Positions 1-64,000 of a DNA stretch of 64,000 bases are shown here, in pieces. The stretch is from Hyphomicrobiales bacterium (GTDB lineage: Bacteria > Pseudomonadota > Alphaproteobacteria > Rhizobiales > CAJQND01). Both the position numbers and the translations under genes were made by a program. The first letter of the stretch is position 1. Every line of letters begins with the position of its first letter. The notes under the pieces were generated by a model, which was not told where the DNA came from, did no database searches, and worked only from the letters and a program-made list of their open reading frames with translations. Where the stretch lies: NCBI GenBank assembly GCA_028285595.1, contig JANQOW010000045.1, positions 1 through 64,000 of the forward strand. The letters run 5' to 3'.

Positions 1-2026
1 GGTCACCCACGGTGTCGCCCGTCACGGCCGCCTTATGGCTCTCAGAGCCCTTGCCGCCATGATTGCCGTCTTCGATGTACTTCTTGGCGTTGTCCCAGGC
101 ACCGCCGCCGGCCGTCATGGAGATGGCAACGAACAGACCCGTGACGATCACACCCAGCAGCATGGCACCCACGGCCGAGAAGGCCGCCGACTTGCCGGCG
201 ATCATGTTGATGATGAAGAAGCCCACGATCGGAGACAGCACCGGCAACATGGACGGCACCATCATTTCCTTGATGGCAGCTTTGGTCAGCATGTCCACGG
301 CGCGGCCATAGTCAGGCTTCTCTTCGCCCTTCATGATGCCCGGCTTTTCTTTGAACTGCCGGCGCACTTCTTCCACAACCGCACCACCGGCACGGCCCAC
401 GGCCATCATGCCCATGGCTCCGAAGAGGTAAGGCAGCAAGCCGCCGAACAAGAGGCCAACCACCACGTAGGGGTTGGACAGCGAGAAGTCGAGCTTCACG
501 CCCGCGAAGTACGGGAACTGTTCCGGGTTGGCGATGAAGAAGTTGAGGTCGGAGGTATAGGCCGCAAACAGCACCAGAGCGCCAAGACCGGCTGAGCCAA
601 TGGCATAGCCCTTGGTCACCGCCTTGGTGGTGTTGCCCACAGCGTCCAACGCGTCAGTGGTGTTGCGCACTTCTTCGGGCAGTTCAGCCATCTCGGCAAT
701 ACCGCCGGCATTGTCCGTCACCGGACCGAAGGCGTCGAGCGCAACAATCAGGCCGGCGATGGCCAACATGGTGGTCACCGCAATGGCGATGCCGAAGAGG
801 CCCGCCAGCTTGAAGGTGATGATGATGCCGGCAATGATCACGATGGCCGGCAGCGCCGTTGCTTCCAGCGACACAGCCAGACCCTGGATCACGTTGGTGC
901 CGTGGCCGGTTTCAGAGGCCGCAGCCACAGACTGCACAGGACGGTAGTTGGTGCCTGTGTAGTACTCGGTGATCACGATGATCAGGCCGGTGACGATCAG
1001 ACCAACCACACCGCAGATGTAGAGGTTGAACCCGTTAAAGGTCGTCTCTCCGAAGGTGTAGTCCACATCCATCCCGATCAGCGCGGAGGTGATCGGATAG
1101 AGCGCAATCAGCGACAGGATCGACGTTGCGATCACACCCTTATAGAGCGCGCCCATGATGGACTGGCTGGAGCCGAGCTTCACGAAGAAGGTGCCGATGA
1201 TCGACGTCACCACACACACAGCGCCAATGGCCAGCGGATAGAGCTGCAGCGCAACCAGAGCTTCGTTGGTGGCAAAGAAGATGGTGGCCAGAACCATGGT
1301 GGCCACAACGGTCACCGCATAGGTCTCAAACAGGTCGGCCGCCATGCCCGCACAGTCACCCACGTTGTCGCCCACGTTGTCGGCGATGGTGGCGGGGTTG
1401 CGCGGATCGTCTTCCGGGATACCGGCTTCCACTTTACCCACAAGGTCGCCGCCCACGTCAGCGCCCTTGGTGAAGATGCCGCCGCCCAGACGGGCGAAGA
1501 TCGAGATCAGGGAGGCCCCGAACCCGAGCGCCACAAGCGCATCGATCACCACACGGTCGCTTGGGGCTTTGCCCATGGGACCGGTGAGCACGTAGTAGTA
1601 GACCGCCACACCCAGAAGGGCGAGGCCGGCCACCAGCATGCCGGTGATGGCACCCGCCTTAAAGGCGATGGAGAGGCCATCGGCCAGGCTCTTGGAGGCT
1701 GCCTGCGTGGTCCGCACGTTGGCGCGCACCGATATCAGCATGCCGATAAAGCCTGCCGCGCCGGACAGAATGGCGCCGATGGCAAAACCGATCGCGACCG
1801 GCAGGCCAAGCAGCCAGATCACGATGAAGAAGATGACCACGCCGGCAATCGCGATGGTGGTGTATTGCCGGGTGAGGTAAGCCTGCGCGCCTTCTTGAAT
1901 GGCGGAGGCGATTTCCTGCATGCGCTTGTTGCCCGCGTCGGCAGCAAGCACCGACTGGGTCGCCCAAATGCCGTAGACAATAGACAACGCGCCGCACAGG
2001 ATGATTAGCCAGATTGCTGAGCTCAT
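1..2026 (-). CDS. hppA: K+-insensitive H+-translocating membrane pyrophosphatase, C-terminus cut by window edge
   Basis: Reverse-strand reading from ATG at 2026 gives [64 protein letters not shown]...; also contains [19 protein letters not shown], where the Lys after GNTT is typical of K+-independent enzymes. Missing from the ORF track because it runs off the window. Confidence 0.93.
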
Positions 2027-2513
2027 CAAACTATCCTTGAGTTTACTGGAATAAATTCGCCTGAAAGGCGGCTCGACACCGAATCAAACCTGTCCCAAAC
2101 CCTTCAGGACCCCAATTCGGCGCGATATATGCCGAAACTCACGCCAAGACGCAACCAGTCATTAGGATTAGTCGGCAGGTTCTTTGCCGCATGGGTTAAC
2201 CGGCGGAACGAGCCGGAAACGCCAAGTCCGATCAAGCCGGCTTCACAACATTGTCGCCACCCCTCACGCTCCTCACCAGACAAGCGGAGATCGCCAGAGA
2301 TAGGCCTGACAATCGAGACCAAAAAACACAAATTTATCAATGTATTAGAAAGAGAACGCGATTCACTTTCGCAGCTCACGCCCCCTCACGCAAATGAGAC
2401 GCGCAAGGCCTGTGCCTCCAGCTCCCGGCGGTCTCAACCTATCTTGAGTTCCACTTGATGGCCCCCTGCTCCAGGTTGGGTGCAAATGAAAGCCACAACA
2501 CTGGAGATCACTC

Positions 2514-2855
2514 ATGATCAAGAAAATCGCACTCGCCGCCCTCTTTCTGGGCCTCACCGCCGGAATTGGCCATGCCGCACCGGCATCTCAAACCCCTTCA
2601 ACTCCAGCCGCCCATACGGCCATTGCCCCTGACTGGGGCGTGAAACGCCAGACCGTGGGCTTTAAGCGCCGGGGCTTCCGAGGACATCGCGGTTTCCGCC
2701 GCGGCGGCTTCGGGTTCCGGCGCGGCTTCCGTGGCCATCGCTACTACAGGGGCGGTCGCGGCTTCCGCGGACATCGCTTCTATGGCGGCTATGGCCGCGG
2801 CTACCGCGGATACCATGGTGGTTTCCGGGTCAGAGGGGTGGGCACCGTCCGTTAA
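2514..2855 (+). CDS. Small secreted Gly/Arg/His/Tyr-rich protein of unknown function
   Basis: Signal peptide MIKKIALAALFLGLTAGIGHAAP followed by RGFRGHRGFRRGGFGFRRGFRGHRYYRGGRGFRGHRFYGGYGRGYRGY low-complexity repeats. Confidence 0.7.
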   Translation: MIKKIALAALFLGLTAGIGHAAPASQTPSTPAAHTAIAPDWGVKRQTVGFKRRGFRGHRGFRRGGFGFRRGFRGHRYYRGGRGFRGHRFYGGYGRGYRGYHGGFRVRGVGTVR

Positions 2856-2950
2856 TCTGCCCACCCCTTCGGAGCGTCCTGGCGCCGGTGCCGTTTGTTG
2901 CGCCGGGACGCTTTGGCGGATCACCGGCCATTTACATCTTGACGGGTTCC

Positions 2951-2990
2951 GTGACATATTTTACTTAACCATTTAGTTAAGTTTTGTCAC
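2951..2990. promoter_or_regulatory. Nested inverted repeat, operator-like, upstream of the GST gene
   Basis: GTGACA-tattttACTTAAC-catttA-GTTAAGT-tt-TGTCAC: perfect inner 7-bp and outer 6-bp arms, 15 bp before the GST ATG. Confidence 0.55.
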
Positions 2991-3005
2991 AAGGACCCCA
3001 CCCAC

Positions 3006-3617
3006 ATGAAACTCCACAGTCACGCCGTTGCCCCCAATGCCTGGCGCGTTCGCGCTTTTCTGGCCGAAAAGGGGGCCGAGATCGACACCGTCAACGTCGA
3101 GTTCGACAAGGGCGACACCCAGACCGAGCACTATCTGGCGATGAACTCCTTGGGCCAGGTGCCCGTGCTGGAACTGGGAGACGGCACGGCCTTGCCGGAG
3201 AGCATCGCCATTTGCCGCTATCTGGAGAGCCAGTTCCCTGACCCGGCGCTCTTCGGCACTGGCGCTCACGGTCAGGCGTGGGTTGAGATGTGGAACCGGC
3301 GGATGGAACTGCTGATCATGAACACAGTGGGCAATATCGGCCTGCACGCCCTGCCCTTCTTTGCTGACAGGGTGCATCAGGTTGCCGAGTTCGCCGAAGC
3401 ACAGAAAAAGACGCTCATCGAGCGCTGGGCGTGGTTGGACGCAGAGATCTCTGATGGCCGGCCGTTTGTGGCAGGTGCTGCGTTCTCAGTTGCCGACATC
3501 ACGGGCATGACGGCGCTCAAGATCGCTGACATCATGGAGCTCGCCGTGCCGGGGGATCTGGCGCATGTGAAGACGTGGGAAGCAACGGTCCGCGCCCGGC
3601 CCAGTTGGGGAGCGTGA
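3006..3617 (+). CDS. Glutathione S-transferase family protein
   Basis: MKLHSHAVAPNAWRVRAFLAEKGAEIDTVNVEF...GQVPVLELGDGTALPESIAICRYLE: thioredoxin-fold GST N-terminal domain. Confidence 0.88.
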   Translation: MKLHSHAVAPNAWRVRAFLAEKGAEIDTVNVEFDKGDTQTEHYLAMNSLGQVPVLELGDGTALPESIAICRYLESQFPDPALFGTGAHGQAWVEMWNRRMELLIMNTVGNIGLHALPFFADRVHQVAEFAEAQKKTLIERWAWLDAEISDGRPFVAGAAFSVADITGMTALKIADIMELAVPGDLAHVKTWEATVRARPSWGA

Positions 3618-3748
3618 GGCGCGCGTTCCCCCGCGCCCTTGCGCACGCGAGGGCACATAGCTCGTATCTTTATCCTGGCTGAGAAGGTCCTCGCTTTCGC
3701 AAGGACGTGGGGCCGATCTTACGACTTCAACCAGGTCCTCACCCCTAC

Positions 3749-3830
3749 CGTCATCACCGCGAACGCGGGGACCCAGGGGCCGCGTAGCTCTGGGTCCCGG
3801 ATATTTGCTTGCGCAAATTCCGGGATGACG
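3749..3830. repeat. Dispersed palindromic intergenic repeat, copy 1
   Basis: cgtcatcaccgcgaacgcggggacccaggggc...ctctgggtcccggatatttgcttgcgcaaattccgggatgacg; same element as the copies at 9501-9879. Confidence 0.85.
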
Positions 3831-3839
3831 AAGATTGCG

Positions 3840-4751
3840 CTACTCCTTCAACCGCACCCGTTCAATCTGCGCCAGATCACACATCACATCAGCCATGGCA
3901 GAGAAATCCTGCCCCCCATAGCCACGTGAGCGGGCCGACGAAAACGCCTCCCGGGCCGCCGCCGCCACCGGCAACGGCACCCGCGCCGCGTTGGCCGCGC
4001 CGAGGATGAGCGAGAGATCCTTGTGCGCCAGATCGATCGTGAAGCCCGGCTCGGTGTCGCCGGCCAGAACCTTATTCGGCCAGTTCACCTTCAGTTGCCC
4101 GTTGGTGGCAGTGGTTCCGTGGATCACCTCAAGCGTGGTCTCCAGATCCAGACCGAACCGGTTGGAGAGCGACAACGCCTCTGCGTTCAGTTGGCACAGG
4201 ATGATCGCCAGATAATTGTTCACCAGCTTGGTGCGGGTGCCCGTGCCTCCCTCGCCGCAATAGTGGATCGTGGTCCCCATGGCTTCCAGGAGCGGGGTGA
4301 TCGCGTCGAAGTCCTCCCGCGCCCCGCCCACCATGAAAAGGCTCTCGCCGCGTTCAGCGTGCCAGGCCAAGCGGCCGATGGGCGCATCGATCGCCCGGTG
4401 ACCTTGGGCCAAAGCGGCCGCATGCAGATCATCGGTGGTCTCCGGCTCAATGGTGGAGAGATCCACAATCAAGCTCCCCGCGCCGGCGTGAGCCAGGACA
4501 CCGTCCGCCCCCATCACCACATCGCGCACCACTTGCCCGTTCGGCAGGCAGGTGACAATCACGCTGCACTGGGCAGCGACCTCAGCGGGCGTGGCAGCGG
4601 CCGCCGCCCCAAGGCTCACCAGATAGTCCACCGGGTCCGGATCGAGGTCGCAGACCACCAGGGTGAACCCCTTCTTCACACAGTTTGCAGCCATGCCGCG
4701 CCCCATGGCGCCCAAGCCGATAAATCCGATGGTCTGGTCCTTAATCGACAT
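3840..4751 (-). CDS. NAD(P)-dependent beta-hydroxyacid dehydrogenase (3-hydroxyisobutyrate dehydrogenase family)
   Basis: IGFIGLGAMGRGMAANCVKKGFTLVVCDLD Rossmann motif, plus GEGGTGTRTKLVNNYLAI, the family active-site region. Confidence 0.87.
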   Translation of the reverse strand: MSIKDQTIGFIGLGAMGRGMAANCVKKGFTLVVCDLDPDPVDYLVSLGAAAAATPAEVAAQCSVIVTCLPNGQVVRDVVMGADGVLAHAGAGSLIVDLSTIEPETTDDLHAAALAQGHRAIDAPIGRLAWHAERGESLFMVGGAREDFDAITPLLEAMGTTIHYCGEGGTGTRTKLVNNYLAIILCQLNAEALSLSNRFGLDLETTLEVIHGTTATNGQLKVNWPNKVLAGDTEPGFTIDLAHKDLSLILGAANAARVPLPVAAAAREAFSSARSRGYGGQDFSAMADVMCDLAQIERVRLKE

Positions 4752-4779
4752 TCAGCAGTTCCTTCTTGTTATGGGCCCC

Positions 4780-6234
4780 TCAAGCTTGGGGCATGCGGTT
4801 CCAGGCATCCAGGGCGGCGATCTTATAGGCCTCCGCCAAGGTGGGGTAGTTGAATGTGTTCTCCACAAAGTAATCCAGCGTGCCTTGCAGGTTCAAAACC
4901 GCCTGGCCGATATGAATGAGCTCCGTCGCCCCTTCACCCACAATGTGGCAGCCCAGAAGCCGGCGGGTTTTGAGCGAGAACAGCATTTTCAGCATGCCCT
5001 TATCGAGCCCCATAATGTGGCCCCGGGAGGTCTCCCGAAAACGGGCAATGCCCACCTCGTAAGGAATGCCGCGCTCGTTCACCTCTTCCTCGCTCATGCC
5101 GACGGTGGAGATCTCCGGCACCGAGTAGATGCCATAGGGAAAGAACTCCGGCGGTGAATGCGCGCTCTCGCCCAGGGCATGGCAGGCGGCGATGCGCCCT
5201 TGCTCCATGGAGGTTGAAGCGAGCGAGGGAAAGCCGATCACATCACCGGCCGCGTAGATATGGTCCAGGTTCGTGCGGAAAGTGTCTGGGTCCACCTTCA
5301 AGCGGCCGCGATGGTCGCATTCAAGCCCGCAGGCTTCAAGATTGAGCGTGGTGGTGGCGCCCATGCGGCCGGCGGCGAAGAGCACCATATCGGAGCGCAC
5401 CGCCCGTCCGCCCTCAAGTTCGGTTACGCACCCGCCGCCCGGTTCACGCTCCACCTTGGTCACCGGCCGCCCGAAGCGCATCACCATGCCCCGGTCGCGG
5501 AGCTGATAGGTGAAGTCGCCGATCAGCTCGCGGTCCACAAAATCCAACATGCTCTCGCGCGGCTCCACCAGCGTCACATGCACATCCAGCGCACTGAAGA
5601 TGGTGGCGTATTCAATGCCGATCACGCCTGCGCCGATCACCGTCATGGAGCGCGGCAGGTGGCCGATCTCCAAGATCCCGTCGCTGTCGAAGATACGCTC
5701 TTCATCAAACGGAATGTAGTCCGGGCGGAACGGCACGGTGCCGACCGACAACAGGAAGCGATCGGCCGTGAACTGAAACGTCTCGCCCTCCTCGCCCACA
5801 ACGCTCAAGGTCTTGGCGTCCTCGAACCTCGCCTCACCGCGCAAGGTATCGACCTGGTTGCGGGCAAACTGATGCTCCAGAACCTCGATCTCGTGGCTCA
5901 AGGTGATGTGGAGGCGGGTGCGCAGATCATCGGCGGAAATATCCTGCTTCACTCTGTAGGAGCGTCCGTAAAAGCCACGCTCGCGCCAGCCGGAAAGATT
6001 GAGCGCGGTCTCGCGCAGGGTCTTGGAGGGAATGGTGCCCGTGTGCACCGAAACGCCCCCCACTCTGCGGCCCCGCTCAACCACCAAAACCTTGCGGCCG
6101 AATTTGGCCGCCTGAATGGCGGCACGGCGCCCGGCCGGTCCGCTGCCGACAATGATGAGATCATAATGGTCCACTCGCCCGCCCTCCCTCACAGTCCAGG
6201 GCCGACGGTAGGGCGCTTGGCGGGACCCGGTCAA
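4780..6234 (-). CDS. sthA: Si-specific (soluble) NAD(P)+ transhydrogenase
   Basis: YDLIIVGSGPAGRRAAIQAAKFGRKVLVVERG..GG.SVHTGTIPSKTLRE; the CxxxxC redox motif of related reductases is absent, as in SthA. C-terminal dimerisation domain present. Confidence 0.9.
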   Translation of the reverse strand: MTGSRQAPYRRPWTVREGGRVDHYDLIIVGSGPAGRRAAIQAAKFGRKVLVVERGRRVGGVSVHTGTIPSKTLRETALNLSGWRERGFYGRSYRVKQDISADDLRTRLHITLSHEIEVLEHQFARNQVDTLRGEARFEDAKTLSVVGEEGETFQFTADRFLLSVGTVPFRPDYIPFDEERIFDSDGILEIGHLPRSMTVIGAGVIGIEYATIFSALDVHVTLVEPRESMLDFVDRELIGDFTYQLRDRGMVMRFGRPVTKVEREPGGGCVTELEGGRAVRSDMVLFAAGRMGATTTLNLEACGLECDHRGRLKVDPDTFRTNLDHIYAAGDVIGFPSLASTSMEQGRIAACHALGESAHSPPEFFPYGIYSVPEISTVGMSEEEVNERGIPYEVGIARFRETSRGHIMGLDKGMLKMLFSLKTRRLLGCHIVGEGATELIHIGQAVLNLQGTLDYFVENTFNYPTLAEAYKIAALDAWNRMPQA

Positions 6235-6857
6235 GCCCAGCTGATATCTTCGCGCGAACTGGCGTCAAGCCAGGCCACGAAGGCCAGAAACGGTTCGTCT
6301 CCGGTGCGCGTGGCATGAACGACCGAGTGGTCGTGGAAGATGAGATCGCCCGGCTCCACATCAAACCAGTCACCATCTTCAAGCTTCCACCGGGCGCCGG
6401 GGGTCAAGATCAGATAGACCTCGCGCGGCGGATGGTAGTGGCCGGGATAGAGCAGATTGGGTGCCATCAGGAAGAAGCCGCTCATAGGAACAGCCCGCTT
6501 GATCGGCGCTTGCGGTCCGCACACAGTGGCGTAGGCATAGCCGTCAAGGAAATCCTGGTTCTTGGCCATCTCGGTATAGGCTCTGTTCTGGGTCCAGGTC
6601 AGCCGGTCGAGGCAGCCGGCAAAGTTGGCCGCCAGATGGGCCAGCGGGAAGTCCTGGGACAGCATCAGCGCTTCTTCCAAATAGCGCAGCACCGGCAGGT
6701 CATAACCGCCCGGCTCTGCTTCGCCGGCCTCGCCCCACATGGCGGTGGGAGGCAGATCAATCAGTCCACCGGTCAGCTTGTCTGCGCGCGCGCCCACGGC
6801 GGCCCAGGCCTGGTTGAACAGGGATTCAAGACTAGGGCTGTGCACAGGTTTACCCAC
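6231..6857 (-). CDS. Cupin protein of the DMSP-lyase (DddL/DddQ-like) type
   Basis: NLLYPGHYHPPREVYLILTPGARWKLEDGDWFDVEPGDLIFHDHSVVHATRTGDEPFLAFVAWLD: cupin motif 1 (HxHxxxExY) and a distal His. Overlaps sthA by 4 nt. Confidence 0.65.
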   Translation of the reverse strand: MGKPVHSPSLESLFNQAWAAVGARADKLTGGLIDLPPTAMWGEAGEAEPGGYDLPVLRYLEEALMLSQDFPLAHLAANFAGCLDRLTWTQNRAYTEMAKNQDFLDGYAYATVCGPQAPIKRAVPMSGFFLMAPNLLYPGHYHPPREVYLILTPGARWKLEDGDWFDVEPGDLIFHDHSVVHATRTGDEPFLAFVAWLDASSREDISWA

Positions 6858-6900
6858 TCTCCATGGGCCCGGTCGGGCGAAATAACGTCAAATAATCGTT

Positions 6901-7476
6901 CTACTGAATCTGAAACGGCAGATCGAACACCGCCTCGTCACCAGATTGTTTGTCTTTAATGGTGGTTGTGGCGATGTAGTCCCCCTTTACAAGACCCTCG
7001 AACTGATAAACCACAACGCCGAAAAACTCGCGGTTTGGGATGCGCGACCGCAGGCCCAGTTTCACAAAATCCTTCTGTCCGCCAAGAACCTTGCCCTCGG
7101 CCGTTTTCACCTCAACGTCCGCCGCCATATCAATGATGAAAAAGTCCCCATCCCGGCCATATTCATAGCCGGCCATCTCCATGTAGACGATCATGTCTTC
7201 ACCAGGCTTGAAGGCCGAACTTTCGCGCCGGTCATAAACCCCATAGGCGGTCGGTCGCTTCTGCACGAACATGGCTTCCATGAACGTGAGAGGCAACTGG
7301 TCCCAGAGCTTGGCAACAGCGGTATCCATAGCGATGACCGCATCGACGCCCTTGCCTTCGGCAATCAGGGCTTCCGCCCGTGCCGCCTCTTCCACAATCG
7401 GCCCGGCCTTGGCGTTGAAAGAAGAAGACAAAACAAAAGCCCCAAACACCAATACCCACAACACTCTTAGGTTCAT
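6901..7476 (-). CDS. Secreted protein of unknown function
   Basis: Start MNLRVLWVLVFGAFVLSSSFNAKA (signal peptide) inside ORF 6901..7506; globular C-terminal part. Confidence 0.7.
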   Translation of the reverse strand: MNLRVLWVLVFGAFVLSSSFNAKAGPIVEEAARAEALIAEGKGVDAVIAMDTAVAKLWDQLPLTFMEAMFVQKRPTAYGVYDRRESSAFKPGEDMIVYMEMAGYEYGRDGDFFIIDMAADVEVKTAEGKVLGGQKDFVKLGLRSRIPNREFFGVVVYQFEGLVKGDYIATTTIKDKQSGDEAVFDLPFQIQ

Positions 7477-7561
7477 CGCATCCACCGATACTACTGAAGA
7501 GCTCAACGCAATTGGCGAATATTACTCGGCCAAAAAGTGTTCGCAAGCCTCGTCGTAAGAT

Positions 7562-8893
7562 TTACGGCAGTGCCATGGGTGCAAACTTGGTCCCGTCAAT
7601 CATGCGGGAATACCGGAAGGGTTCCGGATCCACAACCGGCGCCTTGCCGGTCACCAGGTCAGCGGTCAGTTTGCCCGCGCCGGGACCGATACCGAAGCCG
7701 TGACCGGAAAAGCCGGTGGACAGGAAGAAGCCGGGCAACTGATCCACCTCGGAAATCACCGGCACCACATCGGGCGTCACATCGATACACCCCGCCCAGC
7801 GCTCGGCCACTTTCATGTTTTGAAAGGCCGGGTAATTGCGTTTGATGCTGTCTTCCGATTCCTTGACCACCCAGTCTACCGGTTCTGGATCAAGCGTGCG
7901 CACCTTCTCAAACGGCGACACCTCATCCAGCTTCCAGGGCTTCGACAACGACCATTCGTCGAAGAAGCGTTTCGCAAAACGCAGCTTGATACTGTCCCAT
8001 TCGGTTTTGAGCGCGGGCATGAACTGGCGGAAGAAGCGGAAGTGGGCCGGGGTGAGGTCGGACACGCTCATTCCGCCGTGAGCAATGGTGTAACCGCCAT
8101 CGAGCCGTTTGCGGAAAGCGTATTTGTCTCCGCCCACGGAACGCTCCAGGCCGGCATCGAGCGGCTCGGTGCGAAACACCGAACTGATGGTCGTCAGTTG
8201 CGGCAGCACAATCCCCAGCCGGTCGCAGAAATGGCGCGACCAGGCTCCGCCGGCCAGCACCACGCTGCCGGCCTCAATCGAGCCCTTTTCGGTGACCACC
8301 GTGCTGACCCGTCCGGCCTTGGTCTCCAGTCCGCGCACAGCGCACTGGGTGAAGACCTTGCCTCCATGCGACCGCACCGCATTGGCGATGGCGGGCGCGG
8401 CCTTCTGGGGCTCACCGCGACCATCGGAGGGCGTGTAAAGCGCACCCGCCGGGGGAATGGCAGCGCCGGGCACCAACTCGGCCACTTCGTCTGCGCCAAT
8501 CATTCGGCTGTCCAACTGGTAGGGCCGTGCATACTCGTCCAGCCAGGTTTCGTTGCGCGCCAACTGGCGTTCGTCCTTACACAGGTAAAGAATACCGCAT
8601 TGCCGGAAGCCGGTCTCTGCCCCCACGCGCACATTCATGTTGCGCCACAGGCGCATGGATTCCACGATCAGCGGGATCTCGCGCACATCCCGGCCCATCT
8701 GCCGGCACCAGCCCCAATTGCGGCTCGATTGTTCGCCCGCAATCTGGCCCTTCTCCAGGAGCACAACATCAACACCGCGCTCGGCCAGCTCCAACGCGGT
8801 GGAAGCCCCGATAATGCCACCGCCGATCACCACCACGTCTGCGGACTTCGGCAATGTGAGATCGCTCTGGACGGGATCGGGGACTGGTGCCAT
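7562..8893 (-). CDS. FAD-dependent oxidoreductase, DAO/DadA family
   Basis: ADVVVIGGGIIGASTALELAERGVDVVLLEKGQIAGEQSSRNWGWCRQMGRD and C-terminal STGFSGHGFGIGPGAGKLTADLV. Confidence 0.88.
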   Translation of the reverse strand: MAPVPDPVQSDLTLPKSADVVVIGGGIIGASTALELAERGVDVVLLEKGQIAGEQSSRNWGWCRQMGRDVREIPLIVESMRLWRNMNVRVGAETGFRQCGILYLCKDERQLARNETWLDEYARPYQLDSRMIGADEVAELVPGAAIPPAGALYTPSDGRGEPQKAAPAIANAVRSHGGKVFTQCAVRGLETKAGRVSTVVTEKGSIEAGSVVLAGGAWSRHFCDRLGIVLPQLTTISSVFRTEPLDAGLERSVGGDKYAFRKRLDGGYTIAHGGMSVSDLTPAHFRFFRQFMPALKTEWDSIKLRFAKRFFDEWSLSKPWKLDEVSPFEKVRTLDPEPVDWVVKESEDSIKRNYPAFQNMKVAERWAGCIDVTPDVVPVISEVDQLPGFFLSTGFSGHGFGIGPGAGKLTADLVTGKAPVVDPEPFRYSRMIDGTKFAPMALP

Positions 8894-8990
8894 GGACGGG
8901 CCTCGTTGAAACAGTCACCTATTTGTGACCACACTCGTGCCGTAATCAGTAGCAAAGTGCAGCCGCAAAGAACATGGGAGACCACAAACT

Positions 8991-9491
8991 ATGAGAGCGC
9001 TAATCAGACGCATGTCCCGCACCCTCCTGGCCGGCCTGGCCGGGGCCGTCCTTTTCGCCTCTGCCGCACATGCCGATGTTATGGCGCCGGATGGCTGGGT
9101 GGTGTTGAAAACCTCCCATAAGTATTCCGATCTGATCGCCCGCGTCATGGATGCTGCGAAGGCCAACAAGATCGGTGTGGTCACGAAGGCATCGGCAACG
9201 GTTGGGGCCAAGAAGGTGCTCAAGCAGGATATTCCGGGCAACATGGTGGTGGGCCTCTACCATCCCCGTTTTGCGGTGCGCATGCTGGACGCCAGCATCG
9301 CGGCCGGCATCGAAGCTCCGATCCGGGTTTACCTCACGGAGAATGCCGACGGCACAGCCGATCTTTCCTACAAGACCCCCTCGATGGTGTTTGCGCCTTA
9401 TATGAAAGAGGGTGGCGACAAGCTCAAAGCACTGGCCGACGAACTGGACGCGCTGTTTGCCAAGCTGACGAAGGAAGCTGCGGGGAGTTAG
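8991..9491 (+). CDS. Periplasmic DUF302-domain protein
   Basis: Signal peptide then DGWVVLKTSHKYSDLIARVMDAAKANKIGVV..., ending in a PSMVFAPY-like DUF302 segment. Confidence 0.78.
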   Translation: MRALIRRMSRTLLAGLAGAVLFASAAHADVMAPDGWVVLKTSHKYSDLIARVMDAAKANKIGVVTKASATVGAKKVLKQDIPGNMVVGLYHPRFAVRMLDASIAAGIEAPIRVYLTENADGTADLSYKTPSMVFAPYMKEGGDKLKALADELDALFAKLTKEAAGS

Positions 9492-9500
9492 GCGTCTCAT

Positions 9501-9587
9501 CGTCATCCCCGCGGACCCAGGGGCTGGTGGCTTTGAGCGTGCTGCTCTGGGTCCCGGATATTTGCTGACGCAAATTCCGGGATGACG
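9501..9587. repeat. Dispersed palindromic intergenic repeat, copy 2 (inner hairpin partly deleted)
   Basis: cgtcatccccgcggacccaggggctggtggctttgagcgtgctgctctgggtcccggatatttgctgacgcaaattccgggatgacg. Confidence 0.88.
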
Positions 9588-9638
9588 TAAAGGGTGAAGC
9601 TGAAGCCCTCCCCCTAATCGTCATCCCCGCCCCCTCAT

Positions 9639-9733
9639 CGTCATCCCCGCGAATGCGGGGACCCAGGGGCCGGTGGCTTTGAGCGTGCTGCTCTGGGTCC
9701 TGGATATTTGCTGACGCAAATTCCGGGATGACG
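9639..9733. repeat. Dispersed palindromic intergenic repeat, copy 3
   Basis: Same element as copy 2 with the full cgcgaatgcgggg hairpin; flanked by a truncated head cgtcatccccgcc. Confidence 0.88.
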
Positions 9734-9784
9734 TAAAGGGTAAAGCTGAAGCCCGCCTCCTAATCGTCATCCCCGCCTCCTCAT

Positions 9785-9879
9785 CGTCATCCCCGCGAAT
9801 GCGGGGACCCAGGGGCTGATTGCTGTGAGCGTGCTGCTCTGGGTCCCGGATATTTGCTGACGCAAGTTCCGGGATGACG
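9785..9879. repeat. Dispersed palindromic intergenic repeat, copy 4
   Basis: Same element; copies 3 and 4 are offset by 146 bp including shared spacer taaaggGT(g/a)aagctgaagccc..cctaatcgtcatccccgcc. Confidence 0.88.
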
Positions 9880-9893
9880 GCGTTGTTGCCCCC

Positions 9894-11024
9894 TCACACC
9901 ATCCCAAGCGCGCGGGCCACAAGCTTCTGGAAGTGATGCACCGCATGCTCGCTGATGGCTGAGCGCTCGCCGTCCACCATGAACCGCCCCTGGTGATAGC
10001 CGAGCGAGTGCAGACCCTTCTGCACATCTTCCACCAAGGACACATCCTCCGGCCCCAGAACATCCTGGAAGTAGTCCAACGCCCGCGCGGCGGTGTCGGT
10101 GATCTCGCCCCCCGCGCCGTGATAGGCAAACACCTGATGGGTCATCTCCGGAGCCGTGGGCAAGAAGGAGAAGGTGGCAATCCCGCCTGTTCCCGGAAAC
10201 TGCGCGAACGCCACCGCGGGCCACAGATAAAGCGTCGTGTTGGAGGTCACCGCACTGGCCGCGTCAAACTCATACGCCGTATTGCTGGAGCGGCACTCGC
10301 CCCATTGGATCGACCAATTGTCATAGGTCTCCACGGTGTACGTGGGCATCTCCACCAAGTCCACAAACGCCTTGTGGGCGGTTGAGCAATGGTAGCACTC
10401 CAACAGATTGTCCCCCACATTCTTCCAGTTGCCCTTGATGTCGAAGACAATCTCCCGCGCGGTGCCAAGCTCGGGCGCGTCAGGACAATGCTCAAGCAAG
10501 CGCGCTTCGGCCCCGGGATAGACCTCGCTCATGGGCCGGGCCTCCGGGTCCAGATTGACAAAGACAAATCCGGCGAACATCTCCACCCGCACCTCGGGCA
10601 GCGAGAACGAGCCCTTGTCGAAGTTCTTCACATGCTCGCAATTGGGCGCCGCCTTCAGCGCACCGTCATGGTCATAACTCCAGGAATGATAAGGACACAC
10701 CAGCAGGTTCCGCGCCGTGCCCTTGCCGCGCAAGAGAGAATGGCCCCGGTGCTGGCACACATTGAAGAAGGCCTTCAGGTCTCCGCTGCGCGTGCGGATC
10801 ACATAAATGCGCTGGTCAAGGATCTCCGCGGTCACGTATTGGCCGGGCTCCTTCACCTCTGAAAGATGAGCCACATAGATCCAGGATTTCAGAAAGATCG
10901 CATCGCGCTCTTCACGCAGCGTCTCCGGCTCATGGTACATCCAGGCAGGAAGCGTATAGGAGCGGCCTGCGTCACCATCGAACATATCAGCAGAAGGGTC
11001 CGGGCGCTTGTAGATCTGATCCAT
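9894..11024 (-). CDS. Rieske [2Fe-2S] non-heme iron oxygenase, alpha subunit (quaternary-amine-oxygenase-like)
   Basis: Rieske ligands CQHRGHSLL..CPYHSWSY; mononuclear iron site NWKNVGDNLLECYHCSTAH. Start MDQIYKRP at 11024 with gggagga upstream. Confidence 0.93.
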   Translation of the reverse strand: MDQIYKRPDPSADMFDGDAGRSYTLPAWMYHEPETLREERDAIFLKSWIYVAHLSEVKEPGQYVTAEILDQRIYVIRTRSGDLKAFFNVCQHRGHSLLRGKGTARNLLVCPYHSWSYDHDGALKAAPNCEHVKNFDKGSFSLPEVRVEMFAGFVFVNLDPEARPMSEVYPGAEARLLEHCPDAPELGTAREIVFDIKGNWKNVGDNLLECYHCSTAHKAFVDLVEMPTYTVETYDNWSIQWGECRSSNTAYEFDAASAVTSNTTLYLWPAVAFAQFPGTGGIATFSFLPTAPEMTHQVFAYHGAGGEITDTAARALDYFQDVLGPEDVSLVEDVQKGLHSLGYHQGRFMVDGERSAISEHAVHHFQKLVARALGMV

Positions 11025-11100
11025 GGCGGATCTCCTCCCAAAGACGGTCAGCACCCGAAAGTATAGCGGAAATCCGGCTGCTGTGCACGGCTCCGGAGCC

Positions 11101-11116
11101 ATATCAATTCTGATAT
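11101..11116. promoter_or_regulatory. Perfect dyad in divergent promoter region
   Basis: ATATCA-attc-TGATAT between divergent starts at 11024 (-) and 11200 (+). Confidence 0.45.
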
Positions 11117-11199
11117 CACCCTCTTGCTCAAATAGCAGTGTACATGGCGGTCCCCGTCCCGCAATATCCTGCCAGAAACGTCAGATAAGGACTGTTCCG

Positions 11200-12036
11200 A
11201 TGAGCGCGTATGTGAAGCCGGCCCATTGGTCCAACCCAAAGAACAAGCTGTTCAAGTACCAGGTGGGCTTCACCAGCCCGCCGCATGACTTCGACGCGGC
11301 CCCGTCCGACTTCCTGCGCATGTGCCCTGAACATGTGGGGGCGCACGGGCGCATGCTGCATGTACCCGATTACGAGCACCGGCTGGACCAGCGCAAACAG
11401 AACTTCGATCTTTTGGAGGAGTTCGTGGAATGCATGGCCAACAACGGGGCCGATGTGTGCGGCCAGGTGGGCTCCAACTGGGTGCACGCCTCAGGCCTCG
11501 GCGTGGAGGGCGTACGCCGGCACTGCGAGATGCTGAGCGAGAAGTATCAAACGCCGTTTCACATGGCCGGCTATGCCATGGTGGAGGCGTTGCGTGACCA
11601 GAACGTGGAGAAGGTGGCCCTCAACGGCGCCTATCACTATCCCGATTGGTGGCAGGGCACGGCCGGCTTCCTGAAAGAGGCCGGGTTCGATGTGCTCTGG
11701 GCCGGAAACTTCCACGACCAGGGCTGGTTCGCCAGCCAGGAAGAGCTAAACGCCTGCATCTGGTGTTTCGACGGAGACCTGGCGGAGAAGAGCTTTGCCT
11801 ATGTAGCCGACAAGGCTCCCAATGCGGACGCTTACCTGATCAACGGCATGTGCAACTTCAGGCGTGCAAGCGATGGGCTGGCCCAGCGCCCAGTGCATCT
11901 GGAAGTCAAACTGGAGGCCATGCTCGGCAAGCCCATCATCAGCCATGACAACGCCCTTTACTGGCGCATCTTCAAAACCCTTGAGCTCGCCCCGCTCACC
12001 CAGCAGGGTCAGCTCTTGTCCTCACTCAAAGGCTAA
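11200..12036 (+). CDS. Asp/Glu racemase superfamily protein (maleate isomerase / arylmalonate decarboxylase-like)
   Basis: Two spaced Cys regions ADVCGQVGSNWVHASG and ADAYLINGMCNFRRASDG, then LEAMLGKPIISHDNALYWRIFKTL, which resembles the maleate isomerase C-terminal signature. Confidence 0.68.
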   Translation: MSAYVKPAHWSNPKNKLFKYQVGFTSPPHDFDAAPSDFLRMCPEHVGAHGRMLHVPDYEHRLDQRKQNFDLLEEFVECMANNGADVCGQVGSNWVHASGLGVEGVRRHCEMLSEKYQTPFHMAGYAMVEALRDQNVEKVALNGAYHYPDWWQGTAGFLKEAGFDVLWAGNFHDQGWFASQEELNACIWCFDGDLAEKSFAYVADKAPNADAYLINGMCNFRRASDGLAQRPVHLEVKLEAMLGKPIISHDNALYWRIFKTLELAPLTQQGQLLSSLKG

Positions 12037-12040
12037 CTTC

Positions 12041-12796
12041 ATGCACAAGATCCTTGCGCTCTGGGCGGTACCGCGCTCAACCTCCACCGCGTTCGAATGG
12101 ATGATGCGCCAGCGCGGCGATATGGACTGTTTCCATGAGCCCTTCGGTGAAGCCTGGTACCAGGGCGAGACCCCGCTCTGGCCCCGGTTTGAGGAGGGCG
12201 GCGTGCGCACCCCCGGCCTGACGTTGGAAAGCGTATGGGAAACGCTCCAAGCTGCGGCCCGCAAAGGTCCGGTCTTTTCCAAAGACTTCCCGCTTTATAT
12301 TGATCACATGTGGACCGATGCGTTTCTGGACAACTTCACCCACAGTTTCCTGATCCGCGATCCGGCCAAGACCATCACCTCGATGTATGCCAGGTGGCCT
12401 GACTTCCATGAAAAAGAACTGGGCTTTCCCGAACAGCGCGAGCTGTTCGACCTGTTGGCCGAGAAAACCGGCCAGGCGCCTCCCGTGCTGGACAGTGATG
12501 ATCTTTTGGAAGACCCCCACGGAATGGTCGAGGTTTGGTGCGAGGCGGTGGGCATCCCTTTCCTGCCGGAAGCCCTTAGCTGGGAGCCTGGCGCGCGCGA
12601 TGAGGTGAGCTGGTGGGACGGCGGTTCGTTCCACGCAAATCTGCGCAACTCCGATGGCCTCAAACCGCAGAAGCGCAAGTATATCGACATTGCCCAAGCC
12701 CCCGACCGGGTGAAGGAAATCCATGAACGGATGCTCCCGCACTACGAACACCTTCACAGCCACCGGCTACAGAACAAAGGACAACGCGCCGCATGA
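12041..12796 (+). CDS. PAPS-dependent sulfotransferase-like protein
   Basis: 5'-phosphosulfate-loop-like [19 protein letters not shown] and 3'-phosphate-region-like [22 protein letters not shown]; lies directly before an APS kinase. Confidence 0.78.
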
Positions 12797-13440
12797 CCAG
12801 CTCATCCGACACCGCCGCCTCCCCCTTGCCTCAGCAGTCCAGCAATGTGGAATGGCACGGGATGAAGATCGACAAGACCTTGCGGGCCACCTCCAACGGT
12901 CAAAAGCCGTGCGTCTTGTGGTTCACCGGCCTTTCAGGCGCGGGCAAATCCACCATCGCCGACAAGCTGGAACAAAAGCTCTATCAGGCGGGCAAGCGCA
13001 CCTATCTCCTGGACGGCGATAATGTGCGCCATGGTCTGAACCGGGACTTGGGCTTTTCCGACGACGACCGGGTGGAGAACATCCGCCGCATCGCGGAGAT
13101 GTCCAGACTGTTCGTGGATGCAGGACTGATCGTCCTGGTCTCGTTCATCTCGCCCTTCCGGGCCGAGCGCGAGATGGCGCGCGCTTTGATGGAAGACGGC
13201 GAGTTCATCGAGATCTATGTGGACACGCCGCTCACCGTGTGTGAGGAGCGCGACCCCAAAGGGCTCTACAAGAAGGCGCGGGCCGGCGAGATCAAGCAGT
13301 TCACCGGCATCGATTCAGCCTACGAGCCGCCACAAGACCCTGAAGTGGTTCTGAAGGCAGACCGGCACGGACCGGATGAACTGGCCGATCAGATCATCGG
13401 GTTCCTGGAAGAGCGCAGCTACATGATGCAATGGCGGTAG
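12793..13440 (+). CDS. cysC: Adenylylsulfate (APS) kinase
   Basis: [23 protein letters not shown]-loop, [55 protein letters not shown] overlap with the sulfotransferase gene. Confidence 0.97.
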
Positions 13441-13449
13441 TCACCGGCC

Positions 13450-15234
13450 TCACTCGGCAGCCGGTGCCATCTCTTCAGGTGGCGCGACCACCACGCGGTT
13501 GCGCCCGGCTTCCTTGGCCTTATAGAGCGCCTGATCAGCCCGGTTGAGCGCCTTCTCGTAGCGTTTGTCTCGTTGGTCGGTTTGTGTGACGCCAATGCTC
13601 ACCGTCACATCGATGGTTGGGTTGCCCGAACAGAATTGGTGCCCCTCCACCGCCTCGCGCAAGCGTTCTGCGGTGGAGAAGCCACCGCCCATGCTGGTCT
13701 CCGGCAAGAACGCCGCGAACTCTTCACCGCCATACCGGCACACCACGTCGGGCGTTCTGAGCACGTCGGAGAGGATCTCCGCCAGCTCTTTCAGCACCAC
13801 ATCTCCCGTGAGGTGCCCGAACGTGTCGTTGATGGTCTTGAAGTGATCCACATCGATCAGGAGCACGCTCATCGTCCCGCCATAGCGGCGCACGCGCTCA
13901 TGCTCCTGAGCAATCCGGTCCATAAAGGCCCGGCGGTTTGAGAGCCCGGTTAAGGCATCGGTGATCGAAAGACGTTCCAGCTCATGCTCGCGCCGTTTGG
14001 CCTCGGTAATGTCCACCCGGATGCCAACCGTGCCCCCATCTTTGGTCTTGCGCTCTTCAATGCGCAGCCACCGGCCATTATCCAGGCGCTGTTCAATGGG
14101 ATCGCCAGGGTTTTGATGGGCCTCGAGGCGCTTCTCGATCCACGCCTCTTCCCGGTCGGTTGCTTCGGGATATTGACCGCACGCCACCCCGCCTCTGATG
14201 ACTTCCTCAAAGGTGACCCCCGGTGCCATCAGATGAGCGCTCTTTGTGTACATGGAGCGATACTGTTCGTTGAAGACCCTCAGCCGATCCTCGTTGTCGT
14301 AATAGGCAAAGCCGTCAGGCATCGCGTTGATGGCATCATTGAGGCGCCCCTCGGAGGCTTTGAGCTCCTGCTCGATGCGACGCCGGCCGGACACATCGAT
14401 GACGAGCGCCACCAGTCCATGCACCTCACCCTCGTCGTCTATGTCGGGGACATAGGAGATTTCGACATATCTGGTCACCCCGTCCGGGTAGGTGACTTCT
14501 GCGTGCCGTCGAACCTTTTCGCCGCGCAGGGCTTGCGAGATCCAGGGCTCGATCTTGATCGCGGTGTCCAGGCCCAGCACCTCTTTGTAGCTGAGACCAA
14601 TAAGCTCCTCGCGCGTGCTGTTGTACCAGGCTTCAGCGGTGCGATTGACGAACCGGAGCGTGCCGTCCGCGCTGAGATAGTTGACCAATTCCGGCAGCGA
14701 GTTTGCAATCAGGTGAAGCAAGCTCTCGTTTGCCGCCACTTCCTTGTGGCTTTGCTCGCGCTGGGTCACGTCGCGGATCGCGCCCAGATACCCCAGCAGA
14801 TCGCCCCGGCTGTCGCGCAGGGGCGTGCCAATGGTCTCGCCGGTAAACACCTCGCCGCTCTTGCGACGGTATTGAACCTGATAGGGCGCGAGCTGTTCCT
14901 CAGCGCTCAGATTGAACCGCTCCTTGCCCCGAACCTCGAACTCCTCAAGGCTTTCGTACAGCATCGCGGTATTCTGACCGACCAACTCTTCGGTGCGATA
15001 TCCAAACAAACTGGTAACACCCGGATTGGAGATCCGGATCGACCGCTCCTTGTCGGCGATCATCAATCCATCAGGCAGGCTGTTGAACACGCTCATGAAG
15101 AGCTCGTTGTTCCTGCGTTGGGCGTTAAGTTCTGTTTGGAGCCGCTCGTTCTCTTTCAGCAGCGACAGGACCAGAGCGGCTTGCTCGCTCTCCTCCTCGT
15201 CGCGCTCGGCATCTTCGACGAGCTTAAGCTTCAT
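13450..15234 (-). CDS. Multi-PAS sensor diguanylate cyclase
   Basis: Several PAS/PAC segments, then LSITDALTGLSNRRAF...RYGGEEFAAFLPET (GGEEF). Start at MKLKLVEDAERDEEE. Confidence 0.92.
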   Translation of the reverse strand: MKLKLVEDAERDEEESEQAALVLSLLKENERLQTELNAQRRNNELFMSVFNSLPDGLMIADKERSIRISNPGVTSLFGYRTEELVGQNTAMLYESLEEFEVRGKERFNLSAEEQLAPYQVQYRRKSGEVFTGETIGTPLRDSRGDLLGYLGAIRDVTQREQSHKEVAANESLLHLIANSLPELVNYLSADGTLRFVNRTAEAWYNSTREELIGLSYKEVLGLDTAIKIEPWISQALRGEKVRRHAEVTYPDGVTRYVEISYVPDIDDEGEVHGLVALVIDVSGRRRIEQELKASEGRLNDAINAMPDGFAYYDNEDRLRVFNEQYRSMYTKSAHLMAPGVTFEEVIRGGVACGQYPEATDREEAWIEKRLEAHQNPGDPIEQRLDNGRWLRIEERKTKDGGTVGIRVDITEAKRREHELERLSITDALTGLSNRRAFMDRIAQEHERVRRYGGTMSVLLIDVDHFKTINDTFGHLTGDVVLKELAEILSDVLRTPDVVCRYGGEEFAAFLPETSMGGGFSTAERLREAVEGHQFCSGNPTIDVTVSIGVTQTDQRDKRYEKALNRADQALYKAKEAGRNRVVVAPPEEMAPAAE

Positions 15235-15414
15235 TCTGGACCTCCCAGCAACACCCCGGAAGCGCGCGGCTTGCACGCCTCATGGCAAACTCAAAATCGG
15301 TGGTGGGAAGACTTCATGCTCTCTAAAGCGCACGTCATGTGCACCTGAGCCCGCCAGAAGACGACGTTACCTTGGATCGGTAAACCAAACGTGTCTGCAA
15401 AGGCGGATAAAACG

Positions 15415-15512
15415 GTCACGGAGGCGCGCAGCCCATAGGACTGACATAGGCCGAGCGGCGCCTCCGCAACCTTCGTCATGGTCAGTCGTGTGGGGCAGGC
15501 CTGACCATGGGT
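15415..15512. repeat. Two consecutive perfect inverted repeats downstream of the fasciclin gene
   Basis: CGGAGGCGC (15419-15427) with GCGCCTCCG (15458-15466); CATGGTCAG (15477-15485) with CTGACCATG (15501-15509). Confidence 0.6.
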
Positions 15513-15523
15513 GTTGGCAGGGA

Positions 15524-16009
15524 TTAGCTGCCCGGCAGGATCACTTTGTCGATCACGTGGATCACGCCGTTGTCTGCAGCAACATCAGCTTGGGTCACCT
15601 TGGCTTCGTTGATGGTCACACCGGAGGTTGCATCGATCTTCACTTCGCTGCCTTCCACGGTTTTGACCGACATCATCTTGCCTGCGATGTCGCTGGACAT
15701 CACCTTGCCCGGGATCACGTGATAGGTCAGCACCTGCACGAGCTTGTCTTTGTTTTCGGGCTTCAGCAGATCTTCCACCGTGCCGGCGGGCAGAGCTTTG
15801 AACGCTTCATCGGTCGGCGCGAAAACGGTGAACGGACCATCGCCCTTCAACGTGTCGACCAGGCCCGCAGCCTTCACGGCGGCAACCAATGTGCCGAAGG
15901 AGCCGGCGCCCATGGCCGTGTCGACAATGTCTTTAGCTTGTACGGCTGCTGCGCTGAGGGTCATTGCGGCGGCGGTTGCGGTCGTCAGAACCAGTTTACG
16001 AAAGTTCAT
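15524..16009 (-). CDS. Secreted fasciclin (FAS1) domain protein
   Basis: [47 protein letters not shown] and [13 protein letters not shown]. Confidence 0.95.
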
Positions 16010-16146
16010 GTGCGTTGTTCCTTTTCAGTCGTGGGGGATAACACGCCGAAAAACGCACTTTCGGTGGTTTTAGATCTGCGCCTTACAGAAACGTGAAGAC
16101 GTCATTTTGCCCTCCGCGGGCCACTCACAGATCGGTGATCGCACGC

Positions 16147-17355
16147 TCATGCATCGCTGCGCCGAACCGCAATGCCTGGCCGTTTTCTGAGGTCTTCCGC
16201 CAAAGCCAAGCCCAAGCCTGGGCGTTCACTCACAGCAATTCTGCCATGGTCCAACGGCGGCGGCTGATCCACATACTCATGATACCAACCATAATAGAAC
16301 GCGCGGGTGATCTCCTGTTCGGCCACATTGGGCGCGGCCAACGCCAGATGGGTGGAGGCAGCCAAGGTCACCGGCCCTGAGCAATCATGAAACGCAATGG
16401 GCAGCCCGTGGGCTTCGGCGAGGCCGGCGGCTTTGCGCGCAAAGCTGATGCCGCCGCCCCAGGTCACATCGATGATCGGCACCGAAACACCGCCGCCGGC
16501 CACCAAGGTGCGGATCTGCCCCAATCCCCCTAAGGTTTCCCCACCGGCAATCGGCGCGTCGGTGGCCGCAGCCACCTCTGCCAGATCTTCAATGCGATCC
16601 ATCCAGATCGGATCTTCAATCCAGTCCGGCCCGATATCCTCCAGGCCCGCGGCAATCTTTTTGGCGGCAGGCACAGTCCACAGCCCATGCAGCTCCGCCT
16701 TGATCGCCATCTTGTCCCCATGCGCCTTGCGAATGCGCTCAAACGGCTCCAGCGCCGTTTTCAGATCTGCCGTTGAGATGTCCGCCCCATCCGCTGCCCC
16801 TTCGGCGAAGTCGAACGGCCAGATCTTCATGGATGTAATGCCCATTTCGAGCAGCTCTGCCGCAACCTCTTCCGGCCGGTTCAGAAAACCATCCAGGTCC
16901 TCAAAGCGGCGCCCTTTGAGCTCGCCGGCTCCGCCAAGACCGAAGTTCCCCGGCCGCACGTCCGATGTCTGGGACACGTAATCGGGGCCCGCGCAGGTGT
17001 TGTAGACTTTGATGGAAGGCCGGAAGGGGCCGCCCAGAAGTTCGGTGATTGGCATGCCCGCCCGCTTGCCGGCGAGATCCCACAAGGCCACGTCCACCGC
17101 GGAGACCGCCCGCATCTCAACCCCGGTGCCGAAGAACCCTGTATATGGAATGATTTTGCGGGTCAGCCGCTCAATCCCGGCAGCCGCCTCGCCCAACAGC
17201 AAGGGCGCGATGCGCTCATGCACATCGGCCTCAACGCCCCCTGCCCCGAACCAGCTCTCCCCAAGCCCGCTCACCCCTTCATCGGTATGCACCACCACCC
17301 AGATCACACTGGGCCGCTCGGCAGGTCTGATGGTCTCCAGCGCGGTGATCTTCAT
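16147..17355 (-). CDS. Mandelate racemase / muconate lactonizing enzyme family protein (enolase superfamily)
   Basis: MKITALETIRPAERPSVIWVVVHTDEGVSGLGES..., catalytic-region IEDPIWMD, DAPIAGGETLGG. Confidence 0.88.
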   Translation of the reverse strand: MKITALETIRPAERPSVIWVVVHTDEGVSGLGESWFGAGGVEADVHERIAPLLLGEAAAGIERLTRKIIPYTGFFGTGVEMRAVSAVDVALWDLAGKRAGMPITELLGGPFRPSIKVYNTCAGPDYVSQTSDVRPGNFGLGGAGELKGRRFEDLDGFLNRPEEVAAELLEMGITSMKIWPFDFAEGAADGADISTADLKTALEPFERIRKAHGDKMAIKAELHGLWTVPAAKKIAAGLEDIGPDWIEDPIWMDRIEDLAEVAAATDAPIAGGETLGGLGQIRTLVAGGGVSVPIIDVTWGGGISFARKAAGLAEAHGLPIAFHDCSGPVTLAASTHLALAAPNVAEQEITRAFYYGWYHEYVDQPPPLDHGRIAVSERPGLGLALAEDLRKRPGIAVRRSDA

Positions 17356-17472
17356 AAGGCTCGGTCTCCAAGGTTGATCAGATAAGTTTTCGGATTTGTG
17401 ATTGTGTGTCAATTGCCACTAAATCTGAGAAGACGCATGACGCCACCCTCAGATCGCGCTAAAAGGACGCCT

Positions 17473-18648
17473 ATGTTCATCACCTTCTTTCATGACCTCA
17501 AGTCCGCCGGCGTGCCGGTGACCTTGAAGGAATATCTCACCCTCATGGAAGCCCTGGAGGCGCCTGTGGTTCATGGGTCGGTGGAAGATTTTTACTATCT
17601 CTCCCGCGCCGCTCTGGTGAAGGATGAGCGCAATCTGGATCGGTTTGATCAGGTGTTCGGCCACACCTTCAAAGGCCTCGACCTGATGAGCGAGGAAGAG
17701 GTGGTGGACATCCCCCACGAATGGCTCGCCAAGATGAACGAGAAGTTCCTGACCGAGGAAGAGAAGGCTGAGATCGAAGCCCTCGGCGGCTGGGAAAAGA
17801 TCATGGAGGAGCTGAAGAAGCGCCTGGAAGAGCAGGAAAAGCGGCACCAGGGCGGCAACAAGTGGATCGGCACCGCCGGCACCTCCCCTTTCGGCGCCTA
17901 CGGCTATAATCCCGCCGGCATCCGCATCGGCCAGGCGGAAAGCCGCCATCGCCGCGCCATCAAAGTCTGGGACAAGCGCGAATACAAAGATCTGGATGAC
18001 ACGGTTGAGCTCGGCACCCGCAACATCAAAGTTGCGCTGAGGCGCTTACGGAAGTTTGCCCGCGAAGGGGCCGCCGAAGAGCTCGATCTGGATGGTACCA
18101 TCCGCGGCACCGCTGAAAAAGGCTGGCTGGACATCCAGATGATGCCGGAACGGCGCAACACTGTGAAAGTGCTGCTGTTTTTCGATGTGGGCGGCTCCAT
18201 GGACCCGTTCATCAAGTCCACCGAAGAGCTCTTCTCGGCCGCGCGCACCGAGTTCAAGCATATGGAATACTTCTATTTCCACAATTGCCTTTATGAGTTC
18301 GTCTGGAAGAACAACCGCCGGCGCCATACAGAGCGCACCGACACCTGGGACGTGCTCCACACCTACCCGCACGACTACAAGGTGATTTTCGTGGGCGATG
18401 CATCCATGAGCCCGTTTGAGATCACCCATCCGGGCGGCTCCGTGGAGCATATGAACCCGGAAGCCGGCGCCCATTGGCTGCAGCGGGTGACCAACATCTA
18501 TGAGAGCTGCGTGTGGCTCAATCCGTCACCGGAGAAATATTGGCACTACACGCCCTCCACACAGATGATCCAGCAGATCTTTTCAGACCGCATGTTCCCG
18601 CTCACACTGGAGGGCTTGGATGGGGCCATGCGCGAGCTTGTGCGCTGA
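17473..18648 (+). CDS. VWA domain-containing CoxE-like protein
   Basis: KVLLFFDVGGSMDPFIKSTEELFSAARTEFKHMEYFYFHNCLYEFVWKNN, MIDAS-like DxGxS. Confidence 0.88.
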   Translation: MFITFFHDLKSAGVPVTLKEYLTLMEALEAPVVHGSVEDFYYLSRAALVKDERNLDRFDQVFGHTFKGLDLMSEEEVVDIPHEWLAKMNEKFLTEEEKAEIEALGGWEKIMEELKKRLEEQEKRHQGGNKWIGTAGTSPFGAYGYNPAGIRIGQAESRHRRAIKVWDKREYKDLDDTVELGTRNIKVALRRLRKFAREGAAEELDLDGTIRGTAEKGWLDIQMMPERRNTVKVLLFFDVGGSMDPFIKSTEELFSAARTEFKHMEYFYFHNCLYEFVWKNNRRRHTERTDTWDVLHTYPHDYKVIFVGDASMSPFEITHPGGSVEHMNPEAGAHWLQRVTNIYESCVWLNPSPEKYWHYTPSTQMIQQIFSDRMFPLTLEGLDGAMRELVR

Positions 18649-18649
18649 G

Positions 18650-19198
18650 ATGAGCCAGCCTGTCCTCGTCATCATCGACGTGCAAACCGCCGCGGATGAT
18701 CCCAAATGGGGGCCGCGCAACAACCCCGAGGCCGAAACGTGCATCGCCGCGCTGCTCGCCGCCTGGCGCAACGCAGAAGCGCCGGTTTGGCATATTCGCC
18801 ACGACTCGGTGGAACCCGGCTCGCCTTACCGCCCGGAGCTGCCGACGAACGCCTTTAAACCACAATCCATGCCTCAAGCTGGCGAGCCCGTTACCGGCAA
18901 GACCACCAACAGCGCGTTCATCGGCACCGATTTTGAAAATCTGCTGAAACAGGCAGGCCACAACAAGCTCGTCATGTGCGGGGTACAGACCAACAATTGC
19001 GTGGAATCCTCAGTGCGGCACGCCGGAAACCTGGGCTTTGAGACCTATGTGGTTGCCGATGCCTGCTGGACCTCCGACAAACGCGACCTCACAGGCCGCT
19101 TGTGGCCGGCTGAGGACGTGCACCAACTTTCTCTTGCCAAAATGCACGGCGAATATGCTGAGGTGATCGACAGCGCGACGGCCATCACCATGGTGTGA
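18650..19198 (+). CDS. Isochorismatase-family cysteine hydrolase
   Basis: VLVIIDVQTAADDPKWG...LVMCGVQTNNCVESSVRHAGNLGFETYVVADAC; nucleophile Cys in GVQTNNCVESS. Confidence 0.92.
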   Translation: MSQPVLVIIDVQTAADDPKWGPRNNPEAETCIAALLAAWRNAEAPVWHIRHDSVEPGSPYRPELPTNAFKPQSMPQAGEPVTGKTTNSAFIGTDFENLLKQAGHNKLVMCGVQTNNCVESSVRHAGNLGFETYVVADACWTSDKRDLTGRLWPAEDVHQLSLAKMHGEYAEVIDSATAITMV

Positions 19199-19295
19199 GT
19201 TTTGCTGCTGCCTGGCGATCAGGTACACTTGGCCCAACCTGGAATCGTTCGCCCATAGACTTTTAACTCCCCAACAAGGAACTTGCGGAACAGCA

Positions 19296-21032
19296 ATGAC
19301 AGCGCCGCCCCCCGCCGCACAAATTTATAGTTTGAGCGAGTTTTGGCTCGACCAGAAGAAAACCAAGCTGCACCCGGCAGAAGCCGCGCTCATGGCCGCC
19401 GTCGCCCGGGGCGAGCCGTGCGAGATCGCCGCTGAACGCCCGGACGAAAAGCAAGACGACAACTTCATCCGCGCCGAGTTCCTGGCGTTCCTGGCGCGCG
19501 GCGGCAGCGACGAGGCACCGGTCACGGAAAAAGGCATCTGCCTTTCCGGTGCTTGGATCGAACGGGCCGAGACGCCGGGCGACCCGGACGGGTTAGACAT
19601 GAGCGGTGCCCAGTTGCGCCGAAATCTGGTGATCTGCGCCTGCACCATCCCTGAACAGGTGCGCCTCAGCGGGGCCCATTTTTCCGCCGTCGACTTTGGG
19701 GGTTCCAAGCTTGGCGGGCTGATCGCTGATGGGCTGACGGCCTACAACCTTGTGCTGGACGAAGGCTTTGAGGCAACCGACCAGGTCAAACTGGACAGCG
19801 CCGCCATCGGCGGAAGCCTCAGGTGCACCAACGGAACCTTTCTCGGGCAGCCTCTGGCGTTGAGCTGCGCGTCGGCAACCATCGGCGGAAACATCCTCAT
19901 CGCGTCAGGCTTTGAGGCGTCCGGCGAAGTGCGGATCTTCCGCACCCAGATCACCGGAGAGGTCAACGCAGCCGGCGCCACCATAACGGCAGAGGACCTT
20001 GGGCTCACCCTCAACCGCTGTAAGATTGCCGGCGATGTCTATCTCACCAAGGGTTTTTCGTGCGCGGGCCGGGTCAATCTGGGAGGAACCCATGTGGGCG
20101 CCGATCTCTCGTTCACCGGCGCCAAAATCAACGGCGATGTTCGGCTCTACCGCACGCGCGTGGATGGTACGTTTTTCTGGTGCGACGTGAGCGAGGCAAA
20201 GGCCAAGCTCAACCTCACATCGGCCACCATGGAAACGGTCAACATGGACCGTCCCTCCTGGGAGCAGCCCTCAGAGATTTTGATGGAGGACTTCACCTAT
20301 CAAGCCTTCACCAGCCTGCGTGAAGGCTGTGAGGGAACGTTCTGGATCTCCTGGCTGGAACGTCAGCCGGAACGCTATCTCTCCCGCGATTTCCGCCCTC
20401 AGCCCTATGAGCAGTTGGCCAAGGTGTTGAGCGCCATGGGCCACGAGGACGAGGCGCGCCAGGTGAAGATCGAACGGCGCCGCCGCCAGGCCAAATTCAA
20501 TTGGCAGAACCCGCCCGCCGCAGCGTCCCCTTTTGGCCGCATCCTGCGCTATCTGAGCAATCTGTGGGAATACGTCATCGGCGTACTCATCGATTACGGC
20601 CACACGCCCGGCAAGGCGGTGCTCTATCTGATCTTCATGATCTTCCTGGGCACGGGCGTCTTCTGGGTGGCCGCCCAGCAGGGCGCAATCGCTCCCACCT
20701 CGCCGCTCATCTACAACCAAGCCCGCGGCGATGGCACCATACCCAAGGACTGCGCGGCCAACTGGACCCGGCTTGCCGGGGCCTGCAAAACGGCGATGCC
20801 GGCGGAATATTCGGAGTTTGATCCGTTCTGGTACTCCATGGATGTGGCCATCCCTCTCATCAATTTGCGCCAGCAGGAAGATTGGGCACCCAGGGTCACC
20901 AACTATGAAACAGGTGATCGAGACTGGCTGGGCTGGTGGGTGCGCCTTTGGGAGTGGGGGGAAACCCTGGCCGGCTGGCTGCTCTCCTTGCTCTTCGTTT
21001 CAGCCGTTGGCGGCCTGATCCGGCGCGAATAG
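19296..21032 (+). CDS. Predicted beta-solenoid repeat protein with C-terminal membrane segments, function unknown
   Basis: Repeats such as ATIGGNILIASGFEASGEVRIFRTQITGEVNAAGATI...AGDVYLTKGFSCAGRVNLGGTHVGADLSFTGAKINGDVRLYRT, followed by TM segments ILRYLSNLWEYVIGVLIDYG, AVLYLIFMIFLGTGVFWVAA and WLLSLLFVSAVGGLI. Confidence 0.8.
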   Translation: MTAPPPAAQIYSLSEFWLDQKKTKLHPAEAALMAAVARGEPCEIAAERPDEKQDDNFIRAEFLAFLARGGSDEAPVTEKGICLSGAWIERAETPGDPDGLDMSGAQLRRNLVICACTIPEQVRLSGAHFSAVDFGGSKLGGLIADGLTAYNLVLDEGFEATDQVKLDSAAIGGSLRCTNGTFLGQPLALSCASATIGGNILIASGFEASGEVRIFRTQITGEVNAAGATITAEDLGLTLNRCKIAGDVYLTKGFSCAGRVNLGGTHVGADLSFTGAKINGDVRLYRTRVDGTFFWCDVSEAKAKLNLTSATMETVNMDRPSWEQPSEILMEDFTYQAFTSLREGCEGTFWISWLERQPERYLSRDFRPQPYEQLAKVLSAMGHEDEARQVKIERRRRQAKFNWQNPPAAASPFGRILRYLSNLWEYVIGVLIDYGHTPGKAVLYLIFMIFLGTGVFWVAAQQGAIAPTSPLIYNQARGDGTIPKDCAANWTRLAGACKTAMPAEYSEFDPFWYSMDVAIPLINLRQQEDWAPRVTNYETGDRDWLGWWVRLWEWGETLAGWLLSLLFVSAVGGLIRRE

Positions 21033-21130
21033 GGCAAAGTTCACATCTGTGAAATCAAAATGCTACAAAATCTGTTGCCGTTGCAAGAAACCTGCATGGC
21101 GGCTTGACCGCCAGTGATGGAGATCTGCCC

Positions 21131-21943
21131 ATGAAACCGCTTCGCCTCGCCCTGGCCGCCCTGGCCATAACGGTTCTGACCTCAACCGGCGCCCACGCGG
21201 CCAGTTGCGGCAACACCGGAGCCGGCTTCGGCCCTTGGTTGGAGCGTTTTAAGCGCGAGGCGGTCTCCAAGGGTATCTCCCAGCGCGCTGTGAGGGCTGC
21301 CCTCACCGGCGTCACCTACAATCGCCGCGTCATCCGGCTTGACCGTAACCAGAAATCGTTCCGGCTCAGCTTCAATCAGTTTTGGAAGCGGCGGGTGAAC
21401 AACGCCATGATCAACCGTGGCAAACGCCTGATGAAGCGTCACGGGCGCCTCCTTTCACGCATCGAGAAACGCTATGGCGTGCCACCGGCGGTCCTGGTCG
21501 CCATTTGGGGCCTGGAAACCGGCTATGGCGCGAACTCAGGGAAAATGTCCATCTTCCGCTCCCTGGCCACGCTGGCCTATGACTGCCGCCGCTCAGCGTT
21601 CTTCAAGAACGAGCTGATGGCCGCCTTGAAGATCGTGCACCGCGGCGACATGAGCCCCAAGCAAATGCGCGGGGCCTGGGCCGGCGAGATCGGCCAAACC
21701 CAATTCCTCGCCTCCTCTTACATCAAGTACGCGGTGAGCTTTGACGGCAACCGTCGACGCGATCTCATCCGCTCCGTGCCGGACGTGCTGGCCTCAACCG
21801 CCAACTATCTGCGCGCCTATGGCTGGAAACGCGGCCAGGGTTTTGGACCAGGCCAACCGAACTATCCGGTGATCAGGCAATGGAACCGGGCCGGTGTTTA
21901 CGTAAAGACCATCTCCCGCATGGCGCAGATGCTCCAGCGCTAG
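21131..21943 (+). CDS. Lytic murein transglycosylase (MltB-like)
   Basis: Signal peptide; RIEKRYGVPPAVLVAIWGLETGYGANSGKMSIFRSLATLAYDCRR; GEIGQTQFLASSYIKYAVSFDGN. Confidence 0.9.
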   Translation: MKPLRLALAALAITVLTSTGAHAASCGNTGAGFGPWLERFKREAVSKGISQRAVRAALTGVTYNRRVIRLDRNQKSFRLSFNQFWKRRVNNAMINRGKRLMKRHGRLLSRIEKRYGVPPAVLVAIWGLETGYGANSGKMSIFRSLATLAYDCRRSAFFKNELMAALKIVHRGDMSPKQMRGAWAGEIGQTQFLASSYIKYAVSFDGNRRRDLIRSVPDVLASTANYLRAYGWKRGQGFGPGQPNYPVIRQWNRAGVYVKTISRMAQMLQR

Positions 21944-22404
21944 AGCGCCAGTTCCATCCTCGCCTTCACCCGGTCCATGGAGACAAAGGTGCGGAACTTG
22001 CGCACCGCATCGTTCTCGATGAAGAGACGGCGCGACAGCTCCTCGTAGTGGGTCATGCTGGCCACCACCATCACCAGCACAATGTCCACCTCACCGGTGA
22101 CGTAATAGCACTGCTGAACCTCAGGCGTGGCGGAGAGCTGCGCCTTCACCGCGTCGATCTCGTGCGTGGTTTCGCTCACCAGCTCAAGCTCCACGATGAT
22201 GGTCAATGCGAGCCCCGCCTTGTCCGGGTCCAACAGGGCCACGTTGGCGGCGATCACCCCGGAGCGTTCCATGCGCCGGATCCGCCGTTGCACCGAAGGC
22301 GCTGACAGATTGACCTTCTCGCCGATCAGCCGGTGCGCCATGGCATTGTCCGTCTGCAAGAGACGCAAAATTGCCAGATCGAAGGAATCCAGGTCTTCAC
22401 TCAT
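21940..22404 (-). CDS. Lrp/AsnC family transcriptional regulator
   Basis: LDSFDLAILRLLQTDNAMAHRLIGEKVNLSAPSVQRRIRRMERSGVIAANVALLDPDKAG. Confidence 0.95.
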   Translation of the reverse strand: MSEDLDSFDLAILRLLQTDNAMAHRLIGEKVNLSAPSVQRRIRRMERSGVIAANVALLDPDKAGLALTIIVELELVSETTHEIDAVKAQLSATPEVQQCYYVTGEVDIVLVMVVASMTHYEELSRRLFIENDAVRKFRTFVSMDRVKARMELAL

Positions 22405-22429
22405 GCGCACGGCCCTTCATGAAAGATTC

Positions 22430-22477
22430 TTGCATCATTTCACCGAAATTAGAGCAGATACCTCGCACCAGATGCAA
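22430..22477. promoter_or_regulatory. Candidate Lrp-type operator: inverted half-sites in the lrp/dpaL promoter gap
   Basis: TTGCATC (22430-22436) and GATGCAA (22471-22477), exact reverse complements, centres 41 bp apart. Confidence 0.4.
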
Positions 22478-22497
22478 TAAAACACCAAGAGCCGTTA

Positions 22498-23700
22498 ATG
22501 CCAAGGACGCAAGCCATGTTGGACCCGTTTAGAACTGCCTCTGTCGCCCACGCTCAGGGCCCGCACTCAGCCGGCACAGCCGCTTACGATCTCATTGACC
22601 CTGATGCCTTCTCAGCGGCCCGCCAAGAGATCACCACGTGGGCCGGTTATGCACCAACCCCCTTGGTGGAACTGGAAGCCCTTGCCGCTCAGGTGTCGGT
22701 AGCGCGCGTCAGTTACAAGCATGAGGGGCCGCGTTTCGGGCTGGGCAGCTTTAAGGCACTGGGCGGCGCTTACGCTGTGCTCAAGGTGCTTCACCGCGAA
22801 GTCATGAAACAGGAAGGCCCATCGGTTTCCATGGCCGACGTGGCGTCCGGTGCCTATGCGCACATCGCGGCGAAAACCATGGTGATCTCGGCAACCGATG
22901 GCAATCACGGCCGCTCCGTTTCCTGGGGCGCCCAGCGTTTCGGCATGCCGTGCCGCATCTACATTCACGCCGAGGTCAGCGAAGAGCGGGCCGAGGCCAT
23001 GCGCGCCCTGGGGGCAAATGTGATCCGGATTGACGGTGATTACGACGACAGCGTCGCCCTCACCCGGAAAGAGGGGGAAGAAAACGGCTGGTTCATCGTC
23101 TCCGATACCTCTTGGCCCGGTTACACCGAAACGCCCAGTGAGGTGATGGCCGGATATGGCGTCATGACCCATGAGATCAATGAAGCCCTGGAGCACGCCC
23201 CGACCCATGTGTTCCTGCAAGGCGGTGTGGGCGGTCTTGCAGCATCGGTCACCGCAGCACTTAAGCAGCACTGGGGTGCGGAGTGCCCACGTGTTGTGGT
23301 GGTGGAGCCGGAACTTGCCCCCTGCCTCCTCATGAGCGCCAACGCCGGCAAAGCCACGGTGGCGGAGATTGAGGAAGAGACCCTGATGGCCGGCCTGTCC
23401 TGCGGCGAGCCGTCCAAGCTGGCCTGGTCAATCCTGGCCGAGGAGGCGTCCGACTTCCTCACCATACCGGAAAGCGTGGTTGGCCCGGCGGTGCGACTGA
23501 TGGCGCGGCCCTTCGGTGGCGATCAGCCGTTGGAGGCGGGCGAGAGCGGAATAGCAGGTCTTGCCGGCTTTATCTGCGCGGCTCTGCAAGAGGATATCAG
23601 AGACAAGATTGGTCTCACTGAAACCTCCCACGTCCTTCTGATCGGCTCAGAAGGTGTGACGGACCAATCCTTGTTTGACCGGCTGATGGCGGCAGCTTAG
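22498..23700 (+). CDS. dpaL: Diaminopropionate ammonia-lyase (PLP fold type II)
   Basis: YKHEGPRFGLGSFKALGGAYAV (PLP Lys region), ATDGNHGRSVSWGAQRFGMPCRIYIH, VFLQGGVGGLAASV. Confidence 0.9.
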   Translation: MPRTQAMLDPFRTASVAHAQGPHSAGTAAYDLIDPDAFSAARQEITTWAGYAPTPLVELEALAAQVSVARVSYKHEGPRFGLGSFKALGGAYAVLKVLHREVMKQEGPSVSMADVASGAYAHIAAKTMVISATDGNHGRSVSWGAQRFGMPCRIYIHAEVSEERAEAMRALGANVIRIDGDYDDSVALTRKEGEENGWFIVSDTSWPGYTETPSEVMAGYGVMTHEINEALEHAPTHVFLQGGVGGLAASVTAALKQHWGAECPRVVVVEPELAPCLLMSANAGKATVAEIEEETLMAGLSCGEPSKLAWSILAEEASDFLTIPESVVGPAVRLMARPFGGDQPLEAGESGIAGLAGFICAALQEDIRDKIGLTETSHVLLIGSEGVTDQSLFDRLMAAA

Positions 23701-24332
23701 GCCGCGGCGGGGCGCGAGCCGGCGCGGTCCACCAGCGAGCGCAGGATCCGGTAAGGGGCAAGCAGGACAAGCGCCATCAAAAGCTTCACGGCAAAGTCCC
23801 CGAGCGCCCACGAGACCCATCGCGGGGCCTCAGCCCCGAACACGCCCAAGAGCGGGGCGTTGGCGATGGCAAAGTCGTCATTCGGCCCGAACATCGCAAG
23901 GCTGGCCGCAAAGGCAATGGAGAAGAACAACACCGTGTCGATGGCCGAACCGGCAAAGGACGACACCAAGGGCGCGCGCCACCACGCGGCCTGGCGAAGC
24001 TTATCAAACACCGTCACATCCAGCAGTTGGGCGAGGAGAAAGGCGGTTCCGGATGCAATGGCGATGCGCGGGGTGGCGAGCACCACCGACAGGATGACCG
24101 CCAGCAGAAAGCCGGCAAACACCACCTGGCGCGCCTTGGCCGGTCCAAAGCGCCGGTTCGTCAGATCCGTCACCAGGAATGCAGCCGGATAGGTGAAGGC
24201 CCCCCACGTCAAGAGATCAGACAGGTTCAGCGCGCCCAGGGTTCCTTGGACCGGGAACTGCACCAGGAAGTTGGACGCGGCCACAACCGCACACATGGCC
24301 GCAATGGCGATGATCAAATGAAGTGATTTCAT
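23697..24332 (-). CDS. Queuosine precursor transporter family (VUT/YhhQ-like) membrane protein
   Basis: MKSLHLIIAIAAMCAVVAASNFLVQFPV...LTWGAFTYPAAFLVTDLTNRRFGPAKARQVVFAGF is the VUT-family signature. Confidence 0.88.
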   Translation of the reverse strand: MKSLHLIIAIAAMCAVVAASNFLVQFPVQGTLGALNLSDLLTWGAFTYPAAFLVTDLTNRRFGPAKARQVVFAGFLLAVILSVVLATPRIAIASGTAFLLAQLLDVTVFDKLRQAAWWRAPLVSSFAGSAIDTVLFFSIAFAASLAMFGPNDDFAIANAPLLGVFGAEAPRWVSWALGDFAVKLLMALVLLAPYRILRSLVDRAGSRPAAA

Positions 24333-24430
24333 GGGGACATCCTCTACTCGGGCGCGCGTTCTATCAGTCCTGGCGCTGGCGATGAACCCGGGCACAGTGT
24401 CGCTATCACATCGAAGAAGGGGGCACAAAA

Positions 24431-24470
24431 AGAAAAAGTGCGGGGCAGCAAAGCCGTCCCGCACCTTTTC
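24431..24470 (-). terminator. Rho-independent terminator hairpin
   Basis: Minus strand: GTGCGGGacggctttgctgcCCCGCACTTTTTCTTTTT. Confidence 0.7.
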
Positions 24471-24574
24471 GCCAGCACGTTCGTTTGCACGACCGCACCA
24501 AGCGTGTTCCCAATCTCTCCATTCAGACCCTGCGGCAAGCCGCAAATCCTTCCCGGGGAGGCCAGGCGGACCGG

Positions 24575-25050
24575 TCATTTCAGGGGCAAGCCCTCAAACC
24601 ACCAAATCCCTTCCTGCTTTAACGGATAAGCGCCGTTCACAGTATCATCGCTCTTCACCACACTGCCGCCGAACCCGAAGGCCGCACCGGCCCCGCAGTG
24701 AAGATGTGCCCAGTGGTGCATGTTAACCTGACCCCAAGATCCCAAGCGAAGTCCAAATCGAAATTCAAAACCCGCAATTTCACCTGGCGCCGGCTCAAGC
24801 CCCGTTCCAACCCAAAGCACCGAAATGCTCTCAATCAGCCGGTTTGCTGAACCAGATGGACCCTCCTCCAAAACGACCTTGCACCGAAGCGTTCGCCCGT
24901 CCTGTCAGCTTGCCCATCCCGGTTAACCCGGAACCCGTAAGACCCTTCAGCATTGTTCGGCAACACCAACCTCCGAACCCTCAAGCACCTTACAGAACGG
25001 AGAGTGCGATGAATTTCGCGCCCTGTCACCGGCGAAAGGCAGTTCTCCAC
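24575..25050 (-). pseudogene. Possible frameshifted small gene of unknown function
   Basis: Two overlapping reverse frames both read protein-like: ...GSYGFRVNRDGQ in one, QDGRTLRCKVVLEEGPSGSANRLIESISVLWVGTGLEPAPGEIAGFEFRFGLRLGSWGQVNMHHW... in the other; a terminator lies downstream. Confidence 0.3.
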
Positions 25051-25172
25051 ACAAGGTCCACAGGTTCAACAATATGTGAGCATAAACAAGGGCTTCGCCG
25101 ACCGTCACCTTGTGGACAAGTTGCTGCGGCAGCCTATATCTGACGTTAAGGCAACACCAGAGAGCTGAAATC

Positions 25173-25778
25173 ATGACCCTGATCGTACCAAACCGCCGAT
25201 CCCTCCTGGCCGGGGCCGTGGGTCTGGCTGTGGCCACCCCTCTGCAGGCCGCCGTGCTCACCCCGCGGCAAGCCGAAGGGCCATTCTATCCGGAGGCCAT
25301 CCCGGACGATTCAGACATGGACCTGACCCAATTTGCCGGCGGAAAAGCGCAAGGCGAGGTGATTGAGCTGACGGGCCGGGTGATGAACGAGAAGGCCGCC
25401 CCCCTGCCCGGCACGATCGTGGAGCTTTGGCAGGCCAACACGTTTGGCCGCTATCATCACTCAGGCGATGGCAGTTCTCAACCCCGCGACCCGCACTTCC
25501 AAGGCTTCGGCGCCGTTGCGGCCGACAAAGATGGCGCCTACCGCTTCCGCACGGTCCTCCCCGGCCTCTATCCGGGCCGCACCCGCCACATCCATTTCCG
25601 CCTTGTTCGAGACGGGCAACAGGCGTTGATCACTCAGATGTACTTCCCTGGCGAAAAAGGCAACGAACGCGACGGTCTGTTCCGCTGGTTGGGCAGCAAA
25701 GAATCGCAGCAGGCCGCAACGGCGCGGCTGAACGGTGGCGACAAGGCCAAGCTTGAGTTCGATTTTGTTCTAGCTTGA
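25173..25778 (+). CDS. Exported intradiol ring-cleavage dioxygenase-like protein
   Basis: Tat-like NRRSLLAGAVGLAVATPLQA; TPRQAEGPFYP, GTIVELWQANTFGRYHH, YRFRTVLPGLYPGRTRHIHFRL: Tyr/Tyr/His/His iron-site motifs. Confidence 0.9.
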   Translation: MTLIVPNRRSLLAGAVGLAVATPLQAAVLTPRQAEGPFYPEAIPDDSDMDLTQFAGGKAQGEVIELTGRVMNEKAAPLPGTIVELWQANTFGRYHHSGDGSSQPRDPHFQGFGAVAADKDGAYRFRTVLPGLYPGRTRHIHFRLVRDGQQALITQMYFPGEKGNERDGLFRWLGSKESQQAATARLNGGDKAKLEFDFVLA

Positions 25779-25882
25779 CGTTACGGCACTTCTCTTCTGG
25801 ACATTACTTCGCGGACACGGCATGGTCGTAGAAGAGCGACCACTCAACGTGTGACAAACCGGTGAGATCCAGGGAGACTTCA

Positions 25883-26980
25883 ATGTCTTGGTGCCAGGTT
25901 CGACGTGCTCCGATCGGGTTCTACATTCTCATCATAGGCGTGATGATCGCACTCGGTGTCTCGCAACCCGGCACTGTCTTCGCCCGCGGTGTCAATCAGC
26001 TTGCGCCGGAAAAACCCGAGCAGGTAGAGCTACCCTTCGTTGCTCAGGCCGGCGACCGGTATCGGGTGATCGATGAAGAGCGCAAGTTAAAGCGCATTTC
26101 CGGCAAGATGACAGTGGTGGAAGCCAAGCGCGTGGAATACGACGCCGAGATTCTTAGCCTGCACGACGACGGCTACGAAGTACAGTGGACCTTGCGGTCA
26201 GCGTCTGTGGAGAACCCTTCAGATTCGTCTTTGCAGGCAAAAGTCCGAACAACTTTGGGCCAACAGATACTGGTCGCATTCCAGGATAAGCCTTATGTGT
26301 TTTTGAGTGATTGGGCTGGGCGGCCGGTCCGTGTGCCCAACTGGCGAACTTATGCCGACCAGGCAGAGGCAGCCATGGAAGAGAATCTGCCAAAGGTGTT
26401 TGGCGAGTTGGTTGGTGACAAGGCAAACACACCCCAGGTGCAAAACATTATCAAGGGTACGATCCAGTCACTGAAAAACATGTTTGCCACTCAAGACGAG
26501 AAGTCAGTGGCCAATCTCTATGAAGTGGAGAGAATTCTCGCCAGCGCGCAGCATTTGGCATTGCCTCGTGCGGTTTGGGTGGACTGGGCCCACAGCGCAC
26601 CCGTATTTGGCAATCAAGGAGAAATCGACAGCTTTACGAATGTTCGTCTGTCAAAACTCGATCGAGATGCAGATTTGGCCGAAATCGAATGGCGGACCTC
26701 GTTCGACGATAAACAGCTCTCCAGCACAGTCGCTGCCATCGTGCGACGGCAGGTCGAGGCCCTCAAACTCCCAGAGGCTCAGTCGAAACCGATTTTGCAG
26801 GCGCTCGACAAGGGAATTGCCGTGGAGCGCGTAGACAAAGGATTGGCGAAGTTACGTATCAGCGATGGCTGGGCTTTCGAGGTCCATTACGAAAAGCGCA
26901 TCGAGAACAAGACGGCAGGGTTCAAGCGGCTCGACGAGGAAAAACGGACGATCACCGTTAAACGTCTGCCCGCCAACTAA
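25883..26980 (+). CDS. Secreted/membrane-anchored protein of unknown function
   Basis: Long ORF with N-terminal hydrophobic segment GFYILIIGVMIALGVSQPGTVFA and RBS agggag; no recognised domain. Confidence 0.72.
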   Translation: MSWCQVRRAPIGFYILIIGVMIALGVSQPGTVFARGVNQLAPEKPEQVELPFVAQAGDRYRVIDEERKLKRISGKMTVVEAKRVEYDAEILSLHDDGYEVQWTLRSASVENPSDSSLQAKVRTTLGQQILVAFQDKPYVFLSDWAGRPVRVPNWRTYADQAEAAMEENLPKVFGELVGDKANTPQVQNIIKGTIQSLKNMFATQDEKSVANLYEVERILASAQHLALPRAVWVDWAHSAPVFGNQGEIDSFTNVRLSKLDRDADLAEIEWRTSFDDKQLSSTVAAIVRRQVEALKLPEAQSKPILQALDKGIAVERVDKGLAKLRISDGWAFEVHYEKRIENKTAGFKRLDEEKRTITVKRLPAN

Positions 26981-29034
26981 ACGTCCTTCAAGAACCTCAA
27001 GCCATCATAGATGGCCGCATGGATGTTGCGGGAGGCCACCGCATCGCCAATGCGGAAGAGCTGGAACGCTCCGTCCGGGTTCGTGGCAATCTCTTGCGGC
27101 CGGCCATCGATCAAGGCCTGATAGTCCACCTCCCCGCGGTTGCGGCTCTCTTCCTTCAGTTCAAAATAGAGCTCATCCAGCGGCGCCGTGCCATGTTCCG
27201 CCACCACCTGGTCGACCAGACGTTCTCCCACGGGGGCCCCTGTGTATTTGCTCCACAGGTCCACTTCCAGCTTGTTGCCCTTGCGGCGCACAGCCCTCAC
27301 ATCGGTGTTGATGGTGATCACGGTGCCCGTTTCCTGAAACGCCTGGGCATAGGGCACGTAGTTCATGCCGCCAATGTCTGGCGCATTGAAGCGTTCAGGC
27401 GAAATCATCTCCAGCTTTGAGCCGGAGCGGCAAATGAACTCAGCCGCCGTGAAGCCCGGGTGCTGCCCGTTATCGTCATACATCAGAACATCCTCAGCAG
27501 GCTTCACATCACCGCTTAAGATATCCCACGAGGAGACCACCAGATCCTCACCCTCGTCCAGTGACGGGGTCTGCGGCAAGCCGCCCGTGGCGATGATCAC
27601 CACGTCGGGCTCCTCCGCCCGCACATCACCGGCGTCGGCGAAGATGTTGAACCGCATCTCCACTCCGGCCTCTTCGCAGCGCTCAGCGCGCCAGTCCGCA
27701 ATGCCGATCAGTTCTTTGCGCCGGTCGAGCCGGGTTGCCAGGCGGATCTGGCCGCCCGGTTCATTCGCCGCTTCGAACACAACAACCTCATGGCCCCGTT
27801 CGCCGGCCACCCTGGCCGCTTCCAGGCCCGCAGGCCCCGCCCCCACAATCACCACCTTTCGGCGCGACCCCTCAGCAGGCTGGATAGTATGCGGCATTGA
27901 GCCCTCGCGCCCGGTCGAAGGATTGTGGATGCACAATGTGCCGTGCCCCTCATAGATCCGGTCCAGGCAGTAAGTGGCGCCCACGCACGGGCGGATCGTG
28001 TATTCCTTGCCTTCAGCCACCTTGTTGACGATGTGGGGATCGGCGATGTGCGGCCGGGTCATGCCCACCATATCGAGCTTACCTTCCGCCACCGCATGGC
28101 GGGCCGTTGCCACATCAGAGATGCGGGCCGCATGGAAGACCGGGAACTTTGTGGCCTCGCGCACCTCACCGGCGAAATCCAGATGTGGCGCTGAACGCAT
28201 ACCGCCAATGGGGATCACTTTGGTGAGCGGCGCGTCATGCTCAACCTGCCCGCGGATGATGTTGAGAAAGTCAATCTGCCCGCCATCCACCAGACGCTGG
28301 CAGATTTCCAGGCCATCAGCCTTGGAAATCCCGCGCACATTGTCCTCATCGGCCACCAGGCGGCAGCCCACGATGAACTCCGGCCCCACCGCCTCGCGAA
28401 TGGCGTCCAGCACCCGGTTGGTGAAGCGCAGGCGATTGTCGAAGGTTTCGGTGCTGTACTCGTCTTCGCGCATGTTGGTGAGCGGCGACCAGAAGCCGTC
28501 CATCAGGTGGCCGTAACACTCCAGCTCAATGCCATCCATGCCGCCCGCCTGCATGCGTTGGGCGGCGGCGGCATAGTCCTTGATGATGCGCTCAATGTCC
28601 CAGTCTTCCATCTCTTTGGGAAACGCGCGGTGGGCGGGCTCACGCACCGGCGAGGCGGCCAGCACGGGCAGCCAGTCGGAATGGTTCCAGTTGGTGCGCC
28701 GCCCCAGATGAGTAATCTGGATCATCACTGCCGCACCATGTTCATGGCACTCGTCGGTGAGCCGCTTCACGTGCGGCACGATCTCATCCTTATAGACCTG
28801 GAGGTTCCCGAAAGCTGCCGGACTGTCCGGCGAGACAATGGCCGAACCTGCGGTCATGGTGAGCGCGATGCCGCCCTTGGCTTTTTCCACGTGATAAAGC
28901 CGGTACTTGTCTGCAGGCATGCCATCATGATGGTAATTGGGCTCATGGGCCGTGGACATCAAACGGTTGCGCAATGTGAGATGTTTGAGCTGATAAGGCT
29001 GCAGCAGAGGGTCGCGCGAGGAGGCATTTGTCAT
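26977..29034 (-). CDS. NADH:flavin oxidoreductase, TMADH / dimethylglycine-demethylase (DgcA)-like flavoprotein
   Basis: N-terminal OYE barrel (LKHLTLRNRLMSTAHEPNYHHDGMP), Fe-S region RPCVGATYCLDRIYEGHGTLCIHNPSTGRE, C-terminal FAD/NAD domain VVIVGAGPAGLEAARVAGERGHEVVVFE. Confidence 0.85.
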   Translation of the reverse strand: MTNASSRDPLLQPYQLKHLTLRNRLMSTAHEPNYHHDGMPADKYRLYHVEKAKGGIALTMTAGSAIVSPDSPAAFGNLQVYKDEIVPHVKRLTDECHEHGAAVMIQITHLGRRTNWNHSDWLPVLAASPVREPAHRAFPKEMEDWDIERIIKDYAAAAQRMQAGGMDGIELECYGHLMDGFWSPLTNMREDEYSTETFDNRLRFTNRVLDAIREAVGPEFIVGCRLVADEDNVRGISKADGLEICQRLVDGGQIDFLNIIRGQVEHDAPLTKVIPIGGMRSAPHLDFAGEVREATKFPVFHAARISDVATARHAVAEGKLDMVGMTRPHIADPHIVNKVAEGKEYTIRPCVGATYCLDRIYEGHGTLCIHNPSTGREGSMPHTIQPAEGSRRKVVIVGAGPAGLEAARVAGERGHEVVVFEAANEPGGQIRLATRLDRRKELIGIADWRAERCEEAGVEMRFNIFADAGDVRAEEPDVVIIATGGLPQTPSLDEGEDLVVSSWDILSGDVKPAEDVLMYDDNGQHPGFTAAEFICRSGSKLEMISPERFNAPDIGGMNYVPYAQAFQETGTVITINTDVRAVRRKGNKLEVDLWSKYTGAPVGERLVDQVVAEHGTAPLDELYFELKEESRNRGEVDYQALIDGRPQEIATNPDGAFQLFRIGDAVASRNIHAAIYDGLRFLKDV

Positions 29035-29221
29035 GAGGTTTCAGATCCGGCTCGTGATTGAGCACGCCAGTCTATCGGCAGCTTGAAGCCTGCGTAAGCC
29101 CCCTTGCGCCGATTAGCGGCACAACAGCCCGCGCCGCGCAAACCACCCGCGTTCGGCGGCGACGATACCAACGCGTGTGCATGAGACGTGAGCGCGGCGT
29201 TTGGACCTTGTTTGGCCTATG

Positions 29222-29257
29222 AAAAACGCCGCCGGGGTGGGCCCGGCGGCGTTTCAA
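29222..29257 (-). terminator. Rho-independent terminator of the cold-shock gene
   Basis: Minus strand AAACGCCGCCGGGcccaCCCCGGCGGCGTTTTTC. Confidence 0.85.
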
Positions 29258-29301
29258 TTTGGTCTGGGCGGAGGGGGCCGCCCGTCAATTCCAACAGGCC
29301 A

Positions 29302-29514
29302 TTAGGCCATTTGGATGTTTGCAGCCTGCTTGCCGCGACCGCGCGGATCGTCTTCAATGTCGAAGGTGACCTTGTCGCCTTCGTCAAGACCGGCAACGCC
29401 AGACCGCTGCAATGCGGAAACATGAACGAAAACGTCCTTGCCGCCGTCATCGGGTGCGATAAAGCCGTAACCTTTCTCCTGATTGAAGAACTTTACTGTA
29501 CCGCTCGTGCTCAT
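29302..29514 (-). CDS. Cold-shock protein (CspA family)
   Basis: [55 protein letters not shown]1/RNP2 motifs. Confidence 0.97.
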
Positions 29515-29841
29515 TCGTGGGATCCTTTCCCGTCGGGGTAACTTGGATTCAACAGGTATCCGCCTGCAAAAATGCAGTCGTATTCCTCTCAGATTTTAGG
29601 AGAACAAAGAAGCCCGTGGGGGGGTATTTGTTTCATCGTGCCGTCGGTCCGAGGGTGCGTTCAATCCAAAACAGCAACGCACCTTAAGTACCGATATATG
29701 GGTCCCGCCCTAACGGTTCAAGCTTTAAATCCCCATTAAAACGCTACATTTAGCCGTAGGAGCTGTCATAAAACTGTCACAAAACGCATGTCTCGGCCAA
29801 ATGGACCGATCGCGCGCAAAAAGTGAGGCTGCTGGTCTCAT

Positions 29842-31065
29842 TTATTCTGCAGGTTGCAGCTTGGGACCTCGCCCGCTGAGGGAAACCTCGTTGCCCTGAT
29901 CAGGATTGTGCGGCACCAGAAACGACAAGACCAAAGACACAAAGGCCATTCCGGCCCCGATGAGGAACACGGCCGAGTGGGATTGGATCCAGATATAGCC
30001 CAGCATCACGGGCAGACCGACGGCCGCCACATGGTTGATTGAGAAGGCCACTCCGGCCGTAGGGGCAATGTCGGCCGGGTCGGCGATCTTCTGGAAATAG
30101 GTCTTGATCGCAATAGCCAGCGCAAAGAACGCATGATCGAGCAGGTAGAGCCCGGCGGCGATCCATGGGTTCTCCACGAACGCATAGGCCACGAACACCC
30201 CGATCAGGCCGATATACTCAAAAATCAATGCACGCCGCTCCCCCCACTTGGCGATCAATCCACCGATCATCGGCGCGAAGAGCATATTGAACACCGCATT
30301 GGCGATGTAGAGCATGGAAACCTGCGCAATGGTGAAACCAAATTTCTCCACCATCATGAAGGCAGCGAAAACGATGAAGATCTGGCGCCTGGCCCCGGCC
30401 ATAAACGTCAGCGCATAGTAGAGCCAATATCGCTTCCTGAGCACCAGCTCCTTGCGCTGTGGCACCACTTCCTTAAAGCGCGGGAAGGTGAGCCATAAAA
30501 GCCCGGCAATCGCGATCGTCAGGCCGCCGCCGATCAGATAGATCGGGATGTAATCCAATCCCAGATAAGTGTTACACAGCCAGACGATGCCGTATGCCGA
30601 GATGGTGGCAAAGGCACCGGCTTGCATAATTTGCCCCAGTTGGCGCGGCGCGGTGGCTTTCGGCAACCACTGCAGCGCCAAGGATTGGTTCATGGTCTCG
30701 TAATAGTGGAACCCCACACTCATCAGAAATGTCGTGCAGTAGAGCCCGATTTCAGCAGGAAAGTAGCCTGTGAGCGCGGTGCCCAGCCCCAGCAAGGCCA
30801 GCGAGACAAGCGCGAACGTTTGTTCGCGCAGCCAGATGATCACGAAGATAGCCGTAAAGGACAAGAACCCCGGAATCTCGCGGATCGACTGCAGCCAGCC
30901 CATCTCTTCGCCGCTGAAGCTGGCCCGCTCAATCGCAAAGTTGTTGAGCAGGTTGCTCCAAACGGCGAATGAGAAATACATGGCCACCGACATGGCCACG
31001 AGCATGACCACGGGCCGGCGCAGACCGGTCACCTCGCTGGGCAGCACTTCTTTTCGCGAAAACAT
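29842..31065 (-). CDS. MFS transporter
   Basis: About 12 hydrophobic segments and MFS loop motifs; start MFSRKEVLPSEVTGL. Confidence 0.8.
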   Translation of the reverse strand: MFSRKEVLPSEVTGLRRPVVMLVAMSVAMYFSFAVWSNLLNNFAIERASFSGEEMGWLQSIREIPGFLSFTAIFVIIWLREQTFALVSLALLGLGTALTGYFPAEIGLYCTTFLMSVGFHYYETMNQSLALQWLPKATAPRQLGQIMQAGAFATISAYGIVWLCNTYLGLDYIPIYLIGGGLTIAIAGLLWLTFPRFKEVVPQRKELVLRKRYWLYYALTFMAGARRQIFIVFAAFMMVEKFGFTIAQVSMLYIANAVFNMLFAPMIGGLIAKWGERRALIFEYIGLIGVFVAYAFVENPWIAAGLYLLDHAFFALAIAIKTYFQKIADPADIAPTAGVAFSINHVAAVGLPVMLGYIWIQSHSAVFLIGAGMAFVSLVLSFLVPHNPDQGNEVSLSGRGPKLQPAE

Positions 31066-31127
31066 CTCGCGGGCTCTACAGGAGACGCCGCCGCGGGTCA
31101 AAGCGTTTTTGGGGTCAGGTTGAACGC

Positions 31128-31406
31128 CTAAGCGGCCGTTGTCGGGTCGATCATCTTGGTGACCTCAGTCACCTTTGTGGCCGGAAAACCGCTGATTTCA
31201 GCATGCTTGTGGATGATGTCCTCATCTTTCGCCAGATAGACGCAGAAGGTCTTGTCACCGGCCACATAGCTCTCAACCCATTGGATGTCGGAGCCAAGTT
31301 GCTCAAGCACCTCGTTCGACTTTGCAGCAGCTCCGCGCAGTTGCTCGCGCTCGAACGTGCCAACCTCGGGAATATCGCGCTCAATAATGAACTTCTTCAA
31401 CGCCAT
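31128..31406 (-). CDS. DUF4242-domain small protein
   Basis: KKFIIERDIPEVGTFEREQLRGAAAKSNEVL...VESYVAGDKTFCVYLAKDEDIIHKHAEISGFPATKVTEV. Confidence 0.85.
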   Translation of the reverse strand: MALKKFIIERDIPEVGTFEREQLRGAAAKSNEVLEQLGSDIQWVESYVAGDKTFCVYLAKDEDIIHKHAEISGFPATKVTEVTKMIDPTTAA

Positions 31407-31484
31407 CGCTTGCTCTCCTCGTGTTTTTGTTGCGTTTCCACTCAGGAGAGTTTCCCGCCTCCCCGCTCCGGATGCAAGCTTTGT

Positions 31485-32474
31485 CTACCCCCAGAGCTCT
31501 GGAGGAGCCGGGTGCATCAGCGAACCATCGAAGCGGATGGCCGGATCACGGTCTTCAGCCAGGAGCAGCGGGCCGTCCAGATCCACGAAACTGCTGAGGC
31601 CGGCCACAAGCATGGCGGGCGCCATGGCAAGCGACGTGGCCACCATGCAGCCGGTAAAAAGATCCAGCCCTTCCGCGCGGGCCGCCTCTGCAAAGTGCAG
31701 CGCATTGGTGAGACCGCCGGTCTTGTCCAGCTTGATGTTCACCACGTCGTACTTGCCCACCACCTTGTGGAGGCCGGCGGCGTCATGGGCCGATTCATCG
31801 GCGCAGACGGGGATCGGCCGGTCAATCTCTGCCAACAGGCCGTCATTGTCGGCGGGCAGCGGCTGCTCCACCAGCGCCACATCGATTTCCGCGCACACCT
31901 CCAGAAGTCCCGGCAGGGCCTGCGGCGACCAGCCCTCATTGGCATCAATGATTAGCCGCATATCCGGAACCGAGGCCCGGATGGCTCTCAGGCGCTCCGC
32001 ATCACGCCCGTCGCTTGCCCCCATTTTCAGCTTCAGCAAGGGTCGCTCGGCATTCTTGGCGGCGGCCTCTGCCATAACCTCCGGGGTGTCAATGCCAAGG
32101 GTGTAGGCGGTCTCCAGAGGTCCGGGCTGGGCCAGCCCGGCCAACTGCCAGGCGGGTGTTCCCGTTCGCTTGGCCTCAAGATCCCAGAGCGCACAGTCCA
32201 GCGCATTCCGGCCCGCATAGGGCCCGATCACATCCGGCACCTGATCGCGGGTCAGGCCAGCTTCAATTGTGCTGCGCGCCGCCTCCAGCGCTTGCATCAC
32301 CGCCGGCACGCTCTCCCCATAGCGCGCATAGGGCACACACTCGCCGCGCCCAACGGCCCCACCCTCGTCTTCCAGGGTCACCGTCAGAACCTCCGCGGTC
32401 GTCTTGGCACCGCGCGAGATGGCAAAGCTGCCGGCCAGCGGCCAGGTCTCGTGGGCAATGGTGAGCTTCACCAT
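31485..32474 (-). CDS. dgcA: Enolase-superfamily dipeptide epimerase / N-acetyl-D-glutamate racemase-like
   Basis: LLKLKMGASDGRDAERLRAIR (KxK region), LIIDANEGW, VALVEQPLPA, CADESAHD, YDVVNIKLDKTGGLT. Directly follows the DUF1611 gene. Confidence 0.82.
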   Translation of the reverse strand: MVKLTIAHETWPLAGSFAISRGAKTTAEVLTVTLEDEGGAVGRGECVPYARYGESVPAVMQALEAARSTIEAGLTRDQVPDVIGPYAGRNALDCALWDLEAKRTGTPAWQLAGLAQPGPLETAYTLGIDTPEVMAEAAAKNAERPLLKLKMGASDGRDAERLRAIRASVPDMRLIIDANEGWSPQALPGLLEVCAEIDVALVEQPLPADNDGLLAEIDRPIPVCADESAHDAAGLHKVVGKYDVVNIKLDKTGGLTNALHFAEAARAEGLDLFTGCMVATSLAMAPAMLVAGLSSFVDLDGPLLLAEDRDPAIRFDGSLMHPAPPELWG

Positions 32475-32480
32475 GGCCCG

Positions 32481-33491
32481 TCAGCCGCCATAATGCGCCT
32501 GCAGCGCGTCTACGATCGGCCCCGGACCGGTTCTGATGGGATCCACGGTGGGCAGTCCGTACTCTTCTTCCAGCTTGTTCAGGTAAGCCGTGGCCTCCTC
32601 ATCGCCAAGCGCCTGGGTGTTGATGCAGAGCCCCACACAGCGGATATCCGGATTGGTCAAGCGCCCTTGCAGGGTCACCAGATCGATCACCTGCTGAATG
32701 GAGGGCAAGGGCGTTGATACGCCGCGCATGGTGGTGCGGGTGGGTTCATGACAGACCACAAACGCATCAGGCTGGGAGCCGTGCAGCAATCCGAGGGTGA
32801 CGCCGGCGAACGAGGGGTGGAACAAGGACCCCTGCCCCTCTACCACCTGCCAGGCATCAGGGTCATTGTCCGGCGTCAGCCACTCAGCGGCGCCGGAGAT
32901 GAAGTCCGCCACCACGGCATCAATGGAGACCCCGCGGTTGGAAATGAAGATCCCCGTCTGCCCGGTGGCGCAGAACTCGCTCTTCATCCCGCGCGCCCGC
33001 ATTTCCTGGTCCAGCGCAAGCGCGGTGTACTTCTTGCCCACCGAGCAATCGGTGCCCACTGCAAGCAGGCGCAAGCCAGGGCGCTTGGTGCCCTTGCCGG
33101 TTGCGAATGTCTTTTCAGAGAACCGCACATCATGCAGCTTGCGCCCATTGCGTTCGGCCGCTTCTGCAATCTCCGGCGTTGCCGAAAGGCGCTTGTGCAG
33201 GCCCGTGGCCACATCCATCCCGGCATCCAACGCAGCCACAATCTGGCTGATCCAATGGTCCGGCAACACGCCGCCGGCATTCACCACGCCGACGATCATT
33301 GTCTTGGCGCCCTTTGCGGCGGCCTCCTCAATGGTCACGTCGTCAATACCGCAATCGGCGTTGCACCCCTCAAGCCGCAATTGCCCGACGCACCAGTCAG
33401 GCCGCCAGTCGACAATGCCACCAGCGGTCTTGGCCGCCAATTGATCGTGCACATCCCCCAGAAACAGAAGATAAGGCTTGGCAATTTCCAT
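32481..33491 (-). CDS. dgcN: DUF1611 protein, D-glutamate N-acetyltransferase DgcN-like
   Basis: GTDCSVGKKYTALALDQEMRARGMKSEFCATGQTGIFISNRGVSIDAVVADFISGAAEWL; 6 bp upstream of the epimerase gene. Confidence 0.82.
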   Translation of the reverse strand: MEIAKPYLLFLGDVHDQLAAKTAGGIVDWRPDWCVGQLRLEGCNADCGIDDVTIEEAAAKGAKTMIVGVVNAGGVLPDHWISQIVAALDAGMDVATGLHKRLSATPEIAEAAERNGRKLHDVRFSEKTFATGKGTKRPGLRLLAVGTDCSVGKKYTALALDQEMRARGMKSEFCATGQTGIFISNRGVSIDAVVADFISGAAEWLTPDNDPDAWQVVEGQGSLFHPSFAGVTLGLLHGSQPDAFVVCHEPTRTTMRGVSTPLPSIQQVIDLVTLQGRLTNPDIRCVGLCINTQALGDEEATAYLNKLEEEYGLPTVDPIRTGPGPIVDALQAHYGG

Positions 33492-33589
33492 CTCACACCT
33501 CGCAACCGCAGCCCCTGCCGCGCCAAACAAACCGGCCGTTCTAATCCACTATTTTGGCCCAAGAGACAATGGGCCAACAACACGAAAAG

Positions 33590-33626
33590 AAAAGGGGCAG
33601 CATGCCGATGCACGCCGCCCCTTTTG
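33590..33626 (-). terminator. Terminator-like hairpin after the giant repeat-protein gene
   Basis: Minus strand AAAAGGGGCggcgtgcatcggcatgctGCCCCTTTTCTTTT. Confidence 0.7.
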
Positions 33627-33649
33627 GAGCTTTGAGTTTTTAGGGCCGC

Positions 33650-36600
33650 TTAGCTGGCGTTATCAGCCGGGCGGATACCGGGACCGGACAGATCCACCCG
33701 GTCGCCATGGCGGCGAACCACGTCGGCCAGCGCACTGAGCGCGGTGATCTGATCGGCCACCACTTTACGCATGGCATCTGCATTGGCACGGGCTTCATCG
33801 GGCATATCGATGATCGACTGGCGCATCTGACCGCGCAGATCGTCGATCTCCGCCATCACCTGCTTGGCCGCAGCATGCATGTCCTGAGCCGTGGCCGAGA
33901 AGTCCGTAGACGTTGAGGCCATGATGTTGGTCATCGCCGACATTGCCTTCTCGTACTGGTTGGACAGGTTCTGAGCGGCCAGGGCGATCTGCTCGTCGCT
34001 GGTTTTCTCCATCCGCTTCAACTCCTTGCCGAGGCCGGCAATGGTCTGCTCCAGCATGCGCGAGGTATGCTCCAGCTGGCCTGTGACCTGGCTGGTGGTG
34101 CCATCCAGACGGCCCACGATGGAATTGCTGACCTTGTCCAGTTGATCGGCAACATTGACGCTGGCGCTTTCCAGGCGGCCCGTCAGGTTGTTGCTGACGC
34201 TTTCCAGCTGACCTGTCAGCTTGCCGGATGTGGTCTCAAGCCGCTTGGTGAGGTTGAGCGTCACATCGTCCAACTGACCGGACATGTTGTCCGCGGAAGA
34301 CGCCAGGTGGCTGAGGAAGCCGGTGCTGACCGTGTCCAGCTTGGTGGCCAGATCGCCGGTTGTCGCAGCAAGCTGACCAGAGGCCTGCGCGCTGACGGTT
34401 TCCAGCTGGCTCGCCAGAGTTTGGGTCGTGGCTGCGAGTTTCTCGGCCGTCTCGGTGCTCACGGTCTCCAGCTTGGTCGCCAGGCCACCGGTCATGTCGG
34501 CGAACCGGTCCACGGTTTCCACACCGATATTGCCCAGCATTCCGGTCACATTGCCGATGGACATATCGAGCTGTGATCTCAGGCCGCTGCCAAACTGCTC
34601 CAACTGCTCGCCAAGGCCACTGGTGACCCCTTCGAGTTGGCCGGAGACCGTGGAGTTGACCTCGTCCAGATGCGTGATGATCTGACCTGCGGTGGCTTCC
34701 AGTTTCCCGCCAACAGAGGTGTTGACCTCTTCAAGCTGGGTAACGACTTGGCCAGCCGTGTTCTCCAGACGCCCGGACAGCTCGCCGCTGACCTGAGACA
34801 GTCTCTCATCGAGTGCGCCTGCAGTTTCAGAGAGCTGGCTGGCGAAGTAGCTGTTGGCCTTCTCAAGGTGCGAGGCGAACTTGGCACCGGAGGTTTCCAG
34901 GGCCTCGGCAGATTCGTTGCTGGCCTTGGCAAGCATCGCATCAGCTTCGCTAAGCCGCGTGGCCAGCGACCCGGTGCGTTCTTCCAGGTTGACAATGATG
35001 TTGCTGCCGGCAGCCGCCAGTTGGCTCGCCAGCTTGTCGCCGGCACCTGCCAATTCGTCGGTGACCTTCTCGGCAATTTCGCCAAGACCGTCCGTGGCTT
35101 TCTCCAGAGAACCAGACAGCTCCACCGTCTTGTTCTCCAGGCCCGCCACGATCGACTTGGTGGCATCGCCCAGTTGATCGGCCAGTTGCACGCCTGCAGT
35201 GGAAAGCTTGGCCACCACACCGTCTGCTGCCTCGTCAAGATTGATGTTGGCAGAGTTCATGGCTTCGGCAAAGGCTTCCGTCTTGCCTTCCAAGCCGGTC
35301 AGCATGCTGGCGCTCGCTTCGCCGATCTGAGCGGTGTACTTGTCGCCCGCCTCGTTAAGCTGGCCGGAGACCTTGGTTGCAATCTCATCAAGCTCGCCGG
35401 AGGCTTTGCTCATGGACTGCTCAAACTCGCCCTGCTTGTTCTCAAGGCCCAGAACCACCAGGGAACCGGTTTCCGTAAGCCGCTCAGACAGCTTGTCACC
35501 AACTTCGGAGAGACCGGTGATGACCTTCGTTGCCACCTGGTCAAACTCTTCTGAACGGCCTTCCAAGCCCACCAGCATGTTGGCGCTGGCTTGGCCAAGC
35601 TGTTCTGTGAGGTTGGTGCCCGCAGTGGAGAGCTCGCTTGCCACTTTGTGTGCGATTTGATCCAGCTCGCCCGTCTTGCCTTCCAGTCCGGACAGGATGG
35701 TTGTGCTGGTTTCGCCCAAACGGTTGGTCAAGCGCTCACCGGCTTCTGACAGCTCGGTGGCCACTTTCTTAGCAATCTCATCCAGCTCGCCGGTTTTTCC
35801 GTCAAGGCCGGTGAGAATGTTGGCACTGGATTCACCCAGTTGATCAGTCAGGCGTCCGCCTGCTTCGGTCAGCTCGGTGGAGACACGCTGTGCAATGAGA
35901 TCCAGCTCGCTGGCTGCCTTCGTGATGGAATTGGCCACTTCGCTGGTGCGTCCTTCCAGACCACCCACGACGTCCACGCTGGCTTGACCAAGCTGCGCAG
36001 CAACCTGCTCGCCGGCTTTTGCCAGTTCGCCGGAGACCCGCTCCACCAGTTCATCCAAGCGCCCCGCGGCCTGAGAGATGTTCTCAGCAACACCGCCGGT
36101 CTTGCCGTCCAAGCCAGCCAGGATCTTGGCGCTGGTTTCACCCAGTTGATCGGTGAGCTTCTCGCCGGCCCCGGACAGTTCCAGGGTCACGCGATTTGCG
36201 ATTTCATCCAGCTCGCTGGTGGCTTTTCCGATGTTGCCGGCCACTTCACCAGACTTGCTGTCCAGGTTCACCAGAATATTGGCACTCGCCTCGCCCAACT
36301 GGTCGGTGAGTTTGTTGCCTGCGGTCACCATCTCGGTTGTCACCCGCTCGGCAACAAGGCCCAGCTCGGAAGAGGTTTGCGTCAGCGCGCCGGAGAGCTC
36401 GCCCACTTTGCCTTCCAGATTGACGACAATGTTGCCGCCGGTCTCGCCGATCTTGTCGGTGAACTCAGAACCGGCCGTGGCCAGTTCAGAGGCAATCCGG
36501 CCTGCGATCAGGTCAAAGTCGCCGGTGGCTTTGCTCAAGACGCTGGAGAGCTTGCCGGCAGAGGCATCGAAGCGCGTGATCAGCGCTGCGCTGGTGTCCT

Positions 36601-38830
36601 CAATGCTGCCGGACAGACGCGTGCTGGTGGTGTCCATATGGGCCACGATGCCAGCATTGGTCTCGTTCAGCTTGGTAAACAATTTGTCGCCTGCCGTGGC
36701 CAGCTCGTTGGAAATCGTGTCAGCGATCTGACCGAATTCCTTCGTGGCCTGCTCCAGCAGCCCGGTCAGGTTGCCAGCCGACATATCGAAACGCTCGATC
36801 AGCGAAGCACTGGAGGCATCGATATTGTTGGTGAGGCGCGAGCTTGCTGTGCCCATGCGCTCGACAATCTGCTCGCTGGCGGACTGCAGACGCGTGGCCA
36901 ACTGGTCGCCGGTTTGCGACAGATCTGCCGTCACACGGTCGGTGGTCACCGTCATGTTCTCGGCAATCTGGTTGCTCGCCACTTCCAGACGCGCGGTCAT
37001 GTTGGTGTTCACATCCTCAAGCTGCTTGTGCAGGTGGCTGGATGTGCCTTCCAGACGTGACGTCATGTTGGAGCTGGCTTTGTCCAGCTCGGTGATCAGT
37101 GCGTTGGAGGTGGAGTCCAGACGCGAAGTCATATCGCTGCTGGCGGTGTCCATGCGGTCCATCACGCGGCCCGTGGTGCTCTCCACCCGGGTGGTCATGT
37201 CGCTGGAGGCCTGCTCCAGATAGTCGAACAGCTCTTTGCGGGCCCGTGACAGGTTCTCCACAAACTCGCCGGATGCGGTCAGCAGTTTCTCGGTGATGGC
37301 ACCACCGGAGTGCTCGATCTGTTTGGAGAGTTCCACACCGGAGGTTTCAACTTGTTTGGCAACCTCTTGGGTAGTCTCTTTAAGGTGATAGGTGATGTTA
37401 CCGCTGGTGGACGCGATCAGGTCGTTCACCTGAGTGCCGGTCTCACGCAGTTCGCTGGCAACAGAGCTGCCCACCCGCTCCAGCTGGCGAGACATTTCCG
37501 CATTCGCTTCGGAGAATTCGTTGGTGGCGGACTTCATCAGACCGGTGAACTCGCCGGCCGTATCTTTAAGGCGGCCCGCCAGGCTCTGACCTGTTGAGTC
37601 GATATGCTTGCTGATCTCGCCGTGGGTCTCGGTGATATCGCTCACCGCCTGACGCATCATGCCCGTCACGTCTTTCGCGCTGTCGCGAATGTGCTGGGTG
37701 TAGTTGGCGGTCATGCGGTTGATCTCGCCGGCAACCTCGCCGCCGCGATCTTCCAGAGACTTAACGGTTTCGGTCAGACCATCCACTTGCGTGTTCAGGT
37801 GACCGGAGAAGGCTTGCAGACCTTGCAGCACGCCTTCAGACACCTGTTCCAGACGCGCAGCCTGAGAGCTGATCTCACCGGTAGCGCCTGCCGTCTGGTC
37901 CGCCACCTGGTTCATGGTGACGTTCAAACCGTCTGTGGACGCGCGCAGTTGATGCTCCAGCGTGCCCAGCGTGTTGGACGCCTGGCTGACGATGGACTGC
38001 ATGGCTTTGGTATTCTCTTCCAAGCGCCCGAGGATCGGGTTGGCTTCATTACCGATCAGGAAGCCGGCTTGCTCCAGCGCACCGCGCTGGGTCTCCAGAC
38101 CCTGCAGCAGATTGTGGATGCGTTCTTCGTTACCGCCGAACACTCGCTCAAGCGCGCTCAGCTCTTTATGGACGAGCGTTTCCAGTTCCCCTGCCCGGTT
38201 CACGGCGTGCTCCACGCCGCCCACCAGTTGAGAGACTTCACGGCGCACAGCCTGACCCACGGTCTTCAGACCATCGGTGGTCACATCTTCAGGACGCACC
38301 AGACGCAGCGCGGTTTGCACCAACGCTTCTGAAACATGGCTCATCTGCTGGCTGCGCCGGTAGATGGACGCGACGGCAAACATCAGAACACACGGCAATG
38401 CCACGGCGATGATGAAGGCCAGCAGTTTGTCCCACTGCAGTGTTTCAAGCAGGTTGAAGTTGCCCGAACCCACAATATAGGCGGACACGAAGATCCACAT
38501 CAGCGCGCCCATGGCTGCAACCCAGAAGGGCCATTGAGAAGGCTTGCGCTTCAAACGACCGATCAGAGCCGCATTGCTGGGCTCGTTCTCGTTTGCCGGA
38601 CGTGCAACCGGGGCCTTGCCCCGCGGCGGTTGTTTGCTTTCCTGCGGGCGGTTTCCGCGGCCTGTGGTCTCAGGCGGGGGCGGAGGGCCCGGGCGCTTAG
38701 CTGCAGGTGTCCCGGTCTGCGCTGCCGCTGCAGACGGGGCTTTGGCGTCCTTACGCGGGGCGTTTCTGGACCGCCGTGTCAATCGACGCGGATTGGATCT
38801 CCGTGGATCAGCAGAACTTGTACTCGCCAT
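33650..38830 (-). CDS. Giant membrane-anchored apolipoprotein-like repeat protein; candidate Growth Pole Ring (GPR/RgsE)-type polar growth factor
   Basis: 1726 aa: basic/proline-rich N-terminus, two TM helices (WPFWVAAMGALMWIFVSAYIV; LLAFIIAVALPCVLMFAVASIY), then over 1400 aa of helical 11/22/40/51-residue repeats. Confidence 0.9.
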   Translation of the reverse strand: MASTSSADPRRSNPRRLTRRSRNAPRKDAKAPSAAAAQTGTPAAKRPGPPPPPETTGRGNRPQESKQPPRGKAPVARPANENEPSNAALIGRLKRKPSQWPFWVAAMGALMWIFVSAYIVGSGNFNLLETLQWDKLLAFIIAVALPCVLMFAVASIYRRSQQMSHVSEALVQTALRLVRPEDVTTDGLKTVGQAVRREVSQLVGGVEHAVNRAGELETLVHKELSALERVFGGNEERIHNLLQGLETQRGALEQAGFLIGNEANPILGRLEENTKAMQSIVSQASNTLGTLEHQLRASTDGLNVTMNQVADQTAGATGEISSQAARLEQVSEGVLQGLQAFSGHLNTQVDGLTETVKSLEDRGGEVAGEINRMTANYTQHIRDSAKDVTGMMRQAVSDITETHGEISKHIDSTGQSLAGRLKDTAGEFTGLMKSATNEFSEANAEMSRQLERVGSSVASELRETGTQVNDLIASTSGNITYHLKETTQEVAKQVETSGVELSKQIEHSGGAITEKLLTASGEFVENLSRARKELFDYLEQASSDMTTRVESTTGRVMDRMDTASSDMTSRLDSTSNALITELDKASSNMTSRLEGTSSHLHKQLEDVNTNMTARLEVASNQIAENMTVTTDRVTADLSQTGDQLATRLQSASEQIVERMGTASSRLTNNIDASSASLIERFDMSAGNLTGLLEQATKEFGQIADTISNELATAGDKLFTKLNETNAGIVAHMDTTSTRLSGSIEDTSAALITRFDASAGKLSSVLSKATGDFDLIAGRIASELATAGSEFTDKIGETGGNIVVNLEGKVGELSGALTQTSSELGLVAERVTTEMVTAGNKLTDQLGEASANILVNLDSKSGEVAGNIGKATSELDEIANRVTLELSGAGEKLTDQLGETSAKILAGLDGKTGGVAENISQAAGRLDELVERVSGELAKAGEQVAAQLGQASVDVVGGLEGRTSEVANSITKAASELDLIAQRVSTELTEAGGRLTDQLGESSANILTGLDGKTGELDEIAKKVATELSEAGERLTNRLGETSTTILSGLEGKTGELDQIAHKVASELSTAGTNLTEQLGQASANMLVGLEGRSEEFDQVATKVITGLSEVGDKLSERLTETGSLVVLGLENKQGEFEQSMSKASGELDEIATKVSGQLNEAGDKYTAQIGEASASMLTGLEGKTEAFAEAMNSANINLDEAADGVVAKLSTAGVQLADQLGDATKSIVAGLENKTVELSGSLEKATDGLGEIAEKVTDELAGAGDKLASQLAAAGSNIIVNLEERTGSLATRLSEADAMLAKASNESAEALETSGAKFASHLEKANSYFASQLSETAGALDERLSQVSGELSGRLENTAGQVVTQLEEVNTSVGGKLEATAGQIITHLDEVNSTVSGQLEGVTSGLGEQLEQFGSGLRSQLDMSIGNVTGMLGNIGVETVDRFADMTGGLATKLETVSTETAEKLAATTQTLASQLETVSAQASGQLAATTGDLATKLDTVSTGFLSHLASSADNMSGQLDDVTLNLTKRLETTSGKLTGQLESVSNNLTGRLESASVNVADQLDKVSNSIVGRLDGTTSQVTGQLEHTSRMLEQTIAGLGKELKRMEKTSDEQIALAAQNLSNQYEKAMSAMTNIMASTSTDFSATAQDMHAAAKQVMAEIDDLRGQMRQSIIDMPDEARANADAMRKVVADQITALSALADVVRRHGDRVDLSGPGIRPADNAS

Positions 38831-39319
38831 AACTAACTTCCCGCACTCTCAAACTGTTATCACACCAGGCCTAATAGCACGATCTGTGCCAACCCAGGCT
38901 TGACCAACCGGACCGAAATAGGAGGCTTTGAACAGGATACGTCAACACACTCACCACACCACCACGAAAGTGGGCGGTACGTTGCTGGCGAATTCTGTCG
39001 ATTTTGTGTACCCACACCACGCCGCCAGCTTGTTGTTTTGCGCTATCCTGTCCGAGGTCTGATGAAGAGGCCTCCCCCCGTCCCTTTTGGCGCAAGTCCC
39101 TAATTAATAGCCGATTTTGCGGTTTTAATAAACCGGGGGCATACGCCCCGACTCAAGAAACGTAAATATTGGTTAAGATTTTTAAGGCACTGATTTCAAA
39201 AGGGTAATTTGATTCATTTTGGGGCAGACCCGCGTCCGGCGGCAGCAAACCCGAAAGCGGTCAACCTTTTGATAACCTTCAAATGCGCCAAATTGGCCAA
39301 AATCAAGGGCTTCTTCTCC

Positions 39320-39688
39320 ATGACACACGCCGCCGTCTCCGCCACTCAGTTTTCAAAGCCAGAGATTGGCCCCATCGATATGGAGCACCTGCTCCACTAC
39401 ACCATGGGCGATGAGGCCTTGGCGCGCGAGGTGCTGGGCCTCTTCTGTACCCAGGGCCGCATCTATCTGGAGCAGCTTTGCGCAACTCAAGATCCCCAAG
39501 AGAGGAAGAGCGCAGCACACACGTTGAAGGGCTCAGCAAGAGGCGTGGGAGCGCATCACGTGGCGAACCTGTCCGAAACCCTGGAAGAGCTGGCGGCTGC
39601 GCCCGATGAAGCGGCCTGGACCAGTGCTCTTGGGTCGCTGAAGACGGTCTTCGACGAAGCTGCCGCGCATGTTGCCGAAATGGACTGA
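39320..39688 (+). CDS. Histidine phosphotransfer (HPt) domain protein
   Basis: AAHTLKGSARGVGAHHVANLSETLE with phospho-acceptor His context. Confidence 0.88.
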   Translation: MTHAAVSATQFSKPEIGPIDMEHLLHYTMGDEALAREVLGLFCTQGRIYLEQLCATQDPQERKSAAHTLKGSARGVGAHHVANLSETLEELAAAPDEAAWTSALGSLKTVFDEAAAHVAEMD

Positions 39689-39853
39689 GCGCTCCCCTGC
39701 GTCACAAAATATTGAGCGGTTGCGAATATCGCGCATTGCGTTCGCCCATCGTCTCGCCTATATCCCCGGCTGGTTTGCTTTCCCGCGGACCCTGAAGCTC
39801 CGTGGCACTTAAGGCAAAGCGCAACTGCAGCCCGCAAAGACCGAAGACGCAAG

Positions 39854-40174
39854 ATGGCAAAAATTACCTTTATTCAAGACGATGGAAGTCAACAAACGGT
39901 AGATGCCGAGGACGGTATGACCGTTATGGAATCTGCCGTCAAAAACATGGTGCCCGGCATTGACGCTGATTGCGGCGGAGCCTGCGCCTGCGCCACCTGT
40001 CATGTGTACGTAGAACCGGAGTGGCAAGAAGCCACGGGCGAGCGCGAAGAGATGGAAGAAGACATGCTCGACTTCGCCTTCGACGTTCGAGAGAACTCCA
40101 GACTGTCCTGCCAGATCAAGGTCAGCTCTGCTTTGGATGGGCTCACTGTCCGGGTTCCAGAAAAGCAATTCTGA
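39854..40174 (+). CDS. [2Fe-2S] ferredoxin (adrenodoxin-type)
   Basis: [21 protein letters not shown]...LSCQIK: C-x5-C-x2-C plus distal Cys. Confidence 0.95.
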
Positions 40175-40223
40175 CCCCGAAGGTCCGCATCTCCGCGGGC
40201 CCCTTTGAGATTGAGGAACGTGA

Positions 40224-41252
<1,029 letters not shown>

Positions 41253-41348
41253 CGCCCACTTTCAGGTTGCAAAACCGGCCACCGTTTCAACGCAATATTA
41301 ACCCTGTTGCGCCAGGTTTAGAGCCAGTTTTCAATCTGGAGAAGCGTT

Positions 41349-42149
41349 ATGCGCCGCATTGGGGCCACCGGGGAATCTTTGTCGAAAGCGTTGGGGTTTG
41401 CCTGCATCCTGTCTTTGACGGCTGCGGTCGGCGGATGCAGCATGTCCAATCTGGACGACCGCTCTTGGGAAGACCCCCTCCCCCCTGCACGGGCAACTGA
41501 CGGCATCACCACAGGGTCCGCAGCGCGGCCACAGCCCGCCGGCCGCCTGATCTATGTCCGTCCCGGCGACACCGCTTATTCTCTGGCGCGGGCGAACGCG
41601 ATCACCGTGCCGCAATTGGCGGCGGCCAACAATCTTCCACCCCCCTATGCGCTCTCCGTGGGTCAGCGCCTGACCATCCCGACGGCCAGAACCGATCATA
41701 TTCGGACAGGCTCTGTCGCCCCGCCTCGGCATGCGGCGCCTCGCCCTCAGACCAGCACGGTATTGGTCACCGTACAGCCCGGCGACACGCTCTACTCCAT
41801 CTCCAAGCGCTATGGCACCACGGTGCCGGAAGTCGCCCGCCTGAACCATCTTCAGCCGCCCTACGCCTTGCGTCTCGGCCAACGGTTGACTGTTCCAGGT
41901 CACATTGGACCGCCCCGCACAGACGCGGGCGCCCCACCGCGCATCGCCGCTGCGCCTCAGCCAAGACCGGCCGCAAGCACCAGCCGCAACCGCGACTACA
42001 TCTATTACTTCCACAAGGTGAAGCCGGGCGAGACCCTGCCCGGCATTGCCCAGCAATACCGGGTGGAGGTGGCCACCTTGGCGGCCTTCAATCAGCTACA
42101 ACAGTCGGCCCGCTTGCGGACTGGCCAGGTGATCCGCGTGCCTATGTAG
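41349..42149 (+). CDS. LysM-repeat lipoprotein (three LysM domains)
   Basis: Lipobox-like LTAAVGGC; three units such as IYVRPGDTAYSLARANAITVPQLAAANNLPPPYALSVGQRLTIP. Confidence 0.9.
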   Translation: MRRIGATGESLSKALGFACILSLTAAVGGCSMSNLDDRSWEDPLPPARATDGITTGSAARPQPAGRLIYVRPGDTAYSLARANAITVPQLAAANNLPPPYALSVGQRLTIPTARTDHIRTGSVAPPRHAAPRPQTSTVLVTVQPGDTLYSISKRYGTTVPEVARLNHLQPPYALRLGQRLTVPGHIGPPRTDAGAPPRIAAAPQPRPAASTSRNRDYIYYFHKVKPGETLPGIAQQYRVEVATLAAFNQLQQSARLRTGQVIRVPM

Positions 42150-43071
42150 CGCGCGGCGGCCTTAGCCAATCCATCAGCCGACCGTCTATGACGGCCAAAC
42201 CGAGCGCGATGAGCGCCATACCCGCGATGTGCTCTGGCCGCAGCACCTCTCCGAGAATGAGCGTTCCCAACACGATGGCGCTCACCGGCACCAGAAATGT
42301 CACCAAAGCCACGTTGGTTGCCCCTGCCACCTGAAGGATGCGGAAGTAGAGGATATAGGCCAGCGCGGTGGACCCCACTGCAATACCGAGAACAGAACCA
42401 ATCACATCCCAACCGGGCATGCTGAGGGTCCAGGGCCGATCGATCACACACACCAGCGGCAGCAACAACAAGCTGGAGCACGTCACCTGGCCCGTCGCTG
42501 TTGCAAGGGGCGTGACCCCGGAAAAGCGCCGGCCGAACGTGGCGGCGAACGCGTAAGAGACCGCCGCGCCGACACACGCGATCTGACCGGCCAGCCCCAC
42601 ATCACCGCCGCCCAGCACGCCGGGGCCCATCAGAACAACGATACCGGCAAATCCTGCCGTGACGCCGATAACCTTCGCCCTGGACATACGCTCATCAGCA
42701 AGCAGCACATGCGCCACCAGAACCGTAAAGAACGGTGTGGTGGCATTGATGATGGACGCAAGGCTGGAGGAGATCTGTGTCTGTCCCCACACAAGCAGGG
42801 AGAACGGCACGGCATTGTTCAAGAACCCCATAATGAGGAAGTCTTTCCACGGCAGGTTCTGCCGCTTGGCCTTGGGAACGCTTGCAAGGAACACCAGCCA
42901 CAACACAGCCGCCCCCAGCATCACGCGCAGGAACACCACCGTGAGGGTGGGCAACCCCCGCAGAGCCACTTCGGCAAAGAAGAAGGAACCGCCCCAGAGA
43001 ATGGAGAGCGTAATGAGCATGGCCCAAGCCATCAGGCCCATGCGATTTTCGATTGTTTTTGCAGCAGTCAT
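42142..43071 (-). CDS. DMT family (EamA) transporter
   Basis: About ten TM segments; LSILWGGSFFFAEVALRGLPTLTVVFLRVMLGA and duplicated EamA signature. Confidence 0.9.
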   Translation of the reverse strand: MTAAKTIENRMGLMAWAMLITLSILWGGSFFFAEVALRGLPTLTVVFLRVMLGAAVLWLVFLASVPKAKRQNLPWKDFLIMGFLNNAVPFSLLVWGQTQISSSLASIINATTPFFTVLVAHVLLADERMSRAKVIGVTAGFAGIVVLMGPGVLGGGDVGLAGQIACVGAAVSYAFAATFGRRFSGVTPLATATGQVTCSSLLLLPLVCVIDRPWTLSMPGWDVIGSVLGIAVGSTALAYILYFRILQVAGATNVALVTFLVPVSAIVLGTLILGEVLRPEHIAGMALIALGLAVIDGRLMDWLRPPRAT

Positions 43072-43151
43072 GGTGGACGAACCATAGGCCCCTGCGGAGC
43101 CTTCGCCCACCCGATTCTTGTGCCTCATCCAAAGCTTTGGTGGAGCACCGC

Positions 43152-44744
43152 CTAGCGCCAGGTGTCGTCCTTTGCGTCATAGGCGCCGAGGCTCAGATCA
43201 TCTGTGGCCGCCAACATGCGCTGCTTGGCGATTTTGCGCGAGGGCGTTCTGGGGAAGTCGTCCACATAGGAGATGTAGCGCGGCAGCTTGAACTTGGCCA
43301 AATGGGCCCCACAAAGCTCCAGGATGCGCGCTGGCGGGCAGTTCTCAGGTGCCACCCCTTCCTTCAAGCGGATATAGGCCTTCACTTCCTCGCCCCGGTC
43401 CGGGTCCGGGACGGGCACGATGGCGCTCTCAACAACATCATCAAGCTCGTTGAGAACGGCCTCCACCTCCCGCGCGGCGATGTTCTCGCCTGACCGCTTC
43501 ACCATGTCCTTGATCCGGCCCACGATGAAGTAATAGCCATCCTCGTCCTGATAGAAGATGTCGCCGGTGCGGAACCACGCACCGCGGAACACCTCCCGAT
43601 TGGCCTCAGGGCGCTTATAGTAGCCCCACATGATGCCGCGGCCAGCCACCCAAAGCTCGCCGCGCGCGCCGGTGGCAACGTCCCGTCCCTCCTCATCCAC
43701 AATCTTCAGCTTGCGATCTGGAGCCGGCAATCCGCAGGTCCGCGCGAAGTTGCGCTCTCCGGCCGACATGGGCGTGACGGTGGCGGTGCCCAGTTCGGTC
43801 ATCCCATATGCATCACGTGCCGCGCAGGCCGGAAAACGCTGTTCCAGGGTGCGCTTGCTCTCCGGGCGCCAACCAAAGGCATATATGTATCTGAGGCACA
43901 CGTCTTGATCGCGTTCCGACGGCGGGAACGCTTTAAGAGCAGGTTCCGGGAATGTACAGCTATGGATCCGGTAATCGATCAGCCAATCCATAAACCGGCT
44001 CATGCTCATGCGCCGGGCCACGTAGCAACTGGCATCCAGATAGAAGGCCGACAGGAGCTGCCACATGCCGTCCATGTAAAAGAACGGCGCCCAGACCAGC
44101 ACGTTCTCAATGCCATGATCGGCCCCACCGCGGGTGAACGCCAGGGCATAACTCGCCCTCAACCAGTATTCATGGGTCAGCATGCAGCCCTTGGGAAAGC
44201 CCGTGGTCCCGGAAGTGTATTGAATGTTCAACAAGTCCGAGGCTTCAACCGCCTGCGGAGCCTCGAACGGAAAGGTCCCCGCTTCGATAAGTCCATAAAG
44301 GTCTCTTTGGTCGCCAGGCGGATGGCCGCACACCACCATATTGTGGTCAGTGATCATCTCCGGGCGCTCAGGTATCTCGGCAAAGATGGGCAGGAACTCC
44401 TCATCGATCACCAAAAACTGAGCGTCTGAATCATTCAGAACGAACGACAGTTCCGTCGCCGTATACCCTGTGTTCACGGGCACCATCACCGCCCCGAGGC
44501 GCGCGATCGCGCTCCACACAATCAAGGTCTCCGGGACATTCGGCAGCATAACCGCCACATGCGCGCCCTTGCGCACCCCAAGACCGCTCAGTGAAGAAGC
44601 CAGCCGGTCAGCCCGCTCGTGCAGTTGGTTGAACGTGAGCGAAACGTCATCCTGGAACCAATACCCCGCCACCTGATCGCCAAGGCGTTCGGCCCTTTCT
44701 TTCAGGAAGGCGCCAAGCGTCTGCGGGATCGCGGCCGTCTGCAT
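43152..44744 (-). CDS. AMP-dependent acyl-CoA synthetase (CaiC-like ATP-dependent acyl-CoA ligase)
   Basis: LLNIQYTSGTTGFPKGCMLTHEYW, YGMTELGTATVTP, WFRTGDIFYQDEDGYYFIVGRIKDMVKRSGENIAAREVE. Confidence 0.92.
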   Translation of the reverse strand: MQTAAIPQTLGAFLKERAERLGDQVAGYWFQDDVSLTFNQLHERADRLASSLSGLGVRKGAHVAVMLPNVPETLIVWSAIARLGAVMVPVNTGYTATELSFVLNDSDAQFLVIDEEFLPIFAEIPERPEMITDHNMVVCGHPPGDQRDLYGLIEAGTFPFEAPQAVEASDLLNIQYTSGTTGFPKGCMLTHEYWLRASYALAFTRGGADHGIENVLVWAPFFYMDGMWQLLSAFYLDASCYVARRMSMSRFMDWLIDYRIHSCTFPEPALKAFPPSERDQDVCLRYIYAFGWRPESKRTLEQRFPACAARDAYGMTELGTATVTPMSAGERNFARTCGLPAPDRKLKIVDEEGRDVATGARGELWVAGRGIMWGYYKRPEANREVFRGAWFRTGDIFYQDEDGYYFIVGRIKDMVKRSGENIAAREVEAVLNELDDVVESAIVPVPDPDRGEEVKAYIRLKEGVAPENCPPARILELCGAHLAKFKLPRYISYVDDFPRTPSRKIAKQRMLAATDDLSLGAYDAKDDTWR

Positions 44745-44788
44745 GGTGCGATCGGTCTCGCGAACCTCGGCAAGGTCAGCCCGCCCCG

Positions 44789-45571
44789 TCATGCGCCCTC
44801 CGGATCCGCCAGCGGCGGTGTCTGGTCCATGGCAAGGCGCTGCAAGCGATAGAGCCGAGAGGCGAATGCCAGCGCATCGGCGCGGCTCATCTCGCCGGCT
44901 CGCTGGTAGGCTTCCATCTCGGTGCGCACCGCAAGGGGCGGATGGCTGGCGATCAGGTCTGCAATCTCCATGGCCCGTGCGTCCAGGTCCCCGGGCGCGG
45001 CGATCTCATTGATCACATGATGGCGCAAGGCGTCTTCGGCCCCAAACAGGTCCCCCGTCAGCAGCATCCACATGGCCGACGTGTGGGGAACGGCGCGGGA
45101 CAATCTGATCACGCCGCCCGCCCCGCCCATGCCGTACTTGATTTCCGGCAGGCCAAACTGCGCCGTGCTGGCGGCAATGCGGATATCGGTAAGCAGCATC
45201 ATGTAGATGAAGCCCTGCCCCAGGCAGTAGCCGTTGATAGCGCCTACGATGGGCTTGAAACGGGTGAGCCCTTGGATCTCAACTTCCCAGCCGGGATACT
45301 CCAGGCTCTCAGCGTCATGGCGCACCCCAAGTTCACGCTCCACCATCTCTGCCACGCTACGCTCAGGGCGCTTCGTCTTGATGTCGTCGCCAGCGCAGAA
45401 CGCCTTCTCACCCGCACCTGACCACACGCCCACATGAACCGTGTCATCAGCGATGAAATCGCGCAGGATCTCCAAGAACTCCTTGTGCAGAGCCGGCGTG
45501 AAAACGTTCACGGGCGGATTGTCCAGCACGATGCGGGCAATCTTGTTTTCTTTTGTATAGTGCAAGCTCAT
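44789..45571 (-). CDS. Enoyl-CoA hydratase/isomerase family protein
   Basis: MSLHYTKENKIARIVLDNPPVNVF..., AGEKAFCAGDDIKT, GAINGYCLGQGFIYMMLLTDIRIAASTAQFGLPEIKYGM. Confidence 0.93.
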   Translation of the reverse strand: MSLHYTKENKIARIVLDNPPVNVFTPALHKEFLEILRDFIADDTVHVGVWSGAGEKAFCAGDDIKTKRPERSVAEMVERELGVRHDAESLEYPGWEVEIQGLTRFKPIVGAINGYCLGQGFIYMMLLTDIRIAASTAQFGLPEIKYGMGGAGGVIRLSRAVPHTSAMWMLLTGDLFGAEDALRHHVINEIAAPGDLDARAMEIADLIASHPPLAVRTEMEAYQRAGEMSRADALAFASRLYRLQRLAMDQTPPLADPEGA

Positions 45572-45627
45572 AAGCCGGCGATCGTAGCGGGCAAGTGGCT
45601 GCAAGTCTAACCCCGGAGGGCAACATT

Positions 45628-46386
45628 ATGATCGATCTCACAGGCAAGACAGTGCTCGTCACCGGAGGTTCGCGGGGCATCGGGGCGGCCACCGTGCGCC
45701 AGATCGTGGCCTGTGGCGGCAGCGCGATCATCCACTATGGCAGCAATGCTGAGGCGGCGACCGCTCTGGCCGCCGAGGTTGGAAACGACAATGCTCATGT
45801 GGTTGGAGCCGATTTGTTGGATGTGCAGCAAACCGAACGGCTGTGGGATGATGCGCTGGCCTGGCGCGGCCGGGTCGACGTCTTGGTGAACAATGCCGGG
45901 ATCTACGAGAGGTGTCCTATCGATCTGCCTCTGGACGATTGGCTTGCCGGCTGGGAGCGCACCATGCGCATCAACCTGGGCGCAGCAGCACAACTCTGCC
46001 GCCGGGCCATTCCGCAGTTCAAGTCGCAAGGCGGCGGTATCCTCATCAATGTCTCCAGCCGCGCCGGCCACCGGGGCGACAGCATCGAGCACCAGCAATA
46101 CGGCGCCTCGAAGGCCGGTATGCTGGCGCTCAACCGCTCGATCGCCAGAACCTGCGCCAAAGACAACATACTTGCATACGGCATCGCGCCAGGCTTCGTG
46201 GACACCGAGATGGTGGGCGATATCATGGCCGCGCAGGGCTTGGAGAAAATGGCCGCCCTTTATCCCACCGGGCGCGTCACCACCGCAAACGAAGTGGCCA
46301 GCGTCATCACCTTCCTGGCCAGCGGAGTGGCACCGCAAACCACCGGGAACACCATAGACCTGTGCGGGGCAGCGGACGTGCGCTGA
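45628..46386 (+). CDS. SDR family NAD(P)-dependent oxidoreductase
   Basis: GKTVLVTGGSRGIGAATVRQIV, VLVNNAGIYE, YGASKAGMLALNRSIA. Confidence 0.95.
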   Translation: MIDLTGKTVLVTGGSRGIGAATVRQIVACGGSAIIHYGSNAEAATALAAEVGNDNAHVVGADLLDVQQTERLWDDALAWRGRVDVLVNNAGIYERCPIDLPLDDWLAGWERTMRINLGAAAQLCRRAIPQFKSQGGGILINVSSRAGHRGDSIEHQQYGASKAGMLALNRSIARTCAKDNILAYGIAPGFVDTEMVGDIMAAQGLEKMAALYPTGRVTTANEVASVITFLASGVAPQTTGNTIDLCGAADVR

Positions 46387-47565
46387 TCACGTGGACGGTT
46401 TACGCCAGGCTTTCAGGATCGCATGCATACCGATGCCGGCCACCAGGCCCCAGAACGCGCTCCCCACGCCAAAGAAGGAGAGACCGGAGGCCGTGACGAT
46501 GAACGTGATCACTGCGGGCTCGCGCATGTCAGGATCCGACACCGCACTGGTCAGGGCAGCCCCAAAGGTGGCCAGCAAGGCGAGCCCTGCCACCGCGTTG
46601 ATCAGATAGGTGGGCGAAGCGGCGATGAGCGCGGTGAAGAAGCCCGCGAACACGGCGAAAACCACATAGCCCGCCCCCGCCACAATGGCCGCCCAATAGC
46701 GCCGCGCCGGGTCGGCATGCGCATCTTCGCCCGCACACATGGCTGCTGTGATGGCGGCAAGGTTTACCGCATGACCGCCGAACGGAGCAGACGCCAGCGT
46801 AAACGCGCCCGTGGTTACGAAAAGGGGACCGGCCTTCGGCGTATAGCCATTCGCATTGAGCACTGCCATGCCGGGAATGTTCTGCGAGGCCATGGTCACC
46901 AGAAAGAGCGGAAGCCCTATACCCACCAACGCGCCCACATCGAAGACCGGCACCACCGGCACCGGATCCGGCCAGAACCTGGCCGCGTCCTGAGGCACAC
47001 CCTGGCCGGAGAAGGCGATGATGAGCACGGTCACCAGAAGCGCCGCCGGCACCGCATAAAGCCGGTTGATGCGGAACATCAGCGCCCACGCGGCAATAAC
47101 CGGCAATGACAGCCAGGGGTCCTCACCCACCGCCTGAATGGGTGCCAGACAGAAAACCAACAGCACCCCGGCCAGCATGGCACCGGCAATGGGTGTCGGA
47201 ATGGCACTCACCCATCTCCCCAGCGGCTTCCAGAGGCCCGCCAGGATGATCAGCACCCCAGTGAGCAGAAATGCCCCCACAGCGCCCGCAAAACCGCTCT
47301 CTGGCGCTCCTGTGGTCGCCAGAAGCGCCGCGCCCGGCGTGGACCACGCGATGCTGATGGGCAAGCGGGATTTGAGACTGAGATAGATGCCGCAAAATCC
47401 CATGGCAAAAGACAGAGCCATGAGCCCGGATGCGGCTTCTTTGGGGCTTGCCCCCGCCCCGCTCAATCCCTGCACGACGATCGCAAACGAAGCCGCCGCG
47501 CCCACAAAGGCCGACAGCAACCCGGCCGTTGCCGCTTGCACGGAAAAGTCACGCAAAATCGTCAT
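46387..47565 (-). CDS. Benzoate/H+ symporter family (BenE) transporter
   Basis: GLSGAGASPKEAASGLMALSFAMGFCGIYLSLKSRLPISIAWSTPGAALL: BenE signature. Confidence 0.9.
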   Translation of the reverse strand: MTILRDFSVQAATAGLLSAFVGAAASFAIVVQGLSGAGASPKEAASGLMALSFAMGFCGIYLSLKSRLPISIAWSTPGAALLATTGAPESGFAGAVGAFLLTGVLIILAGLWKPLGRWVSAIPTPIAGAMLAGVLLVFCLAPIQAVGEDPWLSLPVIAAWALMFRINRLYAVPAALLVTVLIIAFSGQGVPQDAARFWPDPVPVVPVFDVGALVGIGLPLFLVTMASQNIPGMAVLNANGYTPKAGPLFVTTGAFTLASAPFGGHAVNLAAITAAMCAGEDAHADPARRYWAAIVAGAGYVVFAVFAGFFTALIAASPTYLINAVAGLALLATFGAALTSAVSDPDMREPAVITFIVTASGLSFFGVGSAFWGLVAGIGMHAILKAWRKPST

Positions 47566-48446
47566 TCTACCCTTGCCGCATCATTTGATTTGAGCCCGGC
47601 CGCAGCCTGGACCGCAACGGCAGAAAGAACAATAGCCCCGCCGATTAGGGTGAGCAGCGCCGGCACCTCACCTACCCCAATCCACACCCATATGGGCGCG
47701 GCCACCACTTCCAGCAGCATCAACAAGGTGATTTCGGTCGCCGGAACATGCTTTGCGGCGAGCGTGATCAAGATGTACTGCCCGCCAATCTGGAACGCAC
47801 CCAGAAGACACGCCACCACAAGATCATTGCGCCCAATGGCAAAGTCGGACACGAGCGTGAGACTGATCAGCGCGGCGAACACGCCCGCCAGACAGGTGGC
47901 CGGCATCATGTCGATATCCTTGCCCGCCCTGAAGGCCACAATGGAAGCGGCATATCCGGCGGTGGCGATCAGCGCGACAGCACTGCCGGCCACGGTGCCG
48001 CTCAGAAGCCCATCGGCCACCATGAACGCCACGCCGGACAAACCTGCCGTCATGCAGATCCACGAAAGGGTTGAGATTTGCTCTTTCAGGAGCCAGCGCG
48101 CCATCAAAGCGGTGAGAAAGGGCGAAGCACTCAAGATGAAGACGGCGTTGGCCACCGTGGTGAGCAACATGGCAATGATGTAGGCGATGAATGCGCCGCC
48201 GAGGCAGAGGGCAACGACCACGCCCGGCAGGCCGATGGAGACAAACCGGCGCTTCAGGTCAAAGCCGTCCTTCAAGATCATAAACAAGAGCACGGTCAGG
48301 CTGAACGATACCGACCGGAAGAACAGGATCTGCCAGCCGTCCGCTTGCTCGACCAAACGCACCAGGATGCCCGCCGAGCTGCCGCAGAGCGCACCTGTCA
48401 GCACCGCGCAAATTCCCAGCGCCCGTCCCCAACCAGCCTCTGCCAT
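47562..48446 (-). CDS. EamA/DMT family transporter
   Basis: LTGALCGSSAGILVRLVEQADGWQILFFRSVSFSLTVLLF with repeated hydrophobic helices. Confidence 0.88.
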   Translation of the reverse strand: MAEAGWGRALGICAVLTGALCGSSAGILVRLVEQADGWQILFFRSVSFSLTVLLFMILKDGFDLKRRFVSIGLPGVVVALCLGGAFIAYIIAMLLTTVANAVFILSASPFLTALMARWLLKEQISTLSWICMTAGLSGVAFMVADGLLSGTVAGSAVALIATAGYAASIVAFRAGKDIDMMPATCLAGVFAALISLTLVSDFAIGRNDLVVACLLGAFQIGGQYILITLAAKHVPATEITLLMLLEVVAAPIWVWIGVGEVPALLTLIGGAIVLSAVAVQAAAGLKSNDAARVE

Positions 48447-48451
48447 CGGCT

Positions 48452-48853
48452 CTATTCCGCCAATGAGCCGGCATGGCGCGGAAGATCATCGTCGACCTCG
48501 AACCAAGGCAGCTTTTCATCGTAAAACACATGAAAACGCGGCGGCAGGTCCTGCGGGTTTTCAAGTGTGCCAATGTAGAAATGGATCTCGTCCGGATAGG
48601 CATCGGCATCATAGGCAATCGGGCTGCCGCAGTGAGAGCAGAACAGCCGGCGCACCCCCTTTGAGGACACAAATGCCTTCGGCGCGGCACCCGTGAAGCG
48701 GAACGCTGTACGCGGTACGCCTACGAACGTGGCCACAACCGAGGACGTGTTGCGGCGGCAACTTTCGCAATGGCAGTGGCCACACCAGTTGGCTTCCCCT
48801 TCAAACTCATACCTCACCTTGCCGCACAAACACCGCCCACGGGTTAAAGACAT
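48452..48853 (-). CDS. GFA family protein (Zn-binding, glutathione-dependent formaldehyde-activating-like)
   Basis: GRCLCGKVRYEFEGEANWCGHCHCESCRRNTSS; RLFCSHCGSPIAYDAD. Confidence 0.93.
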   Translation of the reverse strand: MSLTRGRCLCGKVRYEFEGEANWCGHCHCESCRRNTSSVVATFVGVPRTAFRFTGAAPKAFVSSKGVRRLFCSHCGSPIAYDADAYPDEIHFYIGTLENPQDLPPRFHVFYDEKLPWFEVDDDLPRHAGSLAE

Positions 48854-48886
48854 GACGTCATATCCTCTCAATGTTCCCCACCCCTA

Positions 48887-49804
48887 TCATGCCGCAGATT
48901 TCAAATCGGTCAGCAGGCGCTCCGCCGCATCTTCAGGAGCAACCGCCGGCCAGCCGGGCATTTGGCTGCGAAACCAGGTCATCTGCCGCTTCACATAACG
49001 CCTGGTTTGTGTTTTCGCCAACACGGATGCGTCGTCCAGCGTGAGCTCACCGGCCAAATGCCGGGAAAGCTCCGCCACACCGATGGCTTTCATCGCCGGG
49101 AGATCTGGATCAAGACCCAGCTCCAGAAGGGCTTGCACCTCCTGAACCGCGCCGGCCGCGAGCATCTCATCGAAGCGCGCCTCACACCGGGCGTAGGCCG
49201 CCGGCCGGTCCGGCATGAGAAAAGCCCGTGCCACTTGCGCGCCGCCCAAGAGGGGCACGGTGCGCTCCTTCTGCCAGTCCTCCAGCGACCGGCCCGTGGC
49301 TTCGCGCACCTCAACGGCGCGGATCAGCCTATGCTGGTCGAGCTCTGCCCCCGCGTTTGCCGGCAGACGGCGCCGCAGGCCATCCACCCCTTCGTCCGCA
49401 TACCAAGCGGCAACGCGCGCGCGCACCTCCCCCGGCACGTCCGGCACGGGCGCAAGTCCCTCTTCCAGCGCCTTGAAATAGAGCCCCGTCCCGCCAACCA
49501 CCACCGGACAACGGCCTGCGGCCCAGACTTCCGCCAGCACCGGTTCCACATCCTCCAACCAGCGGCCGACCGAATAGCGCTCAGAGGCCTCAACATGGCC
49601 GAACAGCTTGTGGGGCAAACGCACTTCTTCCTCAGCGCTCGGGCGGGCGCTCAAAATGCGCAGCTCGCGGTAAACCTGAAGCGCATCGGCATTGATGATG
49701 ACGCCATTCACGCGCGCCGCCAGCTCCGCGGCAATTGCGGACTTGCCGCTGGCGGTCGGGCCTGCAATAAGCAAAGCGCGCTTGGCTGATGAACTCACTG
49801 CCAT
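48887..49804 (-). CDS. miaA: tRNA dimethylallyltransferase
   Basis: LLIAGPTASGKSAIAAELAARVNGVIINADALQVYRELRILSARPS; VVVGGTGLYFKALEEGLAPVPD. Confidence 0.97.
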   Translation of the reverse strand: MAVSSSAKRALLIAGPTASGKSAIAAELAARVNGVIINADALQVYRELRILSARPSAEEEVRLPHKLFGHVEASERYSVGRWLEDVEPVLAEVWAAGRCPVVVGGTGLYFKALEEGLAPVPDVPGEVRARVAAWYADEGVDGLRRRLPANAGAELDQHRLIRAVEVREATGRSLEDWQKERTVPLLGGAQVARAFLMPDRPAAYARCEARFDEMLAAGAVQEVQALLELGLDPDLPAMKAIGVAELSRHLAGELTLDDASVLAKTQTRRYVKRQMTWFRSQMPGWPAVAPEDAAERLLTDLKSAA

Positions 49805-49857
49805 GCGCCCTCCTTTAACGCACCTGACCGGTCAATTCTCCAGAGCTTTGAGCCCCC

Positions 49858-50727
49858 ATGGACACCGTTCTTCTTCTGATTGCAAGCCGCTCCGGCCCCG
49901 GCGTTCCCAATGAAGCTGTAAACGCAGCCCTTTCAGCCCTGGGAGCAAGCTGTGAAGCCGTGCGCCTTGCCCCGCAAGCTGTCGAGATCGCGCTCCCAGG
50001 CCCGGTTGATGACCGCGAAGAGGTTGTGCGGGCCGCATTGGGCGATCAGCCCATAGACGTGGCCCATATACCTGCATCCGGCAGGGCGAAAAAACTGCTC
50101 ATCGCCGACATGGACTCCACCTTCATTCACCAAGAGTGTATCGACGAACTGGGCAAGCTGGCCGGCGCCGGGGACCAGATCGCAGCCATCACCGAGCGCG
50201 CCATGCGCGGCGAGTTCAATTTCGAAGAGGCATTGCGCGAGCGCGTCTCATTTATGAAAGATCTCAGCACAGACGCGATCGAAAAGGTGAAGGACGCTCA
50301 CATCACCTTCACCGATGGCGGACGCGACTTGGTTCAAGGGATGCGGGCCGCCGGCGCGCATACGGCCCTGGTGTCCGGCGGTTTCACCCAATTCACCGCC
50401 TTCGTCGCGGAGCGTTGCGGCTTTCATGAACACCGGGCCAACCGTCTGATCATTGAAGAGGGCATTTTGACCGGCAAGGTGGAAGAACCTGTGCTTGGTC
50501 AGGACGCAAAGGTGAGTGCCGTACACGAATTCTGCGAGCGTTTGGGGATCACCACCGAAGAGGTGTTGGCAGTGGGCGACGGGGCTAACGATATCGGCAT
50601 GCTGGGTCTGGCCGGCATGGGGGTAGCCTTTCACGGCAAACCCGCTGTGCGCGACGCGGCCTCAGTTCGGTTGGATCATGCAGGACTGGATGGTCTTCTG
50701 TGGTTACAGGGGCTAAGCGCGCCTTAG
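49858..50727 (+). CDS. serB: Phosphoserine phosphatase
   Basis: KKLLIADMDSTFIHQECIDELGKLAG; VSGGFTQFTAFVAERCGF; AVGDGANDIGMLGLAGMGVAFHGKP. Confidence 0.97.
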   Translation: MDTVLLLIASRSGPGVPNEAVNAALSALGASCEAVRLAPQAVEIALPGPVDDREEVVRAALGDQPIDVAHIPASGRAKKLLIADMDSTFIHQECIDELGKLAGAGDQIAAITERAMRGEFNFEEALRERVSFMKDLSTDAIEKVKDAHITFTDGGRDLVQGMRAAGAHTALVSGGFTQFTAFVAERCGFHEHRANRLIIEEGILTGKVEEPVLGQDAKVSAVHEFCERLGITTEEVLAVGDGANDIGMLGLAGMGVAFHGKPAVRDAASVRLDHAGLDGLLWLQGLSAP

Positions 50728-50729
50728 GC

Positions 50730-51422
50730 TCAATCGGCCGGTGAATGCCACAACTTGGGATCAAAGTTGCTGGAAAAGCTCAACACGCTCATCACCGCCA
50801 CCACGCCATTGAAGCCCGCCTCCCCGAAGGGCAACAGCAAAACCTCATACTTGGTCATATCGCGCCCCTGCCAGCCCAACGTCTTCACACAGAAATGCGG
50901 ATGTTCGTTCAGCGTAACATCCATCAGTCGCGCATGAACATCGTTGGTGTTCACCGCGTCAGGGCCCGGCTCCAGCATGCGCGGTTTACGGTTCATTCCC
51001 ATGATCGTGGAGACTTCTCCACCCGCATACACCAGCTCAAAGGCAGGGCTGCTCCGGCGATGAACGCGATGAATGATCATGTAGGGAAGCTTGTCTGAGG
51101 CCGCTTCAGCATCGAACTCGCCGAGCAGCGGCAGTCCGTTCACCCGGCCGTGCTGTTCCCACGTGGCATAAAACTCACGGGTAGCTGTCCCCTGCAGCAT
51201 CCAGCTTCCGGTCAGCGGCGCTGCCTCGAACAGGACATACTGGCTGGGCGGCACAAGCTCTGAGGTCGCCTCCGTTGCGGCTTCAGCCTTGGCAGCGAAC
51301 ATGGGCCTGACCGGCCCCTCATCGACGGGGTGCGCTTGCAGAAAAGCAGAAGAATTAGACACGAGCCACCTTTGATCCCGCTGTGATCGGGTGGCCCGTA
51401 GCTTGGCGTTATATAGTAACAA
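50730..51422 (-). CDS. PAS-like (PAS_5-type) domain protein; start uncertain
   Basis: FYATWEQHGRVNGLPLLGEFDAEAASDKLPYMIIHRVHRRSSPAFELVYAGGEVSTIMG. Confidence 0.7.
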   Translation of the reverse strand: MLLYNAKLRATRSQRDQRWLVSNSSAFLQAHPVDEGPVRPMFAAKAEAATEATSELVPPSQYVLFEAAPLTGSWMLQGTATREFYATWEQHGRVNGLPLLGEFDAEAASDKLPYMIIHRVHRRSSPAFELVYAGGEVSTIMGMNRKPRMLEPGPDAVNTNDVHARLMDVTLNEHPHFCVKTLGWQGRDMTKYEVLLLPFGEAGFNGVVAVMSVLSFSSNFDPKLWHSPAD

Positions 51423-51426
51423 CCGT

Positions 51427-51456
51427 GTTAACCGGTAGGGTTACCCACCGGTTAAC
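51427..51456. promoter_or_regulatory. Perfect 10-bp inverted repeat, operator-like
   Basis: GTTAACCGGT-agggttaccc-ACCGGTTAAC with a TATATAA-type element between it and the PAS-gene coding region on the minus strand. Confidence 0.55.
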
Positions 51457-51478
51457 GCGCGTTCGGGAGGAACCTGCC

Positions 51479-52978
51479 TCAGCCCTCTTTCTTCTTCAAG
51501 CGGACGGCGAGGAACCTCAGGTCACCTTTCACATTGGAGACCAGCAGGAGCACGGTCTTGCGCCCCTCCTTTTCAAGCTCTTTCACGCGGCGCACAACGT
51601 CTGCCGGTGTGGAGACTTTCTCCTGGCCCACTTCCAAGATCACATTGCCGGCCACAATCCGCTTCTCGGCCGCCATGCTATCGGGATCCACGCCGTTGAC
51701 CACAACGCCGCCTTCAACCTTTTTGTCGATCTTGAACTTCTCACGAAGGCTGTCGCTCAAGGTGGTCAGCTTCAGGCCGAGGGCGGTTTCCACCTCTTCA
51801 ACCGATTCTTGCGTGGCATCCGGCTTGGTGAGAGACGCTTGCTGGGTCTCTTCCAGCCGGCCAACGGTTACCCGCAGGGTCTTGTTTTCGCCTTTGCGCG
51901 ACACCAAAACGTCCACTTCCTTGCCCACCGGAGTGCGCGCCACCATGCGCGGCAGTTCACGCATTTGCGGCACGGGCTGACCGTCAAACTCCAAGATCAC
52001 GTCTCCGGACTGGATGCCGCCGGCCGCCGCAGGGCTGCCCTCGGTCACGTCATTCACCAAAGCGCCTTTGGCTTTGTCCAGGCCCAGGCTCTCCGCAATC
52101 TCGTCGGTCACCACCTGAATGCGCACACCCAGTTTACCGCGCCGGGTTTCACCGAACTTCCGGAGCTGGCTGATCACGCCCGTTGCGGTGGAGGCCGGGA
52201 TTGAGAACCCGATGCCGATGGACCCACCGCTGGGGGAAATGATCGCGGTGTTGATCCCCACCACTTTACCTTCCATATCGAACAGCGGACCACCGGAGTT
52301 ACCCCGGTTGATCGCCGCATCGGTTTGGATGAAGTCGTCATAAGGACCGGCGTTGATATCGCGGTTACGGGCCGAAACGATGCCAAGCGTCACGCTACCG
52401 CCGAGGCCAAACGGGTTGCCGATGGCCATGACCCAGTCGCCCACGCGCAGTTTCTTTGAATCACCAAACTCCACTGATTGCAGCGGTTGGTCCGGCTTCA
52501 CTCTCAAAACCGCGATATCGGTTTTGGAATCGCGTCCGATCAGCTCGGCGGGAAGCTTTGAGCCGTCCGCAAAGTTCACGGTGATTTCGGCAGCATCCGC
52601 AATCACATGGTTGTTGGTGATCACAATACCTTCAGGGTCCACAACAAAGCCGGAGCCAAGCGAGTTGGCACGGCGCGGGCGGCGCGGTGTGCGCTGGCCA
52701 GGCTGCTGATTGTCAAAGAAATCCTTGAAGAAATCGCGGAACGGAGAATTCTCCGGCAAGTTGGGCACCTGCCTGTTGCGATTGTTGTTGTTGCTGGTTG
52801 TTCTCACCTTTTGAGTGGTTGAGATGTTAACAACCGCGCCAGACAGCTTCTCAGCAAGATCAGCCACCGAAACCGGTCCTTGTGCCTTAGCGGCAGGCGA
52901 CAAGGCCACCACGGCGAACACGGCAAACAGCCCACAAAGAGTTTGCCAGGGGGCCTTTGACGAAAAAGCGCTCAACAT
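51479..52978 (-). CDS. Do/DegP-family periplasmic serine endoprotease
   Basis: LGSGFVVDPEGIVITNNHVI; DAAINRGNSGGPLFDMEGKVVGINTAI; two PDZ domains. Confidence 0.97.
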   Translation of the reverse strand: MLSAFSSKAPWQTLCGLFAVFAVVALSPAAKAQGPVSVADLAEKLSGAVVNISTTQKVRTTSNNNNRNRQVPNLPENSPFRDFFKDFFDNQQPGQRTPRRPRRANSLGSGFVVDPEGIVITNNHVIADAAEITVNFADGSKLPAELIGRDSKTDIAVLRVKPDQPLQSVEFGDSKKLRVGDWVMAIGNPFGLGGSVTLGIVSARNRDINAGPYDDFIQTDAAINRGNSGGPLFDMEGKVVGINTAIISPSGGSIGIGFSIPASTATGVISQLRKFGETRRGKLGVRIQVVTDEIAESLGLDKAKGALVNDVTEGSPAAAGGIQSGDVILEFDGQPVPQMRELPRMVARTPVGKEVDVLVSRKGENKTLRVTVGRLEETQQASLTKPDATQESVEEVETALGLKLTTLSDSLREKFKIDKKVEGGVVVNGVDPDSMAAEKRIVAGNVILEVGQEKVSTPADVVRRVKELEKEGRKTVLLLVSNVKGDLRFLAVRLKKKEG

Positions 52979-53041
52979 TCTAATTCCTCATCTTCCCTAA
53001 TCCAGCTTGCGCTGGGCGTTTCTTATGACCCGCGCCGACCT

Positions 53042-53233
53042 TCAAAGAACTGATCTGGCGAGCCAAACAACCACAAAGCCCACACCGAAGGCGATAAAGC
53101 CTCCGGTGCGCAAACTCTGCTCGGACATCTCCATGGCCATCGACATCATTCGCTTCAGGCCTGCCGGGTTAGCGGCATAGATCAGTCCTTCTATCACTAA
53201 AACCAAACCAAGCGCGGTAACAAGATCGCGCAT
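53042..53233 (-). CDS. DUF2065 small membrane protein
   Basis: DLVTALGLVLVIEGLIYAANPAGLKRMM, between degP and hflC. Confidence 0.92.
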   Translation of the reverse strand: MRDLVTALGLVLVIEGLIYAANPAGLKRMMSMAMEMSEQSLRTGGFIAFGVGFVVVWLARSVL

Positions 53234-53245
53234 TCCACGTGCTCT

Positions 53246-54124
53246 CTACTGCGTCGCTGGGTTCTTGCCGAAGAATTGGAAGAACTCAGAGTCCGGATTC
53301 AGCACCAAAGTGGTGTCATCTCCCTGCAGAGATTTCGAATAGGCCTGCATGGAGCGGTAGAAGGCGAAGAAGTTCGGGTCTTTGTTGAACGCATCGGCAA
53401 AGATCCGGTTGCGCTCGCCGTCGCCCTGGCCGCGGATGATTTCTGATTCGCGCTTGGCCTTCGCCACCAGTTCCACCGCTTCGCGGTCAGCCTCGGCGCG
53501 AATTCGGCGCCGTGCCGTCTCACCGATAGCCCGCAGGTTCGCAGCTTCGGCAAAGCGTTCCGCGTTCATACGCTCATAGGTATCGTTCAAAACGTCCGGC
53601 GTCAGATCGGTCCGGCGCACGCGCACGTCGACGATCTCAATACCCAGCGCCCGTGCCTCGTTGCGCACCTGATCGCGAATCTCACGCATCATCGCCGCGC
53701 GGTCTTTCGACAGAGCCGCATCGAAGGTGCGCTTACCATAGGTCTGGCGCAGGGCCGCATCCATCCGGGTATCAATCCGGTCACGGGCCAGCGACAGGTT
53801 GGCGCCGACGGCCTCACGGAACTTCTGGGGATCCACGATCCGCACCATGGCGATCGAGTCCACCAGATAGCGCCGACCGTCCACCACCTGAACGGTTTTG
53901 TCCACGCTCTCAAAGAACACCATGCGGTCTTCCACGTAGACCAGTTCGTCCAGCACGGGCACCTTGAAATAGAGGCCCGGCTCCTGAACCGTCCGCTTGA
54001 TTTCACCAAAGCGCACAACCAGAGCTTTTTCGCGCTCGTCCACCACAAAGGTGGCCGAGAAAAACATGAAGGCTGCGAGCGCCGCGACAACTAAAATGGC
54101 GGGTTTAAGAATGTTGCTCATCAC
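53246..54124 (-). CDS. hflC: Protease modulator HflC
   Basis: FFSATFVVDEREKALVVRFGEIKRTVQEPGLYFKVP; SPFH domain; 4-nt overlap with hflK. Confidence 0.96.
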   Translation of the reverse strand: MMSNILKPAILVVAALAAFMFFSATFVVDEREKALVVRFGEIKRTVQEPGLYFKVPVLDELVYVEDRMVFFESVDKTVQVVDGRRYLVDSIAMVRIVDPQKFREAVGANLSLARDRIDTRMDAALRQTYGKRTFDAALSKDRAAMMREIRDQVRNEARALGIEIVDVRVRRTDLTPDVLNDTYERMNAERFAEAANLRAIGETARRRIRAEADREAVELVAKAKRESEIIRGQGDGERNRIFADAFNKDPNFFAFYRSMQAYSKSLQGDDTTLVLNPDSEFFQFFGKNPATQ

Positions 54125-55233
54125 TGGCTCCCTGCCGCAGATGCGCCCGCGCGGCGCTTTTGAACTTCAGGCAGCGGCAGATAAGGCACAACGCCCGAGC
54201 CACCCTGACCACTTTCGATAATCACCTTGTTGGACTTCGACAGAACGTCTTCCATGGTCTCCAGGAAAAGCCGCTTTCTGGTCACGTCCTTGGCTTTTGC
54301 ATACTCCTCGTACACGGAGATGAAACGCTGCGCTTCACCATCTGCTTCCGCCACCACGCGGGCTTTGTAACCCTTGGCGTCTTCCACGATCTTGGAGGCT
54401 TCACCACGTGCTTCACCTAAGAGCTTGTTGCGGTATTGCTCAGCTTCCCGGATGAACTTGTTCTGGTTCTGCTCGGCACGCTGCACTTCTTCAAAGGCAT
54501 CGATAACCGCGGGCGGGGGATCGGCTTTCTCAAGCTGCACGCCTGTGATCAGGATACCGGCATTGTAGGAATCAAGAGTATCTTGAATGAGCGTGGTCAC
54601 CGCGTTTTGGGCCTCGAGGCGGCCTTGTGTCCGCACCTGGTCAGCCTTCGTGCGGCCAACCACTTCCCGCATAGCCGCTTCGGCAACGACGCGCACCAAC
54701 TGTTCCGGCGCCCGGGTGTTGAAGAGATAGTCCCGTGCTTCTTTGATCTTCCACAGAACGGTAAAGCGAATGTCCACGATGTTCTGATCACCGGCCAGCA
54801 TCAGCCCTTCCTGGGAGCCTGAGCTGACCCCGAAGTCGAGCTGGTTCACGGCCTGCACCTTGGGCGTTTCAACCGTTTCCACCGGCCACAAGATGAAATG
54901 CAAGCCCGGTGAGGTGGTGCGGCTGTATTCACCAAGTCTCAGCACCACGCCTTGCTCGTCCGGCTCGACAGTGTACACCGCATTAAATGCCCAGACGGCA
55001 GCAAGACCGAGCACGACCAGCAGGAACATGAAGCGGTTGGACCCGCCGCCTCCGCCGCCGCCACCCCCGCCGGGGATGATGTCCTTCAGCCGTTCCTGAC
55101 CTTTCTTCAAAAGGTCTTCCAGATCCGGGGGTTGCGGGCCTTTGTTCCCGCCTGATCCGTTGGGTCCTTGACCCCAGGGCCCGCGGTTATCACCGCCACC
55201 CTGCCAGCCACCGCCTTGATTGCTCCACGGCAT
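54121..55233 (-). CDS. hflK: FtsH protease activity modulator HflK
   Basis: MPWSNQGGGWQGGGDNRGPWGQGP; VEPDEQGVVLRLGEYSRTTSPGLHFILWPVETV. Confidence 0.97.
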   Translation of the reverse strand: MPWSNQGGGWQGGGDNRGPWGQGPNGSGGNKGPQPPDLEDLLKKGQERLKDIIPGGGGGGGGGGSNRFMFLLVVLGLAAVWAFNAVYTVEPDEQGVVLRLGEYSRTTSPGLHFILWPVETVETPKVQAVNQLDFGVSSGSQEGLMLAGDQNIVDIRFTVLWKIKEARDYLFNTRAPEQLVRVVAEAAMREVVGRTKADQVRTQGRLEAQNAVTTLIQDTLDSYNAGILITGVQLEKADPPPAVIDAFEEVQRAEQNQNKFIREAEQYRNKLLGEARGEASKIVEDAKGYKARVVAEADGEAQRFISVYEEYAKAKDVTRKRLFLETMEDVLSKSNKVIIESGQGGSGVVPYLPLPEVQKRRAGASAAGSQ

Positions 55234-55493
55234 ATAAATTAATCCCTTTCAGACGTCGCCTTTTGGCCGACGCTCGCATGCTCGGCAGATCCGCTCTGCT
55301 TCCAGTTACCGCTCATATAGGAAAACGCAAGGCGCAAGTCCATGGATTACGGGAAAGAATGGACGTAAATTGTTCTCGTCCTTGCCTGCACAGCCCCCAG
55401 ATTTTAGCGAAGACCTCTTGTGCTGTCCTGCACACATGCCGATACTGGCAACCCTCAACCGCCTCCTTACATTCACCTCCTGAAAGATGAAAC

Positions 55494-56663
55494 ATGCCGA
55501 CGATCAACAGGTTTGCCGATTTTCATGACGAGATTACCCAGTGGCGCCGCGATATTCATGCCCATCCTGAACTGCTGTTTGATGTCCATCGCACTGCCGG
55601 CATCGTGGAGAGCAAACTGAAGGAATTCGGTGTCGATGAGGTCATCCCCGGCATCGCCCAAACCGGCGTTGTGGGGGTTATCCGCGGCAAAAACACCGGC
55701 AGTGGGAAGGTGATCGGCCTTAGAGCAGACATGGATGCGCTGCCGATCCAGGAAATCCGGGATCTGCCTCATAAATCGACCACCGACGGCAAGATGCATG
55801 CCTGCGGCCACGATGGCCACACGGCAATGCTGCTGGGAGCTGCAAAATACTTGAGCGAGACACGAAATTTTGATGGCACGGCCATCGTGATCTTCCAGCC
55901 TGCCGAAGAAGGCGGCGGCGGCGGCCAGGTGATGGTTCAGGAGGGCATGATGGAGCGCTTCGGTATCCAGGAAGTCTATGGCATGCACAATTCGCCGGGC
56001 CTGCGCGTCGGCCAGTTCGCCACCCGCCCCGGCCCGCTGATGGCCGCGGCGGACTTCTTCAGGCTGACAATCGAGGCCAAAGGCGGTCACGCCGCCCGCC
56101 CTCATGCGTGCATCGATCCGATCATCGTTGCCTCTCACCTGGTGCAGGCGTTTCAAACCATTGTCTCGCGCAATGCGGACCCGATCGATTCCGCTGTGGT
56201 GTCGGTCACCACGATCGAGGCGGGGGACACCAACAACGTGATCGCCCAAACGGCCGAAATGAGCGGAACGGTGCGAACGTTGACGCCGGAGATGCGCGAT
56301 CTTGTGGAACAGCGCATGGGCGAGCTCTGCGACCATATCGGCCCGGCATTCGGCGCCAAAATCGACTTCTTCTACGATCGGCAATATCCCATAACCGCCA
56401 ATCATCCCGAACAAACCGCATTTGCGGCCAGCGTGGCCCGCCAGATCGCCGGGGATGATAAAGTCAAGGACAACGCACCGCCCGTGATGGGCGGTGAGGA
56501 TTTCTCCTTCATGCTGGAAGCACGACCAGGCTGTTTCGTGTTCGTGGGCCAGGGAGACACAGCAGGCCTGCATCATCCGGAATATGACTTCAACGATGAG
56601 ATCATCCCCATAGGCTGCTCATACTGGGCGCGCCTGGTGGAGACGGCTATGCCGGCAAGTTGA
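55494..56663 (+). CDS. M20 family amidohydrolase (hippurate hydrolase-like)
   Basis: WRRDIHAHPELLFDVHRTAGIVESKLKEFG; MHACGHDGHTAMLLGAAKYL; FQPAEEGGGGGQVMVQEGMMERFG. Confidence 0.95.
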   Translation: MPTINRFADFHDEITQWRRDIHAHPELLFDVHRTAGIVESKLKEFGVDEVIPGIAQTGVVGVIRGKNTGSGKVIGLRADMDALPIQEIRDLPHKSTTDGKMHACGHDGHTAMLLGAAKYLSETRNFDGTAIVIFQPAEEGGGGGQVMVQEGMMERFGIQEVYGMHNSPGLRVGQFATRPGPLMAAADFFRLTIEAKGGHAARPHACIDPIIVASHLVQAFQTIVSRNADPIDSAVVSVTTIEAGDTNNVIAQTAEMSGTVRTLTPEMRDLVEQRMGELCDHIGPAFGAKIDFFYDRQYPITANHPEQTAFAASVARQIAGDDKVKDNAPPVMGGEDFSFMLEARPGCFVFVGQGDTAGLHHPEYDFNDEIIPIGCSYWARLVETAMPAS

Positions 56664-56676
56664 GGAGGACGTCCAC

Positions 56677-57927
56677 GTGAGCACCGTTCTGTTTCGCAAT
56701 GCCACGTTAGTGGATGGTACCGTCGATGAGGCCCGCGAGGGGTACAACCTGCTGGTGGAAGACGACCGAATCAAGGAGATCGCCGATGCGGCCATAAAGC
56801 CGCCCGCAGACACCAGAGAGATTGATCTGAAGGGCGCCACCTTAATGCCCGGGCTCATCGACGCCCATGTGCATGTGAAGGCCACCACGCTTGATCTGAA
56901 ACGCCTGCAGGAAATGCCAACCTTCTATCTGTTTGCCGGCGCAGCACAGATCATGCGGGACATGCTGATGCGCGGCTACACAACCGTGCGCGACGCTGCC
57001 GGCGCGGACCGTGGCATGGCGGACGCGGTTGACCATGATCTGGTTGTCGGGCCAAAGCTTAAGGTCTCAGGCCTCGCTCTGTCGCAGACCGGGGGGCACT
57101 CCGACATGCGCGCTGTCACGGAGTTCTCCACCGCGAGCAGCTGCGCCGAGCACGCAAGGACAGCCCAGCTTGGGCGCATAGCCGACGGGGTGGACGAATG
57201 CCGCAGAGCGGCACGCGATGAGCTCCGAAAAGGGGCACATCAGGTGAAGATCATGGCGAGCGGCGGGGTCGCCTCCCCCACCGATCCCATCCAAAACACC
57301 CAGTATTCCAAAGACGAGATCACCGCCATCGTGGAGGAGGCCAACGCCCATCACACCTATGTAATGGCTCACGCCTACAGTGCTCCCGCCATCCGCCGGG
57401 CGGTGGAATGCGGGGTCCGGAGCATTGAACACGGCAACCTGATTGACGCAGAGACCGCCGCATTCATGGCGCAGAAGGATGCGTTTCATGTCCCCACCAA
57501 CATCACTTACTTCGCCCTCAACAAGCACGGGCGCGAGTTCGGCTTGCCGGAGGTTTCCATTCAGAAGCTGGGGGAGATCGTGGACGCCGGCCTGCGGGCC
57601 GTTGAACTCAGTCGTGATGCGGGCGTCAAAATCGGCCATGGCACCGACCTTCTGGGCCCGTGCCACAAGTATCAGTGTGATGAGTTTTCGCTGAAAGCCG
57701 AGGTATTGGGCAATCACGGTGCCATCAGATCGGCCACCATCACCAACGCTGAGCTGCTTGAACAGGAAGATGAAATTGGCAAACTGGCCCCGGGCTACAA
57801 AGCGGATCTGATCGTGGTGCGGGGCAACCCGCTGGCCGATATCGGCTTTCTCGAACAGGAAGCTGCCCACATCGCTCTGGTCATGCGGGACGGAAAGATC
57901 TTCAAAGACGAACCTTTGGTGGCATAA
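56677..57927 (+). CDS. Metal-dependent amidohydrolase family protein (GTG start)
   Basis: DLKGATLMPGLIDAHVHVKATTLD; GYTTVRDAAGADRGMADAV; IGHGTDLLGPCH; LAPGYKADLIVVRGNPLADIG. Confidence 0.93.
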   Translation: MSTVLFRNATLVDGTVDEAREGYNLLVEDDRIKEIADAAIKPPADTREIDLKGATLMPGLIDAHVHVKATTLDLKRLQEMPTFYLFAGAAQIMRDMLMRGYTTVRDAAGADRGMADAVDHDLVVGPKLKVSGLALSQTGGHSDMRAVTEFSTASSCAEHARTAQLGRIADGVDECRRAARDELRKGAHQVKIMASGGVASPTDPIQNTQYSKDEITAIVEEANAHHTYVMAHAYSAPAIRRAVECGVRSIEHGNLIDAETAAFMAQKDAFHVPTNITYFALNKHGREFGLPEVSIQKLGEIVDAGLRAVELSRDAGVKIGHGTDLLGPCHKYQCDEFSLKAEVLGNHGAIRSATITNAELLEQEDEIGKLAPGYKADLIVVRGNPLADIGFLEQEAAHIALVMRDGKIFKDEPLVA

Positions 57928-58091
57928 AAAAGACCAACAGACCGAAACAGGCGATTGAACTTTAGGCCCAAGGCCGGATAGACTTGCTACCGGAAGTATT
58001 GTCCGAGTGAGGGCTTGGACCTTGGGCTTCGCACAGCGAGGGGATTATATTGCAGCACTCACCGATGTTTAACGCGTAAGGATCAAGTACC

Positions 58092-58724
58092 GTGGATCTT
58101 GCAACGCTCGTCAGTTTCACCGTGATTGCTGCGCTCCTGGTGATATCGCCCGGCCCCAACGGCGTGCTGGTTGCCAAAACAGTGCCCACTTCGGGCAAGG
58201 CGGCCGGGTTTGCGAACGTGGCTGGCTTTGTCAGCGCTTTCTATCTGCACGGAGCCCTCTCCGTGCTGGGCATCTCGATCATACTCGTCCAGTCAGCCCA
58301 GGCGTTCTTCGTGATTAAGATGCTGGGGGCTGCCTATCTGTGCTGGATCGGGCTTAAAGCGCTCTGGGATGCCTGGAAGGGCGTCGGCGCAGCTCAGACC
58401 GTGGCGCCGGCGAAGCGGCAACGCACCCTTGCCAAGGCCTTTGCGGAAGGCTTTCTCACCAACGCGCTCAATCCGAAAGTGTCCATGTTCTACCTGGCCG
58501 CTTTTCCCCAGTTCATTTCACAGACGCAAGGGGCAATCGGCGCGTCTTTCGTCTTGGTGTTCATTCATTCCATGCTGAACCTCATATGGTTTTCAGCCAT
58601 GGTCATGCTATTTGCGCGCCTCACAGGCGCCGCCCGCAACCTCACATTTCAGCGCTGGCTGAAAGGGGTCACGGGCATGGTGTTCATTGGCTTTGGGGCT
58701 AAGCTTGCCTCAATGAAGCCATAA
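58092..58724 (+). CDS. LysE family translocator
   Basis: LVISPGPNGVLVAKTVPTSGKAAGFANVAGFVSAFYLHGALSVLG. Confidence 0.93.
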   Translation: MDLATLVSFTVIAALLVISPGPNGVLVAKTVPTSGKAAGFANVAGFVSAFYLHGALSVLGISIILVQSAQAFFVIKMLGAAYLCWIGLKALWDAWKGVGAAQTVAPAKRQRTLAKAFAEGFLTNALNPKVSMFYLAAFPQFISQTQGAIGASFVLVFIHSMLNLIWFSAMVMLFARLTGAARNLTFQRWLKGVTGMVFIGFGAKLASMKP

Positions 58725-58777
58725 GGAAACAGGTTTCGTGACAAACAGATCATCTAACTGAAACAGGGAGTAACTAG

Positions 58778-60379
58778 ATGAAACACGCTAAAACCGCGCT
58801 CCGCGCCGCACTGGCCGGTGGCCTGATGTTGGGCGCTGCCTCTGCGGCCAACGCGGAGACCTTCAAGTGGGCTTTCCAGGGCGACCTGCAAACCCTTGAC
58901 CCGCATGGTCTTTTTGAAACCATGACACTCGGCTTCCAGCGCAACATCTATGAGGGTCTTGTGGCCCGTAACGACAAGATGGAGATGGAAGGCGCGCTGG
59001 CGGAAAGCTGGGAAAACACCGAGCCCACCACCTGGCGCTTCAAACTGCGCCAGGGCGTGAAATTCCACGACGGCAGCGACTTCAAAGCCGACGATGTGGC
59101 CTTCTCGGTAGAGCGCCTGCGCACCGAAGGCTCCGACATGAAAGTGGTGGCGGCTCTTATCAAGGAAGCCAAGGTGATCGACGATTACACCATCGATCTG
59201 ATCACCCCGTCCCCGAACCCGATTCTGCCTCTGCAGCTTGAAATCTTCTACATCATGGACAAGCAGTGGGCCGAAAAGAACAAGGCCGTGGCCGCCACCA
59301 ACGTGAAGGGCGGCGATGAAGGCAACTTTGCCAACCTCAACGCCAACGGCACCGGTCCGTTCATCGTCAAAGAACGTCAGTCGGGCGTGAAAACCGTGCT
59401 CACACGCAACCCCAATTACTGGGGCACCATCCCGACCAACGTCACCGAGGCGATCTTCACACCGATCGACCAGGACGCCACCCGCGTGGCCGCGCTTATC
59501 TCCGGCAACGTGGACATGGCCTATCCGATCCCGGTTCAGGACTGGAAGCGTCTGGAAGACGCCTCCGGCGTAAAGCCGCTCACCGGACCGGAAGCCCGCA
59601 CCATCTTCTTGGGCTTCGACCAGTTGCGTGAAGAGCTCACAACCTCGAACATCAAGGGCAAGAACCCGTTCAAGGATGTGCGCGTGCGCAAGGCCTTCAT
59701 GCAGGCCATCAACATTGATGCCATCAAAGCCAAGGTGATGCGCGGCGCTGCAACGCCGACCGGCCTGATGGTGGCCCCGCAGATCAACGGCTTCAACAAG
59801 TCGATGAACACGCGGCTGCCTTACGATGTGGAAGCGGCCAAGAAACTGATGGCTGACGCCGGCTATGCAGACGGCTTTGAAGTCACCATGGATTGCCCGA
59901 ACAACCGCTACGTTAACGACGAGAAGATCTGCCAGGCCTCAGCCTCCATGCTGGCCAAGATCAACGTCAAGGTGAACCTTCTGGCCCAGCCCAAGTCGAA
60001 ATATTTCGGCAAGGTGCTGGCTCAGAACAACTATGACACCAGCTTCTTCCTTTTGGGCTGGACCCCGTCCACCTTTGACAGCCACAACCCGATCGCTTCG
60101 CTGATCGCCTGCCGTGGCGGCGAAGACAAGCTGGGCGCCTTCAACCTGGGCGGCTATTGCAACCCGAAGATCAATGAGTTGGCTGCCAAGATCCAGTCGG
60201 AAACCGACCAGGAAAAACGCCAGGCCATGATCGACGAGGCCTTCAAGATCCACCAGGACGAAGTGGGCCACATTCCTCTTCACCAACAGCCTCTGTCGTG
60301 GGGTGTCTCCGACAAGGTTGAAGTGGTGCAGCGTCCGGACAACGTGTTCGACCTGCGCTACGCGGTCGTGAAGAAGTAA
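58778..60379 (+). CDS. ABC transporter substrate-binding protein, peptide/nickel (SBP_bac_5) family
   Basis: Signal peptide; ETFKWAFQGDLQTLDPHGLFETMTLGFQRNIYEGLVARND; RQGVKFHDGSDFKADDVAFSVERL. Confidence 0.96.
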   Translation: MKHAKTALRAALAGGLMLGAASAANAETFKWAFQGDLQTLDPHGLFETMTLGFQRNIYEGLVARNDKMEMEGALAESWENTEPTTWRFKLRQGVKFHDGSDFKADDVAFSVERLRTEGSDMKVVAALIKEAKVIDDYTIDLITPSPNPILPLQLEIFYIMDKQWAEKNKAVAATNVKGGDEGNFANLNANGTGPFIVKERQSGVKTVLTRNPNYWGTIPTNVTEAIFTPIDQDATRVAALISGNVDMAYPIPVQDWKRLEDASGVKPLTGPEARTIFLGFDQLREELTTSNIKGKNPFKDVRVRKAFMQAINIDAIKAKVMRGAATPTGLMVAPQINGFNKSMNTRLPYDVEAAKKLMADAGYADGFEVTMDCPNNRYVNDEKICQASASMLAKINVKVNLLAQPKSKYFGKVLAQNNYDTSFFLLGWTPSTFDSHNPIASLIACRGGEDKLGAFNLGGYCNPKINELAAKIQSETDQEKRQAMIDEAFKIHQDEVGHIPLHQQPLSWGVSDKVEVVQRPDNVFDLRYAVVKK

Positions 60380-60392
60380 CCGAAACGAGACG

Positions 60393-60428
60393 AGCCGGGC
60401 CGCCCCTAACGGACGGCCCGGTTCTTTT
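60393..60428 (+). terminator. Intra-operon terminator-like hairpin after the binding-protein gene
   Basis: GCCGGGCCGcccctaacggaCGGCCCGGTTCTTTTC. Confidence 0.7.
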
Positions 60429-60454
60429 CATAAGTTTGCGTATCTCCTGACCCC

Positions 60455-61441
60455 ATGATCACCTTCATCATCCAGCGCGTTCTGCAGTCCATCCTCGTGA
60501 TGCTGACGGTTGCGCTCATCGCGTTCGGTCTGTTCCGCTACGTTGGCGATCCGATCAACAACATGGTCGGCCAGGACACCACCATCGAAGAACGCGCCGA
60601 ATTGCGTGAGCGCTTAGGCCTGAACGATGCCTTCATGGTGCAGTTCGGGCGTTTTGCCGCCAATGCGGCGAAGGGCGAGTTCGGCTTTTCCTATCAGCAC
60701 CGGCGCCCGGTCTCAGAGCTGATCGCCGAGCGCCTGCCGGCCACCCTGGAGCTCTCCTTGGTCTCGGCCATTCTGGCCCTGGTCATCGGCATTCCCATGG
60801 GGGTCTACACCGCGATCCGGCGCAACGGGGCCATGTCCCATGCCTTCATGACCCTGTCGCTCATAGGCATCTCGCTGCCCACCTTCCTGATCGGCATATT
60901 GCTGATCTTGTTCTTCGGCGTGATCTTGCGCTGGCTGCCCACGTTCGGGCGCGGCGATGTGGTGGAGATCGGCTGGTGGACCACCGGCTTCCTCACCGCC
61001 TCGGGCCTTAAATCGCTGATCATGCCGGCCATCACGTTGGCGCTCTTCCAGATGACCTTGATCATGCGCCTGGTGCGCGCCGAAATGCTGGAAGTGCTGC
61101 GCACCGACTTTGTGAAGTTCGGCCGCGCACGAGGCCTTCCCGACCGTTATGTGCATTTCGTGACCGCCTTGAAGAACACGCTGGTGCCGGTGATCACCAT
61201 CACGGGCCTGCAACTGGGCTCTATCATTGCGTTCGCCATCATCACCGAAAGCGTCTTCCAGTGGCCGGGCATGGGGCTTTTGTTCATTCAGGCCATCGGC
61301 GAGGTGGATATCCCCGTCATGGCGGCCTACCTGGTGCTGATTGCTTTCTTCTTCGTGGTGATCAATCTGATTGTCGATGTGCTCTACTATGTGGTGGATC
61401 CGCGCCTGCGCGTCGACCGGGCCGGAAGCGGGGGGCACTAG
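60455..61441 (+). CDS. ABC transporter permease (DppB-like)
   Basis: FIIQRVLQSILVMLTVALIAFGLFRYVGDPINNMVGQDTTIEERAELRERLGLND; BPD_transp_1 features. Confidence 0.95.
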   Translation: MITFIIQRVLQSILVMLTVALIAFGLFRYVGDPINNMVGQDTTIEERAELRERLGLNDAFMVQFGRFAANAAKGEFGFSYQHRRPVSELIAERLPATLELSLVSAILALVIGIPMGVYTAIRRNGAMSHAFMTLSLIGISLPTFLIGILLILFFGVILRWLPTFGRGDVVEIGWWTTGFLTASGLKSLIMPAITLALFQMTLIMRLVRAEMLEVLRTDFVKFGRARGLPDRYVHFVTALKNTLVPVITITGLQLGSIIAFAIITESVFQWPGMGLLFIQAIGEVDIPVMAAYLVLIAFFFVVINLIVDVLYYVVDPRLRVDRAGSGGH

Positions 61442-62407
61442 ATGGCAGACACTGAGGCAACCCCCACCCCGGCAACACAATCACCGTCATCATCGTCAAG
61501 CTGGCTCACCAGAACGCTCGACAGCGACATCTGGTACAGCTTCTGCCGCTCGCCGCTGACCATCGCTTCGGCGGTGATGACGCTATTGTTCTTCTTCGGC
61601 GCCGCCTTTGCGCCCCTCGTGGCCCCTTACAATCCGTTTGATCTGGCCTCCATCGACATCATGGACGCAAGCCTGCCCCCCTTCTGGCAGGAGGGCGGTG
61701 ATATCCGCTTCTGGCTCGGCACCGACGACCAGGGCCGCGATATGTGGTCCACCATCATCTTCGGGGCCCGGGTCTCGCTATTCGTCGGCTTTGCCTCGGT
61801 CATCTTCTCCATCATCATGGGAGTGGGCCTCGGCCTCATCAGCGGCTATGTGGGCGGCCGTCTCGATGCGCTGATCATGCGCATTGCCGACATCCAGCTC
61901 TCCTTCCCGGCCATCCTGATCGCGCTTCTGATCGACGGTGTCGCCCGCTCCGTCCTGCCGCGCACCATGCACGAGGAGCTCGCCTTCTACGTCCTGATCT
62001 TCGCCATCGGCATTTCCGGCTGGGTGCAGTATGCCCGCACCGTGCGCGGCTCCACCCTGGTGGAGAAGAACAAGGAATATGTGCAGGCCGCCCGGGTCAT
62101 CGGCATCGGCCCTACGGTCATCCTCCTGCGCCATATCCTGCCCAATGTGACCGGCCCCGTCTTGGTGATCGCCACCATTCATCTGGCCATTGCCGTCATC
62201 ACCGAGGCCACCCTCTCGTTCCTCGGCGTCGGCGTCCCCCCCACAACGCCCTCGCTGGGCACCTTGATCCGGGTGGGCAACGACTTCCTGTTCTCCGGGG
62301 AATGGTGGATAACCATCTTCCCGGGCATCGCCCTTGTTCTGCTGGTCCTGGCCATCAACCTGTTGGGTGACTGGCTGCGCGATGCCTTGAATCCAAAGCT
62401 GAGGTAA
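61442..62407 (+). CDS. ABC transporter permease (DppC-like)
   Basis: WLGTDDQGRDMWSTIIFGARVSLFVGFASVIFSIIMGVGLGLISGYVGGRLDALIMRIADIQLSFPAIL. Confidence 0.95.
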   Translation: MADTEATPTPATQSPSSSSSWLTRTLDSDIWYSFCRSPLTIASAVMTLLFFFGAAFAPLVAPYNPFDLASIDIMDASLPPFWQEGGDIRFWLGTDDQGRDMWSTIIFGARVSLFVGFASVIFSIIMGVGLGLISGYVGGRLDALIMRIADIQLSFPAILIALLIDGVARSVLPRTMHEELAFYVLIFAIGISGWVQYARTVRGSTLVEKNKEYVQAARVIGIGPTVILLRHILPNVTGPVLVIATIHLAIAVITEATLSFLGVGVPPTTPSLGTLIRVGNDFLFSGEWWITIFPGIALVLLVLAINLLGDWLRDALNPKLR

Positions 62408-62414
62408 CGCGTCC

Positions 62415-64000
62415 ATGTCCTTGCTTGATATCAAAGATATGCGCGTGGAGTTCCCCAGCCGCCGGGGGCATGTGGTGGCCGTGCACAGCCTCACGCTCAG
62501 CGTGGAACCTGGCGAGATCCTCGGCGTGGTGGGCGAAAGCGGGGCCGGCAAGTCCACCATCGGCAATGCGGTCATTGGGCTCTTGGAGCCGCCCGGAGAG
62601 ATGACCGCCGGCGAGGTCTATCTGAAGGGCGAGCGCATCGACACCCTGGACGATGCGGAAAAGCGGCGCATCCGCGGCGCGCGGATCGGGATGATCTTCC
62701 AGGACCCCCTCACCTCGCTCGACCCGCTCCAGACCATTGAGCGGCAGTTGGTGGACACCATCCAGATGCATCTGGACATGGACCAGGCCAAGGCGCGCGC
62801 CCGGGCGGTGGAGCTTCTGGACGCGGTGGGCATTCCGGACCCGGATGTAAGAATTGAGCAATATCCTCACCAGTTTTCCGGCGGCATGCGCCAGAGGGTG
62901 GTGATCGCACTGGCGCTCTGCGCCGATCCTGAGCTCATCATCGCCGATGAACCCACCACCGCGCTCGATGTGTCCGTGCAGGCCCAGATCCTCGATCTCA
63001 TGAAAGGCCTCTGCCGCGACCGCAATGTGGGCATGATCCTCATCACTCACGATATGGGCGTGATCGCCGAGACGGCCGACCGGGTCTGTGTGATGTATCG
63101 CGGCCGGGTGATGGAAACCGGCAAGACCGAGCAGATCATGGGTACCCCGAACCACGATTATACCAAGAGCCTGATTTCCGCCGTACCGCGCCCTGAACGC
63201 CGCCTCCACCGCTTTCCGCTGGTCACCTACATCGAAGACGCCAAAGAGCTGGGCGACAGCTTCGATCTCTCCACCCATTGGCTCGGCCAGTCACGCGATT
63301 ATGAAGGCGAAGGCGGCGAGCTGCTGCAGGCAGACAATCTGCACATGCGCTTCGTCACTCGTCATTCCTTCTTCGCCAAGCATCGGCTGTATCTGGATGC
63401 GGTGGACGATGTGTCCTTCAAAATCAAAACCGGCGAGGTGTTTGGCCTTGTGGGCGAATCCGGCTCCGGCAAGTCCACGGTGGCGCGCATGATCACCGGC
63501 ATATACACGCCCACCGGCGGCACCATTCGATTTGCCGGCACCGATCTGACAGCCTTAAAAACCCGCAAGGAAGCAGCCCCCTGGCGACGCCAGATGCAGA
63601 TGATCTTCCAGGACCCCTTCTCGTCCCTCAATGGCCGCATGCGGGTCCGTGACATCATTGCCGAGCCGATCCATTTCCACAAAATGGCGTCGTCCAAGGA
63701 CGAAGCAATCCAGATTGTGCATGACCTGCTTGAGGTGGTCGGTCTCGGAGCCGCGGCCGCCCAAAAGTTTCCCCATGAGTTTTCCGGCGGCCAACGTCAG
63801 CGCATATCCATTGCCCGCGCGCTGGCCACGCGGCCACGCTTCCTGCTCTGCGACGAGCCCACATCGGCCTTGGACGTGTCTATCCAGGCCCAGGTATTGA
63901 ACCTGCTGAAAGATCTACAGCAGGAGCTGGGGCTCACCATGCTGTTCATCAGCCACGATCTGCCCGTAATCCGCCAGATCTGTGACCGGGTGGGCGTGAT
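62415..64000 (+). CDS. Fused dual ABC transporter ATP-binding protein (DppD-DppF/GsiA-like), truncated by window edge
   Basis: My translation from ATG 62415: [53 protein letters not shown]... and second NBD FGLVGESGSGKSTVARMITGIYTPTGG...FSGGQRQRISIARAL. Missing from the ORF track. Confidence 0.93.
   Translation, partial: MSLLDIKDMRVEFPSRRGHVVAVHSLTLSVEPGEILGVVGESGAGKSTIGNAVIGLLEPPGEMTAGEVYLKGERIDTLDDAEKRRIRGARIGMIFQDPLTSLDPLQTIERQLVDTIQMHLDMDQAKARARAVELLDAVGIPDPDVRIEQYPHQFSGGMRQRVVIALALCADPELIIADEPTTALDVSVQAQILDLMKGLCRDRNVGMILITHDMGVIAETADRVCVMYRGRVMETGKTEQIMGTPNHDYTKSLISAVPRPERRLHRFPLVTYIEDAKELGDSFDLSTHWLGQSRDYEGEGGELLQADNLHMRFVTRHSFFAKHRLYLDAVDDVSFKIKTGEVFGLVGESGSGKSTVARMITGIYTPTGGTIRFAGTDLTALKTRKEAAPWRRQMQMIFQDPFSSLNGRMRVRDIIAEPIHFHKMASSKDEAIQIVHDLLEVVGLGAAAAQKFPHEFSGGQRQRISIARALATRPRFLLCDEPTSALDVSIQAQVLNLLKDLQQELGLTMLFISHDLPVIRQICDRVGV

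Follow-up and report, generated by a model that had tools for sequence, protein, structure and literature searches.

Gene Organization of the Locus

The window, i.e., the whole stretch of DNA that was analyzed, comprises 64,000 nt of a Hyphomicrobiales bacterium (GTDB lineage Bacteria; Pseudomonadota; Alphaproteobacteria; Rhizobiales; CAJQND01) and corresponds to positions 1–64,000 (forward strand) of contig JANQOW010000045.1 in assembly GCA_028285595.1. It contains a Rieske oxygenase gene diverging from three tightly packed genes (Table 1), which code for an Asp/Glu-racemase-fold protein (AMD), a sulfotransferase (ST), and the APS kinase CysC; the adjacent gene pair is referred to as AMD-ST. 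The ORF coordinates confirm this layout as given in the preliminary description, with 4 bp between the AMD stop and the ST start at 12041 and the CysC start at 12793 lying inside the ST stop (ATGA overlap). Although the longest ORF of the Rieske gene extends to 11102, translation more likely begins at 11024 (MDQIYK). Promoter and terminator scans of the locus, including the 175-bp intergenic region, gave matches no better than chance. It was also confirmed that neither an ATP sulfurylase nor a PAPS reductase gene adjoins cysC at this locus. The cysC gene is probably cotranscribed with AMD-ST in the window, supplying PAPS.

Table 1. Features of the divergent locus in the window.
Feature	Position	Strand	Basis
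CntA-like (group V-like) Rieske oxygenase, divergent from operon	9894..11024	-	Pfam Rieske and Ring_hydroxyl_A
Divergent intergenic region, 175 bp, presumed promoters for both sides	11025..11199	.	Sequence
AMD-like protein, Gly at both catalytic-Cys positions (G91, G216)	11200..12036	+	AlphaFold2 model, fold matches, census of 66 proteins
PAPS-type sulfotransferase ST (Sulfotransfer_5)	12041..12796	+	Pfam, PAPS residues, model, fold matches
CysC, adenylyl-sulfate (APS) kinase, PAPS-making	12793..13440	+	Pfam APS_kinase and NCBIfam models

Conservation of the AMD-ST Pair

In a first search of 150 relatives, AMD homologues were found in 9 genomes, with ST adjoining in nearly all of them. A scan of GTDB contigs with the AMD alignment yielded 320 coding stretches; the 80 best of these were retrieved together with up to 10 kb of flanking DNA. 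As these loci were chosen by AMD similarity, the partner frequencies describe the AMD family and not genomes at large. Genes in the other loci were called by a simple codon-usage caller, and some names of neighbor clusters were assigned by eye.

An AMD gene followed by ST on one strand was detected by tblastn in 89 of 93 loci, mostly in marine Proteobacteria, and the gaps between the two genes are mostly 0–40 bp long. The carriers, named by their record titles, include Roseobacters, SAR116, and Acidiferrobacteraceae. The four exceptions to this order are two loci with divergent homologues (L026 and L029), L087, and L092 with ST upstream. Therefore, the unit is the pair and not a four-gene set, and AMD-ST is best read as a conserved two-gene metabolic module. 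Of the four-gene module proposed in the preliminary description, the AMD-ST pair and a recurrent same-strand APS kinase were recovered in other genomes far more often than chance would give, whereas the divergence of this particular Rieske gene from AMD does not recur.

No relevant description of AMD-like enzymes joined with sulfotransferases or APS kinase was found in the open-access literature, which is weak evidence of absence, and a search of the same literature for choline-sulfate synthesis by bacterial sulfotransferases returned nothing on the pair.

A second AMD-ST pair of the window's genome (L025, G000:C55, 5985–9132; 60% identity) is accompanied by an FMO-like monooxygenase, a LysR, and an MmgE/PrpD-like gene. 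A search of plasmids returned only distant Planktothrix homologues of AMD (~25% identity) within an NRPS/PKS cluster, flanked by two phytanoyl-CoA dioxygenase genes (L111, 11911–12777; L112, 11911–12903).

The Sulfotransferase

The window ST belongs to Sulfotransfer_5 (Pfam, 58 bits). Its description as sulfotransferase-like is borne out, as both the PAPS-binding residues and the fold are kept. Among 49 sequences, the PRSTST 5′-phosphosulfate loop is near invariant (P11, R12, and T14–T16 invariant, S13 in at least 90%), and the 3′-phosphate-binding residues comprise an invariant R106 and an S114 present in at least 90%. With the structural model (pLDDT 91.8), 28 of 29 PDB matches at E ≤ 0.001 were PAPS sulfotransferases, the TM-scores being modest (~0.4–0.54). 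Residues and model together suggest that ST is PAPS-dependent.

Among solved sulfotransferases, CurM was the only one found by the ST profile (E 0.007). The sulfotransferase domains of CurM and the olefin synthases (Ols) sulfate their substrates ahead of a decarboxylative elimination. They have the PAPS sulfotransferase fold in common with the window ST, for which 4gox gave the top TM-score among the listed matches (0.54), but the latter is a stand-alone enzyme of 251 aa and not a PKS domain, and its partner is AMD-like and not a thioesterase. CurM/Ols do not rank above human sulfotransferases by the E-value of the fold match.

APS Kinase and the Supply of PAPS

The window CysC scores above all curated cut-offs (Pfam APS_kinase, PF01583, 244.8 bits; PRK03846, 303.7; TIGR00455, 278). 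Within the fetched DNA, APS kinase genes were identified in 15 of these AMD-ST loci, on the same strand in all 15. One or two APS kinases are estimated per 4–5 Mb genome; on this estimate of our own, fewer than one would be expected by chance in the 1.5 Mb examined. The linkage requires at least 11 changes on the AMD tree and is therefore not one inherited arrangement. Its architectures comprise stand-alone enzymes (L036), CysN-type tails (L019, L037, L052), and Sat fusions (L053, L065, L069). In addition, an inositol-monophosphatase-family gene of the CysQ type (PAP phosphatase) was found in four AMD-ST loci.

A separate sat/cysC set is present, as a second APS kinase, fused to Sat, was found on contig 60 of the window's genome, so that the window CysC is not the sole copy. 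In that region, another Rieske oxygenase gene is followed by an MFS-like transporter gene and the Sat-CysC fusion (L030, G000:C60, 5195–9269). The genome has a sulfite reductase, and no match to PF01507 (CysH/CysD) was detected anywhere in it. Its cysI and DUF934 genes overlap by 14 bases (L118, G000:C97, 5326–7808), and in three relatives (L121–L123) cysH (PF01507) sits between the two. Because of this overlap, an assembly gap does not account for the loss of cysH at this position, and without cysH the PAPS of this genome cannot be reduced. Loss of cysH as a general trait of the carriers was rejected, since several others keep PF01507; the loss is confined to part of the carriers.

It could be argued that the window CysC is part of assimilatory sulfate reduction and was placed here by accident, as APS kinase is a normal component of assimilation and the nearest AMD (L031) has no CysC beside it. 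This is very improbable in view of the clean absence of cysH, the Sat-CysC copy elsewhere in the genome, and the recurrence of APS kinase genes linked to AMD-ST on the same strand. Together with the PAPS residues and fold of ST, these observations support the earlier proposal that the window CysC would serve sulfuryl transfer rather than assimilation. The genome encodes about a dozen further sulfotransferases, and PAPS therefore need not serve the window ST alone; the proposed dedication stands for sulfuryl transfer over assimilation but not for exclusiveness to this ST.

The AMD-Like Protein

The window AMD reaches 23.9 bits against Pfam Amdase, slightly under the cut-off of 25.9. Its AlphaFold2 model (pLDDT 95.5) matches 4ix1, AMDase, and maleate isomerase, the nearest structure being the uncharacterized 4ix1. 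For the alignment, the published AMDase motifs were used, i.e., Gly74, Cys188, and the dioxyanion hole formed by T75, S76, Y126, and G189 (PMC4996985). Gly74 corresponds to G91 and Cys188 to G216, and Gly occupies both catalytic-Cys positions in all 66 AMD-like proteins compared. In the dioxyanion hole, S/T92 and Y145 are kept, while S76 is replaced by Asn93 and G189 by Met217. W150, W188, W255, and Y145 are invariant in the 66 proteins. AMD thus shares with AMDase and maleate isomerase the fold, Gly74, the Pro-Pro of motif 1, and the dioxyanion-hole Tyr, but differs in the proton donor Cys188, which is Gly throughout, and in the absence of the racemase/isomerase Cys pair.

With Gly at both Cys positions, AMD is therefore not a racemase, and it is not a standard decarboxylase either. 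Filing it as either was rejected, and the isomerase/decarboxylase chemistry proposed in the preliminary description does not apply in its known form. Judged from the alignment, AMD appears to keep much of the carboxylate site without the proton-donor thiol. The invariant tryptophans may, as a guess, form a cation cage.

The loss of the Cys residues and the CurM/Ols-like ST give a hint that the sulfate ester is a leaving group rather than an end product. In that case ST would sulfate a beta-hydroxyl, and AMD would eliminate the sulfate with or without decarboxylation, leaving an unsaturated acid or an alkene to be catabolized. Such an elimination would account for the strict AMD-ST pairing and for the replacement of Cys188 in all 66 proteins while the equivalents of G74 and Y126 are invariant, and it agrees with the presence of CurM and olefin-synthase domains among the closest folds to ST and with the catabolic neighbors of the pair. 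It is nevertheless unlikely, as the AMD-like proteins have Asn in place of the dioxyanion-hole residue S76, the ST fold is by E-value no nearer to CurM/Ols than to the human enzymes, and no base or concerted mechanism was identified.

The Rieske Oxygenase of the Window

The window Rieske oxygenase was identified by Pfam (Rieske, 80 bits; Ring_hydroxyl_A, 69). Its best solved relative is the carnitine monooxygenase CntA (6y8j, E 2.5e-90, 39% identity over 354 columns). According to the alignment, it keeps the Rieske CxH/CxxH ligands, the Fe triad His-His-Asp, and the bridging Glu205 of CntA and the group V enzymes. It differs from CntA in Y203, which is replaced by Leu207, and in most other pocket residues (258, 270, 295, 315, and 319), and a CntB-type reductase gene was not seen beside it.

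This subfamily occurs in 3 of about 88 loci, beyond the window only in L022 and L032; the closest AMD (L031, 86% identical to the window AMD) has no such gene next to it. The case for this enzyme as a fixed member of the module, as initially suggested, is thus weak. It is plausible that it belongs to the AMD-ST pathway, where it would oxidize a related amine.

Quaternary-Ammonium Genes around AMD-ST

The neighbor clusters around AMD-ST encode CntA-like Rieske oxygenases (32 loci), enolase-superfamily proteins (31), RpiR regulators (29), and MDR alcohol dehydrogenases (29). They are followed by LysR (27), DAO-GcvT (27), FrhB-like (22), and CMD (18) proteins, ProV (17, with OpuAC and permease), ALDH (14), and DMSP-lyase-like cupins (11). 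The FrhB-like proteins are iron-sulfur flavoproteins (e.g., L069, 2602–3837). A Pfam/NCBIfam check of neighbor representatives additionally gave BCCT, OpuAC, MTTB, choline kinase, and choline-sulfatase (L022).

The residues Y203/E205 are the signature of quaternary-amine Rieske oxygenases (PMC7948474). In 31 of 32 Rieske neighbors (RieskeB), this signature was found as NYSECYHC, with an aromatic residue at 203. The enolase-superfamily neighbors are very close to 2rdx and 3eez, both deposited without function, and are related to hydroxyproline dehydratases and betaine epimerases. The idea of an N-methyl or betaine-type substrate fits these neighborhoods with their CntA-type Rieske, DAO-GcvT, and ProXWV/BCCT genes. 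Rieske, DAO, enolase-superfamily, and betaine transporter genes are grouped in the same way in HpbD-type hydroxyproline-betaine/proline-betaine clusters; to our knowledge, no sulfotransferase, AMD-like, or APS kinase gene occurs in the known clusters of this type.

On balance, AMD-ST seems to carry out a PAPS-dependent sulfation within betaine-type metabolism, a reading to which we give a slight preference. A small hydroxylated quaternary-ammonium metabolite (betaine-, carnitine-, or choline-like) would be taken up from seawater, and its hydroxyl would be sulfated by ST with PAPS that, in many carriers including the window, a local APS kinase or PAPS synthase may supply. AMD would act on the same molecule, binding the carboxylated substrate or product with a chemistry that dispenses with the Cys pair of its superfamily. 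A hydroxylated quaternary amine is thus presumably the substrate common to both enzymes. Against this reading stand the modest TM-scores of ST and its single profile match to CurM. Moreover, some carriers have FMO or PhyH contexts without quaternary-ammonium neighbors (L025, L028), no amine transporter gene adjoins the locus in the window, the window Rieske lacks the signature tyrosine, and the other sulfotransferases of the genome could consume the PAPS.

Alternatively, AMD-ST might make a stable sulfate ester, i.e., a choline-O-sulfate-like osmolyte or sulfur store. A choline-sulfatase gene (TIGR03417, 710 bits against a cut-off of 433) lies 1.2 kb from ST in L022, and L075 contains a choline-kinase-like gene. 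The sulfatase was found in one locus only, though, most neighbors are demethylation and oxidation genes, and the AMD-like protein would be left without an obvious role, which makes a stable ester as doubtful as the leaving group. The L022 locus (8617–15806) combines AMD-ST, an AraC regulator, the choline-sulfatase, a window-type Rieske, and a carnitine-dehydrogenase-like gene.

AMD-ST sits in clusters for betaine-type nutrients, which feed the carbon, nitrogen, and sulfur cycling of the ocean. Marine genomes with the pair number in the hundreds (one scan gave 320 coding stretches) and include culturable hosts, e.g., Ruegeria, and the expenditure of PAPS within a catabolic cluster is unusual. 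The combination of AMD-ST, APS kinase, and betaine-type genes suggests that betaine-like compounds are used by way of a sulfation step that is so far undescribed.

The Roseobacter dddQ Cluster and DMSP-Lyase-Like Cupins

In the Roseobacter loci (L102, L104, L106, L108, and others), AMD-ST is found together with a CntA-type Rieske, DAO-GcvT, and two to three enolase-superfamily genes. In R. pomeroyi and R. nubinhibens, dddQ is reported to be linked with an MDR-type dehydrogenase gene (PMC3338564). Since the MDR gene and a DddQ-type cupin gene stand in the same place, the gene content of R. pomeroyi relatives identifies the Roseobacter AMD-ST locus as the dddQ cluster (R. pomeroyi SPO1593–SPO1596 region). 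The dddQ cluster would be a larger betaine-type locus. The published passages on the cluster treat it as one for DMSP cleavage and make no mention of an AMD-ST pair (PMC3338564). DddQ-type cupins have a Km for DMSP in the millimolar range (PMC5395565), and the link to AMD-ST bears on their natural role and substrate.

If sulfate were indeed the leaving group, a new catabolic strategy might be at hand, in which one PAPS is spent on converting a hydroxyl to the sulfate ester. A Cys-less lyase of the Asp/Glu-racemase fold would then remove the sulfate, with or without loss of CO2, from a betaine-type acid, so that marine bacteria could degrade algal quaternary-ammonium compounds by means of the dddQ-holding cluster. 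This combined proposal is improbable, and marginally more so than the elimination as such.

The DAO gene (7562–8893) and a cupin gene (6231–6857, minus strand) of the window were not counted as parts of the module, because they share ~34% identity or less with the Roseobacter families. The cupin, located ~3 kb from the module, belongs to the DMSP-lyase family (PF16867, 120.9 bits), and its nearest solved relatives are DMSP lyases of low identity.
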